A stretch of DNA of 64,000 nt from the NCBI RefSeq assembly GCF_014203095.1, contig NZ_JACHIG010000008.1, positions 248,001-312,000 on the forward strand, given 5' to 3'. Under the pieces are notes generated by a model, which saw only the letters and a list, made by a program, of their open reading frames with translations, did not search any database and had not been told where the DNA came from. The DNA is from Prosthecobacter vanneervenii. GTDB taxonomy: Bacteria; Verrucomicrobiota; Verrucomicrobiia; Verrucomicrobiales; Verrucomicrobiaceae. The position numbers and the translations under genes are program-made. Positions within the stretch are counted from its first letter, which is position 1, and each line of letters starts with the position of its first letter. Positions 1 through 64,000 of the stretch are shown in pieces.

Positions 1-1092
1 CGGTCCCACGGGAATGTTGTGCTCGCGAGCCCAGTTGATGAAGTCCCAGACGATGAGGAAGTAGCTGGTGAAGTTTTTCTCCTTCAGCAGGGCCAGCTCC
101 ACCTCCATTCGGTGGTGGAGGACCTCGTCATTCAGCGCGCGGTCACGGCCATAGCGGCGCTCCAACCCCTCCGTGGTCAATCGGCGCAGGTACTCGTTGC
201 GGTCCCCGCCATCCGGCATCGGATACTGCGGATAGCGATCAATACTTGTCGAGTCGAGATGGATTTTGACATCGCAGCGCTCGGCGATTTCCAGCGTGGC
301 GTCGCAGGCCTCCGGCACCTCGGCAAAGAGGGCGCGCATCTCCTCGGCAGTCTTGAAATAGACCTCCGGGGAGTACGTCATACGGTTCTGGTCATAGATG
401 CTCGCCCCCGTGCCGATGCAGATCATGATGTCGTGAGACTCATGGTCGCTGCGGTTGAGAAAGTGCACATCGTTCGTGGCCACCGTCTTGAGGCCGTACT
501 GCTTGCCCCACTCGATCATCTGCCGCGCACTCTTGCGCTGGGCCTCCATGTTGTGGTCCTGGATCTCCAGGTAAAAATTCTCCGGACCAAAGATGTCGCG
601 GAACTCCTGCAAGCTCTTCTCCGCCTCGTCCTTGCGGTCGGAGAGCAGGAGTTCGTTGATCTCTCCATTGATGCAGCCACTGAGGCAGATCAGGCCCTTG
701 GAGTACTCCCGCAGCGCATCCTTGTCCACGCGCGGTTTGTACCACTGGCCCTCCAGATGCCCTTTGGTGATCAGCTTGGAGAGGTTCTCAAATCCCTCAT
801 TGCTCGCTGCCAGCAGCGTCAGATGGGAGGAGCGCTTGCGGCCTGCCACCTCATTTTTGTCCATCATGGAGCCAGGGGCCAGGTAGGCCTCGCAGCCGAG
901 GATGCTCTTCACCTTGGCCTTTTTCGCAGCCATGTAGAAATCGATCGCGCCGAAAAGATTGCCGTGATCCGTGATCGCCACGGCGGGCATCTCCAGTTCC
1001 TTCACCCGCTTCATGAGCGCATCGATGCGCACCGCGCCATCGAGCAGCGAGTAGTCGGTATGAAGGTGGAGATGGACAAAGGAATCAGGCAT
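1..1092 (-). CDS. dnaE: DNA polymerase III alpha subunit, N-terminal part (truncated by window edge)
   Basis: This is the catalytic subunit of the replicative DNA polymerase, of which only the first 364 codons are visible. The minus-strand ATG at 1092 opens with the PHP-domain signature HLHLHTDYSLLDGA (about residues 7-20), followed by ITDHGN (about 40-45) and a collinear DnaE N-terminus. The last visible residues, NIPVGP, lead directly into the usual GRGSAAG segment of the family. The reading frame is open to base 1, so the gene continues off the left edge. It starts 60 bp downstream of the end of the secreted hypothetical gene on the same strand and may be transcribed with it. No strong Shine-Dalgarno sequence is visible before the ATG. 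Confidence 0.95.
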   Translation of the reverse strand, partial: MPDSFVHLHLHTDYSLLDGAVRIDALMKRVKELEMPAVAITDHGNLFGAIDFYMAAKKAKVKSILGCEAYLAPGSMMDKNEVAGRKRSSHLTLLAASNEGFENLSKLITKGHLEGQWYKPRVDKDALREYSKGLICLSGCINGEINELLLSDRKDEAEKSLQEFRDIFGPENFYLEIQDHNMEAQRKSARQMIEWGKQYGLKTVATNDVHFLNRSDHESHDIMICIGTGASIYDQNRMTYSPEVYFKTAEEMRALFAEVPEACDATLEIAERCDVKIHLDSTSIDRYPQYPMPDGGDRNEYLRRLTTEGLERRYGRDRALNDEVLHHRMEVELALLKEKNFTSYFLIVWDFINWAREHNIPVGP

Positions 1093-1152
1093 GCGGCGCG
1101 GGAGAGGATTAACTCTTTCTCGGAGAGATGGACAAGCAGGACTTCTTCACAT

Positions 1153-1902
1153 TCAGTCATCACGGGCCCTGCCGTGGGCACGGTGATGGTGGCGGTAGTA
1201 TTTGAGCAGCCGCCAGCCGGCAATCCCGGCAATGCAAGTAGCAGCAGTCAGCAATGTGAGAAAAATCCTGCCGGTCGCAGCGGGTTCGGTCGCCGTAGAA
1301 GGAGGCGACACTGGCTTGGCGGATGTTGCTGGCGCAGCGATTTTTAGCTCAAAGGGGCGGCTGACCTCCCCTGGAAACACCACCTGCGGACGCGGCTCAG
1401 CCCTGCCCTGCTGGGAAAGCAGCAGGATCATGCTGGTGTTGGCGTTTTTGGCAAAATCCACCCTGAAAGTGTTGGCGCCTTCCGGCAGACGTCCTTCCAT
1501 CGTGGCCAGTAGATGAACCTCCTCGGTTTCTGGCTTCAGCGGGGTATTATCAGCACCATCCATCGCCTGGATCTGGCAGGCTGGCAGCGGCTTTTTCTCA
1601 TCATTAAAAATCAGGCTCACAGCACCCCTAAGGTACTGCTGTGCTTTTTCATGGGTGGCAGCCACCTGCGCCGGCGTCTGCTCACGGTACCATGAGCCCG
1701 GCACGGGCGGCAGGGTGGTAGGATCCGAGGCTAGAAAGGTGCGTGGATCCACATTGATCCTCAGTGTGTAGGCTCCCCCGGGGGCAAAATCTGCCTCCAC
1801 TGTCATGTTAGGCACCACGTGAGCCTGAGCCAGCCCAATGGTGCATCCCGCCACCCCTAGGACGGCGCTCCTCAGCCAGTTGCCGGAAAATCGATGCATC
1901 AT
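1153..1902 (-). CDS. Secreted or membrane-anchored hypothetical protein
   Basis: I do not recognise the family. The 249-residue product has an N-terminal hydrophobic segment (about residues 10-27, ending AQAHV) that looks like a cleavable signal peptide. A mostly beta-like, proline-containing ectodomain follows. A Ser/Thr/Pro linker (about 192-210) leads to a C-terminal transmembrane helix (about 212-232) and a basic, His-rich tail. This is the layout of a protein exported and then anchored by its C-terminus. The start could be either of two adjacent ATGs (1902 or 1899). It lies upstream of dnaE on the same strand and diverges from the FHA-cyclase gene across a 200 bp gap. Confidence 0.7.
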   Translation of the reverse strand: MMHRFSGNWLRSAVLGVAGCTIGLAQAHVVPNMTVEADFAPGGAYTLRINVDPRTFLASDPTTLPPVPGSWYREQTPAQVAATHEKAQQYLRGAVSLIFNDEKKPLPACQIQAMDGADNTPLKPETEEVHLLATMEGRLPEGANTFRVDFAKNANTSMILLLSQQGRAEPRPQVVFPGEVSRPFELKIAAPATSAKPVSPPSTATEPAATGRIFLTLLTAATCIAGIAGWRLLKYYRHHHRAHGRARDD

Positions 1903-2102
1903 GCGTCATGGTGGAGATGAGCCTGCCATTGGCAAATGTAACGTCGTAATACACTTACCGTCTCTGGCTTAGGCCCTTGATTCTCTAAACAAAAATCTCT
2001 TGCCCGAAAGAACCGGCGAAAAACCTTGTAGCTGGACGACGACCGCGCTTGACTAACGGCGCGTAAATTGCTTCAAAAGAGCATTCTTTTTTAACGACCC
2101 GT

Positions 2103-3029
2103 ATGGGAGCCACACTCAAATCACTGGAAAAAGGACTCGAGATCGTCCTCGAGGACTTCAATCTGGTCGGCCGCAGCCCGGATGCCAGCATCCGCCTCGT
2201 GGACGGGGGTGTTTCGCGCCAGCATGCCACCATCCGCAGGGATGGGCAGCTTTTCTGGGTCTCCGACCTCGGCAGCGCCAACGGCAGCTTCGTCAATGAT
2301 GTGGCCGTCACCACCGCCCGCGCCCTCCGCCACGGCGACCGCGTACAGTTTGGCACCAGCACCTTCATTTTCGACAGCCAGGACGAAGACCGCCCCTCCA
2401 GCGAGACCAGCAACGTCAGCACCCAGTCTCTCCACACCATTGCTCTGCCGGTCAAAACGGTCAAAGCTACCCTGCTCGTCGGAGACCTGCGCAACTTCAC
2501 CACCATCTCCGCGCAGCTTAGCGCCGAGGAAGTGGCCGCCATGCTTCGTGAATGGTACGCCCAGTGCGAAAAAGTGCTGAAGACCCGCGATGCGATCATC
2601 GACAAGTTCATCGGCGACGGTGTCTTTGCTTACTGGCCTGGGGACGACATCTCCTCCCGCGTCAAGGCCACTGAGGCCGCCAGGATCCTCAGCAGCCCCG
2701 ACGTCTCCGACTCTCCCAAGCGCAAATGGCTCAAGGAGAACATGAATCTGGAGGTCCACTGCCATATCGGCCTGAACGTCGGTGACGTGGCCCTGGGAGC
2801 CATGGGACGCGGCGTAAACACTGCCGTGGGCGAAGCCGTCAATGTGACCTTCCGTATCGAGAGCCTGACCCGCAAGCTGCAGGTGCCTGTGCTCGCCGGC
2901 GCACCCTTCCTCAATGGATGGGAGGAAGGCCTGAAGCTCTACCAAAACGCCGGCATCCATCCGGTGAAGGGCCAGCCTGATCCTGTGGAGGTCTATTCCC
3001 TCATCGACGCGCCCACGATGTCTTTCTAG
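2103..3029 (+). CDS. FHA domain-class III adenylate cyclase fusion
   Basis: The product is a 308-residue soluble protein. Residues 1-93 are an FHA phosphothreonine-binding domain with G23-R24, S38-R-x-H41 and N60-G61. Residues 118-300 are a class III nucleotide cyclase catalytic domain. Key catalytic positions appear intact: metal-binding D128 (GDLRNF) and D172 (KFIGDG), Lys168, and the N247/R251 pair (VNVTFR) that stabilises the transition state. It should therefore make cAMP, with activity or location set by binding of a phosphorylated partner; that control is inferred from the domain pairing. No transmembrane segment is seen. Its 3' end overlaps the convergent GNAT gene by 4 bp. Confidence 0.9.
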   Translation: MGATLKSLEKGLEIVLEDFNLVGRSPDASIRLVDGGVSRQHATIRRDGQLFWVSDLGSANGSFVNDVAVTTARALRHGDRVQFGTSTFIFDSQDEDRPSSETSNVSTQSLHTIALPVKTVKATLLVGDLRNFTTISAQLSAEEVAAMLREWYAQCEKVLKTRDAIIDKFIGDGVFAYWPGDDISSRVKATEAARILSSPDVSDSPKRKWLKENMNLEVHCHIGLNVGDVALGAMGRGVNTAVGEAVNVTFRIESLTRKLQVPVLAGAPFLNGWEEGLKLYQNAGIHPVKGQPDPVEVYSLIDAPTMSF

Positions 3030-3535
3030 GACGCCTCGCGATCCAGCAGCCGTTGCATGTCATCCCGCGTCATGCGGTAGAGGTACCACTCGCTCATGCG
3101 CTTGGCACCAATGCGCTGCTCATAGACCTGCTGTGCGTTCACATTCCAGTCCAGCGCCGTCCACTCCACACGTCCGCAGCCACGCTCATGCGCCAGGCTG
3201 ACCACTTTCTTGAGCAGCGCGCCTCCGACACCGCCTTTGCGGCGTTCAGGAAGGACAAACAAGTCTTCCAAATACATGGTCGGCAGCGCCAGAAAGCTCG
3301 AATATGTCTCCACCAGCACCATGTAGCCGCAGGGCTCGACGTCCTCGTTCACAAACGCCAGCCACACCTCGATGCGTGGCTTTTTGCCCAAGGCATCTTC
3401 CACCAGACGAGCCTGCGCCGCCTCATCTGGCGGGGGCAGCTTCTCAAACTCCGCCAGCGCCACCACCAGCCGACAAAACGCCGCCGCATGCTCTTGAGTG
3501 AGCGGCCGCAGCTGGATGTCCGGCTTTGTGCTCAT
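3026..3535 (-). CDS. GNAT family N-acetyltransferase
   Basis: A 169-residue acetyl-CoA-dependent acyltransferase. The acetyl-CoA pyrophosphate-binding motif A is seen as RRKGGVGGALL (about residues 98-108), preceded by the beta4 strand YLEDLFV. The C-terminal DWNVNAQQVYEQ segment resembles the diamine (spermidine/spermine-type) acetyltransferase branch, but the substrate cannot be fixed from sequence. Its ATG overlaps the miaB stop codon in an ATGA arrangement, so it is very likely translated from the same mRNA as miaB. Confidence 0.88.
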   Translation of the reverse strand: MSTKPDIQLRPLTQEHAAAFCRLVVALAEFEKLPPPDEAAQARLVEDALGKKPRIEVWLAFVNEDVEPCGYMVLVETYSSFLALPTMYLEDLFVLPERRKGGVGGALLKKVVSLAHERGCGRVEWTALDWNVNAQQVYEQRIGAKRMSEWYLYRMTRDDMQRLLDREAS

Positions 3536-4890
3536 GCATGCAGCACCGGATCTCCAAACAATGTGAAGTGCCCGGCCTCGGTGACGCGCACCTTGAACAT
3601 CTCTCCCACATGGCGCTCAGGATTGCCGTCAAAAACCACGATGCGGTTGGAACCCGTGCGTCCGGTAAGGCGCTCCTCGTTGGTTTTGCTGGGCCCTTCA
3701 CAGAGGATCTCCACCTCCTGCCCCACCAGCGCGTCATACATGGGCAGCGCGATGCGGTTCACCACGCCGAGCAGGTCTTGGTTGCGCTCCTCCTTCACGC
3801 GCTCCGGCACCTGGATCGCGTCCTCCATCTCAGCGGCAGGCGTGCCCCGGCGCTTGGAATAGCGGAAGACGAAGGCGTTGTCGAAACGGATGTTTTCAAA
3901 CATCTGCCGCGTCTCCAGGTAATGCTCTTCCGTCTCGCCAGGAAAGCCCACAATCACATCTGTCGTCACGGAGATGCCCGGGCGTGCCGCGCGGATGCGC
4001 TCCACCAGCTCTGTAAACCGCGCCGTCGTGTAAGGCCGGTGCATGCGCTTCAGGATGGCATCGCTGCCGCTCTGCACTGGCAGGTGCACATGCTCGGCCA
4101 GCTTAGGCAGATAAGTGAAGGCCTCGATGAGGTCCTTCTTGTAACCGATCGGGTGAGGGCTGGTGAAGCGAATGCGCTGAATGCCGGGCACCTCATGCAC
4201 CGCCTCCAGCAGCTGCACAAAGGGACTCTTGCCGTCCACCGCAGGAAACTCGTGCCGTCCGTACAAATTCACGATCTGCCCCAGCAGCGTCACCTCCTTC
4301 ACACCGCGATCTGCGAGACGCTTCACCTCTTCAACAATGTCGGCGATGGGCCTGCCGCGCTCGCCGCCACGTGTGTAGGGAACAATGCAGAAGGTGCACT
4401 TCATGTTGCAGCCCTGCATGATGCTCACGAAGGCACTGGCCTGCTTTTCTTTCAGCGTGTGGTCACGAATGGTGTTCTGCGAAGCGGTCTCTTCTTCCAC
4501 ATCCACGATGGAGAAGCGCTCGTCGTCCATCTGCTTGGCCTCCTTGGCACGGATGATCTCGTCCACGTAATCGACCACGCGGTGGTACTTCTGCGTACCT
4601 ACAACGAGGTCCACATTGGCCTTGTCCACCAGCTCGCTGCCGCGGCTCTGGGCCATGCAGCCCATGAAGCCGGTGACCAGGGGGATGCGCCGACGGCGCA
4701 CCATGCCCATTTTTCCCAGGGCCTTCTGCTCGGCCTGATCACGCACGGAGCAGGTGTTGATGAGCACCACATCGGCGTCTTCATCCCGCGCGGTCATGGT
4801 ATAGCCGCGCTCCACGAACATCTGCGACACCTGCTCGGTGTCGCGTTCGTTCATCTGGCAGCCATAGGTTTTGATGTGTACGCGGGGCAT
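3532..4890 (-). CDS. miaB: tRNA-2-methylthio-N6-dimethylallyladenosine synthase
   Basis: This radical-SAM methylthiotransferase converts i6A37 to ms2i6A37 in tRNAs that read UNN codons. The ATG at 4890 gives a 452-residue protein beginning MPRVHIKTYGCQMN. The three N-terminal cluster cysteines lie in YGCQMN, NTCSVR and GCMAQ. The radical-SAM CxxxCxxC motif is in GCNMKCTFCIVPYTRGG, and a TRAM RNA-binding domain closes the protein. A longer reading frame extends upstream to 5073, but those extra 61 residues are low-complexity and unlike the family, so I reject them. The gene is followed by an overlapping GNAT gene and lies 67 bp after the RidA gene. Confidence 0.95.
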   Translation of the reverse strand: MPRVHIKTYGCQMNERDTEQVSQMFVERGYTMTARDEDADVVLINTCSVRDQAEQKALGKMGMVRRRRIPLVTGFMGCMAQSRGSELVDKANVDLVVGTQKYHRVVDYVDEIIRAKEAKQMDDERFSIVDVEEETASQNTIRDHTLKEKQASAFVSIMQGCNMKCTFCIVPYTRGGERGRPIADIVEEVKRLADRGVKEVTLLGQIVNLYGRHEFPAVDGKSPFVQLLEAVHEVPGIQRIRFTSPHPIGYKKDLIEAFTYLPKLAEHVHLPVQSGSDAILKRMHRPYTTARFTELVERIRAARPGISVTTDVIVGFPGETEEHYLETRQMFENIRFDNAFVFRYSKRRGTPAAEMEDAIQVPERVKEERNQDLLGVVNRIALPMYDALVGQEVEILCEGPSKTNEERLTGRTGSNRIVVFDGNPERHVGEMFKVRVTEAGHFTLFGDPVLHA

Positions 4891-4957
4891 TTGGGGGGCG
4901 GGAGCATACCCACTCCCGCCCAAAACACAACCGCAAGGCGCTTGGCCCCGGTCCGGA

Positions 4958-5398
4958 TCATCCCTTGATCTCAAAGATGGCCTCAACCTCGACCGCAGCT
5001 CCGGTGGGAAGCTGGGCAAAACCCAGGGCGCTGCGGGCGTGGTAGCCATCACCTTCCTTGCCGAAAATTTCATGCAGCAGGTCGGAGCAGCCGTTGATGA
5101 CCAGATGCTGGTCGCTGTATTCCAGCGTCGAGTTCACGCAGCCCAGGACCTTGATGACCTTCAGCCCATCCAGCGTGCCGTGTGTGTCCCACACTGAGCG
5201 CAGCACCTTCTCGGCGCAGTTCTTGGCGGCCTTGTAACCGTCTTCCGTGGAGACACCGGCGCCCAGCTTGCCCTTGAGGTCGCTCACGTGGCCGGAGGTG
5301 ATGAGCTGATTGCCGCTGCGGATGCAGAGGTTCAGGTAGGCGGGGGGCTGCTTGGTGAAAACAATGCCGAGGGATTCTGCTTTTTGCTGGGGTGTCAT
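4958..5398 (-). CDS. RidA/YjgF/UK114 family protein
   Basis: The RidA family hydrolyses reactive enamine/imine intermediates of amino-acid metabolism. The 146-residue form starting at 5398 (MTPQQKAESLG) has the family core and the conserved arginine context HARSALGFAQLP with downstream VEVEAIFEI. That arginine is the one used for carboxylate binding in active RidA proteins. It belongs to the longer (about 150-residue) YjgF subgroup rather than the 130-residue E. coli type. An ATG 24 bp upstream (5422) would add eight unconserved residues. It lies between the serine hydrolase and miaB on the same strand. Confidence 0.88.
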   Translation of the reverse strand: MTPQQKAESLGIVFTKQPPAYLNLCIRSGNQLITSGHVSDLKGKLGAGVSTEDGYKAAKNCAEKVLRSVWDTHGTLDGLKVIKVLGCVNSTLEYSDQHLVINGCSDLLHEIFGKEGDGYHARSALGFAQLPTGAAVEVEAIFEIKG

Positions 5399-5480
5399 GG
5401 TAGGAAGTGAAGAAGGGAGCACAAAATACGGCCTGGAAAATCAAAACTGGCATCCCGCTTTTATTCTTCTCCCCGCAGGC

Positions 5481-6539
5481 TCACAGCTCCCACGCCTTCA
5501 CCACGCCACCCATCTGCCACATCAGCTTGTCCAGCGCGAGGCCCAGCCCTTCACTGCGACCATTGAGCAGCCCGGCCCAGCATCTTCCCTTGGCCGTGTG
5601 CACCATGATTGTCGTCGTTCCCGGCAGCGATCCAGTATGCCACCAGTTCGGCACCTTGTTAACGTTCCAGCCCCGCGCATAGCCTCCTCCCACACCAGGC
5701 GTGGTCATGGCACGAATCGACTCAGGCTTGAGCATGAGCGAAAGCTGCGAGGTGAAGCGCACTAGGTCCCCCGCCTTGGAAATCCAGCCACCATGTGAAT
5801 CCATGCGTGAGACATTCATGCTATAGGCCGCTCCGGGTTTGGGTGTGACATACATCACCTCCTGCGGCCGTCGCTCCGCCAGCGTGTTGCCGCCGATCTG
5901 CATGCTGCTGATGCCGCAGGGCTCCAGCATCCGTTTTTGAATCAGTGTCTCGTAAGGCTGGCCGTAAACCTTCTCCAGCACCCGGCCCAGCACGCAGTAG
6001 CCAAAGTTGGAATACGCAAAGTGCTCCCCCGGCTTGTGCGTCTGCTTCTGGTTTGTCAGCGCCCAGGCGATGAGTTCCGCATGATTCATCTGCGGGTTTT
6101 GAAACATGGGGTCATTCCTGTCGTTGGCCCAGCCGCCGCTGGTGTGAGTCAGCAGCTGGTCCACCGTGATGGCGGCCACCTCTCCGCTGTAGTCACCTCC
6201 CAGAATGCCCTGCGGGCCAAACACGGTGCTCTCCGGCTTCAGCCGTCCCTCCTCAATGCACTTCATCACCGCCGTGGCCGTGATGGGCTTGGAAATACTG
6301 GCGATGCGGAAGCGATGCTGCGGCGTTACCTTTTCTTTCCCATCCGCATCAGCAAAACCGTAACCTCCTTCAAAGTCGATCTTCCCATCCCTGCCATACG
6401 CGATGCTCATGCCTTGGATGCCATGCTCGCGCAGAAATCCTTCAGCTATGGCGCGGATCTTCTGCTCTTCAGACGTCGGCAATGGGTACGTCGCCACGGG
6501 CCATGCCGCCAGGGAACTCACAAAGGCGCGTCGTTTCAT
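5481..6539 (-). CDS. Serine hydrolase of the beta-lactamase/penicillin-binding-protein fold
   Basis: A 352-residue protein. The SxxK nucleophile motif is S81-I-S-K84, YSN is the Tyr-x-Asn motif and HTG (in WWHTGSLPG) stands in for KTG. This places it among class C-like esterases/D-aminopeptidases (COG1680) rather than among proven beta-lactamases; the substrate is unknown. The ATG at 6539 gives MKRRAFVSSLAAW, a short arginine-led hydrophobic leader that may direct export. A frame extension to 6674 overlaps the divergent GH71/99-like gene and is rejected. The start codons of the two divergent genes are only about 25 bp apart. Confidence 0.88.
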   Translation of the reverse strand: MKRRAFVSSLAAWPVATYPLPTSEEQKIRAIAEGFLREHGIQGMSIAYGRDGKIDFEGGYGFADADGKEKVTPQHRFRIASISKPITATAVMKCIEEGRLKPESTVFGPQGILGGDYSGEVAAITVDQLLTHTSGGWANDRNDPMFQNPQMNHAELIAWALTNQKQTHKPGEHFAYSNFGYCVLGRVLEKVYGQPYETLIQKRMLEPCGISSMQIGGNTLAERRPQEVMYVTPKPGAAYSMNVSRMDSHGGWISKAGDLVRFTSQLSLMLKPESIRAMTTPGVGGGYARGWNVNKVPNWWHTGSLPGTTTIMVHTAKGRCWAGLLNGRSEGLGLALDKLMWQMGGVVKAWEL

Positions 6540-6564
6540 ACGGCCCACATCACACCTTGACGCC

Positions 6565-7830
6565 ATGCCCCCGTCAACGAAAACATCCCGCATGCTTCGC
6601 CTCTTCCTTCTGTCCGCCCTGCTCGCTTTCAGCGCCCAAGCCCAGACCGTAGACACCAGCACGCTCACCGGCAAAGTCGTCTGCGGCTACCAGGGCTGGT
6701 TCCGCTGCGAAGGAGATGGCAGCAATAACGGCTGGCATCACTACGCCGCTGGCAGCAAGATCTTGGAACCCGGACACGCCCATATCGAAATGTGGCCGGA
6801 TGTGAGCGAGCTGCCTCAAGAAGCCCGTGTGCAGACCCCCTTCAAACATGCCGATGGCCGCACCGCTGAAGTTTTCAGCTCCGTATATCCCGCCGTGGTG
6901 CAGCTTCATTTCAAATGGATGCGCGACTACGGCATCGACGGCGCCTTCATCCAGCGCTTTGCCACCACCACACGCGACAAACGCTTCCGCGAGCCCATGG
7001 ACCAGGTGCTGGCCCATTGCCAGACCGCTGCTGCTGCCAACGGGCGTGGCGTGACGCTGATGTATGATCTCAGCGGCATCAAGGAAGGCGACATCCAGCT
7101 GGTGATCGACGACTGGAAACGCATCCTCGCTGAAAAGCGCCTCGACCCCAAAAGCGCCGCTTATTTCAAGCACCACGGCAGGCCCCTCGTGGCCCTCTGG
7201 GGCCTGGGCTTCAATGACCGCGCGCCCATGCTCGATGAATGGTCACGCCTCATCACCTTTCTGCGCGACGATCCCGAGTTCGGCGGCTGCGCCATCATGC
7301 TCGGAGTCCCCTACTACTGGCGCACCCTGGACCACGACTGCATCAAAGATCCCCGACTGCTCGAAATCATCGCCCGTGCCGACATCGTCAGCCCCTGGTC
7401 CGTGGGCCGTTACGGCACGCCCAAGGACGCCACCAGCCGGGGGGAGAAATACCTGAAGCCCGACATCGCCTGGTGCACCGAGCACAAGCTCGACTACCTG
7501 CCCGTCATCTTCCCCGGCTTCAGCTGGACGAATCTCTCCAAGTCGCGCAACCAGCCGGCAAAATTTGACGCCATCCCCCGTCTCGGTGGCGAGTTCCTGT
7601 GGTCGCAGGCGCTCGCGGCCAAACAAGCCGGGGCACAAATGCTCTACGTGGCCATGTTTGACGAGATGGACGAAGGCACCGCCATCTTCAAAACCGACAA
7701 TCACCCGCCTGTGGGCGAAAGCCGCTTCCTTGCAGAGCCGGATCTGCCAAGCGACCATTACCTCTGGCTTACTGGCAGGCTCGGCGCTCTGCTGCGCGGA
7801 GAAGCGCCGGATACGCTGCCAAAACGCTGA
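6565..7830 (+). CDS. Secreted glycoside hydrolase family 71/99-like protein
   Basis: A 421-residue protein with a clear signal peptide (hydrophobic core about residues 10-23, cleavage after AQA). The mature part begins with GKVVCGYQGWFRCEGDG and contains WMRDYGIDGAFIQRF, YDLSGI and a late FDEMDEGTAIFK segment. I recognise this as the GH71/99-like (endo-alpha-mannanase-fold) group often annotated as xylosidase/arabinosidase in Bacteroidota and Verrucomicrobiota. The substrate is not determined. A second ATG at 6592 also leaves a complete signal peptide. It points away from the serine hydrolase gene and converges on the small zinc-ribbon gene 12 bp downstream. Confidence 0.72.
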   Translation: MPPSTKTSRMLRLFLLSALLAFSAQAQTVDTSTLTGKVVCGYQGWFRCEGDGSNNGWHHYAAGSKILEPGHAHIEMWPDVSELPQEARVQTPFKHADGRTAEVFSSVYPAVVQLHFKWMRDYGIDGAFIQRFATTTRDKRFREPMDQVLAHCQTAAAANGRGVTLMYDLSGIKEGDIQLVIDDWKRILAEKRLDPKSAAYFKHHGRPLVALWGLGFNDRAPMLDEWSRLITFLRDDPEFGGCAIMLGVPYYWRTLDHDCIKDPRLLEIIARADIVSPWSVGRYGTPKDATSRGEKYLKPDIAWCTEHKLDYLPVIFPGFSWTNLSKSRNQPAKFDAIPRLGGEFLWSQALAAKQAGAQMLYVAMFDEMDEGTAIFKTDNHPPVGESRFLAEPDLPSDHYLWLTGRLGALLRGEAPDTLPKR

Positions 7831-7842
7831 TTACGGCTAAAC

Positions 7843-8079
7843 TCAGGACAGGTCCGAAGCCAGGACCGAGTTGGCCGCCCTCAGCGCCAGCTCCTTGGCC
7901 TGCGCAATGACGCGCACGGAAGTGGCGTCAAACAGGTAGGCATGGCAACTGGGACAGGTGATGGCACGCGCGACCACGATGGAGCCGCATCCTTCGCAGA
8001 CTTTATACTGCTCCGGATGAGTAGCGATCTTCTCAGCCTGCTTCAGGCGAGAGTCCGGTTTGTGATCGTGCGCGCTCAT
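7843..8079 (-). CDS. Small zinc-ribbon protein
   Basis: This 78-residue protein has two CxxC knuckles, CEGC and CPSC, 16 residues apart, which should bind one zinc as a ribbon. Short charged flanks and an alanine-rich C-terminal helix surround it. It resembles small conserved Verrucomicrobiota proteins of unknown role. The zinc site is seen; any nucleic-acid or protein binding is inference. It is convergent with the GH71/99-like gene. Confidence 0.7.
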   Translation of the reverse strand: MSAHDHKPDSRLKQAEKIATHPEQYKVCEGCGSIVVARAITCPSCHAYLFDATSVRVIAQAKELALRAANSVLASDLS

Positions 8080-8181
8080 TGAATGTCATTACGATGCTAC
8101 GACGACATTGGCCGAGTGCAACGCCGCTGATAAACAACTTACATTCTTTTTTGCGCTTGCTTTGCGGGCACCAGGCACTTT

Positions 8182-9558
8182 TCAGCCCAGCCCGGGCACG
8201 CTCCAGCCCTCCCGGTATTTGCGCACCAGCTGGGCATTGAGTTCCGGCCGGTTGGTCACCTGTCCGGCTGCCGCGTCCCAGTCGATCCAGCCGCCTGGAT
8301 TGCGCTCGGCCAGCACCCCGAGGAGCACGGCCTCCGTGAGAGGGCAGCCATAGGTCGGCAGGTCGGCGGCGGCTTTTTCACCCTTCATGCAGGCGTCCAC
8401 CCAGTCGGTATAGTGATTGGCAATACGTGTCTTCGGATAGGCAAAGCCAGTGAACTTCTCCTCCGGCACCAGCCAGGGGCGCTGCGTGTGCGGTTTGAAG
8501 ACGCTGCCGTTTTCGCCAATGAAGAAGATGCCGCTCGGCGTGTCCTTGGTCAGCACCGAGGGCTTGATAACGCGGGCATCAAAGGGATAGCCGCCGTCGG
8601 TCCACGTCATTTTGATCTTGTCCCCAGACGTCAGGGGCGTGCCTGGAAACTCAAATTCGAGATGCCGCTTCTGCGCATACAGGGCCCCCTTGCTGCCCTC
8701 ATCCAGGCATCGCACGCGCGTGGGGGCCATGAGTCCGAGGCAGGAGGAAACGACGTCGAAATAGTGGCAGCCCATGTCCCCCATCATGCCGACCCCAAAA
8801 TCCACCCACGAGCGCCACATGGAAGGATGGTACGCCCCTTCCAGAAACGGCACCTCGTCGGCCACTCCCAGCCACAGGTTCCAGTCCAGATTCTCCGGCA
8901 CCGGATCGGCCTGCGCCTTGCGCTCCGTCATCTTGGGCCACCAGTTGGTCTTCTTGTTCTCCCAGCAGATGACCTCCTTTACCTTGCCGATGGCTCCGCT
9001 CTTGATGAGATCGACCGCCAGCAGGGTCTCGATGGTGGAATGCCCCTGCGTGCCCATCTGCGTGGTCACCCCCGCTTTGGCCGCCTCGGCGCCGAGAATC
9101 CGCGCCTCATGGATGTGATGGGTCAGCGGCTTCTGTAGATAAACATGCTTCTTCGCCCGCAATGCCGTGACCGCCATGGCTGCATGCATGTGGTCCGGTG
9201 TGCCGATCGTCACCGCATCCACCGTGTCACCCATTTTAGCGATCATCTCGCGATAGTCGCGATACACCGCCGCACCCTCCAGCCGCTTCGCAGCATCTGG
9301 GTCCTGCAGCTCCTTGCGCCGTGTCGCATTGCCGCCACGCGCCAGCTCCAGCGTCCTCGCATCCACATCACACATACCCACAAGCCGCACCTTGGAGTGC
9401 TGTAGTACGCTCATCATCGTCACCGCCCCCATCCCTCCCACGCCGATCGATGCCACTTGAAACATCGAGTTGGGCGACCTTGCACTCAAAATAGCTGGCG
9501 CGGAAACGTAAGCAGCAGATGCGGCGAAGGACTGCTTGAGGAAATGGCGGCGGTTCAT
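8182..9558 (-). CDS. Tat-exported Gfo/Idh/MocA family oxidoreductase
   Basis: A 458-residue NAD(P)-dependent sugar or inositol oxidoreductase-like protein. The ATG at 9558 gives MNRRHFLKQSFAASAA, a twin-arginine signal, so the protein is probably exported folded. The Rossmann motif is VASIGVGGMG and the catalytic-type lysine lies in YLQKPLTHH (QKP in place of the common EKP). The GxWIDWDxxxxxxTNxPELN tail is usual in the planctomycete/verrucomicrobial expansion of the family. The start at 9582 would put eight residues before the Tat motif and is less likely. The substrate is unknown. Confidence 0.88.
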   Translation of the reverse strand: MNRRHFLKQSFAASAAYVSAPAILSARSPNSMFQVASIGVGGMGAVTMMSVLQHSKVRLVGMCDVDARTLELARGGNATRRKELQDPDAAKRLEGAAVYRDYREMIAKMGDTVDAVTIGTPDHMHAAMAVTALRAKKHVYLQKPLTHHIHEARILGAEAAKAGVTTQMGTQGHSTIETLLAVDLIKSGAIGKVKEVICWENKKTNWWPKMTERKAQADPVPENLDWNLWLGVADEVPFLEGAYHPSMWRSWVDFGVGMMGDMGCHYFDVVSSCLGLMAPTRVRCLDEGSKGALYAQKRHLEFEFPGTPLTSGDKIKMTWTDGGYPFDARVIKPSVLTKDTPSGIFFIGENGSVFKPHTQRPWLVPEEKFTGFAYPKTRIANHYTDWVDACMKGEKAAADLPTYGCPLTEAVLLGVLAERNPGGWIDWDAAAGQVTNRPELNAQLVRKYREGWSVPGLG

Positions 9559-9674
9559 GAGGAGATGGGAACGCGAGTGCACGAGGGGTTATAGCGTGTA
9601 AATCGAATTCCTGACCCGCTTCCCGGCCTGAAATTTCGTATGACTCCATGACGAGCCTGTGAAAACTGGCGTGC

Positions 9675-10886
9675 ATGCCGCCTCCTCCCATCAACATTTT
9701 CAGCCAGCACAGGAAGCCCGAAGAAGTCTTGCAGCTGCTGCGGCAGCAGATCCCCGAAGCAATCGTCGAAACAAGTGAGGATGGCGTTTGGTCCTGCGTC
9801 AGGGGCACCTGGAAACGCGGCTGGATGAAGGGTGCGCTCCACATGGAAGTGAGGCATGACCCTGACTACTACGCAGGTGAAGGATGGGATGCTCAGCTTG
9901 CGGGCATGGCAGGCTATTTCAGGCAGTTTCCCGGTGCCAGTCAGAGGCCCGAACTTTTTGGCTATCTGCCAGGACTGGCTTTCGCCGTGAATTTTATCAT
10001 CGACCCGGCATTCACAGAGAATGACCCGCGTCAGGAGGTGATAGCCTCGGTTACACGTCTGCTGGACGGCGTCATTTTTCTTCCGGGCTGCCTGAGCGAC
10101 GCGGAAGGACGTCTGATCATCTCTGCTGATGATGACGCTGATCCCGAGGCTCAGCTACCCGCGCATGAGCCTGCGCAAAACGAAGATGCCGAACCTTCGG
10201 ATGAACCATCTGACTGTAATCCGCCAACCGAATCACGCGTCATTTCCCGGCTGACTTTCATGGGGGCTCTGGTGAATCGTGGCTTCATGGAAGATCATCC
10301 TGAAGGTGAGGCTCTTCGTTTGGAAATGCTGGATGGCTTTCGCGATTCAGATGCATGGCAGGAAGGTGAAGAAGATGAGATTGCGGCCTTGGAAACTCCC
10401 GTCGGTGAACTTCCTGAGAACAAGAGCTGGGAACTGCCCTGGCTCTCCGAAGGAGCGGCCGTGCTCGCATGGTCACTTGGACTTATGGAATTACCTGCTT
10501 ATGATGAGCAGGTTGAGACTGACGATCTATACAAGGTGATCGGCGACCTGGAGAATCAACGCCTGACACCCAAGCTGCGCAGCCCTGAAGAATTGGAAAA
10601 GCTGTCTTCTCAAATGCTCTGCATACACTGGCGTCTGCGCCAGTTTAGCATTGAGCCGAAATCCATGGATTTCGCGGAGTTCGCACCCCGGGCGTGGTGG
10701 GGAGCGATGGACCTTTCCTTGGCAAGGCTGAGCAACAACGATCTGGAGATCCAGGGCGCACCTTTGATAGAGTCTTCTGAAGAAGATTGGAAATGCACCA
10801 GCGGCATCATGGAAGAACGCCGAAAAGCTATCCACTGGTTGCTGGGACAGAACCCCGTCTATTCTGAAAATGACACAAGCACCTGA
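9675..10886 (+). CDS. DUF4272 domain protein
   Basis: A 403-residue soluble protein without signal peptide. The C-terminal half (about residues 190-400) matches the DUF4272 pattern: an ELPWLSEGAAVLAWSLGL helix, LP just after it, and a terminal ERRKAIHWLLG helix. The N-terminal half (about 1-150) holds a separate domain with MEVRHDPDYYAGEGWDAQ that I do not recognise. An acidic, Pro-rich linker (about 150-190) joins them. Function is unknown. It is convergent with the cytochrome/WD40 gene, 23 bp away. Confidence 0.7.
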   Translation: MPPPPINIFSQHRKPEEVLQLLRQQIPEAIVETSEDGVWSCVRGTWKRGWMKGALHMEVRHDPDYYAGEGWDAQLAGMAGYFRQFPGASQRPELFGYLPGLAFAVNFIIDPAFTENDPRQEVIASVTRLLDGVIFLPGCLSDAEGRLIISADDDADPEAQLPAHEPAQNEDAEPSDEPSDCNPPTESRVISRLTFMGALVNRGFMEDHPEGEALRLEMLDGFRDSDAWQEGEEDEIAALETPVGELPENKSWELPWLSEGAAVLAWSLGLMELPAYDEQVETDDLYKVIGDLENQRLTPKLRSPEELEKLSSQMLCIHWRLRQFSIEPKSMDFAEFAPRAWWGAMDLSLARLSNNDLEIQGAPLIESSEEDWKCTSGIMEERRKAIHWLLGQNPVYSENDTST

Positions 10887-10909
10887 GCAGGTGACGCCGA
10901 GTCATTGGA

Positions 10910-13900
10910 TCACCTCCCCGCCACACCCGCCGGTTTCCGGATTTTCATCAGCAAAGGGAAGCTCGTCTGCAGCCCCGCGCTGTCGTGCTCGTTGCGGGCG
11001 GAACTGAGGGCGGCGTGGATGAACGCATCCTGATCCTTCACCCAGTTCGCGGCGCGGAAGAAAATTGGGCGCTCGTTTTCCTTCTCACGAATCTGCACGC
11101 CATTGAGTCCGATGTCATCCACGATCACCCCATGAGGCAGGCCATGTACATCCAGATTGAGAATGCCGTCATTGCCCATGCGCACGGCGCGGATCCAAGC
11201 CTTCACCGTCTGCCCTGGAGCCAGGGTGATTTCGAGAGGCTTGGTCTCATCCTTGATCTCGCGCATCATCGCTTTGCCTCCGGCATCCGGTTCCATGACG
11301 ATGATGAACTTGGGCGCAGCGCCCAGCGTCACCTTGCCAAAGGTTCCAGAATCATGCACGAGATCCTTGGCTTTCGCCGTGATCTTGAGCTTGCTCCAGT
11401 CGGCGTTTGCTGCAGCATCCGGCGCAGCGCGCAGGCTGCCGCTGATCAGGTCGTGCCCCGCCTCGATGATCATCGGTGACGAAGCATAATAACCGGCAGG
11501 CAGGCCCGTGACCTCGATCTGGATCGGATCATCAAAACCGTCCACGCGCTCGGCACGGAAGGAAAAGCCAACGGACGCACCGGGCATCACCGTGGGGTTC
11601 ATGCCCGCGAGCTTCACGCTGAAGTCAGGCATCGGCTGGCGGATGCTGAGCGCATACACATAGCGCTCGCCACCCCAGCCGCGAGTGTCGGTCACTTTCA
11701 CCACATACCTGCCGTCCGCCGGCGCGGTGAAGGCCAGTCGTGAATCGCTGCCGATCTTGCGATCCCCGCTGTCATCGTTGGTGTAGTTCACCGTGAAGAC
11801 GGGCAACCCGTTCGGCACGATGTGGCTGCCGATCGCCTTGGGTTCCACGATGTAGCAGGGTTCATCAAGCGAGTGAGAATTGGCCGTGGTGTCAAAGTAG
11901 GCGCGGCGTTTGCCTCCCGTGGTATAGAAAAAGCAGCCGCCATCAGGACCGCGCGGCATGCGGATGATCTTCATCACATCGCCGTTGAAATAGGCGTATT
12001 CATTCAACTCCATCTCCTCCCAGTTTTGCAGGCGGATGTCAGGGTTGTTGGCGTCCACGCTGCGGAAGTTGTTGTAGCTGTCGCGCACGGCCTGAAGCAG
12101 CAGCCGCTGCACCGGCTTGCCGTCGGCATGCAGCACCTCGATCTTGGTGTCGGCTGGAGAGCCCGCCATGTCCGCCAGTGTCTCGATGACCCAGCACTGG
12201 CCTTTTTTAGCCTCAAAGGCAAAGCAGTCCACATCATGCGTCTTCGCCAAACGTGCACCAATGGTGACTGGCGCGACGATTCCCTGCGCCTTGGCGACAT
12301 CGTCATTCCCTTCCACTTCCTCCGCCTGCGGCAGCGCGCTCACGCGCAGCGCAGGCATGGAGCGGAATCTCAGCGCCCTGGCATCCAGCGGCACATTCAT
12401 CACGCCCTCCTTCTCGGCCTTCAATACGACCGTGGCATTGTCTCCGAGGTGATGACCGATGAGTGTAACCCTGGCTTCTTTGCCAGCCTGTGCAGTCAGC
12501 GGAGCCCATGCCGTGACATACGGCAGTGCACCGAGGGTTAGCCGATAGGCATGCTCTGCGCTGCCATCCATCGTGGTGTTGCTCACCATCGCAATGTATT
12601 CGCCATCTGCGGGCGCTTTCCATGCAAGGAACGGATCGCTTCCGCTGTCCAGGCCGCGGTTTACCGCGAGCACGTTTTGATGCATGTCCAGAATCTCCAC
12701 TGTGGGCGCTTTCGCCTTGCTGCCGATCTGCGCCACGGCGAGGTCAAACACCAGCTCCTCTCCCGCCTTCGCCTTGAACAGATACGCGTCATGTTGGCCG
12801 ATCTCCGTCAGCGTGCCCCAGAGGCTCGCTGGCAGCGTGGCAATGCTGACCGCACCCGCTTTGAAATCCGCCGCCTTGGTGACCAGCGGTGCCAGATCAT
12901 CGGCATAGATCTTCATCCGCGCAGACTCCCCTGCCCCGCTCTTGAGCCACAACTCATAGGCACCACGCGGCACCTCGGGACCAGTGGTGATCTTGACCCT
13001 GGCCGTCGTCGCTTTCACCGAATTCTTGGCCAGCTGAGCCTTGATGCCTGGATGGGAAACCATCACCTGCATGTCAGCGCTGAGGTTCTTTCCCGCGATG
13101 CTCACCATCAGCTCTCCACTAATGTGCGCAGCCTGCGGCACCACCCGCGCCAGCTCAGGCTTCACCGCCATCGCCGGCTTGGCAGGCGCAGGAGCCAACA
13201 CCACCTTGCCCGTGGCAGACTCATAGAAACTCAGACTGCCATCCACACGCCCGGCTACGAGCTGCGCCTTGTCAGTAAACGCCAGTGCTGGAGACCAGTC
13301 CGGCTGCTTTTCCAGCGGCACCTTCTCCGTGAGGTCTGCCGTGCTCCAGATTTTGAGCGACTTGTCCGTCGAGGTGGACGCCAGCAGATGACCGTCCATC
13401 GAAAGCGCCAGATTCAAGATGCCGCCCTCATGCGCAAAGCGACTCGTGATGATTTTATTCGTGCCCTCCTTGGCATCCGCGCTGATGCTCCACTGGCGGA
13501 TGCGGTTGTCGCCGCCTGCCGCAAAGAGATGTTTGCCATCCGCACTGAAGACCACGCTCGTCTGCTCCTTGGTTGGCTGCGAGAGTGTGTCGAGCCGCTG
13601 CCCTCCTGGAATGCTCCAGAGCTTCACCGTGCGGTCTGCGCTGGCGCTGGCCAGCACCTTGCCATCCGTACGGAACGAGAGGCCGTTCACCGCACCATTG
13701 TGTCCTTTCAGCAGCGCGATCTCCCTGCCCGTGGTCGTGTCCCAGAGTCGGATCTTCTGATCATAGGCCCCCGTGGCGATCATCTTCCCATCTGGCGAAA
13801 CCGCCAGCGCATACGCAGCATCCAGATGCCCTTCAAACGAATGCACAGGCGAACCATCGCTGGTCTTCCAGCTTTTCACGATGCCCACAATGCCCGCCTC

Positions 13901-14518
13901 ACCACCAGCAGCATACACCGTCTCGCCACCCGGTGAAAACGCGAGCGCGTTAGCCTTGCCCTTGAACCCCGTGAGCTTGCGCACCACGGCACGTGTCACC
14001 GGATTGAGCAGCTCTACCTCACCATAGCGCCCGACCGCGATGAACTGCGCCTTGGGCGAAAACGCCACCGCCTGCACCGCATGCTTGGGCGGTACCGTCG
14101 GTTTGATCTGCGGCGTGATCACCTCCCTCGGCATCGGCTTTGCCTCCACAAGGGCAGGCCCTTTGGCCCCCGCATCGATCCATGTTTTGATCAGCGCAAT
14201 CTCCTCCGTCTTAAGCTTCTCCCGCTTGCCCGGCGGCATGAATTCATTCTTCCCGCCGCGCCCTGAGTGACCTTCGAGAAACTTCACCAGCATCGACTCA
14301 CCCGCCTTGCCTGCAATGATTGCCTTCCCCTCCTTGCCGCCCTTCATCAGGTTGGCAAACGTGTCCAGCCGGAACTCCCCGTCCGCATCCGTGTCGTCAT
14401 GACAGTCGATGCAGTAGGTGTCCCAAAGCGGCACAATCTGCTTGGTGTAGTCAACCGTCTGGGCGTGGCCTGCTGCAATGGAAACGGACAGGAGAAAAAT
14501 GAAACGGGTAAAACTCAT
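10910..14518 (-). CDS. Secreted cytochrome c/WD40-repeat/pre-peptidase-domain protein
   Basis: A 1202-residue exported protein. After a signal peptide (about 1-19, ending HAQ) comes a planctomycete-type cytochrome c domain with the heme motif C36-I-D-C39-H40 and a distal MPPGKREKL. A WD40 propeller follows at about residues 145-430, with repeated SPDGKMIATGAYDQKIRLWD-type blades. The C-terminal two thirds are beta-rich and contain pre-peptidase C-terminal-like segments (YLFKAKAGEELVFDL, CFAFEAKKGQCWVIE). It is the last gene of the DUF1501-DUF1549 operon, 12 bp after its neighbour. The three are probably made together as envelope proteins; what they act on is not known. Confidence 0.88.
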   Translation of the reverse strand: MSFTRFIFLLSVSIAAGHAQTVDYTKQIVPLWDTYCIDCHDDTDADGEFRLDTFANLMKGGKEGKAIIAGKAGESMLVKFLEGHSGRGGKNEFMPPGKREKLKTEEIALIKTWIDAGAKGPALVEAKPMPREVITPQIKPTVPPKHAVQAVAFSPKAQFIAVGRYGEVELLNPVTRAVVRKLTGFKGKANALAFSPGGETVYAAGGEAGIVGIVKSWKTSDGSPVHSFEGHLDAAYALAVSPDGKMIATGAYDQKIRLWDTTTGREIALLKGHNGAVNGLSFRTDGKVLASASADRTVKLWSIPGGQRLDTLSQPTKEQTSVVFSADGKHLFAAGGDNRIRQWSISADAKEGTNKIITSRFAHEGGILNLALSMDGHLLASTSTDKSLKIWSTADLTEKVPLEKQPDWSPALAFTDKAQLVAGRVDGSLSFYESATGKVVLAPAPAKPAMAVKPELARVVPQAAHISGELMVSIAGKNLSADMQVMVSHPGIKAQLAKNSVKATTARVKITTGPEVPRGAYELWLKSGAGESARMKIYADDLAPLVTKAADFKAGAVSIATLPASLWGTLTEIGQHDAYLFKAKAGEELVFDLAVAQIGSKAKAPTVEILDMHQNVLAVNRGLDSGSDPFLAWKAPADGEYIAMVSNTTMDGSAEHAYRLTLGALPYVTAWAPLTAQAGKEARVTLIGHHLGDNATVVLKAEKEGVMNVPLDARALRFRSMPALRVSALPQAEEVEGNDDVAKAQGIVAPVTIGARLAKTHDVDCFAFEAKKGQCWVIETLADMAGSPADTKIEVLHADGKPVQRLLLQAVRDSYNNFRSVDANNPDIRLQNWEEMELNEYAYFNGDVMKIIRMPRGPDGGCFFYTTGGKRRAYFDTTANSHSLDEPCYIVEPKAIGSHIVPNGLPVFTVNYTNDDSGDRKIGSDSRLAFTAPADGRYVVKVTDTRGWGGERYVYALSIRQPMPDFSVKLAGMNPTVMPGASVGFSFRAERVDGFDDPIQIEVTGLPAGYYASSPMIIEAGHDLISGSLRAAPDAAANADWSKLKITAKAKDLVHDSGTFGKVTLGAAPKFIIVMEPDAGGKAMMREIKDETKPLEITLAPGQTVKAWIRAVRMGNDGILNLDVHGLPHGVIVDDIGLNGVQIREKENERPIFFRAANWVKDQDAFIHAALSSARNEHDSAGLQTSFPLLMKIRKPAGVAGR

Positions 14519-14530
14519 GGCGCGCTCCTA

Positions 14531-16723
14531 TCAGTGATTAAACAAAAACTCCTTCGAACTCATCAGCCCCCAAAAGATATCCTCAAGGGTGGTTCGGCGA
14601 TCATCGGCTGAGGCTTTGGCCAGCATCTCCGCCGCCTTGGCGCTCTCCCTCTCCGTGGGCAGACGCGTCAGCGCGATGAGGTAGGCCTCTTCGATGATCT
14701 TCTCGTTGCTCAGATTGCTGGTCAGCAGCGCATCCAGGCGGTTGTCCTTCTGCGCCAGCTTCTGGTTCAGCGTCTCTCCATTCGCAATGTGCAGCGCCTG
14801 GGCCATGCTGGGCTCGTTGGTGCGCTCGCACTCGCAGGTGGCCACACGATCGGCGCGGCCAAAGCTCTTGAGGAAATAGCTGGCGATGTTGCTGTCCGGC
14901 AGTTGCAGCGCACGGAAGCCCATCGGGTAGCTCTCGCTCGTGCCGCGATTGGCGTTGCGCTTGTCGATCTTGAAGGTGGTGGGCGCCTCCGTCACTTGGG
15001 ACACCGTGTCCAGCAGCACCTCCGCCTTCAGCCTGCGCGGCACGTAGTGCGAGCCATAGCGCAGATCGGTGATGTTCTCCGGCAAAGTCACGCTGCTGCG
15101 CTGGTAAGTCTCGCTTTGCAGGATGGTCCGCATGAGCGCCTTCAGGTCAAACTTCGCCTTCACCAGATGATCACAGGCTGCGGCAAAGAGCGGCTCATTG
15201 CTTGCCGGATTCGTCACTCGCAGATCATCCACAGCCTCGACGAGGCCGGAGCCAAAGAAGTTCGCCCACACGCGGTTCACGATCGCACGCTGAAAGAGCT
15301 TGTTGTCCGCGCCGGTCAGCCATTTCGCCAGCGGCACCCGACGGTCTTCAGTCGAGGTCATCGAGACCGGCGTGGTCACATCCAGCGGGTGCGGAGGCTG
15401 CGGCTTGCCCGTCAGTGGCTGCACCAGCTCACCATCATCAGAGGAGAAAAGCACCCTCTCATCCGCCTGCGCACCGTTCTTGGTGCGCACACGGGAGAGC
15501 ATGTTGGCAAAGGCGAAATACTCGTTGTTCGTCCACTTTTCCATCGGGTGGTTGTGGCACTTCGCGCAGGCGATGGAGGTTCCCAAAAACGCCACGCTGA
15601 TCGTCTCCGCGCACTTGGTCGGCTCGTCGTTCAGGATGAAGAAATTCCCCGCGCCATTTTCCAGCGTGCTGCCCGTGGCGGTCAGGAGATCGCGCACCAT
15701 CACGTCCCACGGCGTGTTGGCGGCCACGTTGCGCCGGATCCAGTTGTAGTAGGACCACATCGCCTGCGGCATGAGCTTGTCTCCATTCACCAGCAGCAAA
15801 TCGCTCCAGCGGTGCGACCAGTAATCGACGAACTCAGGCCGCTGCAGCAGCGTCTCGATAAGGCGGTCGCGCTTGTCCGCACTCTTGTCCGCAAGAAAGG
15901 CGCGGGTTTCTTCGAGCGCGGGCAAAACACCAATCGTATCCAGAAACGCACGACGCAGAAATTCGTGATCATCCGCACGTCCTGAAGGCGGGATGTTCAG
16001 AGTACGCAATTTCTTGAGCACCTGCTCGTCGATGAAATTGCGCGGCTTCATCTGTGCAAACGCAGGCTCATCCACCACGCCATCGCTAGGCACCACCACG
16101 GTGGATACAGTCAGGAGGCTCAGATACCACGCGCTGATGGCTGTTTCCCCTCGGCCGGTCGTTTTCACGACGCCCTGCTCGTCCACGGTGGCCACGCTGG
16201 CGTTCACGCCGTTGTACTTGGCCCAGCGCGTCACATCCTCGCTGTGGCCGTCGCTGAACTTTGCCGTGACCTTGAGCTTCAGCGTCGTCCCGGGTTTCGT
16301 CACCAGTTGCTTCGGCTCCACGTCCAGCGTCACGATGCGCGGATCATCTGCCTTCGGCCCCGGCGCACCGGCGGCGATCCAGTCGGCGATCGCCTTGTAC
16401 TCCGGCGAGTTCACTTCAAATCGCTTGTCGCCCTTGTGCGGCACCGCCTTCACGGCCTTCAACAGAAACAAACTTCGCGCCGGATCTTCCAGCGTCAGCC
16501 TGCGCCCGTTCGCACTGCGGGTGATGGAGATCCAGTCACCCTCATCATCAAAACCGCGCAGCGACAGGCGAAAACCACCCTGCCCCGCAGCCGCACCATG
16601 ACATGCCCCCATTGCACAGCCATAGCGCGTAAGGATCGGCTGGATGGTGTTACGAAAGGAAGGGACTTCAGCCACGCTTGCCGAAGCAAAAACCGCAAAG
16701 GCAATAAAGGAACGAAACATCAT
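14531..16723 (-). CDS. DUF1549/DUF1553 cytochrome-like secreted protein
   Basis: This 730-residue protein has the Planctomycetota/Verrucomicrobiota architecture. It has a signal peptide (about 1-18), a cytochrome-like domain with C36-x4-C41-H42 (GCAMGACHG, a non-standard heme spacing normal for this family), a Big-type Ig-like domain (about 130-215), then DUF1549 and DUF1553. A standard CxxCH (CAKCH) lies in the middle. Such proteins are predicted to be periplasmic, heme-binding and co-encoded with DUF1501 partners. The biochemical role is unproven. It sits between the DUF1501 gene (39 bp upstream) and the cytochrome/WD40 gene (12 bp downstream). Confidence 0.9.
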   Translation of the reverse strand: MMFRSFIAFAVFASASVAEVPSFRNTIQPILTRYGCAMGACHGAAAGQGGFRLSLRGFDDEGDWISITRSANGRRLTLEDPARSLFLLKAVKAVPHKGDKRFEVNSPEYKAIADWIAAGAPGPKADDPRIVTLDVEPKQLVTKPGTTLKLKVTAKFSDGHSEDVTRWAKYNGVNASVATVDEQGVVKTTGRGETAISAWYLSLLTVSTVVVPSDGVVDEPAFAQMKPRNFIDEQVLKKLRTLNIPPSGRADDHEFLRRAFLDTIGVLPALEETRAFLADKSADKRDRLIETLLQRPEFVDYWSHRWSDLLLVNGDKLMPQAMWSYYNWIRRNVAANTPWDVMVRDLLTATGSTLENGAGNFFILNDEPTKCAETISVAFLGTSIACAKCHNHPMEKWTNNEYFAFANMLSRVRTKNGAQADERVLFSSDDGELVQPLTGKPQPPHPLDVTTPVSMTSTEDRRVPLAKWLTGADNKLFQRAIVNRVWANFFGSGLVEAVDDLRVTNPASNEPLFAAACDHLVKAKFDLKALMRTILQSETYQRSSVTLPENITDLRYGSHYVPRRLKAEVLLDTVSQVTEAPTTFKIDKRNANRGTSESYPMGFRALQLPDSNIASYFLKSFGRADRVATCECERTNEPSMAQALHIANGETLNQKLAQKDNRLDALLTSNLSNEKIIEEAYLIALTRLPTERESAKAAEMLAKASADDRRTTLEDIFWGLMSSKEFLFNH

Positions 16724-16762
16724 GAGTGAAACTTGATGAGGGTTGGCAGCTCTGACTCCGCG

Positions 16763-18142
16763 TTACGCAAACAGCTCCTTGATCGCCTGCGTTCCAAAAT
16801 CGACGACCGGATACGGCCTGCCCTGCGGTCCGGGCAGCTCGGTGGTAAGGTCAATGCCCATCGCCTGATAGATGGTTGCCACGATCTCCTTTGGAGCCAC
16901 GGGGCGCTCGGTGGGATAGCCACCGATGTCGTCGCTCTTGCCCACCACATGGCCGCCCTTCACGCCGCCACCGGCAAAGTTCACCGTCCAGCAATTCGGC
17001 CAATGGTCGCGGCCACCAGCCGGATTGATCTTGGGCGTGCGGCCAAATTCAGCCAGGCAGGTGACCATGGTGTCATCCAACATGCCGCGCTGGAAGAGAT
17101 CCTCGATGAGGGCGCTGTACCCCTGGTCATACATCGGTGCCACGATGTCGCGCATACCCTCAATGCTTGTGAAGGGTTTGGAGCCGTGGATATCCCAGGT
17201 GATCTCGCCAAACACGGTGATAAACGTGTTCACCGTCACGAAACGCACGCCGCGCTCCACCAGGCGGCGCGCCAGCAGGCAGCTCTGGCCAAAGCGGTTC
17301 AGGCCGTAACGCTCGCGCACCTTCATCGGCTCCTTGGTCAGGTCAAAGGCCTCGCGCGCTTGAGAGCTGGTCATGATGCGGTAGGCGGATTCGAAGTTGG
17401 AGTCCATCAGCTTGGCCTGCTCGCTGTATTCAAAGTTGCGCACGCTGCTGTCCACCAGCTCACGCAGCTCGCGGCGGCGCTCCAGTCGCACCTCGCCGAT
17501 CTCCTTGGGCGGCAGCAGATCCGGCACCTTGAAATCCTTCACTGCAGGGTCCGCATTCAGCACAAAGGGATCGTAGGACTTGCCCAAAAAGCCGGCATCC
17601 TGGCCGTGTGGCATGTTGCCGCCCGTGGGTCCCATCGTCTCCGGCAGAATCACATGGGCGGGCAGATCGCTCCGGCGGCCTTGCAGAAACTCCAGCGCGC
17701 TGCCCACATGCGGCGTGTTTACACCTCCGGTGAAAAGCCGTCCCGTCTGCATCATCTGGTGCCCCGTGTCATGCACTGCAGCCGCTGTGTGGTAACAGGA
17801 ACGCACCAGGCTGAACTTGTCCGCGATCTTCGCATGCAGTGGCAGGATCTCGGAGATTTCAAACGCATCACTCTTCGTGCGGATCGGCTTAAAAGGTCCG
17901 CGGATCTCGCTCGGAGCATCCGGCTTCATGTCCCACAGATCCTGCTGGCTGGGAGCGCCAAGGTTGAAGATCATGATGCAGGACTTGCTGCTCTTCTTCG
18001 GGTCCACACGCCCCTCCGCCTTCAGTTTGGCAAATCCAGGCATCGTCAGCCCGATGGCGCCGAGTGCGCCTGCCTGTAGGAAATCACGACGCGTGATCCC
18101 GTCGCAATTGGTGATGGAGCCTTGGCCGGAGAACTTGAACAT
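16763..18142 (-). CDS. Tat-exported DUF1501 family protein
   Basis: A 459-residue protein of the DUF1501 (alkaline-phosphatase/sulfatase-fold) family. The leader contains TRRDFLQAGALGAIGL, a twin-arginine signal. Family blocks visible are SKSCIMIFNLGAPSQQDLWD, the HDTGHQMMQTGR segment and the late GGRDHWPNCWTVNFAGGGVKGG and GKSDDIGGYP blocks. It is the first gene of the operon with the DUF1549/1553 and cytochrome/WD40 proteins, a pairing seen many times in these phyla. Function is unknown; a hydrolase acting on sulfate or phosphate esters is only a fold-based guess. Confidence 0.9.
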   Translation of the reverse strand: MFKFSGQGSITNCDGITRRDFLQAGALGAIGLTMPGFAKLKAEGRVDPKKSSKSCIMIFNLGAPSQQDLWDMKPDAPSEIRGPFKPIRTKSDAFEISEILPLHAKIADKFSLVRSCYHTAAAVHDTGHQMMQTGRLFTGGVNTPHVGSALEFLQGRRSDLPAHVILPETMGPTGGNMPHGQDAGFLGKSYDPFVLNADPAVKDFKVPDLLPPKEIGEVRLERRRELRELVDSSVRNFEYSEQAKLMDSNFESAYRIMTSSQAREAFDLTKEPMKVRERYGLNRFGQSCLLARRLVERGVRFVTVNTFITVFGEITWDIHGSKPFTSIEGMRDIVAPMYDQGYSALIEDLFQRGMLDDTMVTCLAEFGRTPKINPAGGRDHWPNCWTVNFAGGGVKGGHVVGKSDDIGGYPTERPVAPKEIVATIYQAMGIDLTTELPGPQGRPYPVVDFGTQAIKELFA

Positions 18143-18546
18143 GGTGCGCGTGAGGTTTGAACTTCCATATTAATACGCGACTCAGGAACGCTTCTAAATG
18201 GACGATGCCGCTTTGCGTTTGGCGGGTTCGGGCAGGAATAATCCTGTGCAAACATACCATTTCCACCTCGACCACAGTGCACCATGTATGATTCTGCACT
18301 GATTTCACACTGCGCTCATGTTGTATTTACCCATCCGCTTTCATGGCGGGAGAAACCAAAAGGAAGCGACCAAGCTCCGTAACATTCGCCCCGGAATCAG
18401 GCTTTCCTCTGTGCAGCGAGCATGTTTGGAAAAATGCCTCCCCCTCCTCCGCTCCGGCAGCCCGATCTCACACAACTGACAACCTTGATGAAGAAATGGT
18501 GTTCAAGCCAGACTCCTTCATGCTACTCTTGCCTAATCCCACCTCT
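18143..18546. other. Divergent intergenic region without a gene
   Basis: About 400 bp separate the DUF1501 operon from the small secreted-protein gene. I see no convincing gene. An open frame from 18343 merges with the 18547 gene, but the added residues look random. The region should hold both divergent promoters. On the minus strand TTTAGA and TATTAA are spaced 17 bp about 30 bp before the DUF1501 start, a weak promoter match. It also contains the inverted repeat at 18275-18301. Confidence 0.5.
18275..18301. promoter_or_regulatory. Inverted repeat, possible operator
   Basis: CAGTGCA and TGCACTG form a perfect 7 bp inverted repeat separated by 13 bp, in the gap between two divergent genes. 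Size and symmetry suit a dimeric repressor site, but no regulator is encoded beside it and chance cannot be excluded. Confidence 0.25.
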
Positions 18547-19086
18547 ATGAAAGCCCTCCTTATTTGCCTTTCTTTTTGCTTGTTCCTGACCTCCGCCCTC
18601 CATGCGCAGAGCAGCACCGGCCAAAACACGGGACAAAACAACAATCAAGACGGCGTCACTCAGGACGGCCTCTGGCAGGCGAAGCTCAAAGGCGGAAACT
18701 ACATGGTTCGCTGCAATGCCATCATCGCCCTCTCCAAGCATGAGTACATCTCCGATGGCGTGGCCCGTGTGGTGGAGGTCAACATCACCCTGAACTCCGC
18801 CCAGATCGTGCGCTTCTATTTCCTGGAGCCCTACAAGCCGGAAACAGGCAGCAGCACTCTGGGTGCAGGCACGCAGGCGCTGGAAAGAGCCAAGGGCCTC
18901 TTCGAACAGGCCGCCGGTCGTGTCTCGCCAGATCTGGTCACCCCCAAGGTGGTGAAAAACTACCCCGCGTCCACGCATGCGCACACCATCGAGTTCGTTC
19001 TCAAAGAGGAGGCCAGGCTCACGGCACTCTACGGCAGTCTGGAGCGCTCGTTCCGCACCGGGCAGGGACGCGTCTTTACGGAATAA
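18547..19086 (+). CDS. Small secreted hypothetical protein
   Basis: I do not recognise the family. The ATG at 18547 gives 179 residues with a strong signal peptide (MKALLICLSFCLFLTSALHA) followed by a Gln/Asn/Thr-rich stretch and a compact alpha/beta domain. The longer frame starting at 18343 adds residues without signal-peptide character and is rejected. Downstream, a perfect stem-loop separates it from convergent ychF. Confidence 0.7.
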   Translation: MKALLICLSFCLFLTSALHAQSSTGQNTGQNNNQDGVTQDGLWQAKLKGGNYMVRCNAIIALSKHEYISDGVARVVEVNITLNSAQIVRFYFLEPYKPETGSSTLGAGTQALERAKGLFEQAAGRVSPDLVTPKVVKNYPASTHAHTIEFVLKEEARLTALYGSLERSFRTGQGRVFTE

Positions 19087-19118
19087 TCAGGCGTCTGAAA
19101 CAAGCCGTCCGCCACCAT

Positions 19119-19144
19119 GGCACTTCTGCACACACAGAAGTGCC
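19119..19144. terminator. Stem-loop between convergent genes
   Basis: GGCACTTCTG and CAGAAGTGCC form a perfect 10 bp stem with a 6-base loop between the convergent 18547 gene and ychF. It could end transcription from both sides. No T-run follows on either strand, so it is not a textbook intrinsic terminator. Confidence 0.5.
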
Positions 19145-19156
19145 TGTGGCAGCGCA

Positions 19157-20272
19157 TCAAACATTGAAGCGCCATTCCACGACGTCGCCATCGCGCATGA
19201 CGTATTCCTTGCCTTCAATGCGCCACTTGCCCTTCTCCTTGGCCTTGGCAGTGGAACCGAGTTCGATCAGGTCGTTGAAATGCACGATTTCGCCCGCGAT
19301 GAAGCCACGCTCAAAGTCGCCATGGATCACACCAGCCGCCTGCGGAGCTTTCATACCCTTCGTGATCGTCCAGGCGCGGGTTTCTTTCTCGCCCGTGGTC
19401 AGATAGGTCTGCAGCCCCAGCAGGTCATAGGCGCCTTTGATCAGGCGTGACACACCGCTGTCTGTCACACCGATGTCCGCCAGGTAGGCCTTGGCCTCTT
19501 CCTCGCTCAGGTCGATCAGCTCGCTCTCGATGGCGGCGCTGACCACCACGGCGGTGGCCTCATGCGCATGGCGCACATACTCGCGCACCTTGCCCACAAA
19601 GGGATGGTTGTCCGGGTCGTTGGAAGCTGATGCCAGTTCGTCCTCCGCCACGTTGCAGGCAAAGATGCAGGGCTTGGAGGTGATGAGGAAAAAGCTCTTC
19701 AGCAGCTTGCGCTCGTCATCCGTGCACTCCAGCGTTACGGCGGGCTTGCCGGCGTCAAAGTGGGGAATGAGCTTTTCGCACAGGGCGATCTCGGCCTTGG
19801 CCTCCTTGTCTCCGCTCTTGGCTTTCTTTTCGCCCTTTTCCTTGCGGCGCTGCACGGCCTCCATGTCGGCGAGGATGAGTTCAGTATTGATGACCTCAAT
19901 ATCGGTCACGGGATCGATCGTCCCGCTGACGTGGGTGATGTCACCATTTTCAAAGCAGCGCACCACGTGCACGATGGCGTCCACCTCGCGGATATGGCTC
20001 AGGAACTTGTTCCCCAGCCCTTCGCCCTGCGCAGCCCCTTTTACCAGGCCGGCAATATCGACGAACTCAATCGCGGCAGGCACCAGTTTGAAGGACCCGG
20101 AGAGCTTGGAAAGCGCCGCCAGGCGCTCATCCGGCACGGTCACCACGCCCGTGTTGGGCTCGATGGTACAGAATGGATAATTGGCAGCCTCCGCCTTGCG
20201 GGTGCGGGTGACGGCGTTAAAAAGGGTGGATTTGCCTACATTAGGGAGGCCTACGATTCCGGCTCTGAGCAT
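19157..20272 (-). CDS. ychF: Redox-regulated ATPase YchF (OLA1 family)
   Basis: An Obg-related P-loop NTPase that binds ribosomes and prefers ATP. The ATG at 20272 gives 371 residues starting MLRAGIVGLPNVGKSTLFNA. The P-loop is GLPNVGKS. The NKxD guanine-specificity motif is replaced by NVAE (ACNVAEDE), the family hallmark behind ATP use. A TGS domain forms the C-terminus (about 285-370). A frame extension to 20479 crosses into the tgt gene and has no family similarity. It is divergent from tgt across 100 bp. Confidence 0.95.
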   Translation of the reverse strand: MLRAGIVGLPNVGKSTLFNAVTRTRKAEAANYPFCTIEPNTGVVTVPDERLAALSKLSGSFKLVPAAIEFVDIAGLVKGAAQGEGLGNKFLSHIREVDAIVHVVRCFENGDITHVSGTIDPVTDIEVINTELILADMEAVQRRKEKGEKKAKSGDKEAKAEIALCEKLIPHFDAGKPAVTLECTDDERKLLKSFFLITSKPCIFACNVAEDELASASNDPDNHPFVGKVREYVRHAHEATAVVVSAAIESELIDLSEEEAKAYLADIGVTDSGVSRLIKGAYDLLGLQTYLTTGEKETRAWTITKGMKAPQAAGVIHGDFERGFIAGEIVHFNDLIELGSTAKAKEKGKWRIEGKEYVMRDGDVVEWRFNV

Positions 20273-20372
20273 AAGGCCCGCGAGAGTAGGGCGGAATGAG
20301 AAATGAGCAAGGCGACGTTGCGTCCGATCCGCATATCGGCGAGACTCCGCGCCCTTTTTACGGTCCCCACCC

Positions 20373-21515
20373 ATGTCTTTTGAGCTTTTAGCCACCGATT
20401 CCTCCTCCCACGCCCGCCGTGGGCGGCTGACGACGCCCCATGGGGTGGTGGAGACCCCCGTCTTCATGCCGGTGGGCACTCAGGGCACGGTCAAGGCCAT
20501 GCACCCGGACGAGCTCAAGGCGCTCAATTCCCAGATCATCCTGGGAAACACCTACCATCTCTTCGTCCGTCCCGGCATGGAGATCATGAAGGAGGCGGGG
20601 GGCCTGCACGCCTTTGCCAACTGGGACCGGCCGATCTTGACAGACAGCGGTGGCTTCCAGGTCTTCTCCTTGGCTAAGCTACGGAAAATCAAAGAAGAAG
20701 GCTGCCACTTCCAGAACCATCTGGACGGCACCCCCATGTTCATCGGCCCGGAGACCTCCATGGAGATCCAGGCCACCCTCGGCTCAGACGTAGCCATGCT
20801 CTTTGACGAGTGCACCCCCTACCCTTGCGAGGCCAAAGAGGCGGAAAAGAGCCTCGACCTGACCCTCCGCTGGGCCCGGCGTTGCCGTACCTGGATCGAT
20901 GAACACCGCCCCCAGACGGGCGGTGGGGCGCAGCAGCACTTCGGTATTGTGCAAGGCAGTGTCTATAAAGAGCTGCGCGAAAGATCCGCCCGCGAACTCG
21001 TGGCCATGGGCTTCGACGGCTACGCCATCGGCGGCCTCAGTGTCGGAGAGCCCGAGGAGGACATGATGCGCATCGCCGAATGGACGACGCCCCACCTCCC
21101 GGCCAATCAGGCCCGCTACGCCATGGGCCTCGGCACCCCCCCCCAGGTCATCGAGCTCATCGCCCGGGGGATCGACATGTTTGACTGCGTGCTGCCCACC
21201 CGCCTGGCCCGGAACGGCACCGCCTTCACTCACGAGGGCATGATGAACCTCCGAAACGCCTGCTACGCCCGCGACTTCCGCCCCATCTCCGAAGACACCC
21301 ACCCCCTCTGCCAGGGCTTTTCACGCGCCTACATCCGCCATCTGGTTCAGGCTCAGGAGATTCTGGGTTTGCGGTTGATTTCTCTTCATAACCTGCATTT
21401 CTACGCGTCCCTCACGTCCAGGGCACGTCAAGCGATCGAACAGGGTTGTTTCGCCGAGTTCCGGGCAGAGGTCGTCGCGAAGTACAATTCCCATCCCTCA
21501 GCCTCCGAATCATGA
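20373..21515 (+). CDS. tgt: tRNA-guanine transglycosylase with altered zinc ligands
   Basis: This enzyme exchanges guanine-34 for preQ1 in GUN-anticodon tRNAs during queuosine synthesis. The 380-residue protein has the substrate-binding loop TDSGGFQVFSL with the catalytic aspartate and the second aspartate in FDCVLPTR. The structural zinc site is unusual: where bacterial enzymes have CxCxxC followed by a distant His, this protein reads D-T-H-P-L-C before QGFSRAY. The distal HNLHFY histidine is kept. Two of the three cysteines are thus replaced by Asp and His. Its stop overlaps yajC in an ATGA arrangement, the usual tgt-yajC-secDF operon. Confidence 0.93.
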   Translation: MSFELLATDSSSHARRGRLTTPHGVVETPVFMPVGTQGTVKAMHPDELKALNSQIILGNTYHLFVRPGMEIMKEAGGLHAFANWDRPILTDSGGFQVFSLAKLRKIKEEGCHFQNHLDGTPMFIGPETSMEIQATLGSDVAMLFDECTPYPCEAKEAEKSLDLTLRWARRCRTWIDEHRPQTGGGAQQHFGIVQGSVYKELRERSARELVAMGFDGYAIGGLSVGEPEEDMMRIAEWTTPHLPANQARYAMGLGTPPQVIELIARGIDMFDCVLPTRLARNGTAFTHEGMMNLRNACYARDFRPISEDTHPLCQGFSRAYIRHLVQAQEILGLRLISLHNLHFYASLTSRARQAIEQGCFAEFRAEVVAKYNSHPSASES

Positions 21516-21865
21516 CCCCCATTTCTCTCGAAAGCACCCTCTTCCTGGCCCAGGCCGCACCTGCTGGCGCCCAAGGTGGCCCCTTTGGCAGCCCGCTGAT
21601 GTTCCCGGTGCTCATGATCGTGCTCATGTACTTCGTCATCTTCCGCCCTCAGCAGAAGCGCATGAAGGAGCACCAGAAGCTCGTCTCCAGCATTGCTGTG
21701 GATGACCACGTCATCATGGAGAGCGGCGTGCATGGCATCATCACCAGCATCAAGGACCGCACCGTGATGGTCAAAATCGCCGACAACGTCAAAGTGCAAT
21801 TCGAACGCTCCAAGATTGCCGCCGTGACGAAAAAGTCTGATGTCGTCGATGCGACCGCCTCCTAA
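21512..21865 (+). CDS. yajC: Preprotein translocase accessory subunit YajC
   Basis: A 117-residue single-pass membrane protein associated with SecDF in Sec-dependent export. It has the canonical layout: short N-terminus, one transmembrane helix (LMFPVLMIVLMYFVIF, about residues 29-44), then RPQQKRMKEHQK and a small cytosolic beta domain with GxxGxI. The ATG at 21512 overlaps the tgt stop. It lies 52 bp before secDF. Confidence 0.95.
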   Translation: MTPISLESTLFLAQAAPAGAQGGPFGSPLMFPVLMIVLMYFVIFRPQQKRMKEHQKLVSSIAVDDHVIMESGVHGIITSIKDRTVMVKIADNVKVQFERSKIAAVTKKSDVVDATAS

Positions 21866-21917
21866 TAAGACAGGCAACTTTCTGATTTTCCCAACCCACT
21901 AGCCAGCCACCCAGTTC

Positions 21918-24344
21918 ATGAATCCCTTCGCCACCTTCTTTGTCGGTGCCACCATCTTGATGATGCTCCTCGTCTATGTCGGCACTGCTGTACATAAGAC
22001 CAAGCGCTGGGTGGGCTCCATCCTCGTCGCCCTGACTGCCCTCTCCGCCATCTACACGGTGCGCTCCATGGGCATCCCCCTCGGTATCGACCTTCAAGGC
22101 GGCAGCGAGTTCATCGTTCAGCTTGCCCCCGGCAAAAACGAAGACGGCACTCCCAAAGCGGTGACCAGCAGTGATGTGCAGCAGGCCATCGCCATCTTGG
22201 AAAAGCGTCTCAATCCGGATGCGTCCAAAGACCTGACCATGCAGCCTGAGGGTAGCGACCGCATCGTGATTCAGATGCCAGGTATCACCGAGGATGAAAT
22301 CAAGGAAGTCCGCAAGGCCATCCAGACCGTAGCCCACCTCGAATTCCGCCGCGTCCACCCTGAAAGCCAGTCCAAGCTGGAGCAGATCAAAGCTCGTGGC
22401 GGCATCAAAGAGCCCGGCTGGATCGAAATGCCATACAGCGCACCCATCACTGCGAAGGATGGATCCGTCATCAACCGCTCCGAACTCGTCCGCGACACGC
22501 CTGATATCGAAGGCAGCTACGTCTCCCAGGCCTACCGCACTGTCGATGCCGAAGGCAACAAGGTTGCCCTCCAGTTCAACAGCGAAGGTGCCAAGCTCTT
22601 CGATGATCTCGCCGCCGTGCATTATCAGAAGGAAATGGCCATCATCGTTGACGGCCAGATCCACTCCGCACCCCGCCTTCAGGCCCGTCAGTATGGTGGT
22701 CGTGCCGAAATCTCCGGCGGTGGCGGCAAAGGCTTCTCCCAGCAGGAAGCCGACACCCTGGCCACCCTTCTGAGCAATCCGCTGAAGAACCCGATGATCA
22801 TCCTTTCCGAAAGCTCCGTCTCCTCGGCTTATGGTCAGTCTTCCATCGACCAGGGCAAGTGGATCGGCATCGCCGCTCTCATCATCACCACCTGCTTCAT
22901 GATGTTCATCTACCGTCTGGCCGGCATCGTGGCCATCGTCGGTCTGGTCATCAACATCGCCATTCTCTTCGGCTCCATGGCCCTCTTCGGTTTCACGCTC
23001 ACCATGCCCGGTATCGCGGGTGTCGTGCTCACCATCGGCATGGCCGTGGATGCCAACGTTCTGATCTACGAGCGACTGCGTGAGGAAATGGAGGCCGGCA
23101 AGACCCTCGCTGGAGCCCTGGAGGCCGCATATGAGAAGGCCTTCTCCGCCATCGCCGACTCCAACATCACCACCCTGATCTCGGCCCTCATCCTGTTTGT
23201 CATCTCCGGCGGTCTGGTCAAAGGCTTCGCCGTCACCCTCATGATCGGTCTGGTCTCCTCCATGATCGGCGCACTCATCGTCACCCGCGTCATCTTCATG
23301 TGGGTGGTGGACAAGAACCTCCTCCACAAGATCCACACCACCAAGATCATCCCGGACAAGGTCTTCGACATCCTCTCCTCGGCTCCCAAGTTCATCATCG
23401 CCTCCCTTGTAGTGACCGCCATCTCCTTCGGCACCCTGGCCGTCAAAGGCAGCGCTGGCTTCGGCATCGACTTCCGCGGCGGCAGCCGTGTGGACGTCAC
23501 CCTCGCCAAAGGCAAGGACATCGCCGATGGCGAATTCGACGCCCTCTTCAAGAACCTCAAGCAGGATGGCGGCAAGGATCTCGGCAGCTACTACATCCAG
23601 CGCAAGAACGACGCCACCGGAGCCCTCAACATCAGCATTCGCTGTGAAGAGCTCAGCGGCCCCGCCATCCAGCATGCCATCACCGCCAAGTGGAAGACCG
23701 ACACCGTCGCAGGCACCAGCATCGCCACCGTGGGTTCTGTCATCGGCTCCGAGCTCGCCAAGCAGTCCTTTTGGGCCATGATGGTCGCCCTCGTCGCCAT
23801 CTTCGCCTACTTGATGCTGCGCTACGAGTTCGCCTTCGCCCTCGGTGCCATCATCGCCCTCTTCCACGACGTGCTCATGGTCCCCGGCCTTTGCGTTCTC
23901 TTCGGCCAGGAGCTCAGTGTCATCCACGTCGGCGCGCTGCTCACCATCGCTGGTTACTCCATCAACGACACCATCGTCGTCTTTGACCGTATCCGCGAGA
24001 CCATCCAGAACGGCAGCGGCTCCACCATGCGCGAGCTGATGAACGAGGCCATCTGCAAGACCCTCTCCCGTACGCTCCTCACCGGCCCCACCGCCCTCGC
24101 TCCGATGGTCGTGCTTCTCTTCCTTGGCAATCCTGCCATGCTCGAGTTCGCCATGCCGATCACCATTGGCGTGCTTCTCGGCACCTACTCCTCCATCTTC
24201 ATCGCCTCCCCGCTGGTGCTCTGGTACGCGAAGAAGTCCGGCACCAGCCTCAAGCGCCAGGTGCTCGACGCCCAGATCGAGCAGATGAAAGCCCAGCAGG
24301 CCATCGCTGCAGCAGCTGCCGCAGCCGGCGGCGGCAAGAAGTAA
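21918..24344 (+). CDS. secDF: Protein translocase SecD-SecF fusion
   Basis: An 808-residue RND-type membrane protein that uses the proton gradient to pull secreted proteins across the inner membrane. Residues 1-450 form SecD, with LGIDLQGGSEFIVQL, the periplasmic P1 domain and GMAVDANVLIYERLREE in TM4. Residues 460-808 form SecF, with GIDFRGGSRVDV and the NDTIVVFDRIRE motif. Fusion of the two halves into one chain occurs in several bacterial groups. The alanine-rich C-terminus (about 795-808) is not conserved. A good intrinsic terminator follows. Confidence 0.95.
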   Translation: MNPFATFFVGATILMMLLVYVGTAVHKTKRWVGSILVALTALSAIYTVRSMGIPLGIDLQGGSEFIVQLAPGKNEDGTPKAVTSSDVQQAIAILEKRLNPDASKDLTMQPEGSDRIVIQMPGITEDEIKEVRKAIQTVAHLEFRRVHPESQSKLEQIKARGGIKEPGWIEMPYSAPITAKDGSVINRSELVRDTPDIEGSYVSQAYRTVDAEGNKVALQFNSEGAKLFDDLAAVHYQKEMAIIVDGQIHSAPRLQARQYGGRAEISGGGGKGFSQQEADTLATLLSNPLKNPMIILSESSVSSAYGQSSIDQGKWIGIAALIITTCFMMFIYRLAGIVAIVGLVINIAILFGSMALFGFTLTMPGIAGVVLTIGMAVDANVLIYERLREEMEAGKTLAGALEAAYEKAFSAIADSNITTLISALILFVISGGLVKGFAVTLMIGLVSSMIGALIVTRVIFMWVVDKNLLHKIHTTKIIPDKVFDILSSAPKFIIASLVVTAISFGTLAVKGSAGFGIDFRGGSRVDVTLAKGKDIADGEFDALFKNLKQDGGKDLGSYYIQRKNDATGALNISIRCEELSGPAIQHAITAKWKTDTVAGTSIATVGSVIGSELAKQSFWAMMVALVAIFAYLMLRYEFAFALGAIIALFHDVLMVPGLCVLFGQELSVIHVGALLTIAGYSINDTIVVFDRIRETIQNGSGSTMRELMNEAICKTLSRTLLTGPTALAPMVVLLFLGNPAMLEFAMPITIGVLLGTYSSIFIASPLVLWYAKKSGTSLKRQVLDAQIEQMKAQQAIAAAAAAAGGGKK

Positions 24345-24378
24345 TCCCGTCTCCAAAGACCGGATCTCATTTCACTCT

Positions 24379-24409
24379 AAGGGGAGAGCTTCACCGCTCT
24401 CCCCTTTTT
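24379..24409 (+). terminator. Rho-independent terminator of the tgt-yajC-secDF operon
   Basis: AAGGGGAGAGC pairs perfectly over 11 bp with GCTCTCCCCTT around a 6-base loop and runs into a T-tract, 35 bp after the secDF stop codon. Confidence 0.9.
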
Positions 24410-24410
24410 G

Positions 24411-24788
24411 TTTCATGCCGGGTTTCCCATAATACCACGCACAGCTGAAAACGGGTCTCATGGGTGGAAGCCAGCATTCCATGCGGCCAGCCCGCGCTCT
24501 GGCGGAGTGGGATCGTCCCGATCCCACACGCTCCTGCATCGCCCTGCATTCTCGCGTCTCCACAAAGCCGAGCCTCCCTCATCATCCAGCGCCATCGCAC
24601 ATCCGCGAAGCCGCTGCAGGTGGGGGGATCAAGATGATCCCCCTCCGTCAGCTCGTGCCTCCACCTTCAGACCCGTTTTTAACTGATCGTGGTATAAGTC
24701 CTTCGGTGACGGACGTAGCTTCATTCAGCCGCGTAGCAGTGACAAAATTTCCGCCCCGCCCAGCGCCGCCACCTCCTTTCCCACGCAC
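24411..24788. other. Gene-free interval with two tight hairpins
   Basis: This interval lies between the secDF terminator and the terminator of the facing L,D-transpeptidase gene. No plausible protein gene is present: open frames here lack start context, family similarity or conserved composition. Two perfect 9 bp stems with 3-base loops occur at 24507-24527 (GTGGGATCG/CGATCCCAC) and 24623-24643 (GGGGGATCA/TGATCCCCC). An independent structured RNA is possible, but no clear promoter was found. Confidence 0.4.
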
Positions 24789-24818
24789 AAAAAAGAGGCG
24801 GCCTCTCAGCCGCCCCTC
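24789..24818 (-). terminator. Terminator of the L,D-transpeptidase gene
   Basis: On the minus strand a GC-rich stem (GAG..GCGGC with GCCGCCTC, two bulged bases, 6-base loop) is followed directly by six T residues, about 22 bp after the stop codon. Confidence 0.75.
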
Positions 24819-24840
24819 GCTCACAAATCTCTCCGCACTC

Positions 24841-25683
24841 TCAGTTGTTCGCAGGCGGCGGATTCACCGGCTCAGCAGGCTTCACTTCCACAGCAGGCGT
24901 TCCGGGTGGTGCTCCCAGCGGCGGTGTCGTCACAGCACCCTTCGGCCCGTTTGGATCATCCGGTGCCAGTGTCGTGGCCGCCGTCGCAGCAGCAGCCGCT
25001 TCTGCCGCCTTTTTCTTCGCTGCCGCCAGCTTCTCGGCATTGGCCTTGGCCTTCTCTGCAGACTGCTTCAGGTAAGTCTGGTAATCAGGGCCATTGCCCG
25101 TGATCGTCACCGGCGTGCCCACCGCAGTATGCTCAAAGAGGATCGGCGCCATCTTGCTCGGCAGCCGGATGCAGCCATGCGAGGCACGGCGTCCAGGCCG
25201 AGGGATCGGCCCGATATGCATGCCCACTCCGTCGCCGGTCAGGCGCATGAAATAGGTCATCTTTGCCGGCTCAAAGTGCCCGCCTTCAGGCAGTAGATCA
25301 CGTCCCTGCTTGAAGTCGGAGTTCACCACCTTGCCGTCCTTGTCAAAACCCTTGCCGTACAAGTTCGAGACCTTGTCCTTCACCTTCTCCAAAATTTTGA
25401 ACTCTCCGGTCGGAGTCGGGAAGGATGGAATACCGCTGGCGAAATACGTCCAGCCCACCTCCTGCTTGCCGCTGTACAACATCGCGCGCTGCACATCCAC
25501 ATTGATGACCATGCGCGTGATCGGCTTGTTACCGCCCTTCCACTCGCCTGGGTATTTCCACACCTCCTTGATCGGTGCCGGCGGCGGAGGCGGCGGCTTG
25601 CGTGAGGACTGGCAGGCGGCCAGCAGCGCCATGCCGAGAAGGAGCCCGGCACGCATCGGGGAAAAGGAGGTTTGAAATTTCAC
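24841..25683 (-). CDS. L,D-transpeptidase lipoprotein (YkuD domain)
   Basis: A 280-residue peptidoglycan cross-linking or protein-anchoring enzyme. The N-terminal hydrophobic segment ends in LLAAC, a lipobox, so the protein is probably lipid-anchored. A proline run follows. The YkuD catalytic motif is HIG with a following SHGCIRL, whose Cys is the nucleophile and His the base. The C-terminus is a Lys/Ala-rich helix (about residues 205-240) and a Pro-rich tail that may reach through the periplasm. A second ATG at 25656 also leaves an intact lipoprotein signal. It has its own terminator. Confidence 0.9.
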   Translation of the reverse strand: MKFQTSFSPMRAGLLLGMALLAACQSSRKPPPPPPAPIKEVWKYPGEWKGGNKPITRMVINVDVQRAMLYSGKQEVGWTYFASGIPSFPTPTGEFKILEKVKDKVSNLYGKGFDKDGKVVNSDFKQGRDLLPEGGHFEPAKMTYFMRLTGDGVGMHIGPIPRPGRRASHGCIRLPSKMAPILFEHTAVGTPVTITGNGPDYQTYLKQSAEKAKANAEKLAAAKKKAAEAAAAATAATTLAPDDPNGPKGAVTTPPLGAPPGTPAVEVKPAEPVNPPPANN

Positions 25684-25741
25684 AGCGCCCCGACACTAAC
25701 GGACCTCCCACGACGCTCAAGTACCAGCGGAAACTATATTT

Positions 25742-26395
25742 TCAGCAAAGATCGAACAATTCCGCAGCTCGGGAAATAAGCAGCTCAGCCCCGCACTCGC
25801 GCAGTTCCGCCTCGCTGCGGAATCCCCAGCGCACCCCCACCGCGCGCATCCCGCTGTTCCGGGCAAACTGCATGTCGATGCCTGAGTCGCCCACATACGC
25901 CATCTCATCCGTCTGCAGGCCCAGAAAGGCCGCCATCTCGTGCGCGCCTGCGGCATCCGGCTTGCGCGGCACTTCCGCGCGCTGGCCCAGGATGTGGTCA
26001 AACACCCCCTTGCCAAAGAAATGCTCCGTCATCGGCACGGTGAAGCGGTGCGCTTTGTTCGAGATCACCCCCAGCTTCAGCCCCCGCTGCTTCATTTCCG
26101 CCAGCATCTCCACGATGCCTTCGTACGGCCGCGTCTGCTCCTGCCAGAGAAGATCATACTGTGCACGGTATTCCTCGGTGCAGACCTTGATCAGCGCCTC
26201 GCTACGCACCGCCTCCGGCAGCGCCCGCTCCACCAGTTTCTCCATCCCATCCCCCACCATCTGCTTAAACACCTCCTTCTCGCAGCGCGGATACCCCCGG
26301 GCGTCCAGCATCCGGTTGATGGATTCCGCGATGTCCGCCAGCGAGTCGATAAGCGTGCCGTCGAGGTCAAAAATGAAGGCTTGGAGTTTGGCCAT
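25742..26395 (-). CDS. gph: HAD-family phosphatase, phosphoglycolate phosphatase-like
   Basis: A 217-residue HAD subfamily IA hydrolase. The nucleophile motif FDLDGTLIDS has Asp10 and Asp12, motif II is the Ser/Thr of GVISNKA, and motif IV is YVGDSGIDM. Length and cap type suit Gph, which clears 2-phosphoglycolate, but related HADs act on other small phosphates, so the exact substrate is uncertain. The ATG at 26395 begins MAKLQAFIFDLDGT; the frame continuing to 26983 runs over the divergent PHP gene and is rejected. Confidence 0.82.
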   Translation of the reverse strand: MAKLQAFIFDLDGTLIDSLADIAESINRMLDARGYPRCEKEVFKQMVGDGMEKLVERALPEAVRSEALIKVCTEEYRAQYDLLWQEQTRPYEGIVEMLAEMKQRGLKLGVISNKAHRFTVPMTEHFFGKGVFDHILGQRAEVPRKPDAAGAHEMAAFLGLQTDEMAYVGDSGIDMQFARNSGMRAVGVRWGFRSEAELRECGAELLISRAAELFDLC

Positions 26396-26464
26396 ATCTC
26401 CCTCATGCCCGCGAAATGCGGCGCGATCAACTTGCCAGCGCGCCCAATGCAGCGAAAAACTCCC

Positions 26465-27277
26465 ATGCTCACCGACTACCACACGCACACGCCGCTCTGT
26501 CTGCATGCCGAGGGCAACCCCATCGACTACGCGCGGCACGCACAGAGCATCGGTCTGGGGGAGATCGGCCTCTCCGACCACAACCCCATGCCGGAGTCTT
26601 ACGACAACTGGCGCATGCCGCTCTCCGACCTGCCGCGCTACTTTGAGCTCGTCGAGGAGGCCCGCGCCGCGCTCCCGGACTTCCCCATCCGCCTCGCCCT
26701 CGAATGCGACCACATCGAGGGGTATCAAAAGTGGATCGATGAAACCGCTGGCATGGCCGACTGGGACTACCTCATCGGCAGCGTCCACTACATCCACGAC
26801 GGCATCGCCGTGGACGACCCCAAGCACGTCTCCCGCTGGGAGACCGCCTCCGACATCGAGCACATGTGGGGCATGTACTGGAAGCTCTACGAGCAGATGA
26901 TCCGCACCCGCCAGTTCGACTTTCACGCCCACCCAGACCTCGCCAAGCGCTTTGGCCTCCGCCCCTCCGGCGACCTGCGCCACTACTACGAGCCCGTGAT
27001 CCAGGCGCTCGTGGACACCAACGGCATCCTCGAAGTCAGCACCGCCGGCCTGCGCAAAGACGTGCGCGAGATCTATCCCGCCCGCGAGATGCTGGAGATG
27101 GCCTTCACCGCCAACGTCCCCATCGTCATCAATTCAGACGCCCACATCCCAACGGACGTCGGTGTCGATTTCAACAAGGCCCTCGATCTTGTCCGCAGTG
27201 TCGGTTACACCACCACCGTCCGCTTTGAGAAACGCCAGCGCAAAGTGGTGCCCCTTCCGGAGGCCTGGCCGCTATGA
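26465..27277 (+). CDS. Histidinol-phosphatase-like PHP domain protein
   Basis: A 270-residue metal-dependent PHP phosphoesterase. The N-terminus MLTDYHTHTPLC carries the first metal-binding His pair; LSDHNP, ECDHIEG, GSVHYIH, DFHAHPDL and INSDAHIP supply the remaining ligands. This pattern matches the HisJ/HisK-type histidinol-phosphatases of histidine synthesis. An ATG at 26447 would add six residues. The stop codon overlaps the folP start in an ATGA arrangement, so the two are co-translated. Confidence 0.85.
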   Translation: MLTDYHTHTPLCLHAEGNPIDYARHAQSIGLGEIGLSDHNPMPESYDNWRMPLSDLPRYFELVEEARAALPDFPIRLALECDHIEGYQKWIDETAGMADWDYLIGSVHYIHDGIAVDDPKHVSRWETASDIEHMWGMYWKLYEQMIRTRQFDFHAHPDLAKRFGLRPSGDLRHYYEPVIQALVDTNGILEVSTAGLRKDVREIYPAREMLEMAFTANVPIVINSDAHIPTDVGVDFNKALDLVRSVGYTTTVRFEKRQRKVVPLPEAWPL

Positions 27278-28122
27278 TCTTCCAGGCCCGTCAGCACCGC
27301 ATCGAATTCCCCCGACGCCCGTTGGTGATGGGCATCGTGAACATCAACGACGATTCCTTCTGCGGAGACGGCACACTCGATCCCACACAGGCACTGGCTC
27401 AGGCCAGGCAGCAGCTTCAGGACGGCGCCGATATCATCGACATCGGCGCCGAAAGCGCCCGCACCAACCGCGAGGCCATCAGCGTGCAGGAGGAGATCGA
27501 CCGCCTGCTTCCGTTCATCGAAAAATGGCCTGAGCTCGGCTCCCGCTTCAACGCACCGCTGCTCTCCATCAACACCTGGCGCAGCGATGTCATCGCCGAA
27601 GTGCTCCCTCATGGCGGCGACCTCATCAATGACATCAGCGGCCTGCCGGATGCTTTCAATGCCAAGCTCTGCGCCGAGCACAATGCCGGCCTGCTCATCA
27701 TGCACAGCGTCGGCCAGCCCAAGGTGCCTCACACCCACGTGCAGTATGAAAGCATCATGGACACGCTGGACCATTTCTTCACCCAGCGCCTTGTGCTGGC
27801 GGAGAGCGTTGGCCTGCCCCGCGAGAACATCATCCTCGACCCCGGCATCGACTTCGCCAAGCAGCGGGATGACAACCTCACCATCTACCGCGATCTCCAA
27901 CGCCTGCACCGCTTTGAGCGCCCCATCCTGCTTCCCGTCTCACGCAAAACGGTAATCGGAGACGTCCTTGGCGTCCCCGCCTTGGAGCGCGATCCCGGCA
28001 CCCAGGCTTGTATCGCCGCCGGCATTACCCGTGGCGCGCAGATCTTCCGCGTCCACAACGTCAAAGCCGCCGTGCAGACCGTCAAGATGCTCTGGGCCGT
28101 CGAAAGTACTCGCGAGCTTTAG
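27274..28122 (+). CDS. folP: Dihydropteroate synthase-like protein (divergent)
   Basis: Dihydropteroate synthase joins pABA to the pterin in folate synthesis. The 282-residue protein keeps the TIM-barrel family order but with changed motifs: VMGIVNINDDSFCGDG (usual GILNVTPDSFSDGG), DIGAESART (usual DIGGESTRPG), SINTWR (usual SIDT), LINDISG, LDPGIDFAK, SRKTVIG and RVHNV. The Asp of SIDT, which contacts the pterin in E. coli DHPS, is Asn here, and the Thr of ESTRP is Ala. The catalytic Lys and Arg/His positions remain. It is either a drifted folP or a paralogue for a different pterin-like substrate. Confidence 0.72.
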   Translation: MIFQARQHRIEFPRRPLVMGIVNINDDSFCGDGTLDPTQALAQARQQLQDGADIIDIGAESARTNREAISVQEEIDRLLPFIEKWPELGSRFNAPLLSINTWRSDVIAEVLPHGGDLINDISGLPDAFNAKLCAEHNAGLLIMHSVGQPKVPHTHVQYESIMDTLDHFFTQRLVLAESVGLPRENIILDPGIDFAKQRDDNLTIYRDLQRLHRFERPILLPVSRKTVIGDVLGVPALERDPGTQACIAAGITRGAQIFRVHNVKAAVQTVKMLWAVESTREL

Positions 28123-28154
28123 CTCGCTCTGGGAAAGACGCCCATACGCCGCAT

Positions 28155-28187
28155 CAAAAACAAAGCCGCGCTCACCGCGCGGCTTTG
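28155..28187 (-). terminator. Terminator after the RGG-protein gene, shared with folP
   Basis: An 11 bp perfect stem (CAAAGCCGCGC/GCGCGGCTTTG) with a 5-base loop lies between convergent folP and the RGG-rich gene. On the minus strand it is followed by TTTTT, so it should work as an intrinsic terminator for the RGG gene. On the plus strand the T-run is missing. Confidence 0.8.
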
Positions 28188-28214
28188 CCAGATTCGATCT
28201 TTGAAAACGTGCGC

Positions 28215-30014
28215 TTAGGACGCAGCGCCTTCTTCCGTCGAGGATTTTGCCAGTTCTGTTTCGGCCTCTTCCGCCAGCACTGTTTCTTCAATGGATTCTT
28301 CCGTCGGAGGTTCTTTCAGCGTGGACTCAGCCTCTGCTGGTGCGGATTCTTCTTCGCGCACTTCGGCCTTGGCAGGCTCTTCAGCAGCCGGAGATGCCAG
28401 CGCCACTTCAGCCTCCTCAGCCAGCGTTTCTTCCGCCAGTGACTCCTCCACCGGAGCTCCTTGCAGCGCAGCTTCAGCAGCAGGGGCTCCCTTTTCAGCA
28501 GCGCCTTCCTTCTTCGCAGCCACAGGCTCTCCCTGCACCCCCAGGAAGACCATGCCGTCGCTGTACTCGATCACGTAACCTTCATTCGCCAGCCAGCGGA
28601 TGTCCTTGATCACCGCAATCTGTTCTTCCGTAGGATGCTTCGGCGCATCCGCAGGCGTGCCCTCGGGCACCTCAGGCGAAGGCACGATTGACTCCACCAG
28701 CTTCTGCATCGGCATGCCATGGTTGATCTTCAGCTGCTCCACGATTTGTGCCAGGCGGTCTGAGAACACCATGCCGGACTCGATTGCACGCGGCTTCACG
28801 CGGCAGACGAACTGCTTGCCCGCACGACGCTTGAAAAGCTTCAGGCCGCGGCGCTCAAGACCTGCACCCAGCTTCTGCGAGATCTCAAAAAGGTGCTTGC
28901 GCGCGGCGTCCACCGCCTGGCGCAGCATGATGAAGAAGATGTGGGCCAGCTTCTGCTTGTCGATGTTGCCCGGCACCACGGCCTCGCGCACTTCGATCAC
29001 GGCATCATTGCCAAAGGTGCGGCGGAAATGCGCCTCCATGTCGGCACGTGAACTCAGCGCCAGCGGCTCGCCGCCCTCAGGCACTTCGCCCTTCAGGCAC
29101 ACCCAGCGGCGGCCCTTGCTCATGTTTTCCTTCCACTTGGCCACCAGCTCCGGATTCGCTTCCACGCGGATGCGGCGCTTGTAGTCCTCCAGGGACATGT
29201 TCGCAAACCTCTCGCGGTGCATGCGGATCACACCTGTCTGGTAGCTATGGTGGCTTGGCGGGGCGATGATCTCGCCACTCAGGCCGCACACAGCCACGGA
29301 GGCAAACTCTCCCTTCGGTGCTTCCAGCTCAATCTCCTCCACGCGGTAGTACTCGTCCAGTGCGGCGCTGCGCAGCACATGCGCCAGCGCTTCATCGCGT
29401 GTCAGGAAAAGACCGCCGTCTGCGGACACATGATACAGGCCCGTGGCACGCTCCTCGGCACAGCGGAAGCGCACCATGAAGCGGTCACCACCCGCCAGCA
29501 CCAGACGTGCGGCGTCAAACATGCTGAAGGCGTGCCCCGTCTGGCGCACGTGCGCGGCCAGCGCATCCACAGACTTGTCATCCGGAAAGATCGTCACCTG
29601 CACATCCTTTGGGATCTCCACCCACTCACGCTGCGGCGGGCCGCCACGGTCGCGGTCACGATCTCCAAAACGACGCGGGGGGCCACGGCGGTCATCGCCA
29701 TCACGGCGCGGCGGGCCACCTTCACCACGTGGGCGGAATCCGCCGCCTGCACCCTGACGCGGGCCGCCGCCTCCGGGGCCGTCACGGCGCGGGGGCGGAC
29801 CACGGCGGTCATCACGACCTCCGAATCCACCACCACGGCGGTCATCGCGTCCGCCACGCTGCGGACGCTCTTCGCTATCCGCGTAGCGCTGTTTGATCTT
29901 TTCTTCTTTGCCGAATTCGCCCACCCAGGCAGGCATCAATTTCAGGTCGGAAAGGTCCACCAGTCCGCTGGAGATCTGCGGCTGGTTTTCAGGGTTGGCT
30001 TCGGTTTCGGTCAT
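28215..30014 (-). CDS. RGG-rich protein with acidic C-terminal tail
   Basis: A 599-residue protein I cannot assign to a named family. Residues 51-129 are an Arg/Gly/Asp/Pro-rich low-complexity segment with repeated RGG, GGRDDRRG and PPRRDG units, like eukaryotic RGG boxes. Residues 130-495 look folded and contain HVSADGGLFLTRDEALAHVLRSA and YQTGVIRMHRERF. Residues 496-599 are an Ala/Glu-rich disordered tail with a strong net negative charge. A basic RGG arm plus an acidic tail suggests RNA binding or condensate behaviour; this is inference. It has its own terminator and diverges from psd. Confidence 0.7.
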   Translation of the reverse strand: MTETEANPENQPQISSGLVDLSDLKLMPAWVGEFGKEEKIKQRYADSEERPQRGGRDDRRGGGFGGRDDRRGPPPRRDGPGGGGPRQGAGGGFRPRGEGGPPRRDGDDRRGPPRRFGDRDRDRGGPPQREWVEIPKDVQVTIFPDDKSVDALAAHVRQTGHAFSMFDAARLVLAGGDRFMVRFRCAEERATGLYHVSADGGLFLTRDEALAHVLRSAALDEYYRVEEIELEAPKGEFASVAVCGLSGEIIAPPSHHSYQTGVIRMHRERFANMSLEDYKRRIRVEANPELVAKWKENMSKGRRWVCLKGEVPEGGEPLALSSRADMEAHFRRTFGNDAVIEVREAVVPGNIDKQKLAHIFFIMLRQAVDAARKHLFEISQKLGAGLERRGLKLFKRRAGKQFVCRVKPRAIESGMVFSDRLAQIVEQLKINHGMPMQKLVESIVPSPEVPEGTPADAPKHPTEEQIAVIKDIRWLANEGYVIEYSDGMVFLGVQGEPVAAKKEGAAEKGAPAAEAALQGAPVEESLAEETLAEEAEVALASPAAEEPAKAEVREEESAPAEAESTLKEPPTEESIEETVLAEEAETELAKSSTEEGAAS

Positions 30015-30117
30015 ACAGAATCGGTCAGGAAAGGGTCGCGACTATGCCTCGAATCGGGTTTGTCGCCACTTTTGTTCGTGTAGCGTTTTCTTATCTTGGC
30101 ATTATGTGAACAAGTCC

Positions 30118-31020
30118 ATGTCCGCCGCCCCTATCACTTTTTTTAACCGCATCACCCGGCGTCTCGAAACCGAGGCGGTTTATGGGGAGGGGTTTTTGCG
30201 CTTCACCTATGAGAGTCCCCTCGGTGCCCTGCCGCTGCATTCCTTGGTGAAACGGGCCGCTTTTTCCAGTTGGTACGGCAGTCGCATGGACTCCCCGGCC
30301 AGCCGGGCTAAAATCGCCCCCTTCCTGGCCACCTACGACGTGGACACCTCGGAATTCGCCGAGTCCCCGGACTCCTACCACACCTTCAACGAATTTTTCT
30401 ACCGTAGGCTCAAACCCCAGGCCCGCCCCATCTTCCCTGGTGAAAACGTGATCACCTTCCCTGCGGACGGCCGCCACCTCGTCCTGCCGGACGTCGCAGC
30501 CTGTGGCGACTTCTTCGTCAAAGGCACCCGTTTCGACCTCCACGCTTTGTTGCGTGATGAGTCCCTCGCTGCGCGCTTTGCCCACGGCAGCATGCTCATC
30601 TCCCGCCTCTGCCCGGTGGATTACCACCGCTTTCACTTCCCCTGTGCAGGCACACCCGGGCCCTCCCGCCTCATCAATGGCCCGCTCTACTCCGTCAGCC
30701 CCATCGCCCTGCGCCGCCGCGCCAGCATCCACTGGGAAAATAAGCGCGAGATCACCCTCCTCCACACTCCGGTCCTCGGCGACGTCCTGCTGCTGGAGGT
30801 CGGCGCCACCTGCGTCGGCTCCATCGTCCAGACCTACACCCCCGGCACACCGGTCGAAAAAGGCGCGGAGAAAGGCTATTTCCGCTTTGGCGGCTCCTGC
30901 TTCATCACCCTCTTCGAGCCCGGCAAAATCCAATTCACCGACGACCTCCTCGAACACAGCCGCGCAGGCCGCGAAGTCTATGCCCGCATGGGCGATGTAG
31001 CGGCTCACGCCCTCGGGTGA
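30118..31020 (+). CDS. psd: Phosphatidylserine decarboxylase
   Basis: This enzyme makes phosphatidylethanolamine from phosphatidylserine. The 300-residue proenzyme includes SYHTFNEFFYRRLKPQARPI, FPADGRH, SRLCPVDYHRFHFP with the active-site His, and the self-cleavage motif FGGSCF, whose Ser becomes the pyruvoyl group. GGS instead of LGST places it in the longer Psd type. The ATG at 30118 precedes a family-like N-terminus; upstream codons are antisense to the RGG gene. The 3' end overlaps xerD by 16 bp on the opposite strand. Confidence 0.92.
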   Translation: MSAAPITFFNRITRRLETEAVYGEGFLRFTYESPLGALPLHSLVKRAAFSSWYGSRMDSPASRAKIAPFLATYDVDTSEFAESPDSYHTFNEFFYRRLKPQARPIFPGENVITFPADGRHLVLPDVAACGDFFVKGTRFDLHALLRDESLAARFAHGSMLISRLCPVDYHRFHFPCAGTPGPSRLINGPLYSVSPIALRRRASIHWENKREITLLHTPVLGDVLLLEVGATCVGSIVQTYTPGTPVEKGAEKGYFRFGGSCFITLFEPGKIQFTDDLLEHSRAGREVYARMGDVAAHALG

Positions 31021-31898
31021 AACCTGCGGTGCACCTCCTTCAGCCGAGCCTGGTCCACATGCGTGTAGATCTGCGTGGTGGAGATGTCCGCATGCCCCAG
31101 CATCTCCTGGATCACCCGCAGGTCCGCCCCGTTGTTCAGCAGGTGCGTGGCAAAGCTGTGCCGCAGCAGGTGCGGATGCACCCGTGCGGGGTCCAGCCCA
31201 CACAGCGCTGCCCGCTCCTTCACGATCTGCTGGATGCGCGCCGTGGTCAGCCGCGTGCCGTTGCGTGAGAGGAAAATGTGGCTCTGCGACTTCGGCCCCA
31301 CCAGCTCCGGTCGCGCATGCTCCACATACGCCGCGATGGCCTCCCGCGCCGCTCCGCCCACGGGCGAGAGCCGCGTCTTGCTTCCCTTGCCCGTCACCCG
31401 AATCCACCCCTCCTCCAGGCTCAGATTTTCCAACCGCGCGTCTGCCAGCTCCGAGAGCCGCACCCCGCTCGCGTAAAACAGCTCCAAAATGGCCCGGTCC
31501 CGCCGGTCCAGCGGCGCGCTGCCCTTCACAGACTCCACCAGCCGCCGCACGTCCTGCTCGTTCAGCGAGTCCGGCAGGTGCTTCTCCTGCCGGGGCGGCA
31601 GGATCGGGTCCGCTGGGTCGGTGGCGATGACCTTGCGCGCCCGCAGCCAACGAAAGAAAATCTTCAGCGCGATCAGTTCCACCCGCGCCGAGGACGCCGC
31701 GATCCCGTCCTTCTTCCGCTGAGAAAAGAAGCCGCTCACATGCTCCGTCGTCACCGCCTCGGCAGCCGTCAGTTCGTGCTTCATTTTGAACCAGCTGGCA
31801 AACGCCTCCAACACCCGCCGCACCAGCAGTTGGTAGTTTGTGGACAGACCCCGCTCGGTCGCCAGGTGGAGGATGAAGCCGTCAATCAGTTCCTGCAT
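31005..31898 (-). CDS. xerD: Site-specific tyrosine recombinase XerD-like
   Basis: A 297-residue tyrosine recombinase that resolves chromosome dimers at dif. The N-terminal SAM-like core-binding domain (about 1-90) is followed by the catalytic domain with Arg in ASGVRLSELADAR, Lys in TGKGSKTRLSPV, HLLRHSFATHLL, LGHADISTTQIYTHV and the nucleophilic Tyr. Length and motif order are those of XerC/XerD, not a phage integrase. No dif-like site was recognised in the window. Confidence 0.9.
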   Translation of the reverse strand: MQELIDGFILHLATERGLSTNYQLLVRRVLEAFASWFKMKHELTAAEAVTTEHVSGFFSQRKKDGIAASSARVELIALKIFFRWLRARKVIATDPADPILPPRQEKHLPDSLNEQDVRRLVESVKGSAPLDRRDRAILELFYASGVRLSELADARLENLSLEEGWIRVTGKGSKTRLSPVGGAAREAIAAYVEHARPELVGPKSQSHIFLSRNGTRLTTARIQQIVKERAALCGLDPARVHPHLLRHSFATHLLNNGADLRVIQEMLGHADISTTQIYTHVDQARLKEVHRRFHPRA

Positions 31899-31986
31899 TA
31901 CCCCCCCAGCATCGCACGGATTTGCGCGTCACGAGAATGACAAAATTCTTGCCCTCCGGCACCGGGGGCGGCAATGGTGGCCCATT

Positions 31987-32577
31987 ATGGCCTCCTATAA
32001 CAAAGTCATGCTCATCGGCAATCTGACCCGCGACCCCGAAGTGCGCTACACGCCCAAGGGCAGCGCAGTTTGCGACATCGGTCTCGCCGTGAACCGCGTG
32101 TACACCTCCGACAGTGGTGAAAAGGTGGAGGAAGTCACTTTCGTGGATGTCGTCCTCTGGTCCAAGATGGCTGAACTCGCTGGCAAATATCTCCACAAAG
32201 GCCGCCCAGTCTTCATCGAAGGCCGCCTGCAAATGGACTCCTGGGAGGACAAGCAGACCGGCCAGAAGCGCACCCGCATGCGCGTCGTGGGCGAGCAGAT
32301 GCAGTTCCTCGGCAGCCCCGGCGGTGACCGCGCAGGCGGCGGCGGTGGTGGCGATGATGAAGGCGGTTACTCCGGTGGTGGCGGCGGCGGTGGCTATTCT
32401 GGCGGAGGAGGTGGCGGCGGCGGTTACAATCGCCCTCAGCAGCGTCCCCAGCAGCGCCCCGCTCCCCAGCAGCAGCGTCCTCAGCAACGCCCCGCTCCGG
32501 CTCCTCAGCCGCAGCACGATGACTTCGGTGAAGGCCCCATCACCGACGGCATGGAAGACGACGACATTCCGTTTTGA
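31987..32577 (+). CDS. ssb: Single-stranded DNA-binding protein
   Basis: A 196-residue SSB. The OB-fold occupies residues 1-110 (MASYNKVMLIGNLTRDPEVR, FVDVVLWSKMAELAGKYLHKG, RMRVVGEQMQFLG). The long linker is poly-Gly with interspersed Tyr (about 115-150), then Gln/Arg/Pro repeats (about 150-178). The C-terminus ends in MEDDDIPF, the acidic tip that recruits SSB partner proteins. The ATG at 31987 matches the family start. The next gene begins 71 bp downstream. Confidence 0.95.
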   Translation: MASYNKVMLIGNLTRDPEVRYTPKGSAVCDIGLAVNRVYTSDSGEKVEEVTFVDVVLWSKMAELAGKYLHKGRPVFIEGRLQMDSWEDKQTGQKRTRMRVVGEQMQFLGSPGGDRAGGGGGGDDEGGYSGGGGGGGYSGGGGGGGGYNRPQQRPQQRPAPQQQRPQQRPAPAPQPQHDDFGEGPITDGMEDDDIPF

Positions 32578-32648
32578 TTCCCACCGCAGGTGAAATAGCC
32601 CTGCGCGTTTGGAAGAGACCCTGCTTCCAGGTCGTAATCTGCGACCGC

Positions 32649-34868
32649 GTGAATCGCCTTGTCTCCAGTCTTGTTGGCTCCCTTGCAGTCGTTGCCGGGT
32701 CCTCGGTGTTTGCCGCCGATGCCGTTTCCTTCCGCAATGACGTCATGGCTGCCATCTCCAAGGCAGGCTGCAATTTGGGCACCTGCCATGGAAATGCGAC
32801 TGGCAAAGGCGGCTTCAAGCTCTCCCTACGCGGCCAGGACCCTGAACTTGATTTCAAAGCGCTCGCCCGCGAAAGCTCGGGCCGCCGCGTGGATGTTTTC
32901 TCTCCGGAGCGCAGCCTCATTTTGGTCAAGGGCGCCAACCAGATCGCTCATGAAGGTGGCAAGCGTCTCGACCCAAAAAACTGGGAGTACCAGGTGCTGC
33001 GCTCGTGGATCGCTGCCGGTCTGCCGCGCGATGAAAAAACAGCTCCTCAGGTCACCCAGCTCACCGTCTCGCCCGCGGAGCTCGTGCTGGATGAGCCTCA
33101 GGACAAAATGCAGATCTCCGTCAAGGCCACCTTCTCAGACGGCACTCAGCGCGATGTCACCGAGCGCGCCATTTACGAGCCTCTGCAAAACGGCCTCGTC
33201 GAGGTCAGCCGCAGCGGCCTTGTCAAACGCCTCCAGTTTGGCGAGCCCGCCATCCTCGTGCGCTTCCTCAATCAATCGGCACCCGTTCGCCTCACCTTCG
33301 TAAAGAGCAACGCTGCCTTCGCTTGGAGCAACCCGCCGCGCGGCAACTACATCGACACCCACGTCTTCAGCAAGCTCAAGACCCTGCGCATGAACCCCAG
33401 TGGCCTGTGCAGCGACGAGGTCTTTCTCCGCCGCGCCTGGCTCGACCTCTGCGGCATGATACCACCTGCAGATGAAGCCCGTGCCTTTGCGGCCGACAAG
33501 GCTCGCGACAAACGCTCCCGCCTGATCGACCGCCTCATGGCGCGCCCCGAATTCGCCGACTACTGGACGCTCAAGTGGTCCGATGTACTCAAGGTCGAAT
33601 CCCGCACGCTCGACACCAAAGGCACAAAGGCATTCCACAGCTGGATCCGCAGCTGCATCTCGCAGAACCGTCCCATCAATGAAATGGTGCGTGCTCTCAT
33701 CGCCTCTCGTGGCAGCACCTACCACGAGCCCGAGTCCAACTTCTACCGCGCCAACCGCACGCCCGAACTCCGCGCCACTACGGCGGCCCAGGTCTTCCTC
33801 GGCACACGCCTCCAGTGCGCTCAATGCCACAACCACCCCTTCGACCGCTGGACGCAGGACGACTACTACAACTGGTCCGCCGTCTTCGCCAAGGTGGACT
33901 ACAAGATCCTCGAAGAAATCAAACCCAGGGACAAGAACGACAAGCATGAGTTCAACGGCGAACAGCTCGTCTTCCTCAACGCCAAGCTGAACATCACCAA
34001 CCCGCGCACCGGAGACACCGCCAAAGCCCGCTTCCTCGGCGCTGAAATGCCCAGCCTCTTCGAAAAGGAAGATGAACTGCAGGCCGCTGCCAAATGGCTC
34101 ACCAGCGCCCAGCATCCGCTCTTTGCCAAAGCCCAGGCCAACCGCATCTGGTACCACCTCATGGGCCGCGGCCTCGTCGATCCCGTCGATGACATGCGCC
34201 TCACCAATCCCGCCAGCCATCCGCAGCTTCTCGATGCGCTCGCCCAGGACCTCGTCCGCAGCGGCTTTGACCTACGCCACATCGTGCGCACCATCATGCT
34301 CAGCCACACCTACCAGCTGGAGAGCACGCCTAACGAGACCAACGCCACCGACCTCACCAACTACTCCCACCACCTGCCGCGCCGCCTCACCGCCGAGCAG
34401 CTCATGGACTCCCTCTACGGCGCGCTCCGTGTCAGCCCGCAGTTCAAGGACTGGGATCGTGGCCTACGTGCTGGCCAGATTCCTGGGCCCGCCAATGGCC
34501 GTGGCAGCCCCGACCCCATGTCTCCCGAGGCCTTCCTCGTCCAGTTTGGACGCCCCAAGCGCGAGCTTGCTTGCGAGTGCGAACGCGGCACCGACACCTC
34601 TCTCGGTCAGATCTTCCAGTTCATCAGCGGCCCGGTGGTTAGCAGCGTGGTCTCGCAGAAGTACAACCGCCTCGGCTCTCTCATCAAAAATCCTGACAAC
34701 GCCGCCGTCACCCGTGACCTCTATTGGGCCCTGCTCACCCGCGCTCCCACACCGGACGAAAGCAAAGTCATCGAATCCCTCCTCGCCTCCGCCAAGGACC
34801 GACGCCTCGCCTTGGAGGACATCACCTGGAGCCTGGTGAACGCCAAGGAGTTTCTGCTTTGCCGTTAA
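32649..34868 (+). CDS. DUF1549/DUF1553 cytochrome-like secreted protein (second copy)
   Basis: A 739-residue protein from a GTG at 32649, giving a normal signal peptide (MNRLVSSLVGSLAVVAGSSVFA). It has the same domain order as the protein at 14531-16723: a CX4CH cytochrome-like N-terminus (GCNLGTCHGNATGKGGF), a Big-like domain, DUF1549 with CAQCHNHPFDRW, and DUF1553 with RPKRELACECERG. An upstream TTG at 32574 overlapping the ssb stop would add 25 residues before the signal and is less likely. Unlike the first copy, no DUF1501 gene follows; the next genes encode small envelope proteins. Confidence 0.88.
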   Translation: MNRLVSSLVGSLAVVAGSSVFAADAVSFRNDVMAAISKAGCNLGTCHGNATGKGGFKLSLRGQDPELDFKALARESSGRRVDVFSPERSLILVKGANQIAHEGGKRLDPKNWEYQVLRSWIAAGLPRDEKTAPQVTQLTVSPAELVLDEPQDKMQISVKATFSDGTQRDVTERAIYEPLQNGLVEVSRSGLVKRLQFGEPAILVRFLNQSAPVRLTFVKSNAAFAWSNPPRGNYIDTHVFSKLKTLRMNPSGLCSDEVFLRRAWLDLCGMIPPADEARAFAADKARDKRSRLIDRLMARPEFADYWTLKWSDVLKVESRTLDTKGTKAFHSWIRSCISQNRPINEMVRALIASRGSTYHEPESNFYRANRTPELRATTAAQVFLGTRLQCAQCHNHPFDRWTQDDYYNWSAVFAKVDYKILEEIKPRDKNDKHEFNGEQLVFLNAKLNITNPRTGDTAKARFLGAEMPSLFEKEDELQAAAKWLTSAQHPLFAKAQANRIWYHLMGRGLVDPVDDMRLTNPASHPQLLDALAQDLVRSGFDLRHIVRTIMLSHTYQLESTPNETNATDLTNYSHHLPRRLTAEQLMDSLYGALRVSPQFKDWDRGLRAGQIPGPANGRGSPDPMSPEAFLVQFGRPKRELACECERGTDTSLGQIFQFISGPVVSSVVSQKYNRLGSLIKNPDNAAVTRDLYWALLTRAPTPDESKVIESLLASAKDRRLALEDITWSLVNAKEFLLCR

Positions 34869-34896
34869 ACACGCCTTGTTCTACCCTCGCCGGTCT

Positions 34897-35295
34897 ATGA
34901 CCGACGAATTCAAGGATCGCATTTTTCAGGGGGCCCGCCGCATGGTCATCTGGGGAGAGTCCCGTGCCGATGTCCTTCATCGCCTGGAGGTCAATGGTAT
35001 TCCAAGTGACGAGGCGCAGCAAATGTACGAGCGCGCGCTCGCAGAACGGGTCTCCACGCTCAGAACTGATGCCATCAAACAAACGGTTCAGGGACTCGGC
35101 CTGCTGCTGGCTGCCTTCTATCTTTTCAACCGGCTCGCCGAGGGGTCTGGTGCCATTTCCCAGCACGGTGTCGCAGCCATATTGCTGACCGGATTCTTGG
35201 GTGCTTGGCGATTTTTCAAAGGCATCTTCGGCTATCTCCTCGCTCGTTCTCGTGAGGGTTCCCTCTCAGACCATGACGACGACGATAAGGAATAA
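34897..35295 (+). CDS. Small membrane hypothetical protein
   Basis: A 132-residue protein starting MTDEFKDRIFQGARRM. The N-terminal third is an amphipathic, charged domain (about 1-60). It is followed by two probable transmembrane helices (about 65-80 and 90-115) and an acidic DHDDDDKE tail. I do not recognise the family. It lies 28 bp after the DUF1549 gene and is likely in the same transcript. Confidence 0.65.
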   Translation: MTDEFKDRIFQGARRMVIWGESRADVLHRLEVNGIPSDEAQQMYERALAERVSTLRTDAIKQTVQGLGLLLAAFYLFNRLAEGSGAISQHGVAAILLTGFLGAWRFFKGIFGYLLARSREGSLSDHDDDDKE

Positions 35296-35367
35296 GACGC
35301 AGGTCTCTCATCAAGGCATGAACCTGTTCCTGCATGACAAATTCTGCCCCTCGTGGCATATCATGCC

Positions 35368-35946
35368 ATGAGTTCGATCCGCCAACATCTCACTCTCCTT
35401 ATGGTCGGCATGCTCACCGCAGCCGTGTTGTCTTCTTGCACCGGAGGCAGTCTCAGCCGCCTCAGAAACGTGCGCACCGGAGCCATCGGCATTGGCCCTA
35501 CCGGCAGCCATCCTGAAGATCGGCAGCTGCCTCATCTCAAGCCAGAGTCCTCAGAGGAACTCCGAGTTCATCTCGCCGTTCAGCGTGGCGTGGAGCGTGC
35601 CTTGGATGACAGTCGTGCCTTCAGCTACATCCCCTTCACTCAGATGCAGCAGGTGCCCCGTCACCTCACGCCCTTCAATGAGCGTTCCGAAGTCAAAAAA
35701 TTCGCCACCATCAATCATCTCACTGCGGTCGTTCGCGTCTGGGTCACACCCGATTTCACCAACCAGAGCGTCACCGTCGGCATCCTCACCCACAACCGCA
35801 GTGGCAAGCCCGTCGCCACCAGTCTCTCCGAAGCTCCTGGTCCTGTTCCCCCTCTGAAAAATCCCACCGCCCGCTCTTCCCTTTCCACCTGGGAAAAGAC
35901 CGCCCGTGAGGCCACCCAAAAAGCCCTCGCCAAAGTGCGCGGCTAA
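35368..35946 (+). CDS. Putative lipoprotein, unknown function
   Basis: The ATG at 35368 gives 192 residues with a lipoprotein signal ending VLSSC. The mature protein has a conserved-looking alpha/beta region (LAVQRGVERALDDSRAFSYIP through QSVTVGILTHNRSGKPV) but no family I can name. An ATG at 35353 is also in frame. A TATCAT box lies just upstream of the start, with ATGACA 19 bp before it; this is a weak promoter candidate. Confidence 0.6.
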   Translation: MSSIRQHLTLLMVGMLTAAVLSSCTGGSLSRLRNVRTGAIGIGPTGSHPEDRQLPHLKPESSEELRVHLAVQRGVERALDDSRAFSYIPFTQMQQVPRHLTPFNERSEVKKFATINHLTAVVRVWVTPDFTNQSVTVGILTHNRSGKPVATSLSEAPGPVPPLKNPTARSSLSTWEKTAREATQKALAKVRG

Positions 35947-36013
35947 AAGGCTCTGCTGCCTGCGCGTGATTACCGTGAGATCATCCCTCCTCCCAACGTA
36001 AAAAAGCGCTCTC

Positions 36014-37156
36014 ATGAAACCAACCCTCTTCCTCGCCCTCTTTGCCAGCACGTCCCTGCTAGCCCAGACCGCCGCCCCCAAGGCGCCTACCGCCCCAGCC
36101 CCCAATACTACACCAGCCAAGCCCAAAGGCCCCACCATTCCCGCAGATGCCCAGTGGCATGATGTCACCACATGGGGTGTCGAAGGCCGTGGCTGGGAAG
36201 ACCAGGAACGCAAGCGCTGGTTCGACCGCTTCCCCGCCAAGGCGGAAAAAACCGTCACTCCCGCCGTGTGGGGCCTCAGTCGCGACAGCGCGGGCATGAT
36301 GGTTCGCTTCAAGACAGACGCCAAAGCCATCTACTGCCGCTACGATCTTTCCAAGGCCAACCTCGCTCTCCCCGCCATGCCTGCCACTGGCGTCAGCGGG
36401 CTCGACCTCTACGCACGCGATGCCAAAGGCAAGTGGCGCTGGGTCGCCTGCCCCAAGCCCGACAAGCAACACGTCGAAACCGTGATGATCGGCGACATCA
36501 CCCCTGGCGAGCACGAATTCGCCGCCTATCTGCCGCTCTACAACGGCGTCGAAAAACTCGAGATCGGCGTCCCTGCTGGCGCAAAGTTTGAAGGCCTTGC
36601 CCCGCGCCAGAAACCCATTGTCTTCTACGGCACCTCCATCACCCATGGTGCCAATGCCTCACGTCCCGGCATGGTGCACACCGCCATCCTCGGTCGTCAT
36701 CTGGACCGCCCGGTCATGAACCTCGGCTTCTCCGGCAATGGCAAGATGGACGCCGCAGTGGGAGACCTCCTCAACGAACTCGACCCCGCCGCCATCGTCA
36801 TCGACTGCCTCCCCAACATGGGCCCCGCAGACGTCACCGCCAAATGCGGGCCGCTCGTCAAGCAGCTCCGCTCCAAGCACACCACCATACCCATCATCCT
36901 CGTCGAGGACCGCCGCTTCACGAACTCCTGGATCACCCCTGGCAAGGCCAAGTTCCACGACGACAACCACGCCGCCCTCAAGGCCGCCTACGAACAGCTT
37001 AAAAAAGAGAAAGTCGCCAACCTCCACTACATCGGCGGAGACGCCCTCTACGGCACCGACGCCGAAGGCTCGAACGATGCCTCCCACGGCACGGATCTCG
37101 GCTTCCTCCGCCAGGCAGAAATCTTCGAGCCCGTGCTGCGCAAAGCACTGAAGTAA
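36014..37156 (+). CDS. Secreted SGNH/GDSL hydrolase
   Basis: A 380-residue exported esterase-like protein. After a signal peptide (about 1-18) and a Pro/Ala linker comes an N-terminal beta-sandwich (about 50-190). The SGNH catalytic domain follows, with the nucleophile in FYGTSITHG, Gly in LGFSGNG, Asn in DCLPNMG, and the Asp/His pair in NDASHGTDLG. This layout matches carbohydrate acetyl esterases, but the substrate is unknown. Its stop codon abuts the stop of the convergent PQQ-propeller gene with zero intervening bases, inside a 14 bp palindrome. Confidence 0.85.
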   Translation: MKPTLFLALFASTSLLAQTAAPKAPTAPAPNTTPAKPKGPTIPADAQWHDVTTWGVEGRGWEDQERKRWFDRFPAKAEKTVTPAVWGLSRDSAGMMVRFKTDAKAIYCRYDLSKANLALPAMPATGVSGLDLYARDAKGKWRWVACPKPDKQHVETVMIGDITPGEHEFAAYLPLYNGVEKLEIGVPAGAKFEGLAPRQKPIVFYGTSITHGANASRPGMVHTAILGRHLDRPVMNLGFSGNGKMDAAVGDLLNELDPAAIVIDCLPNMGPADVTAKCGPLVKQLRSKHTTIPIILVEDRRFTNSWITPGKAKFHDDNHAALKAAYEQLKKEKVANLHYIGGDALYGTDAEGSNDASHGTDLGFLRQAEIFEPVLRKALK

Positions 37157-38452
37157 TTACTTCCCGATCTTGTACAGCGCCTTGTCTGTGCGGACAAACA
37201 GGGCGCTGCCATCGGCAATCGGACTCGCCATGATCGCGCCATCCATCGTGTTCTGCGCCAGGATCTTGAACTCCTTCGCGGCGTTCACGATCGTCACCAC
37301 GCCTTCGCGGCTGCAGAAGTAAAGTTTGCCATCCGCCAGGATCGGCGAGGCGCTGTATTTTCCACCAATGCGTTCGCGGTAGCAGGCCTCTCCCGTCTTC
37401 GTGTCCACGCAGCTCACGATGCCGCCGTCATCCACGTAGAAAATCAGGCCGCCATGCAGCACGGGCGAGCACATCTTGGGCGCGTTCTTGTTGTTGCGCC
37501 ACGCCACCTCAGGCGTCTTGAGCCCCTCGTATTTCAGCGCCACCATCGCCGACTTTCCATACGCAGTGCTGAAGTAGATCTGCTGCTCGTCCACCACCGG
37601 CACCGTGGACATCGAAAAGCCCAGCTCACCATAATGCACCTTCCACAGCTCGGCACCGGTCTGCGGATCGTAGCCATAAATGTTGTTCGCCGCTGAACTC
37701 ACCACCTGCGGCTTGCCATTGATCGTCGCCACCAGCGGCGTGCCATAGGCTTTGCGCTGCTGCGGGCGCGGGTCCATCTCTCCGCTGCGCGGGGTCTTCC
37801 ACGCCAGCTTTCCGGTGTTCTTGTCAAAGGCGGCGATGAACTGCGCGTCGCTGCCGTCAAAATGCGCGATCAGCCTGTCTCCATGCAGCACTGCCGTGGA
37901 GCCCGGTCCGTTTTCATGCATCACGTTCAGCTCCTGATTTTTCCACAGCACCTTCAGAGTGCGCGTGTCCAGCGCCACCGTGCCAAACGAACCAAAGTGC
38001 GCATACAGCCGCCCCTCCTCCAGCACCGGAGACGGCGAGGCATAGCTGTTGAGCTGATGCGCCCACTGCGGGTCCTTCACATTCAGCAGCTCGATGTCAT
38101 GCAGGATCTTGCCACTGCTTCGATCCACACAGACCGCACGCAGGCTCACTGAGCCCAGCACCGTCAGCGGCTGGTCTCCGGTGTTGGTTTCCAGCCTGCG
38201 CTTGGCCTCCTCAGCCGTGGCGGCGGTTTCCAGAGCAGTCGTCAGCCAGATCTGCTCTCCCCACATGACAGGGGTCGAATGCCCACGCCCCGGCAGCCCT
38301 GTCTTCCAGGCCACGTTGCTTGTCTCGCTCCAGGTGTCGGGCAGACCTGAGGCAGAGGCATGTCCTTGGGCGGACGGGCCGCGCCATTCGGGCCAGTTGC
38401 CGGCATACGTAGCGGTGGAAAGAAGCAGAAGGGCGGGCAGCAGTCGGGTCAT
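37157..38452 (-). CDS. Secreted PQQ-like beta-propeller protein
   Basis: A 431-residue protein with a signal peptide (MTRLLPALLLLSTATYA) and repeated PQQ/quinoprotein-type blades: NWPEWRGP, WKTGLPGRGHSTPVMWGEQIW, VALDTRTLKVLWKN, YGYDPQTGAELWKV. No dehydrogenase metal/PQQ site is evident, so a scaffold or binding role is more likely than an enzyme. This is a common periplasmic family in Planctomycetota and Verrucomicrobiota. An extra Met one codon upstream (38455) is possible. It diverges from the next gene across 58 bp. Confidence 0.85.
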   Translation of the reverse strand: MTRLLPALLLLSTATYAGNWPEWRGPSAQGHASASGLPDTWSETSNVAWKTGLPGRGHSTPVMWGEQIWLTTALETAATAEEAKRRLETNTGDQPLTVLGSVSLRAVCVDRSSGKILHDIELLNVKDPQWAHQLNSYASPSPVLEEGRLYAHFGSFGTVALDTRTLKVLWKNQELNVMHENGPGSTAVLHGDRLIAHFDGSDAQFIAAFDKNTGKLAWKTPRSGEMDPRPQQRKAYGTPLVATINGKPQVVSSAANNIYGYDPQTGAELWKVHYGELGFSMSTVPVVDEQQIYFSTAYGKSAMVALKYEGLKTPEVAWRNNKNAPKMCSPVLHGGLIFYVDDGGIVSCVDTKTGEACYRERIGGKYSASPILADGKLYFCSREGVVTIVNAAKEFKILAQNTMDGAIMASPIADGSALFVRTDKALYKIGK

Positions 38453-38510
38453 CATGATGCGAGAAAAAACGTGGCAGCAAGCGGGGAACTGTCTTTCACT
38501 GGCCACGATC

Positions 38511-39377
38511 ATGCGCATCCTGTTTTTTCTTTTTGTTTCTGCCGCCGCACTGCAGGCCCAGACGGCGGAGCTGGAGACGTACATCGAGGTGCGTCACGGC
38601 ACGCTGCCCATCGTTCTCACCGTCCCCCACGGCGGCAGCCTGAAACCGGCCAATGTGCTCGCTCGCCGCTATGGCGTGACAGGCACGGATTCCAACACCA
38701 TACCGCTGGCTGAGATGATCATCGAAGAGCTGGAGTCTCGCTACGGCGCCAGACCTCACGCCATCATCTCCCGCCTCAGCCGCACAAGGCTCGACCCCAA
38801 CCGCGATCTCGAAGAAGCCGCCCAAGGAGACCCCACTGCCGTGGCCGCCTGGCACCGTTTTCACGACAGCGCCCAGAAGGCCTGCGATACTGTGATGAAA
38901 AAAAGCGGCCTCGGTCTCCTTCTCGACATCCATGGCCACCGCCACCTGGAGCAGCGCGTGGAACTGGGCTACCTCGTGAAGGCAGACATTCTCAAGCACT
39001 CCGACGCGGAGCTGAACGCCGACACCGCCCTTATCGCCTCCACCTGCATCCGCGATCTCGACAAACGCTCGCCTCAGACCTTTGCCGAGCTGCTGCGCGG
39101 CCCCCAGAGCCTCGGCGGACTGCTGGAATTTCGCGGCTTCCGCTCTTTGCCCAGCCCCACCAGACCCAGCCCCGGCTTCATGGCAGGCTACTTCAGCGGT
39201 GTGTATGATGTCGCGGCTCACGGCTCGCGCAGCGGCGGCACGGTCAGCGCTATTCAGCTGGAATGCCCTTGGAACAATGTGCGAGATACTCCCGAGAACC
39301 AGCGCCGCTTCGCAGTGGCGCTGGCAGATTCACTCGGCATTTACTTTGAGGTCCACTTTGGCCGGAAGCTGAAGTGA
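38511..39377 (+). CDS. N-formylglutamate amidohydrolase-like secreted protein
   Basis: A 288-residue protein with a signal peptide (hydrophobic core about 3-14, cleavage near LQAQ). The family features are VTVPHGG-like LTVPHGGSL, SRTRLDPNRD and LLLDIHGHRH, which carry the probable zinc and substrate residues of the N-formylglutamate amidohydrolase fold. The secretion signal argues against the usual cytoplasmic histidine-degradation role. Its last 48 bp overlap the 3' end of the opposite-strand UT/TPR gene. Confidence 0.75.
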   Translation: MRILFFLFVSAAALQAQTAELETYIEVRHGTLPIVLTVPHGGSLKPANVLARRYGVTGTDSNTIPLAEMIIEELESRYGARPHAIISRLSRTRLDPNRDLEEAAQGDPTAVAAWHRFHDSAQKACDTVMKKSGLGLLLDIHGHRHLEQRVELGYLVKADILKHSDAELNADTALIASTCIRDLDKRSPQTFAELLRGPQSLGGLLEFRGFRSLPSPTRPSPGFMAGYFSGVYDVAAHGSRSGGTVSAIQLECPWNNVRDTPENQRRFAVALADSLGIYFEVHFGRKLK

Positions 39378-40841
39378 GCGCGCCGTCTTCGGCTGCGGCT
39401 GTCCAGGCTCTGCTTTTTTGAGCCTCTCCCAACAGCCGTCGGCCACCTCCTTCTGCGCGCAAAAGCAGCGGATGTCCGCAGGCGTGCATGAGGCCCAGTC
39501 CACCGGGATGCGCTCATCACTCAGTCCCCGGCGGTGCAGCCAGCCAAAGAAGGAAAGGCTGCCCAGCAGCGCCAGGTTGAAGGGCAGGCACAGCGGCAGC
39601 AGGGCCACACGCAGCAGCGCCTCGGAGAGCGGCTCCCAGGCCAGCGCCAGCAGCAGTGTCATCATCAGCATCCACATCACCGTTTTCACATTCAGCCGCA
39701 GATAGTGCCCGCCGAGCGCCAGCGCCAGCACCACCACATTCATGGCAAAGGCAGGATCTCCAAACACCGGCCGCCACGCCGAGCCCAACATGCACACCAG
39801 CACCGCCACCAGAGCTACGAGCGCACTCGTGCGCGAATGAAACAGCAAACCGATGAAAAACCACAGCCAGCACAGCAGCACACGTGTGGAGGTAAACTGC
39901 GCCGTTAGACTCAGATGGCTGGAAAGAAATCCGCTCCACGCCTTCGCATACGCCTCCGCCTTGCCACCAGAAAGCGTGGCGGCAAATCCGCTGAACGCAT
40001 CTGCAAACAGCGGCGCACACAACGCAGCCGTGGTGAAATGCCGCCGAGCTTCCTCAGGGTGTCCGGCCTGCAGCTCACACCAGCCCAGTCCATCCCATGA
40101 ATCGGCAAAAAAGGAATCCAGCGCCACCGCTCGTCGAAACGCCAGCACCGCATCATCATAGCGCCCTTGGCGGAAGCGGCTCCAGCCCAGCCCGTCATAC
40201 GCATCTGCCACGCCTATTTTCAGTGACAGCACACGCGAGAATGCCGTCTGCGCACCGGTCTGGTCTCCCCGGCGGTACAGGCTCCAGCCCAGCCCCGCGC
40301 AGCGGTAGGCCTCGGCCATGTCCGTGCTCACCTCCGTATTGAGAAAATGCTTCTCCGCTTTTTCAAAGCGGTTGGCCAGCAGCGCACGCCAGCCGCGTGT
40401 CAGCTCGGCGTCATGCACGCCGAAGAAGATGAGCGCTGTCAGCGCTGCCCAGGCTGCGACCACATACGGCAGACTGAAGAGCACATAGGGAGACTTATCC
40501 TCATGCATGCGCTCCGCCACCGGCACAAAAAAGAACACCATTCCTGCACACCCCAGCGCCGTGGCGAGCGCCTGCGCCCACAGCGGCACCTGCGGAAAGA
40601 GATACCACAGCGCCCCCAGCAGTGCGCCGTTCACGCTGAAGAGCCCCGTCTTCAGCACACTGTCATTCTGTGCCCTCCACAAGGCGAGGGCGGAGATCAG
40701 CAGCGCCCCGCCCAGGCTCATCAGCGCCATCTCTACCGAGAGCACAAACATCCCGACAAGCACGCATGCGCCCGTGATCCGGTTGTTTGCCACGAGCATC
40801 TGCCCGTAACCACGCAGGGTGTGGTCCAGCAGGCGTTTCAT
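39330..40841 (-). CDS. Urea-transporter-fold membrane protein with TPR domain inserted between the halves
   Basis: A 503-residue protein. Residues 1-145 resemble one half of a urea transporter (UT): LRGYGQMLVANNRITGACVLVG, FSVNGALLGALW and LPYVVAAWAALTALIFF. Residues 146-295 form about four TPR units (AYRCAGLGWSLYRRGDQ, AYDGLGWSRFRQGRYDDA, SWDGLGWCELQAGHPEEA). Residues 305-460 return to a UT-like half with HSRTSALVALVAV, FAMNVVVLALALGGHYL and LPLCLPFNLALL. This would be a transporter pseudo-dimer split by a TPR module. Permeation of urea itself is not established. The start overlaps the adenylating-enzyme stop (ATGA). It is the last gene of the cluster. Confidence 0.6.
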   Translation of the reverse strand: MKRLLDHTLRGYGQMLVANNRITGACVLVGMFVLSVEMALMSLGGALLISALALWRAQNDSVLKTGLFSVNGALLGALWYLFPQVPLWAQALATALGCAGMVFFFVPVAERMHEDKSPYVLFSLPYVVAAWAALTALIFFGVHDAELTRGWRALLANRFEKAEKHFLNTEVSTDMAEAYRCAGLGWSLYRRGDQTGAQTAFSRVLSLKIGVADAYDGLGWSRFRQGRYDDAVLAFRRAVALDSFFADSWDGLGWCELQAGHPEEARRHFTTAALCAPLFADAFSGFAATLSGGKAEAYAKAWSGFLSSHLSLTAQFTSTRVLLCWLWFFIGLLFHSRTSALVALVAVLVCMLGSAWRPVFGDPAFAMNVVVLALALGGHYLRLNVKTVMWMLMMTLLLALAWEPLSEALLRVALLPLCLPFNLALLGSLSFFGWLHRRGLSDERIPVDWASCTPADIRCFCAQKEVADGCWERLKKAEPGQPQPKTARSLQLPAKVDLKVNAE

Positions 40842-42163
40842 GCGGCGAGGGGAAGTTCAGAAATCACCAGCGGCACCTTATGCGATCCTGCGGGTGCGGC
40901 AATCACGGAGACAAAGCTCATCTGCAGATCTACCGCGCCGCCTAAAGCCTCATTCAGCGCCGCCTGCACGCCGCTTTCGACGCAGCCTTTCGACGCACAG
41001 TCCTCGATCACCACCCTTACCTCCAAAACCCCCGGCTGCTTCTGCACCACTTGGTACTGCGCCAGACCAGGCACCTCTTCAATTGCATTGGTGATGACAT
41101 ACGGCGAGATCAGCGTTCCGCTCTGCGCGCGCAGCATCGCGGCGCTGCGGCCTTCGATCTGCCGGATGCTCCGCGCACTGCTGCCACACGGACACGGCTC
41201 CGTCTCCCACCGTGCCAAATCTCCCAGACCGCGATACCGCAGCATAGGCGTGGCGGTGTTTGTCAGGTCGGTGATCACGATGTTACCCAGCCCGTTTGTG
41301 GGCCTTCCGTTTTCATCCACGATCTCACAGATCACATTCGTCTCGGCAATGTGCCACCGCGCATCATGCAGGCACTGCCAGGCCACCAGTCCGCCCTCCG
41401 TGCTGGTGTACGTCTCGATCAGCCGCGCATTTGGAAACACCTGCCCCAGCAGATGCTTCGTGTGTGCATCCAGCATCTCAGATGTCAGGTGGATGATTCT
41501 CGTCTGCTTCACCACCCGCTTCTGATCTCGCAGCTCCAGCGCAATGGCTCGCAGCGTCGAAGGGTAGGAGGAGACAAACTCAGGCGCTATGCCGAGCAGC
41601 TTGTCCGTGAGCTTGGCCACAGGATCATGCACCGAAAGCAGGCGCGAATCCGGCACCGTCGTGCGCAGGAGATCCGCGGCAGCGTAGTCGATGCTGTCCC
41701 GCGCCATGTCCACCAGATACAGCCCGTTGCCGATCGGCCTCCCCTGGCACCAGTCATAAAACAGCGCCGTGTTCCACGCCATGTAGTGCCAGAGAGACTC
41801 CTCCGTGCGCGCCATGCTGGCCGGGATGCCGGTGGACCCCGACGAGGAAATCCACCTCACCTCATCGCGATTGTCTTTGGAAATCAGCTCCTCCTTGCTG
41901 GCTGCGCGCAGATCCTGCTTGGTCAGAATCGGCAGCTTGGAAAGGTCATCCCAGTCATCCAGCATCGCGGGTGTGAATCCCGCCTGCTCAAACAGCCGCT
42001 GATAAAGCGGCACCTTCTCGTGCGCATGCTTCACCAGCGCGCGAAGCGTGCGCCACTGGTGTGCTCGCCGCTTCGGCGTGCTCCACCCACGCTGCTCGAT
42101 CACCTGATCCAGCGCGGCATGCAGCCGACGCCCGCGTGTGAGAATCTGTGTGGGAGTGTACAT
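40838..42163 (-). CDS. PaaK/CapK-like adenylate-forming enzyme
   Basis: A 441-residue member of the phenylacetate-CoA ligase-like branch of the ANL superfamily, which activates a carboxylate as acyl-AMP. The Ser/Gly/Thr-rich loop is SSSGSTGIP, the aromatic-T-E motif is YTSTEGG, and the ribose-binding Asp lies in RYRGLGDLARW. A CPCG pair sits in the C-terminal region, as in PaaK relatives. Substrate unknown; in this cluster it may activate an amino or fatty acid for the ATP-grasp or a missing acceptor. It starts 24 bp after the TPR gene. Confidence 0.82.
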   Translation of the reverse strand: MYTPTQILTRGRRLHAALDQVIEQRGWSTPKRRAHQWRTLRALVKHAHEKVPLYQRLFEQAGFTPAMLDDWDDLSKLPILTKQDLRAASKEELISKDNRDEVRWISSSGSTGIPASMARTEESLWHYMAWNTALFYDWCQGRPIGNGLYLVDMARDSIDYAAADLLRTTVPDSRLLSVHDPVAKLTDKLLGIAPEFVSSYPSTLRAIALELRDQKRVVKQTRIIHLTSEMLDAHTKHLLGQVFPNARLIETYTSTEGGLVAWQCLHDARWHIAETNVICEIVDENGRPTNGLGNIVITDLTNTATPMLRYRGLGDLARWETEPCPCGSSARSIRQIEGRSAAMLRAQSGTLISPYVITNAIEEVPGLAQYQVVQKQPGVLEVRVVIEDCASKGCVESGVQAALNEALGGAVDLQMSFVSVIAAPAGSHKVPLVISELPLAA

Positions 42164-42187
42164 GGTGGAGCACCTTTCTCGCTCAGC

Positions 42188-42835
42188 TCAGCGCTGCCCT
42201 GGCGGTGGCATCTGCCCTGGGTGCGTGATGGCAAACCCGTCGCGCACCAGGTAGCCCTGCGGATTGATTTCCATAAGTTTTTCAAAGACCGGTGCCGCCA
42301 GCTTTGCCTGCCCTTGGTTGATCTGCGACCAGCCAAACCAGCTCATGCCGATCGGCTCCTCAGGCATCAGCTTGTAGGCGCGTTCAAAGTACACCTCTGC
42401 CTTGCGATACTCCTGCTGGTTGAAAAGAATCTCACCTGCGATCAACAGCGTGGACCTGTGAAACTGATCAATCTTGAGCACTTCCCGCGCCTCGCGCAGC
42501 ACGTCCTCCGGCTTTATCTGGGCTTGATAGACATTCATCATGCCTAGATGCGGCGTGATCGCGCGGGGCTCCTGCTTCGCGGCAGTCGTGTAGTATTGAA
42601 TCGCCTTCACATAGTCCTGCTTGAGATACGAGAGCCAGCCAGCCCTCACAGACGCCAGGTAGGTTTCTCCTCCGGCATTTTTAAAAGCCATCACACTGTC
42701 CAGCGCAGCGGTGTAATCTTGGTTGGACTCTTCAGTCAGAGACTTCTGCCAGGCTTCCGAAATGGCGGCCAGTTTATCGGCGGCACTTGCAGCGCTGACG
42801 CAGGCAAAGGCGAGGATGAGAATGCATGTTTTCAT
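42188..42835 (-). CDS. Secreted TPR protein
   Basis: A 215-residue protein with a signal peptide (MKTCILILAFACVSAASA). The rest is helical and TPR-like: KQDYVKAIQYYTTAAKQEPRA, LIAGEILFNQQEYRKAEVYFERAYKLMPEEP and FGWSQINQGQAKLAAPVFEKLMEINP. It probably works in the periplasm as an adaptor for the UT/M23 protein encoded 19 bp upstream. Specific partners are inferred from position only. Confidence 0.75.
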   Translation of the reverse strand: MKTCILILAFACVSAASAADKLAAISEAWQKSLTEESNQDYTAALDSVMAFKNAGGETYLASVRAGWLSYLKQDYVKAIQYYTTAAKQEPRAITPHLGMMNVYQAQIKPEDVLREAREVLKIDQFHRSTLLIAGEILFNQQEYRKAEVYFERAYKLMPEEPIGMSWFGWSQINQGQAKLAAPVFEKLMEINPQGYLVRDGFAITHPGQMPPPGQR

Positions 42836-42854
42836 GGTGTGTGTTGGTAGTGGG

Positions 42855-45173
42855 CTATTCGAGGTCGCCGTTTGGCAGGGTGGGGGTGAAATCAGTCTGG
42901 GTGTAAACCACTTCGCGATCCTGAAACCGCGCAGTGAGATGGGTCAGCCCGCGGATGGGCTCCAGCGTGAATTCGATCTCGCGTGGCAGGTCCTCACCAC
43001 CTTCGCCCAGTGTCGTCACGAACTGCAGCCTCTGCGGCGTGGGATGCAGCGCATGGCGTGTGTTTACGCGCACGCCCGCATGTCCCAGGTAAGGAGCAAG
43101 CACGCCCGCCAATGCCCGGCCGTGCTGCTTTGACTGCAAAGAGACACAATCCTCCCAGTTCATGCCGCTCTGATAAGCGAATGGCACGGTGGGCATGGCG
43201 AGCGAGATTAATGACAGCAGCGACGAATGTCCGCCGGGACTGCTTTGAGTGATTTGCAGCGCATGCAGGCCGAGCACAGCCGTCAGGCTTTCTTTTCCAC
43301 TGCGCAGCAGGTAACGGCCGGACTCGTCTAGCGTAGTTGCGAGGGTTTCATGCGAGACCTCCCCTCCGCTGCTGACACGATACGTGGCCGCTCCGGGTGC
43401 GAGGTGGGCCAGCGTGCCCAGCACGGTGGTGGAAACTGTGGCTGGAGCAATTCGGGCTCCCACTTTGGGCACACCGGCAAAGTTCCAGCGCACTCCATCG
43501 GCGCTGCGTATGAAGAAGTTCGTCAGGCAGAAGGGCGCTGTGGGCGCGCCGGTTTCCGTCGTGACCTGGTTGTGCAGGTGGATGTGTGGCACCGGGCTGC
43601 GGCCGGAGTTTCCGCAGTAGCCCAGCAGCTCTCCAGCACCAACCCGCTGACCGGTCTTCACCAGGATGCCGTTCTTCATGAAGTGCGCCAGTTTCACGAT
43701 GCCGCCGTAGTCCAGGCGCAGAATCAGGTGATTGCCCCAGTTGCTGGCAAAGTTGCAACCTCCGGGCGCATTGTCTGCCACACCATCCACCACGCGGAGG
43801 ATCTCACCGGCACCAGGCGCACGCACTTCCAGCCCCTGCGTGTAATAGCGGCTCAGGTCGTCATCACAGCCAGGAGGGCAGGCGTTGCCACTGGCGTCAT
43901 GCACTTCAAAATCCAGCGCATGCTTCCACTCACCGCGGTGGCTCAGCTTGTCGTCAAATCCCTGCGTCACCGTCACCTCGCGCGCCGTGGGCAGCAGCAC
44001 ATGCGTCTCATGACGGTGGGGAAAGCGCGCATTCGCCAGCGCCAGTGCGGCGGCTGCCGCTTCCGGATTGTCAAACACACCCGCCGTCGGCAGCAGCGAG
44101 CCCGGCTTCTCACGCAGTCGCAGGCAGCACAGCAGACTCCAGATGGTCAACAGGTAGGGAAGCGGCAGGTACTCCCAGCCCGAGCCGCGCAGAAAATGCT
44201 GCACCGCCGCCACATGCAGCGCTGCCACGCCGCCGGCCACAAAAGCCAGCGCCAGACTGCTCCAAGATGGCACAAAGTACACCGCCCCCAGAGCCATGCC
44301 TGCAAGCAGGTAATTGTGCCCCGCAAACCAGCCCAGCCAGTGCAGCCCGCAGCCCTCCAGCAGCTTCACGATAAGAATGCCCCCGGCATAGCCCACAATG
44401 GCATTGATCATCGCCACCCGGGACCACATCAGCACCGCCAGCGTCACCGCCAACCCGGCCCACACATTGGGCAGAAACAAAATGGTACCCATGCTGCGCA
44501 GGAAGGCTGTCGCCACAAAGGGAAGCGCAGGCTCCTCTGGCAGCCCCATGTCCAGCAGCGTCGTGCTGGCCGCCCAGTGCGGGAAAAACGTCAGCAACGT
44601 GCCGAACGAAACCACAAAGGCCACGCTCAGCGGAGGCAGCCCGGCACGCAGTGGAAACCAGTGCCACAGCGCCGCCGAAAGCAGCAGAGTATACACTGTC
44701 ACCACGCCCAGCATGCCCCAGACGGCTGCCAGGCCCAGCGTGGAGCCGCGTGTGATCCACGCCACTGCCAGCGCGCTCAGAAACACGTTGTAGAGCAGCG
44801 TGCCATCCTTCCGCATCGCGGTGGGCAGCTGCATCAGCTTTGCAATGAAGCCGCCCAGCACACACGCACTCATGGCAAACACAAAGTACCGCGGCATAAA
44901 AAGCAGCGCCGCGCACAGCAGCGCTCCCGTTTTCCAGCTGCCGCACAAAAAGATGGAGCTGGCGGCACGCGCTGCCTCCTGCAGTGGAGCAGCGCATGTT
45001 TTCAGATAGGGACGCAGCACTCGGCCGAGTGCCGCAGTCCTCTGCTTGAGAGAGGACACACGAGTGGTGGGTCCTTCGAGAATGGCCATCACGGGGAGGG
45101 TAGATGGAGCTTCCGAGTTCATGGGTTGAAGGATTGAGAGCGTTCTGTCTGCTTGACCACCGTACAGCCTCAT
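42855..45173 (-). CDS. Urea-transporter-fold membrane domain fused to M23 peptidase
   Basis: A 772-residue fusion. Residues 65-355 form a polytopic UT-like domain: KTGALLCAALLFMPRYFVFA, LRSMGTILFLPNVWAG, SRVAMINAIVGYAGG, FAGHNYLLAGMALGAVYF and LPLPYLLTIWSLL follow the UT pattern of two repeats. Residues 395-545 are an M23/LytM metallopeptidase with zinc ligands H412 and D421 (SHRGEWKHALDF) and H532, plus active-site H497 (LAHF) and H530 (PHIHLH). The C-terminal 220 residues are beta-rich and unassigned. The start overlaps the decarboxylase stop (ATGA); an internal ATG at 45122 is possible. The peptidase should face the periplasm. Confidence 0.78.
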   Translation of the reverse strand: MRLYGGQADRTLSILQPMNSEAPSTLPVMAILEGPTTRVSSLKQRTAALGRVLRPYLKTCAAPLQEAARAASSIFLCGSWKTGALLCAALLFMPRYFVFAMSACVLGGFIAKLMQLPTAMRKDGTLLYNVFLSALAVAWITRGSTLGLAAVWGMLGVVTVYTLLLSAALWHWFPLRAGLPPLSVAFVVSFGTLLTFFPHWAASTTLLDMGLPEEPALPFVATAFLRSMGTILFLPNVWAGLAVTLAVLMWSRVAMINAIVGYAGGILIVKLLEGCGLHWLGWFAGHNYLLAGMALGAVYFVPSWSSLALAFVAGGVAALHVAAVQHFLRGSGWEYLPLPYLLTIWSLLCCLRLREKPGSLLPTAGVFDNPEAAAAALALANARFPHRHETHVLLPTAREVTVTQGFDDKLSHRGEWKHALDFEVHDASGNACPPGCDDDLSRYYTQGLEVRAPGAGEILRVVDGVADNAPGGCNFASNWGNHLILRLDYGGIVKLAHFMKNGILVKTGQRVGAGELLGYCGNSGRSPVPHIHLHNQVTTETGAPTAPFCLTNFFIRSADGVRWNFAGVPKVGARIAPATVSTTVLGTLAHLAPGAATYRVSSGGEVSHETLATTLDESGRYLLRSGKESLTAVLGLHALQITQSSPGGHSSLLSLISLAMPTVPFAYQSGMNWEDCVSLQSKQHGRALAGVLAPYLGHAGVRVNTRHALHPTPQRLQFVTTLGEGGEDLPREIEFTLEPIRGLTHLTARFQDREVVYTQTDFTPTLPNGDLE

Positions 45174-46609
45174 TCCCGGCTGCCGCAGAGCAGATGCTCA
45201 GGCACACGCTCCAGCCGCTGCACGTAGTCCAGGTTTTCGCGCTCACGGATGATCTCCACCCGCCCGTCCAGCCCGATCATCACCACCGCCGGCCGGTAGG
45301 TGATGAATTGCATGCTTTGCGTGAAATTGTACGCACCCACCGGATGCATCACCAGATGATCGCCCGTGGTCATCGCCGGCAGAGAGACCTGCTCACGGAT
45401 CACGTCGATGTTCATGCAAAGGCAGCCGTAGAGCTTCACCGGATGCTGCGCGCTCTCACGCAGCGCCTTCGCAGGCTTCACATTAAAACGGTACCAGTTC
45501 CCGCTGTAGAGGATGTTGATCCCGGCATCAATCACATACGCGGAACCCGTGGACTCTGGCATGTAAGCCGGAGCCTTCGCCGCCTTTCCTGCCAGTGTGA
45601 TCGGCCCGGAGGCGCCCGTCTGCTTCACCGCCACGATGCTGGTGATGAGATACCCCGCCTCATCGACGAGCGCACGTCCGCTCTCCAGGTACAGGCGCGG
45701 GCGGCGATCCCTCGGCAGGGTGTTCAGCGCACCCGCAATGGCCTCCGCATATTTTTCGATCGGCGGCACCACCTGCTCCGCAGGCTGGTAGGAGTAATGC
45801 AGCGTGCTGAGAGACGGGAAACCGCCGCCAAGATTCAGATACTTCAGCGCCCACCCATAGCTCTCACGGCAGCGCTCCATCAGCGTGATCAGCTTCTCAG
45901 CCGCCACTTTGTACGCATTCGGCTCCAGGATGTAGGTGCCGATGTGCGTGTGCAGCCCCTGCAAATTCAGCCGCCCCCTGCTTTCAGCGATCCGGCGGAT
46001 CGCCCGCCATGCCTCGCCATTCTCCACGCCAAAACCAAACTTGCTCCACACCGGCTGAATGCCAGCGTCCAGCCAGCAGCGGATCGCGATGTCGATGCTC
46101 CTTCCCTGCTCCTTCGCAATCGTGTCCAGCAGCAGCAGCTCGTCCCAGTTGTCCACCTGGATCATCGCGCCTTCGCTCGCCGCCAGCTCCAGCCCCGCAC
46201 GCGTCTTGTGCGGTCCGTTGAAGATGATGTCACGTCCGGCAATGCCGTTGCGCCTTGCCTTTTCATACTCAAACTCGCTCACCACCTCGGCGATCGAGCC
46301 CTCGCTGTGAAACACACGGCAGATCGCGTTGAGGTAGTTGGTCTTGTAGCTCCACGCAAAGCGCGTGTTCGGATAGCGGCTCTCAAAGGCCTCACGGGCC
46401 CGCTGGATTTTTTCGCGCAGCGTGCGCTCGGAGAAGACAAACAGCGGCGAGCCAAAGCGTGCCGCCAGGTCCGCCACCGGCACGCCGTCGATGCGTTCGC
46501 AGATGTTGCTGTTCAGGCCGTGCGCATGGCGGTTGCGGTTGGCGGCGCTGTTCTGGCCGCTGAGATGCCGGGTGATGGTCGGCGGGGAATAAGGAAGAAG
46601 CGTTTGCAT
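45170..46609 (-). CDS. PLP-dependent decarboxylase of the DAP/ornithine decarboxylase fold
   Basis: A 479-residue fold-III PLP enzyme related to diaminopimelate and carboxynorspermidine decarboxylases. PLP-Lys is in FAWSYKTNY. THIGTYI and LNLGGGFP bind the phosphate. LESGRALV replaces the usual EPGR, and CLCMNIDVI replaces the CESxD substrate loop. The C-terminal GAYNFTQSMQF and YRPAVVMI are typical. Altered substrate-loop residues mean it need not be LysA; a decarboxylated or modified amino acid for the cluster product is likely. The first about 35 residues are an unconserved polar extension. Confidence 0.8.
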   Translation of the reverse strand: MQTLLPYSPPTITRHLSGQNSAANRNRHAHGLNSNICERIDGVPVADLAARFGSPLFVFSERTLREKIQRAREAFESRYPNTRFAWSYKTNYLNAICRVFHSEGSIAEVVSEFEYEKARRNGIAGRDIIFNGPHKTRAGLELAASEGAMIQVDNWDELLLLDTIAKEQGRSIDIAIRCWLDAGIQPVWSKFGFGVENGEAWRAIRRIAESRGRLNLQGLHTHIGTYILEPNAYKVAAEKLITLMERCRESYGWALKYLNLGGGFPSLSTLHYSYQPAEQVVPPIEKYAEAIAGALNTLPRDRRPRLYLESGRALVDEAGYLITSIVAVKQTGASGPITLAGKAAKAPAYMPESTGSAYVIDAGINILYSGNWYRFNVKPAKALRESAQHPVKLYGCLCMNIDVIREQVSLPAMTTGDHLVMHPVGAYNFTQSMQFITYRPAVVMIGLDGRVEIIRERENLDYVQRLERVPEHLLCGSRE

Positions 46610-46638
46610 GGGAGGGTGCCGTAAAGGGTTGGAAAAAA

Positions 46639-47742
46639 TCAGAGGCTGCGGGATGCGGCGGGATGCTGAATGATCTCGCGCGGCTGGCGGAAGAACTGAC
46701 CGCTCGTGGTCAGCGCAGCCAGATCACGAATGTCGCCGGTCATGTCGATCGCATGACGGATGAAGAACTTGCCAGGAACCGCGTGGCGCAGAGGTTCGCG
46801 CGGCTGCCAGCCCAGCGCCAGCTCCAGTGCGGCGGCAGGCAGGTTGCAGTTCAGCGTGGAGGGAAAGTCGCACCACGCTGGAAACCGTGGATTGATCTCG
46901 ATCAGGCAGTACTCGCCCTTGGCGCCTTCCTCTTTGACAAACTCCAGTTCAAACGGGCCGTTCCACCGCAGCTCAGCGATCAGCGACTGCGCGATCGCGT
47001 CCAGTTGTGGATCACGAACCACCATTCCTCCAAAACCCTTGCCGCTCGCGGTGCGCAGCATCTTGCGAATCGAGCACGAGCCGAGAATCCGGCCTGAACC
47101 ATCTCCCAACCCAATGACGTTGTACTCCTCTCCCTGCACATTTTCCTGCACCAGCACCGGCGCGCCCCACTGTTCCATCATATGCCAGTAGGCAGCCTCG
47201 CGTGCGGCAGGAGTCACAGCATGCCTGGCTTCATAAAAGCGGCCTTTCACAAACACATTGCCGCCCAGCGATGCCGCCGCCTGGTGCAGCGAGCTTATAT
47301 CCGTCACCGCCACCGTTCTCGGTGTGCGGCAGTGCGTGCGCTCGCACAGCTCGGCCAGCTTGGATTTGTCTCGGCACTTGAAACTCGCCGCCGTTGGCAG
47401 GCAGGCATGGATGCCGCGCTCGCGCAGCTTCTCAGGCGCATCCACCAGCGGAGCCATTTCAGCATCCAGGCAGGGGATCAGCACATCAAAGCGCTCCACT
47501 TCGCGGATTGCGTCCAGCCTCTGCCAGAAGGCCTCCACACCCGCGCCGGGATAGGACATGGTAAAGGCCGCATCCGGCGCGTCCTCATCGCTGAACAGCC
47601 CGCTTTCCAGCGAGTCGTAAACAAGGCCGATGATGCGCAGCTCAGGATAAACACGGCGCAGGCTGCGGATCACAGCAGAACCCGGCTGGGGATTTTCACC
47701 GCGATGAAGCCCGGTGACGGCGATGACAGGAGATGCATTCAT
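46639..47742 (-). CDS. ATP-grasp ligase
   Basis: A 367-residue ATP-grasp enzyme resembling the carbamoyl-phosphate-synthase large-chain type: VLIPCLDAEMAPL, CRDKSKLAEL, NVFVKGRFYEA (ATP lysine), APVLVQENVQGEEYNVIGLGD, GPFELEFVKEE and CLIEINPRFPAWCDF (metal-binding Glu/Asn). Such enzymes form amide or peptide bonds by acyl phosphate. Together with a PqqD-like protein and a PLP decarboxylase this points to peptide or amino-acid conjugate synthesis. It lies 29 bp from the decarboxylase and 36 bp from the PqqD gene. Confidence 0.8.
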   Translation of the reverse strand: MNASPVIAVTGLHRGENPQPGSAVIRSLRRVYPELRIIGLVYDSLESGLFSDEDAPDAAFTMSYPGAGVEAFWQRLDAIREVERFDVLIPCLDAEMAPLVDAPEKLRERGIHACLPTAASFKCRDKSKLAELCERTHCRTPRTVAVTDISSLHQAAASLGGNVFVKGRFYEARHAVTPAAREAAYWHMMEQWGAPVLVQENVQGEEYNVIGLGDGSGRILGSCSIRKMLRTASGKGFGGMVVRDPQLDAIAQSLIAELRWNGPFELEFVKEEGAKGEYCLIEINPRFPAWCDFPSTLNCNLPAAALELALGWQPREPLRHAVPGKFFIRHAIDMTGDIRDLAALTTSGQFFRQPREIIQHPAASRSL

Positions 47743-47778
47743 GGGAGGATGAATTTCAGGGTTAAAAAAGAGGGCGGA

Positions 47779-48132
47779 TCAGTTCGACTCAGGGGTCAGT
47801 CCCAGGTGGACCAGCTCTGCCAGGAAGGACTCCAGGTCCCGCTCCGCCGTGCTGCGGCTCACCTCAAAGCGTGAGGTCAGGCGGTCCAGTATCTGCAGCC
47901 GCGTCATGCCATCGCCCAGTGCCTGCATCACCACCAGCGCCGTCGGGCTGGCTGTGAAAAACTCGCCGCTCATCGCATCAAAGCCAAAGCCATCCGCCTG
48001 CCAGGTCACGGTTTGGAAGTCAAAGGTGTCCACTGCCGGGCGGGCGGCGGTAGCTGGTACCCTGAAGGGAGATGGCTCCAGCTGCTGCTGGCTGATGGGA
48101 CGGTTCAGGGTGGAAAGGGGCGCGAGTTTCAT
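47779..48132 (-). CDS. PqqD/RRE-like peptide-binding protein
   Basis: A 117-residue protein. The second half (about 45-115) has the PqqD winged-helix pattern: a beta segment with SGEFFTASPTALVVMQALGDG, then MTRLQILDRLTSRFEVSRST and DLESFLAELVHLGL. PqqD-like RRE domains bind leader peptides or amino-acid substrates for modifying enzymes. The first 40 residues are Pro/Gln-rich and probably disordered. The ATG at 48132 is chosen; a GTG at 48153 would add seven residues. No other PQQ genes are present, so PQQ synthesis is not implied. Confidence 0.72.
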   Translation of the reverse strand: MKLAPLSTLNRPISQQQLEPSPFRVPATAARPAVDTFDFQTVTWQADGFGFDAMSGEFFTASPTALVVMQALGDGMTRLQILDRLTSRFEVSRSTAERDLESFLAELVHLGLTPESN

Positions 48133-48221
48133 GGCGGTGGTTGATTGCTTCACACCACATAGAAACCCGGCAGGTTAACCCTACCCCCGCAGCCAAGATG
48201 AATACGCGTTTATTTTTGCTT

Positions 48222-48593
48222 TCAGCGGTCCGGCAGGCGGCGCTCCGTAGGCGGGGCATCACTGGCGTTCAGCGCAGTCAGCTGATGAAGAATCAGCGTT
48301 TTGTTTGCCTGCTGCATCTGGCCATTCCAGAAGTTGTCCGGATCCATCGGGCCATTCCACGCCCTCCTCACCTCTGGCATGCCCTCGATGGTAGTTTCCT
48401 GCCGGACATCTTCCAGCATCCGCCTTCTTTGTTCTTGGAGCATGGGTTTCCAGGTCTGGTCTGCGGCTGCGGATTCCTGCTTTTCTTGATGCGCACTATA
48501 ATAGCGCACGCTCACCCACCAGGTCGTCGCGGGCACCGCTAGGGCGGCGATTAACATCACCCCCCTGGTTAATTTTGAGGATGTCGTTTTCAT
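48222..48593 (-). CDS. Small membrane-anchored protein at the head of the UT/PqqD cluster
   Basis: A 123-residue protein without recognisable family. One N-terminal transmembrane helix (about 10-30, VMLIAALAVPATTWWVSV) precedes a polar, helical, Gln/Arg/Met-rich periplasmic part that ends NASDAPPTERRLPDR. It is the first gene of the minus-strand cluster, 89 bp upstream of the PqqD-like start. It may be a structural or assembly partner; a substrate role is speculative. Confidence 0.6.
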   Translation of the reverse strand: MKTTSSKLTRGVMLIAALAVPATTWWVSVRYYSAHQEKQESAAADQTWKPMLQEQRRRMLEDVRQETTIEGMPEVRRAWNGPMDPDNFWNGQMQQANKTLILHQLTALNASDAPPTERRLPDR

Positions 48594-48648
48594 GAGGAAA
48601 ACGAATTCATTTTCCTGTGTCCCGCAAGCCTCTCGTTTGGAAGCGCAG

Positions 48649-48677
48649 TTGACGCCCCGCTGCCTAGGGCGTAGCCA
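48649..48677 (+). promoter_or_regulatory. Weak promoter candidate for the APC permease
   Basis: TTGACG and TAGCCA lie 17 bp apart and end 8 bp before the permease ATG. The -35 box is good, the -10 poor (only the leading TA matches). If real, the transcript would be leaderless or nearly so. Confidence 0.25.
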
Positions 48678-48685
48678 TCGCCCCC

Positions 48686-49993
48686 ATGAGCACCACTCGC
48701 ACTCAGGGGATTTCGCTGATCACAGCCACGGCGGTGGTGGTGGCAAACATGATCGGCACCGGCGTCTTTACGTCTTTGGGCTTTCAGGTGGGTTCGCTGC
48801 CCTCCGGCTTTGTGCTCCTCATGCTCTGGGTCGTCGGCGGCGTCTGCGCCTTCTGCGGTGCAGTTTGCTATGGCGAACTGGCTGCCGCACTGCCACGCTC
48901 GGGTGGCGAGTACCATTTCCTCTCCAAGATTTTTCACCCCTCTGTTGGCTTCCTTTCCGGCTGGCTCTCGGTCACCGTGGGCTTTGCCGCTCCCATCGCA
49001 CTGGCCGCCATGGCCTTCGGCAAATACTTCTCCGGCATCTTTCCCACGGCACCTGCCACCACCTGGTCCCTCGTCATGGTGTGGCTCGTCACGCTGATTC
49101 ACGTTTCCGGCATCCACACCGCAGCCCGGTTTCAAAACGCCGCCACCTGGCTCAAGGTGGCGCTCATCCTCGTCTTCATAGGTGCAGGCTTCTGGTTTGG
49201 CAAAGCCCAGCCCGTGCAGTTCCTCCCGGTCAAAGGAGACCTTTCCCTGCTCGGCAGCACGCCCTTCGCCGTCAGCCTTGTTTACGTCATGTATGCCTAC
49301 GCCGGCTGGAATGCCGCCACCTACATCGTCGGAGACATCCGTGACCCGCAGAAAAACGTCCCCCTCGCCATCGCCTTGGGAACGTTGCTCGTCGCAGGGC
49401 TCTACATCGCCCTCAATGCCGTCTTCCTCCATGTGGCCCCCATGGCCGAGCTCAATGGCAAGCTCGATGTCGGCCACATCGCCGCCGACCACATCTTTGG
49501 CACCACAGGCGGTAAAATCATGTCCGGCCTCATCTGCCTCGGTCTCGTTTCCAGCATCAGCGCCATGACCTGGGTCGGCCCGCGTGTCATGAAGACCATG
49601 GGCCAGGACCTCCGCATCCTCTCCCCGCTCGCTGCCAGTGACGAGCGCGGGGTGCCCGTCGCCGGTTTGTTTGTCCAGCTTGCCATCGTCATCACCCTTC
49701 TTCTCACCGCCAGCTTTGAGACCGTCCTCACCTGCGTGCAGTTCAGCATTCAGCTCGGTTCCTTCGCCACCGTCGTCGGCCTCATCGTCCTGCGCATCAA
49801 GCAGCCCGACCTGCCCCGCCCCTACCGCTGCTGGGGCTATCCTGTCACTCCCATCCTCTTTCTCGGCATCAGTCTCTGGATGATGATCTTCGTCGCCAAA
49901 AAACATCCGGATGAAACCCTTGCCGGAATGGCGTTGATTTTGCTCGGTTGGATCATTTATTTCCTCTCACCGCGTAGTCCACGCACTCCATGA
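48686..49993 (+). CDS. APC-superfamily amino acid permease
   Basis: A 435-residue membrane protein with about 12 hydrophobic segments. The first helix contains VVVANMIGTGVFTSLG, the substrate-binding GTG turn of the APC fold, and YGELAAALPRSGGEYHFL follows in TM2-3. VYVMYAYAGWNAATYIVGDIRDPQKNVPLAI is the typical TM6-7 region. It is most like LAT/AdiC-type amino acid exchangers; the substrate is unknown. It diverges from the UT/PqqD cluster across 92 bp, so it might supply or exchange an amino acid for it. It overlaps the next gene by ATGA. Confidence 0.88.
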   Translation: MSTTRTQGISLITATAVVVANMIGTGVFTSLGFQVGSLPSGFVLLMLWVVGGVCAFCGAVCYGELAAALPRSGGEYHFLSKIFHPSVGFLSGWLSVTVGFAAPIALAAMAFGKYFSGIFPTAPATTWSLVMVWLVTLIHVSGIHTAARFQNAATWLKVALILVFIGAGFWFGKAQPVQFLPVKGDLSLLGSTPFAVSLVYVMYAYAGWNAATYIVGDIRDPQKNVPLAIALGTLLVAGLYIALNAVFLHVAPMAELNGKLDVGHIAADHIFGTTGGKIMSGLICLGLVSSISAMTWVGPRVMKTMGQDLRILSPLAASDERGVPVAGLFVQLAIVITLLLTASFETVLTCVQFSIQLGSFATVVGLIVLRIKQPDLPRPYRCWGYPVTPILFLGISLWMMIFVAKKHPDETLAGMALILLGWIIYFLSPRSPRTP

Positions 49994-51213
49994 AAAAGCT
50001 GCTCGCCCTGCTGGTTGCCCTGGCTCAAACTGCCACGGCTGTGACTCCCACCCCCAACGAGCAGGCGCGCTTCCTCGCCGGCCTGCCCCAGGAAGGCTCC
50101 TCACTGGCCGAATTTGCCAGGCGCGGCGAGTTCAACTCCCACGCCAAAGAACTCGACGCCACCTGGGCAGATGCCGAAGAGCGCCAGTTCAGCAAAATCC
50201 GCGAATGGGCGCCCATGGGCCTGCCTGAAGCTGTCCACGACACCGCCCCTCTGCTCTACGTTTTCAGCGGCCCGGACTTCCTCCACGCCCATACCTTCTT
50301 TCCCAACGCCTCAACCTACGTGCTCGCCGCTGTGGAGCCCGTGGGCCAACTCCCTGACGTGACCCAGCTCAGCCCCGGGGAACTCGGCTCCTCCCTGCGC
50401 AATCTCCGCACCACTCTCAATGCCTCCCTCAGCTTCAGCTTCTTCATCACCGCAGACATGAAGAAGGACCTGCAGGCCACCAAGCTCACCGGCACCCTGC
50501 CCGTCCTCTACGTCTTCCTCGCACGCTGCGGCTGCCACATTCAAAACGTGGAAAAAATCTGGCTCAATGCCGAGGGCAAGGTCCTCACGGACAAGGAAAC
50601 CAAAACCTCCGGCGCACGCATCACCTTCCTAGGCCCAACTGGGAAACATCAGACGCTCTATTACTTCTCCACCAACATCGCCGACTGGGCTCTCAAGCAG
50701 GATGCCTCCTTCCTCCGCTTCTGCGATGGCCTTGGCACCATGAACGGCTTCACCAAGTCCGCCTCCTACCTCATGCACATGAGCGACTTCCACGCCATTC
50801 GCGACTACCTCCTGCACCACTGCCACACCATCACACAGGACGACTCCGGCATCATGTGGAAGGACTTCCCCCGCGACTCCTGGGATGTGAAAGCCTACGG
50901 CTGGTACCCTGGCCCCATCGCTCTCTTCAAGCAGCACTTCCAGACCGACCTCGACGAATATTTCCGCAAGAACGAAGTCCCCGCTCTTCCCTTCGGCATC
51001 GGCTACCAGTGGCGGCCCAAAAGCAGCACTCTGATCTACGGGGTTTCAAAAATGATGGTCCGCAAAGCCATTCCGGTCGATGACGACAAACCCGTCGCCG
51101 CTCAGCCAGTGCCCCCCCAGCCTGCCGTCACTCCACCCGTCATCACACCAGCTCCGCAGCCAGCCGCCGTTCCAAAAGCTCTTCCTGTTCTTCCCAACGC
51201 GCCTCGGCAATGA
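49990..51213 (+). CDS. Secreted hypothetical protein, co-translated with the permease
   Basis: I do not recognise the family. The 407-residue product has a signal peptide (MKKLLALLVALAQTATA) and a globular region with YVFSGPDFLHAHTFFPNASTYVL and repeated aromatic motifs. A C-terminal Pro/Ala/Val/Gln tail (about 360-407) may lie in the cell wall. The ATG overlaps the permease stop. The middle contains a C-G-C pair (FLARCGCHI) and a KWxxF-like region but no known active site. Confidence 0.65.
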   Translation: MKKLLALLVALAQTATAVTPTPNEQARFLAGLPQEGSSLAEFARRGEFNSHAKELDATWADAEERQFSKIREWAPMGLPEAVHDTAPLLYVFSGPDFLHAHTFFPNASTYVLAAVEPVGQLPDVTQLSPGELGSSLRNLRTTLNASLSFSFFITADMKKDLQATKLTGTLPVLYVFLARCGCHIQNVEKIWLNAEGKVLTDKETKTSGARITFLGPTGKHQTLYYFSTNIADWALKQDASFLRFCDGLGTMNGFTKSASYLMHMSDFHAIRDYLLHHCHTITQDDSGIMWKDFPRDSWDVKAYGWYPGPIALFKQHFQTDLDEYFRKNEVPALPFGIGYQWRPKSSTLIYGVSKMMVRKAIPVDDDKPVAAQPVPPQPAVTPPVITPAPQPAAVPKALPVLPNAPRQ

Positions 51214-51216
51214 AAT

Positions 51217-52212
51217 TCACGGCCCCTTGGAAAACAGCAGCCTCAGCATCTCCGCGTCATTTGGCTTCGAATCCTTCGCCAGCCTCACGATGATCAGATT
51301 CCTTGATGGCACGATGTAAAGCCGCTGCCCGTAGGAGCCGATGCACGCGATGAGATCCGCCGGCGCTGCGCGGCACAGGCACGCATTGCGCCACGACTGC
51401 TGGTGCCACTTTTTATCCAGCATCGACTCCGCATCCACCTCGTGGCCGGACTTGGTGCCCGCCGCACGGTTGTTCCAGAAACCGAAGGCAAACGCCGCAT
51501 TCGCGCTGCTGCCCTGCAGTTTCATGAGCACCTCCTCATGCTTCAGCATCCACGTGCCCAGCTCAGACCACTGGCGCGCCGTCTGCATGAATCCGGCTGC
51601 CAGCAGCGGCGCCCCATGCTGGTCAGGCAGGTAGCGCTGCGATCCCAGCCCCAGCGGTGCCAGCACCTTGCGCTCCAGGTAGCGGATCGGCGTCTGCTTC
51701 TTTTCCAGCTTGCGCGCCAGCAGCTCATGAAACACCTGCAGCGCCGCAGGCCCGTAGATGAAGGACTTCCCCGGCACCGCCACCGCCCCGGCCTTCAGCG
51801 CCGCCGTGGTGCGGTCTGGAAAGCTGTTCTCATGCAGGCCAAACATCGGCTCCAGCCCATGGCTGAAATCCAGCAGCTGACGCACCGTGATCTTGCTCTT
51901 GCGCGCATCCCCCTGCCATTCGGTGATGGTGTCTGACACGCGCTCGTCAAAGCTGAAGAGCCCCTCCTTCTCCGCCGCAAAGGCCGTCAGTCCCCAGAAA
52001 GCCTTTGTGCCACTGTAGATCCGGTGCGGCTCTTTTTTCGCATGCCCGTTCGCATACGACTCGTGCACGATCTTCCCGTTTTGCTTGATCAGCAGCGCGT
52101 GTCCGCCATGCGCGGTGGAATACGCAGCCGCAGCCTCGATCCCCTGCGCTGTGAGCGGCTCCACCGCAGGCGCGGCCGTGAAAAAATGCAGAAATGCCAG
52201 CAGCGGCTTCAT
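51217..52212 (-). CDS. Serine hydrolase of the beta-lactamase fold (second)
   Basis: A 331-residue protein with a short hydrophobic leader (MKPLLAFLHFFTAAPAV) and the SxxK motif in IYSGTKAFWG, the Y-x-P/A motif in FIYGPAALQV, and no clear KTG box. It belongs to the COG1680-type esterase/peptidase group rather than to resistance enzymes. It is unrelated in detail to the serine hydrolase at 5.5-6.5 kb. It is convergent with the preceding gene (3 bp gap) and divergent from the response regulator. Confidence 0.8.
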   Translation of the reverse strand: MKPLLAFLHFFTAAPAVEPLTAQGIEAAAAYSTAHGGHALLIKQNGKIVHESYANGHAKKEPHRIYSGTKAFWGLTAFAAEKEGLFSFDERVSDTITEWQGDARKSKITVRQLLDFSHGLEPMFGLHENSFPDRTTAALKAGAVAVPGKSFIYGPAALQVFHELLARKLEKKQTPIRYLERKVLAPLGLGSQRYLPDQHGAPLLAAGFMQTARQWSELGTWMLKHEEVLMKLQGSSANAAFAFGFWNNRAAGTKSGHEVDAESMLDKKWHQQSWRNACLCRAAPADLIACIGSYGQRLYIVPSRNLIIVRLAKDSKPNDAEMLRLLFSKGP

Positions 52213-52373
52213 GCTGCAAACCTAGCCGAAAATTCACCGCTTTGCAGTTCCGAATGACGAAATAAACTCTCCATCATACCGCACAGCTCTGCTCGGTTTC
52301 TCCATCATTCCCCCTTACCACTCCCTCACCTCCCGGTGGACAATCGCCCATCTCACCGCATCATCTCCGCCGC

Positions 52374-53045
52374 ATGCGCATTCTCCTCGTCGAAGACCAG
52401 GCCAAGCTCCTCTCCTTTGCCAAAAAGGGGCTCGAGGAGCAGGGCATTCAGGTCGATGCCGTTAGCGATGGCGACGAGGCCTGGGAAATGGCCACCACCG
52501 TGCCGTACGACGCTCTCGTGCTCGACATCATGGTGCCCGGCCGCGACGGCCTCAGCATCCTGCGCGGCCTGCGGGACAAGCGCAACAACGTCCCCGTCAT
52601 CCTCCTCACCGCACGCTCCACCCTCCCCGAAAAAATCGAGGGACTTAATCTCGGAGCGGATGACTACATGACCAAGCCCTTCTTCGTCGAAGAGCTGGCC
52701 GCCCGCCTCCACACCGTCGTCCGCCGCAAGGCTGGAGACTCCAGCCACCTCATCCGTGTGGATGACCTCTGCATCAATCTTCTGGAGCGCAAGACCAGCC
52801 GAGCAGGCGTGGAGATCGAGCTCAGCACCCGCGAATTCGAGCTTCTGGAGCACCTCATGCGCAGTCCCGGCCGCGTCTTTGGCCGCATGCAGATCTACGA
52901 GCACGTCTGGGGCTACAACATGGACCCAGAGACCAATCTCGTGGAAGTTTACATCCAGCGCCTGCGCGCCAAGATCGACAAAGACCACGAAAAAAAACTC
53001 ATCCGCACCGTCCGCGGCGTCGGTTACGCCCTCGGTGGCGGCTGA
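52374..53045 (+). CDS. OmpR/PhoB-family response regulator
   Basis: A 223-residue transcription regulator. The receiver domain (1-118) has the acidic pocket LLVEDQ, phosphoacceptor Asp in LVLDIMVPG, Thr in LLTARS and Lys in YMTKPF. The winged-helix effector (125-223) has the usual STREFELLEHLMRSPGRVFGR and ETNLVEVYIQRLRAKID. No histidine kinase is next to it, so it is an orphan in this window. The sequence is closest in type to CopR/PcoR-like or QseB-like regulators, which cannot be resolved here. Confidence 0.92.
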   Translation: MRILLVEDQAKLLSFAKKGLEEQGIQVDAVSDGDEAWEMATTVPYDALVLDIMVPGRDGLSILRGLRDKRNNVPVILLTARSTLPEKIEGLNLGADDYMTKPFFVEELAARLHTVVRRKAGDSSHLIRVDDLCINLLERKTSRAGVEIELSTREFELLEHLMRSPGRVFGRMQIYEHVWGYNMDPETNLVEVYIQRLRAKIDKDHEKKLIRTVRGVGYALGGG

Positions 53046-53162
53046 CTCAGATCTAGTAATCGGGCCATTCCTGGCCCGTCTGATGTCGCCCCCGCTCGAA
53101 AATCTGACACCGCGCATCCCGGCATTGCATATCCCCGCCTTCCCGCTCTACCTTGATTTTCA

Positions 53163-54059
53163 ATGACGAGCGCCAAGAGCACTGCCAGCCCAGCTCCCCA
53201 TGACAGCAGCCTCCACCAGTGGCTGATGCTCGGCGTCTCCACAGCTTTCCTTACCTTGGTCGGCCTCGTCCTGCCGCATGGAGACAGTGGCGAAGATTTC
53301 CGCCAGTGGTTCATGACCCACCTTTTCTTCCGTCCGGTCATCGTCATCCTCTGGGCCATCATCATCATCGAGGGCTTCGCAGGCTTGTTTGCCTCCTCTG
53401 CACCCTGGCCCTCACGTCTCCGGCGTCTAGTCCTCACCTCGCTGCTTCCTCCTCTGCGCATGATCACCGCCAGCAGCAAGCCCGGCGGCTGGCTCTGGCT
53501 CCCTGGCATGGGCTGGAAGACTCCCGGAGAGGCCACGTCCGAGCAGCTGGAGCAAAAGCTGGCCCTGCCCATGCTCATCCTAACCCTCCTCGTGCTCCCC
53601 GTGCTGGGTGCCGAGCTCACTGGTGGTGAGACCCTCGAAAACCACCCGCGCATGGCCCTGGCCACGCATCTGATGACTTGCATCATCTGGATCGGCTTCA
53701 CCATGGAGTTCCTCTGGATGGTCGCCGCGGCTCCAGACAAGCTGGGCTACTGCCTCAAAAACTGGGTCAATCTCGTCATCATCCTCCTGCCTCTCGTGGC
53801 CTTCCTTCGGGTGCTGAATATCTTCCGTTTCACCCGCATGCTGCGCGCTGGCAAGCTCCTCCGCGCCTACCGCCTTCGCGGTCTCTGGACTCGCCTGTGG
53901 CGCCTCGCTCTGCTCTTCAAGCTCATCGACCGCCTCCAGCAGCGCGACCCCAGAAAATACTGCACTGCTTTGGAAAAGCGCATCGCCGACCTCGAAGAGG
54001 ATCTGGCAGAGATGCGCGCACGGCTGGCCGAGCAGCGCAGCAAGCTGCCCCACGAGTGA
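53163..54059 (+). CDS. Voltage-sensor-like membrane protein without pore
   Basis: A 298-residue membrane protein. Two N-terminal helices (about 18-38, 52-77) precede four segments that resemble a voltage-sensor domain: S1 about 133-151, S2 about 168-190 with E182, S3 about 200-216 and S4 about 215-240. S4 carries R222, R225, R228, K231, R234 and R237, one positive charge every third residue. The usual S3 Asp is Asn (NWVNL). No S5-pore-S6 follows; the C-terminus (about 270-295) is a coiled coil. This resembles the Hv1-type plan, but proton conduction is unproven; a truncated potassium-channel relative is the alternative. Confidence 0.6.
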   Translation: MTSAKSTASPAPHDSSLHQWLMLGVSTAFLTLVGLVLPHGDSGEDFRQWFMTHLFFRPVIVILWAIIIIEGFAGLFASSAPWPSRLRRLVLTSLLPPLRMITASSKPGGWLWLPGMGWKTPGEATSEQLEQKLALPMLILTLLVLPVLGAELTGGETLENHPRMALATHLMTCIIWIGFTMEFLWMVAAAPDKLGYCLKNWVNLVIILLPLVAFLRVLNIFRFTRMLRAGKLLRAYRLRGLWTRLWRLALLFKLIDRLQQRDPRKYCTALEKRIADLEEDLAEMRARLAEQRSKLPHE

Positions 54060-54082
54060 GCTTTTTTTGAAGCTTCTGTAGT

Positions 54083-54112
54083 TTGACACCCCTGTTGGCT
54101 GTCGGTTATAAT
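54083..54112 (+). promoter_or_regulatory. Strong sigma70-type promoter, predicted leaderless
   Basis: A perfect TTGACA (54083-54088) and perfect TATAAT (54107-54112) are separated by 18 bp. Transcription starting the usual 6-8 bases downstream would begin at about 54118-54120, and the ATG is at 54120-54122. Confidence 0.8.
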
Positions 54113-54119
54113 TTTCATA

Positions 54120-55619
54120 ATGAACACCCAGATTGTTCTACCACTTTCCCCCAAATTTCTTAGCCTCATCTGCTTCCTGCCTATCCTGCTTGCCGCCGTA
54201 GCCTCTCAGGCCCAGCAGCTGCCCCCTCAGGTCATTGAGCAGGCCAGGCGTGAGTCCCTGCCTGCAGAAAAGCGCGCCAAACACGACAACTACCAGGCCG
54301 CCGCCAAATACTGGTACGCCAGTCGCAACCCCAAGCACCTGGAGGATATGGATGAGGCGCTTGCAGACTTGCTCCCTAGCGCCACCCAGCTCTCCTCCGC
54401 TATCGACAACTTCCACAGCTGGGAGGAGGCGCAGAAATACAAGCCCTACCACGATGCTGGCGCCGTGCTCCTGGCCAAGGCCTACACCTGCCTCTACTAC
54501 GGCGACGTCAAAAAAGCCGCACCCGCCGTTGAGCTTATCGAGACCAAGTTTCCTTATGCCATGCTGCTGCAGGAAGATCGTGGCCTCCAATGGGTCCGTG
54601 AAAATCTGCGCTACCATGAGCACTGCTGCATGCTCTATGCCGCCATGAGCCTGAAGGTCGTCGGCAAAATCCACTTCCCCCATGAGCGCGATGAGTTTGA
54701 CGGACGCCAGCAGCGCAAGGCCCTGGAACACATGGCAGTGCTCCGTCTGCGCGAGGGCAATGTCGATCGCCTGGAGCATTTCTTCACCGCCATCAATCAC
54801 AGCGAACTCCAGACCTCAGGCGGCGACTGGGCCCTGGACATCATCATGAACGCCATGCGCCCGCTGGACCAGGACTTCCAGACGGAGAAAGCCTGGCGGG
54901 AGATCCACGACGCCATCCTCATCTGGCAGAAGCAGAAGCCCACCTCCATCTTTGCCCGCCTCGCCGAGGCCCGCTTTTTATACAATTACTCCATGTACGA
55001 GGCCAGGCACAGCGCCACCTTTGCCCTCATCCGCGATGCCTCCGAGCGCGGCCTGGGGTTGATGCCGGACATTCCCAAGACCAGCCCTGCCTGGTACGAC
55101 ACCATGCTTCGCCTTCAGGCCGTCGCCGGTCGGCCCGCTCATGAGATCGCTCCAGTCTTCAAACAGGGACTGGACAAATACCCCGACTACACCCCTTACG
55201 CCGTCGCACTCGGTCGCTGCTTCGTGAATGGCGGCGAGACTGGTCGCCAGGTCTGTGCCGAGATTATCGAACAACTGCAGTCCACATCCAAAGGAGCACT
55301 GGCCGCCCAGATGCTGCGCCGCATCTATTTCGATGGCGACCTGCCCGCCATCCAGCCACGTCTGAATCTCGACACCGTCGAGCGCTGCATCCGCGACGCC
55401 GTGGCCCGTTGGCCGGACAGCTACGAGCTCCGCAGCGACCTCGGCATACTCGCCGTCACCATTGGCAGGCGCGCGCTTGCCGCAGACATCATGCAGGGCA
55501 TGAGCAAGAAATGGTGCCGCTATGCCTGGAAAGGCCGCGAGGACATCGCCATCCTCCTCACCAGCCCGGACACAGCGCACCCTCCTCGCGTGGACCCCAC
55601 GCGCAAGACCACGCTTTAA
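54120..55619 (+). CDS. Secreted helical-repeat hypothetical protein
   Basis: A 499-residue protein with a signal peptide (hydrophobic core about 13-27, cleavage near SQAQ). The rest is helical and TPR/HAT-like without a sharp repeat consensus: YQAAAKYWYASRNPKHLEDMDEALADL, PYHDAGAVLLAKAYTCLYYGDVKKAAPAVEL, FARLAEARFLYNYSMYEAR and VALGRCFVNGGE. I do not recognise a named family. A consensus promoter sits directly before the start codon, suggesting strong constitutive expression of a leaderless mRNA. Confidence 0.65.
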   Translation: MNTQIVLPLSPKFLSLICFLPILLAAVASQAQQLPPQVIEQARRESLPAEKRAKHDNYQAAAKYWYASRNPKHLEDMDEALADLLPSATQLSSAIDNFHSWEEAQKYKPYHDAGAVLLAKAYTCLYYGDVKKAAPAVELIETKFPYAMLLQEDRGLQWVRENLRYHEHCCMLYAAMSLKVVGKIHFPHERDEFDGRQQRKALEHMAVLRLREGNVDRLEHFFTAINHSELQTSGGDWALDIIMNAMRPLDQDFQTEKAWREIHDAILIWQKQKPTSIFARLAEARFLYNYSMYEARHSATFALIRDASERGLGLMPDIPKTSPAWYDTMLRLQAVAGRPAHEIAPVFKQGLDKYPDYTPYAVALGRCFVNGGETGRQVCAEIIEQLQSTSKGALAAQMLRRIYFDGDLPAIQPRLNLDTVERCIRDAVARWPDSYELRSDLGILAVTIGRRALAADIMQGMSKKWCRYAWKGREDIAILLTSPDTAHPPRVDPTRKTTL

Positions 55620-55627
55620 AAAACCGG

Positions 55628-56344
55628 TTACTGACCCAGGCTCAGGTACTCGCGCACCGTGTGGTTCATCGCCCGGCGTGCCGGTGGGAAGCACTCGGCC
55701 ACTTTCTCAAAGGTCTCCTCCATGGCAAACTCGTCCGCCAGCACATGCCTGCGAGCAGCCTCCAGGTGGCTCACCACCACCTGCTCGTAGTAGTCCACAT
55801 CCGGCGCGCCTCGCCGTGCTGCACGCCGGTGCAGAAAATCCGGATACAGGCACGTCAGCACCAGAAACTGGTTCGCACACTGCACATGCAGGAAGAACTT
55901 GTGGTGCCGGCTCGCATTCTCGATCGCCTCCAGGTAGTCCACGCTGTACAGGCTGTCGATCGCGTGGTTGATGTCGTTCGGTCCCTTCGTCGGCGAGCAG
56001 CCAAAGTCTGCGCATACCACCGCCATGTAGTCCGCCACCGCCACCTCCTGGATGCCAAACTCCTTCAGCGAGTGTCGCACCACGATGAAAAAGAACAGCT
56101 CCGGTGAAAGCATCGCCGCTTTGCGGGAGAGGATCGCGGCGTCAAAGAGCTTGTCATTGTCGAGGATTAGCGGCACCGCGTCGGGGTCGTCCAGCATCGC
56201 ATTGAAGCCCTCTCGTCCGCGCTCATCCAGCGCCAGGGTGTCTCGAATGAAATTCCAATCCGTCGGGGTGAAACGGAACCAGCAGCCAGGGCGGGGAAAG
56301 CGCGTCATGGAGATGAGTTGTGAACTGTCTTCTACCTTTAGCAT
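55628..56344 (-). CDS. Conserved-looking hypothetical protein
   Basis: A 238-residue soluble protein I cannot assign. It is helical, with CWFRFTPTDWNFIRDTLALD near the start, the middle segment FIVVRHSLKEFGIQEVAVADYMAVV, and PDVDYYEQVVVSHLEAARRHVLADEF near the end. No signal peptide, membrane helix or metal motif is evident. An ATG at 56308 is an alternative start. It is convergent with the helical-repeat gene (8 bp gap) and divergent from rph. Confidence 0.6.
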   Translation of the reverse strand: MLKVEDSSQLISMTRFPRPGCWFRFTPTDWNFIRDTLALDERGREGFNAMLDDPDAVPLILDNDKLFDAAILSRKAAMLSPELFFFIVVRHSLKEFGIQEVAVADYMAVVCADFGCSPTKGPNDINHAIDSLYSVDYLEAIENASRHHKFFLHVQCANQFLVLTCLYPDFLHRRAARRGAPDVDYYEQVVVSHLEAARRHVLADEFAMEETFEKVAECFPPARRAMNHTVREYLSLGQ

Positions 56345-56459
56345 AACGAATGCCAGTTGGTTTTAATCCTTTTGACGGGGGGCTTTCAGCTTTGTTCAAT
56401 CGCCGCTCAGGAACCCATAAAATGCCTTGGCGCACCCCCGCTTCGTGCTAATCACACCC

Positions 56460-57245
<786 letters not shown>

Positions 57246-57348
57246 TCGCAGAAGTTTGCAGCACTTTGCTTTCGTTTAAGGTAGTTGGCAGTGGTTTGGC
57301 AGACCACCGACAACAATCGTAAACAACAGTCAACACTGCAAACTCCCC

Positions 57349-58284
57349 ATGACCGCGTTGCTTCTCGATCCCATCTACCAGCAGCACGATCCCGGCCCCG
57401 GTCACCCTGAAAGCATCCGGCGCCACGTCGCAGTCACGCAGGCGCTCACCGACGCAGGCCTTGTCGCCAAAGCACAGCACATTCCCCCGCGTGCTGCCAC
57501 GCTCGACGAGCTCGCCCTCTGCCATGATCGCGGCTACATCGCCACGGCAAAGAAGGATGTGGAATCCGGCCTCGATGACCTCAGCACCGGAGATACCGCC
57601 ATCTGCTCACGCTCCTACGATGTGGCGCTGCAGGCCGTCGGCGGCGTCCTGAATGCCGTCGACTCAGTCTTCTCAGGCAAAGCCGCCAACGCCTTCTGCG
57701 CCGTGCGCCCTCCGGGCCATCACGCACGCCCCGCCCAGGGCATGGGCTTCTGCCTTTTCAACAACATCGCCATCGCCGCACGCTACGCCCAGCAGAAGCA
57801 CGGCGCGCATAAGGTCGCCATCATCGACTGGGACGTGCACCACGGCAACGGCACGCAGGACATCTTCTATGAAGACGACAGCGTCTTCTTCTGCAGCACC
57901 CACCAGAGCCCTCTCTACCCCTTCACCGGCCACGCCAATGAAACCGGTAGCGGCAAAGGGCTGGGCACCACGCTCAATCTCCCCTTCCCTGCCCGCTCCG
58001 GCATAAGCACCATCGGCGCCGCCTTCACAGATCGCGTCTTGCCCGCCATCGACTCCTTCAAGCCCGACCTTATTCTCATCTCCGCCGGCTTCGACTCCCG
58101 CATCGACGACCCCCTCGGCCAGTTCCGCCTCACTGACGACGACTTCGTTGCATTGACAAAACTCCTGCTCGCCTCCGCAAGGACCCACTGCCAGCACCGC
58201 CTCATCTCCATCCTCGAAGGCGGCTACAACATCCAGGGCCTCGCCAGCGCCGTGACCCACCACGTACGGACTTTGGTGGAATAG
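57349..58284 (+). CDS. Histone deacetylase family protein
   Basis: A 311-residue zinc-dependent deacetylase of the arginase/deacetylase fold. The active-site PGHHA, the two Asp-His pairs in [17 protein letters not shown], and the zinc/transition-state loop [14 protein letters not shown] and SAGFDSR with late EGGYN are all present. Bacterial homologues act on acetylpolyamines or acetylated small molecules; acetoin-utilisation AcuC is one branch. The substrate here is not determined. It lies 105 bp before the moxR gene. Confidence 0.92.
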
Positions 58285-58355
58285 GAAACAAACCCAAGCT
58301 TCGGCGGCGTTGACAGTTTATTTACAGAAGCTGTCCTTGTCATAGACCCGCTTTT

Positions 58356-58384
58356 TTGATGGCATGTACACACATTCCTAAAAA
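58356..58384 (+). promoter_or_regulatory. Moderate promoter candidate for the MoxR operon
   Basis: TTGATG and TAAAAA are spaced 17 bp (each 4 of 6 matches) and end 5 bp before the moxR ATG, again predicting a leaderless start. A TTGACA farther upstream (58310) has no good -10 at normal spacing. Confidence 0.35.
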
Positions 58385-58389
58385 TCCTT

Positions 58390-59397
58390 ATGCCTCATTC
58401 CCCGCTTCCGCAGGACGACGTCGCCGCTATTGATGAGCTTCGCAAGGTTTACGTCCAGCTGGGCGACGAGCTGAAAAAGATCATCGTCGGTCAACAGAAG
58501 GTCGTAGAGCAGCTCGCCATCTGCCTTTTCGCACGCGGTCATGCCCTTCTCATGGGCGTGCCCGGCCTGGCCAAAACCCTGCTCATCTCCCGCCTCGCGG
58601 AGACCATGTCCCTCAGCTTCAGCCGCATCCAGTTCACGCCGGATCTCATGCCCATGGACATCACCGGCACCGACATTCTGCAGGAGCTTCCCGGCGGCAA
58701 ACGCGCCTTCGAGTTCGCCAAAGGCCCCGTCTTTGCCAACATCGTCCTCGCAGACGAAATCAATCGAGCCCCCGCCAAGACCCAGGCCGCCATGCTTGAG
58801 GCCATGCAGGAGCACAAGGTCACTGTCGCCGGTCGCACCTACACCCTCGACAGCCCCTTCTTCGTCCTCGCCACCCAGAACCCCATCGAGCAGGAGGGCA
58901 CCTACCCTCTCCCCGAAGCCCAGCTCGACCGCTTCATGTTCATGATCGGCGTGGACTATCCCACCCGCGAAGAAGAGATCGCCATCGCCCGCACAACCAC
59001 CGGTACCAGTTTGCCCAGGCTCGAACACATCCTCGATGGCCCCAAGGTGCTCGCCTTTCAAGAACTCGTCCGCCGCGTTCCTGTGCCGGATCACCTCTAC
59101 GAGTTCGCCGTCGATCTCGTCCGTAAAACAAGACCCGCCAGCCACGAAGCCCCCTCATGGCTCAAACCCCTCGTCAGCTGGGGTGCAGGCCCTCGTGCTG
59201 TGCAGTATTTGATCCTCGGCGCCAAAGCCCGCGCCGCACTCCACGGCAGTTACATGGTCCGTTTGGAAGACCTCATGGAAGTCGCCGAACCCGTCCTCCG
59301 CCACCGCGTCATGACCACGTTCACGGCTGAGAGCGATGGCGTCAGCAGCTGCGATGTGACGAAGAGATTGGTGAATGAGCTCGCCAAGGCAGGGTGA
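58390..59397 (+). CDS. MoxR-family AAA+ ATPase
   Basis: A 335-residue AAA+ chaperone-like ATPase. Walker A is GVPGLAKT (variant of GxPGxGKT, with Ala at the usual Gly), Walker B is IVLADEINRAPAKTQAAMLEAM, sensor 1 is FFVLATQNPIEQEGTYPLPEAQ, and the lid is typical of MoxR. These proteins work with vWA-domain partners to insert metals or assemble membrane complexes. It heads an operon with DUF58 and two vWA/Bat-like genes, although a four-helix-bundle element sits directly after it. Confidence 0.93.
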   Translation: MPHSPLPQDDVAAIDELRKVYVQLGDELKKIIVGQQKVVEQLAICLFARGHALLMGVPGLAKTLLISRLAETMSLSFSRIQFTPDLMPMDITGTDILQELPGGKRAFEFAKGPVFANIVLADEINRAPAKTQAAMLEAMQEHKVTVAGRTYTLDSPFFVLATQNPIEQEGTYPLPEAQLDRFMFMIGVDYPTREEEIAIARTTTGTSLPRLEHILDGPKVLAFQELVRRVPVPDHLYEFAVDLVRKTRPASHEAPSWLKPLVSWGAGPRAVQYLILGAKARAALHGSYMVRLEDLMEVAEPVLRHRVMTTFTAESDGVSSCDVTKRLVNELAKAG

Positions 59398-59401
59398 ATA
59401 C

Positions 59402-59435
59402 AATCCTCCTCTTCCTCCTACTCATACTCCTCCTC
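59402..59435. repeat. Left inverted repeat of the four-helix-bundle element
   Basis: Bases 59402-59423 are perfectly complementary (22 bp) to 59936-59957. With three mismatches the pairing extends to 59435/59924. The arm is pyrimidine-rich (TCC/CTC units). Confidence 0.85.
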
Positions 59436-59476
59436 CCTTTTCTGACGCAGCCCTCAATCTCCACCTTCTCAACTTC

Positions 59477-59941
59477 ATGCCCGCTGCACGCCAGTTCGAT
59501 CACGAAAAGCTCCAGGTGTACCAGCTTGAGCTGGAATTCATAGCCTGGCTCACTGACTTGTTTGCTGAAATTCAAGCCTCCAAAACTCCGCGGCTTGCTG
59601 AAGTGTTGGACCAACTCGACCGCGCCAGCCTCTCAGCGCTTTTAAACACAGCGGAAGGCAACGGCCGCCGCGCCACTCAGCAGCGCGTGCGGTTCTTCGA
59701 TGATGCACGTGGTTCTGCGACTGAATGTGCTGCATGTCTGGATGCGATCGTTGCAAAAAAAGCATGTAAAAAAGAAAGAGTTATGAGGGGAAAAGACATG
59801 CTGTTAAGTGTGGTTTCGATTTTGAGTTCTCTCATCGCTCGTTTTGAGGGAGTTCCGGTCAAATCATGCCGCAGTGTTCCTATGACAGGAACACGTCTTA
59901 AATCTGCATCCCGATCCTCCAGAGAGGAAGAGAAAGAGTAG
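59477..59941 (+). CDS. Four-helix bundle protein (23S rRNA intervening-sequence/S23 family)
   Basis: The ATG at 59477 gives 154 residues, against about 120 for the family. Family features: FDHEKLQVYQLELEFIAWL (helix 1), PRLAEVLDQLDRASLSALLNTAEGNGRR (helix 2; usual QLxRAxxSIxxNIAEG), FFDDARGSATECAACLDAI (helix 3; usual ARGSxxE) and DMLLSVVSILSSLIARF (helix 4). The last 30 residues are Ser/Arg/Glu-rich and partly encoded by the right inverted repeat, which supplies the stop codon. A hairpin (8 bp stem, 5-base loop) lies in the 3' part of the gene at 59874-59894. Related small proteins include Avd of diversity-generating retroelements; no reverse transcriptase is present here. Confidence 0.82.
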   Translation: MPAARQFDHEKLQVYQLELEFIAWLTDLFAEIQASKTPRLAEVLDQLDRASLSALLNTAEGNGRRATQQRVRFFDDARGSATECAACLDAIVAKKACKKERVMRGKDMLLSVVSILSSLIARFEGVPVKSCRSVPMTGTRLKSASRSSREEEKE

Positions 59942-59957
59942 GAGGAAGAGGAGGATT
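59924..59957. repeat. Right inverted repeat of the four-helix-bundle element
   Basis: This is the complement of the left arm at 59402-59435. It contains the TAG stop of the four-helix-bundle gene (59939-59941) and ends 14 bp before the DUF58 start codon. Confidence 0.85.
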
Positions 59958-59971
59958 CATTTGCGAAACGT

Positions 59972-60874
59972 ATGCCCTCTGACACCCGCACCTTCCTCGA
60001 CCCCGCGGTCCTCTCCCGCCTCATGGCGCTCCCCCTCAACGCGCGCCATGCCATGCTCGGCAGCGTCTCCGGCAAGCACCGCAGCCCCGTGCGCGGCTCC
60101 TCCCTCGAGTTCGCCCAATACCGCAAATATGTCCCTGGCGACGACACCCGCCGCCTCGATTGGCGTACCTGGGGCCGCAGCGACCGCTTTTACATCAAGG
60201 AGTTCGAAGCCGACACCAACCTCCGCCTCTGTCTCCTCATCGACACCAGCGGCAGCATGAACTACGGCCCCGCCGGAGCCACCCGCTTTGACTACGCCCG
60301 CAAACTCGCCGGCACCCTCGGCTACGTCGCCGCACAGCAGGGCGATGCGGTCGGCCTCTGGAGCCTCGCCGAAAAGCCCGTCGAAATCCCCGCCAAACGC
60401 GGCGCCTCACACCTCGGCCTCGTGCTCGATCAGATGGCCTCTCTTCAGCCCGTCGGAGACACCACGCTTCTCACCGCCCTGCACGACGCCGCCGAAAAAA
60501 TCCGCCAGCGCGCCCTCGTCATCATCTTCTCCGATCTCTTCGTGCCACCCGCCGAGCTGAAGCCCGCCATCCAGCACCTCCGCTTCCGCAAGCACGACAT
60601 CGCCGTCTTCCACCTCCTCGACCAGCAGGAACTCGACTTCGACTTCGACCGCCCCGCCCGCTTCATCGACCTCGAAGGCGGCGAAGCCGTCCTCGCCGAT
60701 CCCAGCCTCATCGCCCGCAACTACCGCGAAGCCGTCCGCCAGTACATGCACGAAATCGACGACCTCGTCCGCACCACCGGCATGGACTACCACCGCGTCA
60801 AACTCCACGAAAAATACGACGACGTGCTCGCCCGCTTCCTCCTGGCTCGGCTTGAGAAGAAAGGGGGACGGTGA
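59972..60874 (+). CDS. DUF58 protein with vWA-like fold
   Basis: A 300-residue cytoplasmic protein. The DUF58 signature SSLEFAQYRKYVPGDDTRRL and WRTWGRSDRFYIKEFE lies at about residues 43-75. A vWA-type fold follows with the MIDAS-like LLIDTSGSMN and IIFSDLF. DUF58 proteins pair with MoxR ATPases. Here the moxR gene is 575 bp upstream, separated by the inverted-repeat element. The stop codon overlaps the GTG that could start the next gene. Confidence 0.9.
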   Translation: MPSDTRTFLDPAVLSRLMALPLNARHAMLGSVSGKHRSPVRGSSLEFAQYRKYVPGDDTRRLDWRTWGRSDRFYIKEFEADTNLRLCLLIDTSGSMNYGPAGATRFDYARKLAGTLGYVAAQQGDAVGLWSLAEKPVEIPAKRGASHLGLVLDQMASLQPVGDTTLLTALHDAAEKIRQRALVIIFSDLFVPPAELKPAIQHLRFRKHDIAVFHLLDQQELDFDFDRPARFIDLEGGEAVLADPSLIARNYREAVRQYMHEIDDLVRTTGMDYHRVKLHEKYDDVLARFLLARLEKKGGR

Positions 60875-60876
60875 TC

Positions 60877-61449
60877 ATGCTGAATCCAGTTCTTCGTAAA
60901 GTCTCAACCATTCATGTCACGACTTTCAAAGTTGGAATCCTTCTTTTTTTGTGGGCAGGTCTTGCGTGGTGCGATGAAGCAAAATTCGTCCCGCCTCCAG
61001 CAGGCATCAACGGCTGGCCGCACAAGCCGTATGACAAGGTTATTGGCTATCAATTCGCGAATCCCGATCATGTTTCATTCATTAAAGACGGCATTCTTGC
61101 TCTCGAAGATCTGAAAAAACTGAAGCGCAAGGAATCTGTCTTGGATGCAGATCAATCAACAGCACTTCTAAAAGCAGCCTTCGAAACTGAAGCCCCTCAG
61201 GGTGGCATGCTTTGTTACGATCCACATCACATCGTCGTCTTCTACTCCGAAGGCAATCCGGTAGGTGCCATTGAGATTTGTTTTCATTGCTGGGGTATAA
61301 AATCCTGGCCGGAAAACAAGGCGATCTGGTGGCACACGAATTTTAACGAGATTGGCAGGCTGACCATAGCATTGGGCCTTGGAGTCCGCGGGCCTGATCC
61401 GGACAACAACCCGCCCAAATCAGGGCAACAACGTTTTCCACTCCGTTGA
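60877..61449 (+). CDS. Exported hypothetical protein inside the MoxR operon
   Basis: A 190-residue protein of unknown family from the ATG at 60877 (a GTG at 60871 would give 192). A GGGGG run about 9 bases upstream is one of the few clear ribosome-binding candidates here. An N-terminal hydrophobic segment (about 18-34) is followed by CDEAKFVPPPAG. The rest has ICFHCWGIKSWPENKAIWWH with paired Cys/His/Trp. The base composition is visibly less GC-rich than its neighbours, and such a gene is not usual between DUF58 and BatA, so recent insertion is possible. Confidence 0.6.
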   Translation: MLNPVLRKVSTIHVTTFKVGILLFLWAGLAWCDEAKFVPPPAGINGWPHKPYDKVIGYQFANPDHVSFIKDGILALEDLKKLKRKESVLDADQSTALLKAAFETEAPQGGMLCYDPHHIVVFYSEGNPVGAIEICFHCWGIKSWPENKAIWWHTNFNEIGRLTIALGLGVRGPDPDNNPPKSGQQRFPLR

Positions 61450-61457
61450 CACAATAA

Positions 61458-63452
61458 ATGACCTTCCTCGTCCCAGCGCTCCTCTTCGCCCTGCCGCTCG
61501 CTGCGCTGCCGGTGGTCATTCATTTGATCCACCTGTACCGCCGCCGTCAGGTGAAGTGGGCGGCCATGATGTTCCTGCGCATGGCGCAGCGCATGAACAA
61601 AGGTCTCTCGCGTCTGCGACAGATCCTCATCCTCACCTGCCGCGTGCTCGCCGTGGCGGCCATCCTCTTCGTCATCACCCGGCCCATGGCGGGTGGCCTG
61701 CTCGGCCTCACCGGCGGTGTGCCGGACACCGTCATCGTCCTGCTCGACCGCTCCGCCAGCATGGAGCAGCAGAACCTCGCCACTGGCACCAGCAAGCGCG
61801 CCGCCAGCATCGCCAAGCTCTCCCAGGCCCTGCGCGACACCGTCGGCACACGCTCCAAGCTCGTCCTCATCGAAAACGCCCGCCTCCAGCCTCAGCTCCT
61901 CGACAAGCCCGAATCTCTCATCGATCTCCCGCTCACCGGCCCCACCGACACCGCCGCCGATGTGCCCGCACTGCTCCAAGGCGCGCTCGACTACATCAGC
62001 CGCAATCAAACCGGCCGCACCGATGTCTGGGTGCTTAGCGATCTCCGCCAGAGCGACTGGGATGCCGCCAGCGGCCGCTGGCCCTCACTCCGCAGCGCCT
62101 TCGCCTCTCTGAAGGGCCTGCGCTTCCACCTGCTCACCTACGCACAGCCTGCTGCAGGAAATCTCTCCATCTCGGTGCAGCGCATCGTCCGCAACGAAAC
62201 CGCAGACAAGGCTGAGCTCCTGCTCGATCTCCGCGTCACTCGCAGCTCCAATTCGCACGAGCCTTTGGAGCTGCCGCTGCGCTTCGTGGTCAATGACGTC
62301 AGCACCACGGTCAAAATGGAGATGAAGGACTCCCAGCTCGTGCTGCAGGGCCACGCCATCCCCATCGACAAAACCACCAAACGCGGCTCCGGCCGTGTCG
62401 AGCTTCCCGCAGACACCTCGCCATCAGACAACGTTTATCACTTCGTCTTCGACGAACCCGCCGTGATGCAGTCCGTCATCATCAGCGATGACGAGGCCGA
62501 GGCCCGTCCCCTGCAGGCCGCACTGGAGGCTGCCGCCGATCCCACCCGCAAATACACCTCCACTCTGCTGCCCCCTTCCCGCGCTGCGGAGATTCCCTGG
62601 GATGACACCGCTTTCATCCTCTGGCACGCCCCTCTGCCAAAGACGGACAACCTGATCTCCCGGCAGCTCATGAATCATCTCGCCGCAGGCCGCAGCATCC
62701 TCTTCCTCCCGGTTGAATCCTCCAGCGCGGAAGCCTTCGGCGGCCTCCACTGGGGCTCATGGACCACCGGCAGCAAACCCGCCACCCTCGAATGGTGGCG
62801 CAATGACGCCGGCCTCCTGGCCAATACCCGCAACGGCACCGCCCTCCCTGTCGGCGAACTCGAAGTCACCCGCCGCTGCGACATCCTCGGCGAGGGCACC
62901 CCTCTAGCCCGCCTCACCGGCAGCCGCCCCCTGCTCATGCGCGCCGACATACCAGGCGATGGCAATGCCTGGTTCCTCGGCACCCTCCCCGGCTCCGGCT
63001 CCTCCAGCCTCGCCCGTGATGGCGTCGTCATGTTTGCCATGCTTCACCGCGCGCTCAATGAAGGCGCACGCAGCCTCGGCAAGGCCCAGCAGCGCGAGGC
63101 CGGTGCCACCGCCCTCGGCACTGGCGACCTCACCCTCTGGAAGCGACACGGCCCCACCATCCTCAGCACCGAGCAACCCCTCCGCGCCGGCATCCTCGAA
63201 AACGCCGACAAGCTCGTCGCCCTCAACCGCCCCCTCCGCGAAGACTCCCCCGAAACCCTCGGCCCCGCCGCCCTCGCTGAACTCTTCGCCGGCCTCGACC
63301 ACCACATCATCGAAGACCAGGTCGAAAACCAATCCAGCCTCGCCAGCGAAATCTGGCGCACCTTCCTCTTCATCATGGCCCTCTCCCTCCTCATCGAGGC
63401 CCTCCTCTGCATGCCAGCCAGGCGCGACCCACAACCTTCTCTTGCCCGATGA
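61458..63452 (+). CDS. BatA-type membrane protein with vWA domain
   Basis: A 664-residue protein. The N-terminal aerotolerance-regulator-type segment has two membrane helices (about 1-25 and 52-72), with VIHLIHLYRRRQVKWAAMMFL between them. The vWA domain begins at VIVLLDRSASME (MIDAS Asp-x-Ser-x-Ser). A long periplasmic part follows, and a C-terminal helix (about 635-655) returns to the membrane. It should act with the MoxR ATPase in an envelope complex of unknown substrate. Its TGA at 63450-63452 precedes the second inverted repeat by 17 bp. Confidence 0.88.
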   Translation: MTFLVPALLFALPLAALPVVIHLIHLYRRRQVKWAAMMFLRMAQRMNKGLSRLRQILILTCRVLAVAAILFVITRPMAGGLLGLTGGVPDTVIVLLDRSASMEQQNLATGTSKRAASIAKLSQALRDTVGTRSKLVLIENARLQPQLLDKPESLIDLPLTGPTDTAADVPALLQGALDYISRNQTGRTDVWVLSDLRQSDWDAASGRWPSLRSAFASLKGLRFHLLTYAQPAAGNLSISVQRIVRNETADKAELLLDLRVTRSSNSHEPLELPLRFVVNDVSTTVKMEMKDSQLVLQGHAIPIDKTTKRGSGRVELPADTSPSDNVYHFVFDEPAVMQSVIISDDEAEARPLQAALEAAADPTRKYTSTLLPPSRAAEIPWDDTAFILWHAPLPKTDNLISRQLMNHLAAGRSILFLPVESSSAEAFGGLHWGSWTTGSKPATLEWWRNDAGLLANTRNGTALPVGELEVTRRCDILGEGTPLARLTGSRPLLMRADIPGDGNAWFLGTLPGSGSSSLARDGVVMFAMLHRALNEGARSLGKAQQREAGATALGTGDLTLWKRHGPTILSTEQPLRAGILENADKLVALNRPLREDSPETLGPAALAELFAGLDHHIIEDQVENQSSLASEIWRTFLFIMALSLLIEALLCMPARRDPQPSLAR

Positions 63453-63469
63453 CTCCCCGTTGTTCGTCC

Positions 63470-63632
63470 TCGTCCTCCTACTCGAACTCGTCCTCGATCC
63501 CATCGAGTTCGACAGCTCGTGGACTCACGAACCACATCCAATCACCACCAGCAGAAGGCTTGGATAAAATCGGTCATTCCACCGACCTGCGTGAACTTAA
63601 TCGATCGAGGACGAGTTCGAGTAGGAGGACGA
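63470..63632. repeat. Long inverted repeat related to the four-helix-bundle element arms
   Basis: Arms 63470-63499 and 63603-63632 are perfectly complementary over 30 bp, separated by 103 bp, with partial pairing continuing on both sides. The left arm shares CCTCCTACTC and, three bases on, CTC(C/G)TCCTC with the left arm at 59402-59435. It occupies the gap between the BatA gene and the next vWA gene. The 103 bp centre holds no convincing gene. It could be a gene-less derivative of the same element or a palindromic repeat of the REP/MITE type. Confidence 0.8.
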
Positions 63633-63651
63633 TAACGACGCCATCGCTTCC

Positions 63652-64000
63652 ATGACCCCCACCACCTCCCAGCTCGTCTTCACTCCCACGCCTGCCTCCT
63701 TCGGCATCGGCGTGGCGTTTGTCGTCGCCATCGGGGGTCTCGCATTCATGGCCTGGCGTCGCAGCGGCTGGCGCGCCAGCACGGGCTGGCTTGAGCTGCT
63801 GCGTTTCATCATCGCCGTGGCCATCGCCATCACGCTCATGCAGCCGGAGTGGCTGGAGACCTTCAAGCCCCAGACACGCCCCACCCTTGCAGTACTTCAC
63901 GATGTCTCCGGCAGCATGACTACCAAGGACATTGTCGAAAAATCCAAGCCCAACGCCGAGCCGCTCGCACGCGAGGCCGCAGCAAAGCCCCTGACCGACA
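63652..64000 (+). CDS. Membrane vWA/Bat-like protein, N-terminal part (truncated by window edge)
   Basis: The first 116 codons are visible. Two hydrophobic segments (about 17-34, FGIGVAFVVAIGGLAFMAW, and 49-62, LRFIIAVAIAITLM) precede a vWA start with the MIDAS motif LHDVSGSMTTKD. The frame stays open to base 64000. It continues the MoxR-DUF58-BatA operon, 199 bp after the BatA gene because of the intervening repeat. Confidence 0.85.
   Translation, partial: MTPTTSQLVFTPTPASFGIGVAFVVAIGGLAFMAWRRSGWRASTGWLELLRFIIAVAIAITLMQPEWLETFKPQTRPTLAVLHDVSGSMTTKDIVEKSKPNAEPLAREAAAKPLTD

Follow-up and report, generated by a model that had tools for sequence, protein, structure and literature searches.

Urea-transporter (UT) channels are passive, and UT members of known function conduct urea. 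In butirosin side-chain biosynthesis BtrJ is an ATP-grasp ligase and an acyl carrier protein is used. Among fold-III PLP decarboxylases, LysA carries an acidic residue next to its catalytic Cys, plus an Arg in the specificity helix; a Met beside the Cys together with replacement of the Arg has been linked to FigC's substrate, which is larger and capped (PMC7857480). The window, the whole 64,000 nucleotide stretch of Prosthecobacter vanneervenii DNA analyzed here, contains the Prosthecobacter-like version of a conserved operon encoding a PqqD-domain protein, an ATP-grasp ligase, a fold-III PLP decarboxylase, a UT-M23 fusion and a TPR protein that looks exported. The original prediction knew of no pathway with such a composition. 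Our full-text literature search likewise found no description of the gene set; a 2009 survey, which reportedly dealt with ATP-grasp amidoligase neighborhoods, may mention it.

Gene content and conservation of the locus

Eight genes had been predicted on one strand, and all eight were confirmed on the minus strand at the predicted coordinates. The core consists of the PqqD-domain protein (47779..48132, most likely starting at 48132), the CarB-like ATP-grasp ligase (46639..47742), the decarboxylase (45170..46609), the UT-M23 fusion that also served as anchor (42855..45122, in a frame open to 45173) and the TPR protein with a Sec-like leader (42188..42835). The other genes encode a PaaK-like adenylating enzyme (40838..42163), a second UT protein, UT-TPR (39330..40841), and a small protein whose N-terminal part includes a hydrophobic stretch (48222..48593). 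Pfam profiles above cut-off bore out the labels UT (two proteins), M23, PqqD, decarboxylase and TPR. The ATP-grasp and PaaK-like proteins have profile matches, all under cut-off.

Two ATGA overlaps had been claimed. The one between PaaK and UT-TPR (40838-40841) is secure, and this 4-base overlap is kept in locus L001. The tblastn match of UT-M23 starts at residue 16-24 in 13/16 close relatives, at exactly 18 in six of them; this residue is Met, encoded from position 45122. Translation probably starts at 45122, which makes the second overlap, between the decarboxylase and UT-M23, doubtful.

Co-occurrence was counted with UT-M23 as the sole anchor in 65 loci, 16 in the close group and 49 outside it. 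The fold-III decarboxylase is present in 46/49 outside loci, and the PqqD protein, the ATP-grasp ligase and the TPR protein are each present in 44/49. A search for the ordered gene set, suggested as a check by the original prediction, showed that the genes adjoin in related and remote genomes, with gene order repeated in close relatives and across phyla, which goes far past what chance would give. The HMM search suggested with it gave UT and PqqD similarity above the curated cut-offs. The core proteins also diverge together (rho 0.71-0.83; permuted maximum 0.19). The view that unrelated genes came together by accident in a single genome has nothing in its favor for the core, where conservation across phyla and co-divergence refute it. 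It is perhaps true for the small protein and PaaK; as an account of the locus we give it virtually no chance.

UT-M23 was found in 34/395 and 34/398 sampled genomes of two other large phyla (about 9% of each). The same partner enzymes accompany it in most of the loci inspected, and the gene set is apparently undescribed. In a set of 288 genomes 20 matched, and only six matches span both UT and M23 (the window's own genome, G278, G209, G189, G186 and G023). The remaining 14 match in the M23 part only and were excluded from membership.

The proposal that all eight genes form one unit was not supported. PaaK occurs in 12/65 loci, in 0/49 outside the close group, and is absent from some close loci, which rules it out as a core member. 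In L011, L013 and L014, which lack PaaK, UT-TPR lies directly after the TPR gene. UT-TPR itself is a largely local partner: it clusters in 14/16 close loci and was scored in 11/49 outside loci, of which only L155 and L156 cluster with the window protein. The small protein has no family match in Pfam or NCBIfam. It gave tblastn matches in 10/16 close loci and none in L017-L020; it was seen solely in the close group, and is peripheral and probably not core. Like PaaK, this small membrane protein is a local addition.

A clean empty site was not seen in ten cluster-lacking congeners. The right-flank permease is present in these genomes, and none of three tested left-flank genes lies within the 16-20 kb around it. 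Cluster-bearing loci keep both flanks in five of six examined, the exception being L016. LysA-like paralogues of cluster-lacking G199 and G187 were rejected as cluster remnants, as one genome gave a single 25% match, the other none, and no cluster gene adjoins.

The decarboxylase and its partner enzymes

The decarboxylase matches Orn_Arg_deC_N at 114.4 bits (cut-off 23.4), and its sequence marks it as a distinct subfamily, not LysA. Against the LysA model TIGR01048 it scores 224.9 bits, short of the 297.9 cut-off, and a separate LysA in the same genome scores 484 bits. All 57 cluster decarboxylases share C-M-N-I-D, in which Met adjoins the catalytic Cys. Thr/Ser at position 369 and W372 are equally invariant, and the Arg of the LysA specificity helix is Thr/Ser in every one of them. 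A LysA paralogue is ruled out by the low score, by Met rather than an acidic residue beside the Cys and by Thr/Ser rather than Arg. In the 1.9 Mb genome G288 the cluster enzyme is the sole LysA-family match, which was counted against our best explanation. The decarboxylase of the exosortase A system (TIGR03099) was also considered and rejected (129.8 bits, cut-off 478).

Among PDB sequences N-citrylornithine decarboxylase comes closest (173.8 bits). Because Met lies beside the Cys as in that enzyme, the substrate is by analogy probably an amide-capped amino acid. By comparison with PMC7857480, FigC and FslC share with the cluster enzyme fold III, the Met beside the catalytic Cys, Thr/Ser for the LysA Arg and Tyr at the FigC Y331 position. 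FigC His357, in the Cys loop, is thought to contact the citryl group (PMC7857480); it is Ile in 57/57 cluster decarboxylases, so the cap would not be citrate-like. The FigC clade also includes enzymes that act on free amino acids (DAPDC and D-ODC), which was counted against our best explanation. In L019, L138 and L139 the usual pair gives way to an Orn/Lys/Arg decarboxylase of fold I and an ATP-grasp enzyme of another kind. This non-homologous swap to a basic-amino-acid decarboxylase was counted in favor of our best explanation.

The ATP-grasp protein has remote matches to PF15632 (27.2 bits, cut-off 29.1) and NCBIfam PRK12767 (64.2, cut-off 390). Its K126, K166, E265, E267, E282, N284 and R286 are kept in 51/51 proteins, and its active site, like those of the decarboxylase and M23, is conserved. 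Foldseek matched it to CarB-like proteins, biotin carboxylases and two L-amino-acid ligases, with a model (pLDDT 51) too weak to conclude from. The PaaK-like protein scored below cut-off with both DVU1553_fam_AMP (117.5 of 300 bits) and PaaK (83.8 of 646) in NCBIfam.

The PqqD protein matches PF05402 at 38.3 bits (cut-off 23.4). In outside loci the domain is a stand-alone gene or, in 10 loci, stands behind a TetR-like region. The HPr-rel-A PqqD model TIGR04353 was rejected, with 29.0 bits in the window and 34.6 in L118 against a cut-off of 35. PqqD-type domains are, by their NCBIfam names, peptide chaperones in several RiPP pathways, and the cluster could be RiPP-like, with PqqD binding a precursor, the ligase and decarboxylase modifying it, cytoplasmic M23 acting as leader peptidase, and UT and a barrel exporting the product. 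The core genes are nearly contiguous and leave no precursor space inside the core in most loci (genes of at least 70 aa), and we consider this very improbable. Judged by family the ligase, the decarboxylase and the PqqD protein are soluble, so their product can be tested directly.

The UT-M23 fusion and the putatively exported proteins

PF03253 was found in two proteins at 99.1 and 80.8 bits (cut-off 25). In UT-M23 it is covered over its whole length (positions 5-289 of 292). In the second protein UT and TPR are both present as predicted, and the detail to be corrected is their arrangement, a TPR block between two UT halves. The weak UT-M23 model (pLDDT 59) matched dvUT in Foldseek with TMt 0.78. 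The Yut model TIGR03441 was rejected at 41.3 bits (cut-off 274.6). In the pore, Ser/Thr occupies the dvUT T130 position in 64/66 proteins and Phe the F190 position in 62/66. E187 of dvUT is kept in 0/66, and the T294 position is variable, with Pro in every close-group protein (17/17). Since E187 is lost and T294 is Pro in the close group, urea-like molecules may be unable to pass the pore.

The kept Phe slot and central hydroxyl, and the passive conduction of urea by characterized UT members, would suit a system that takes up a small amide and uses it, with UT importing urea-like amides that the enzymes and M23 process. This we regard as quite unlikely: an ATP-consuming ligase and a conjugate-type decarboxylase fit synthesis, not breakdown, and neither a urease nor an amidase recurs in the protein clusters common to many loci.

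Peptidase_M23 scored 35.5 bits (cut-off 28.7). H412, D421, H497, H530 and H532, which we take to be the zinc and catalytic His/Asp set of M23, are present in 66/66 proteins, leaving the active site intact. The M23 part of the same model (pLDDT 59) matched EnpA with TMt 0.69. A K+R excess lies on the presumed inner segments in 66/66 proteins with their tails, and in only 36/66 without the two tails. Together with urea-transporter topology these charges would put the M23 domain in the cytoplasm. Five of the six records holding the closest plasmid-borne M23 stretches are haloarchaeal, and haloarchaea are without murein. These membrane-anchored haloarchaeal and Thermus proteins are of the same subtype (motifs SH...A.DF and CG.SG.S.EPH.H) and, unlike the cluster fusion, are without a UT domain. 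No ATP-grasp or decarboxylase is annotated in three short plasmid stretches that carry them.

The original prediction had M23 processing the product or the wall outside. Cell-wall tailoring would mean that the enzymes produce an amine or amide for attachment to murein or release from it, and that M23 works in the periplasm. It agrees with the mostly murein-hydrolyzing activity of M23 enzymes of known function (NCBIfam, PDB matches) and with TPR proteins that look exported. Action on the outside wall is opposed by the topology and charges and by the haloarchaeal relatives, and we think tailoring unlikely, if far from negligible. Because the charges point to M23 lying inside and its plasmid relatives are mostly haloarchaeal, we infer an intracellular, non-murein substrate.

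TPR models matched the TPR protein above cut-off, and a hydrophobic stretch lies near the N-terminus in 50/51 homologues. At some loci a barrel-like outer-membrane protein may be encoded, as sequence character and weak Pfam matches suggest.

Proposed pathway and comparison with known systems

Our best reading is that an amino-acid conjugate would be made and then moved via the putative UT-fold channel. The ATP-grasp enzyme would build an amide onto an amino acid, in all likelihood a basic one whose side chain is capped in this way, with the PqqD protein presenting the substrate or scaffolding the enzymes. By the logic of N-citrylornithine decarboxylase, the fold-III enzyme would then take the alpha-carboxylate off the capped amino acid, yielding an amine conjugate resembling an N-acyl-diamine. 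In the minority variant the fold-I decarboxylase and the different ATP-grasp would fill the same places. M23, on the cytoplasmic side of the channel, would trim or hydrolyze the compound and the small neutral amide would cross the UT pore. Periplasmic TPR proteins and, where present, the barrel-like protein would carry it over the outer membrane. Because UT channels are passive, active export through one would be odd.

That the locus is a conserved biosynthesis-and-passage system, with an amide made in the cell, processed by M23 and passed through a UT-type channel, we propose tentatively, with slightly less than even confidence. The broader claim, an undescribed, widespread, envelope-spanning pathway in which the UT channel and a cytoplasmic M23 zinc hydrolase act on a self-made amine-ended amide, is possible and is held with greater doubt. 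If true, a UT channel would have a non-urea role and M23 an intracellular, non-murein substrate. A textbook murein-hydrolase fold would have moved into the cytoplasm, and the product would represent a novel class of small amide that is translocated.

Compared with FigC and FslC of rhizoferrin biosynthesis, the cluster decarboxylase scores 195.2 bits against a cut-off of 500 for NF041039, and its partner is an ATP-grasp enzyme whereas that of FigC is an NIS synthetase. BtrJ and BtrK resemble the cluster in pairing an ATP-grasp ligase with a fold-III decarboxylase that works on a conjugate, and BtrK is among the PDB matches of the decarboxylase (2j66, 7ru7). Unlike in butirosin biosynthesis, no acyl carrier protein was seen among the cluster-locus proteins scanned, and the cluster adds a channel and a hydrolase absent from that system. 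UT-M23 resembles dvUT, UT-A and UT-B throughout the UT fold, as judged from both sequence and model, and mostly retains the Phe slot and the central hydroxyl. It differs from them in its C-terminal M23 domain and in the absence of the dvUT E187. With LytM, lysostaphin, MepM and ShyA it shares the M23 fold and the invariant His/Asp set; in contrast to theirs, its M23 domain is fused behind a channel and is probably cytoplasmic.

Gene content of the cluster and its close relatives

Eight minus-strand genes at 39330-48593, put forward as a cluster by the original prediction, proved to be real. Profile searches assigned them, in transcription order, to a small protein without a family, a PqqD protein, an ATP-grasp enzyme, a fold-III PLP decarboxylase, a fusion of urea-transporter (UT) and M23 domains (UT-M23), a TPR protein, a PaaK-like adenylating enzyme (PaaK) and a second UT protein whose two halves are separated by TPRs (UT-TPR, 39330-40841). 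The genome carrying the window is 6.66 Mb. The 3' end of the UT-TPR gene overlaps tail to tail, by 48 bases, with a plus-strand gene at 38094-39377 that weakly resembles N-formylglutamate amidohydrolase (24.5 bits, below the cut-off of 28.9); matches to the two encoded proteins also overlap in close loci L001, L003, L005, L010 and L013.

The same cluster was found in records titled, for example, Prosthecobacter sp. and Verrucomicrobiaceae bacterium, and in one titled Akkermansia muciniphila (L011). In the 16 close loci (L001-L016) the best UT-M23 segment has 72-84% identity, and gene order is maintained for whichever cluster genes each locus has. PqqD, ATP-grasp, decarboxylase, UT-M23 and TPR protein, the core, are present in 15/16; the exception, L012, lies at a contig end and begins inside the decarboxylase. 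PaaK is missing from L011, L013 and L014 and is only a fragment in L009. L008 lacks PaaK and nearly all of UT-TPR, whose last 15 residues directly follow the TPR protein. Within the family sample 20/68 genomes carry the fusion (20/48 in the window's genus, 0/20 in other genera), two of them as divergent copies with 35-36% identity.

Conservation of the core in other phyla

A profile of the fusion (E<=1e-60) matched 34/395 genomes in the phylum of the Flavobacteriales record L017 and 34/398 in that of the Nitrosomonadales record L019. In the window's own phylum 20/288 genomes match at E<=1e-10, with both domains spanned in only six matches. Among the L017-phylum matches, those in G361, G407 and G415 contain an in-frame stop and that in G296 is in two pieces, so some UT-M23 copies may be decaying.

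Neighborhoods were examined for 20/34 matches in each of the two other phyla and for five matches in the window's own. The commonest layout in the L017 phylum is PqqD, ATP-grasp, decarboxylase, UT-M23, a TPR-plus-barrel-like protein and a TPR protein. The TPR-plus-barrel-like protein occurs in 10/20 examined loci; 6 have a second barrel-like family and 2 a third. "Barrel-like" is a reading from sequence character, and the Pfam matches are weak. A barrel-like protein of roughly 300 residues occurs in 14/20 L019-phylum loci. In ten loci there (L140-L144, L146-L149, L154) the PqqD domain is fused behind a TetR-like N-terminal region, a pattern that suggests a regulator sensing the PqqD ligand.

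Partners were counted by tblastn with family members among same-strand genes <=6 kb from the fusion. Across 65 loci, ATP-grasp was found in 59, decarboxylase in 62, PqqD in 59, TPR in 60, UT-TPR in 26 and PaaK in 12; the corresponding counts for the 49 loci outside the close group are 44, 46, 44, 44, 11 and 0. Ordinary resemblance to TPR or UT sequences has probably raised the UT-TPR count, as only L155 and L156 outside the close group cluster with UT-TPR. FecR-like proteins lie in both neighborhoods, with an asparagine-synthase-like gene in L156 and its possible remnant in L155. A carbamoyltransferase-like gene was seen by eye near UT-M23 in L157. The TPR protein is missing from L053-L055 and L156. 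Pairwise identities of the three core proteins correlate: rho is 0.71-0.83 over 48 loci, and likewise over the 41 loci of a set with a single close-group member. The highest permuted value, for UT-M23 vs decarboxylase, is 0.19. Judged by these identities, the core genes diverge as a unit. In our view the core is almost certainly a functional unit that has been conserved.

Proposed chemistry of the decarboxylase

The PLP lysine (Lys89) is present in 56/57 cluster decarboxylases and the catalytic Cys398 in 57/57; Trp372 is invariant. All 57 read C-M-N-I-D, in contrast to C-E-S-G-D in the separate diaminopimelate decarboxylase (LysA) of the window's genome, and in all 57 the specificity-helix arginine of LysA is threonine or serine. 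PMC7857480 describes such changes, methionine for the acidic residue and threonine for arginine, in FigC, the N-citrylornithine decarboxylase of rhizoferrin biosynthesis, whose substrate is citryl-capped ornithine. Its clade there includes SbnH, AcsE, MccE and BtrK along with the free-amino-acid enzymes DAPDC and D-ODC, and PMC8503589 lists citryl-capped substrates for the same fold. FigC His357, thought to meet the cap (PMC7857480), is isoleucine in the cluster enzymes, so citrate is not expected as the cap.

The ATP-grasp enzyme would make a capped amino acid, which the decarboxylase would trim. In G288 the cluster decarboxylase is the sole LysA-family match, which counts against this capped-amino-acid reading. 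ATP-grasp is absent from five outside loci, L018, L019 and L020 (all on short contigs), L138 and L139. L019 (3339-8469), L138 (11661-16219) and L139 (5420-8167) instead have, beside UT-M23, a fold-I Orn/Lys/Arg decarboxylase adjoining a second ATP-grasp type, which is PRK06524-like in L019 (526 of 684 bits) and has a homologue in L138; L019 additionally has a C45 hydrolase. The fold-I variant would fit a route with the free amino acid decarboxylated first, and PMC7857480 reports two such routes to rhizoferrin. For the core, we somewhat favor synthesis of a decarboxylated amide conjugate.

The UT-M23 fusion and comparison with known systems

By sequence, and in a moderate model (mean pLDDT 59), the UT domain resembles mammalian UTs and the known urea transporter dvUT. 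At dvUT filter positions, taken from PMC4357013, T130 corresponds to Ser/Thr in 64/66 proteins and F190 to Phe in 62/66. E187 is retained in 0/66 (Thr 19, Ala 19, Ser 12, others), and the T294 position has Pro throughout the close group, with one of Ser, Ala, Thr and Val in the other proteins. From these residues the pore looks retuned, though related.

The M23 His and Asp set is invariant (66/66), and Cys520 is present in 61. Orientation was framed on urea-transporter topology, with both ends inside and segment borders set by us on L017. Segments presumed to lie inside carry 10-17 K+R per 100 residues and those outside 0.1-7; the excess is inside in 66/66 proteins with both tails counted and in 36/66 without tails. 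Given this topology and charge distribution, the M23 domain probably faces the cytoplasm. A search of plasmid records with the UT-M23 of L118 (E<=1e-20) returned six, matched over the M23 stretch alone, five haloarchaeal and one Thermus, of which three were read and aligned. These three (L172, L173, L174), from haloarchaea and a Thermus plasmid, have a membrane anchor and an M23 domain of the UT-M23 subtype; the one from Haladaptatus is encoded upstream of nitrile hydratase genes. To our knowledge haloarchaea lack murein, and the M23 subtype of UT-M23, given its occurrence there, need not have murein as its target.

Passage of the conjugate, whole or in part, through the UT channel, controlled by a cytoplasmic M23 domain, is a tentative proposal, which we consider rather less probable than its opposite. 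The joint statement of core unit, conjugate synthesis and M23-controlled passage fares slightly better, though short of even. Full-text searches of open-access papers found no description of the gene set. The combination matches no known system compared here, and its parts are known families.
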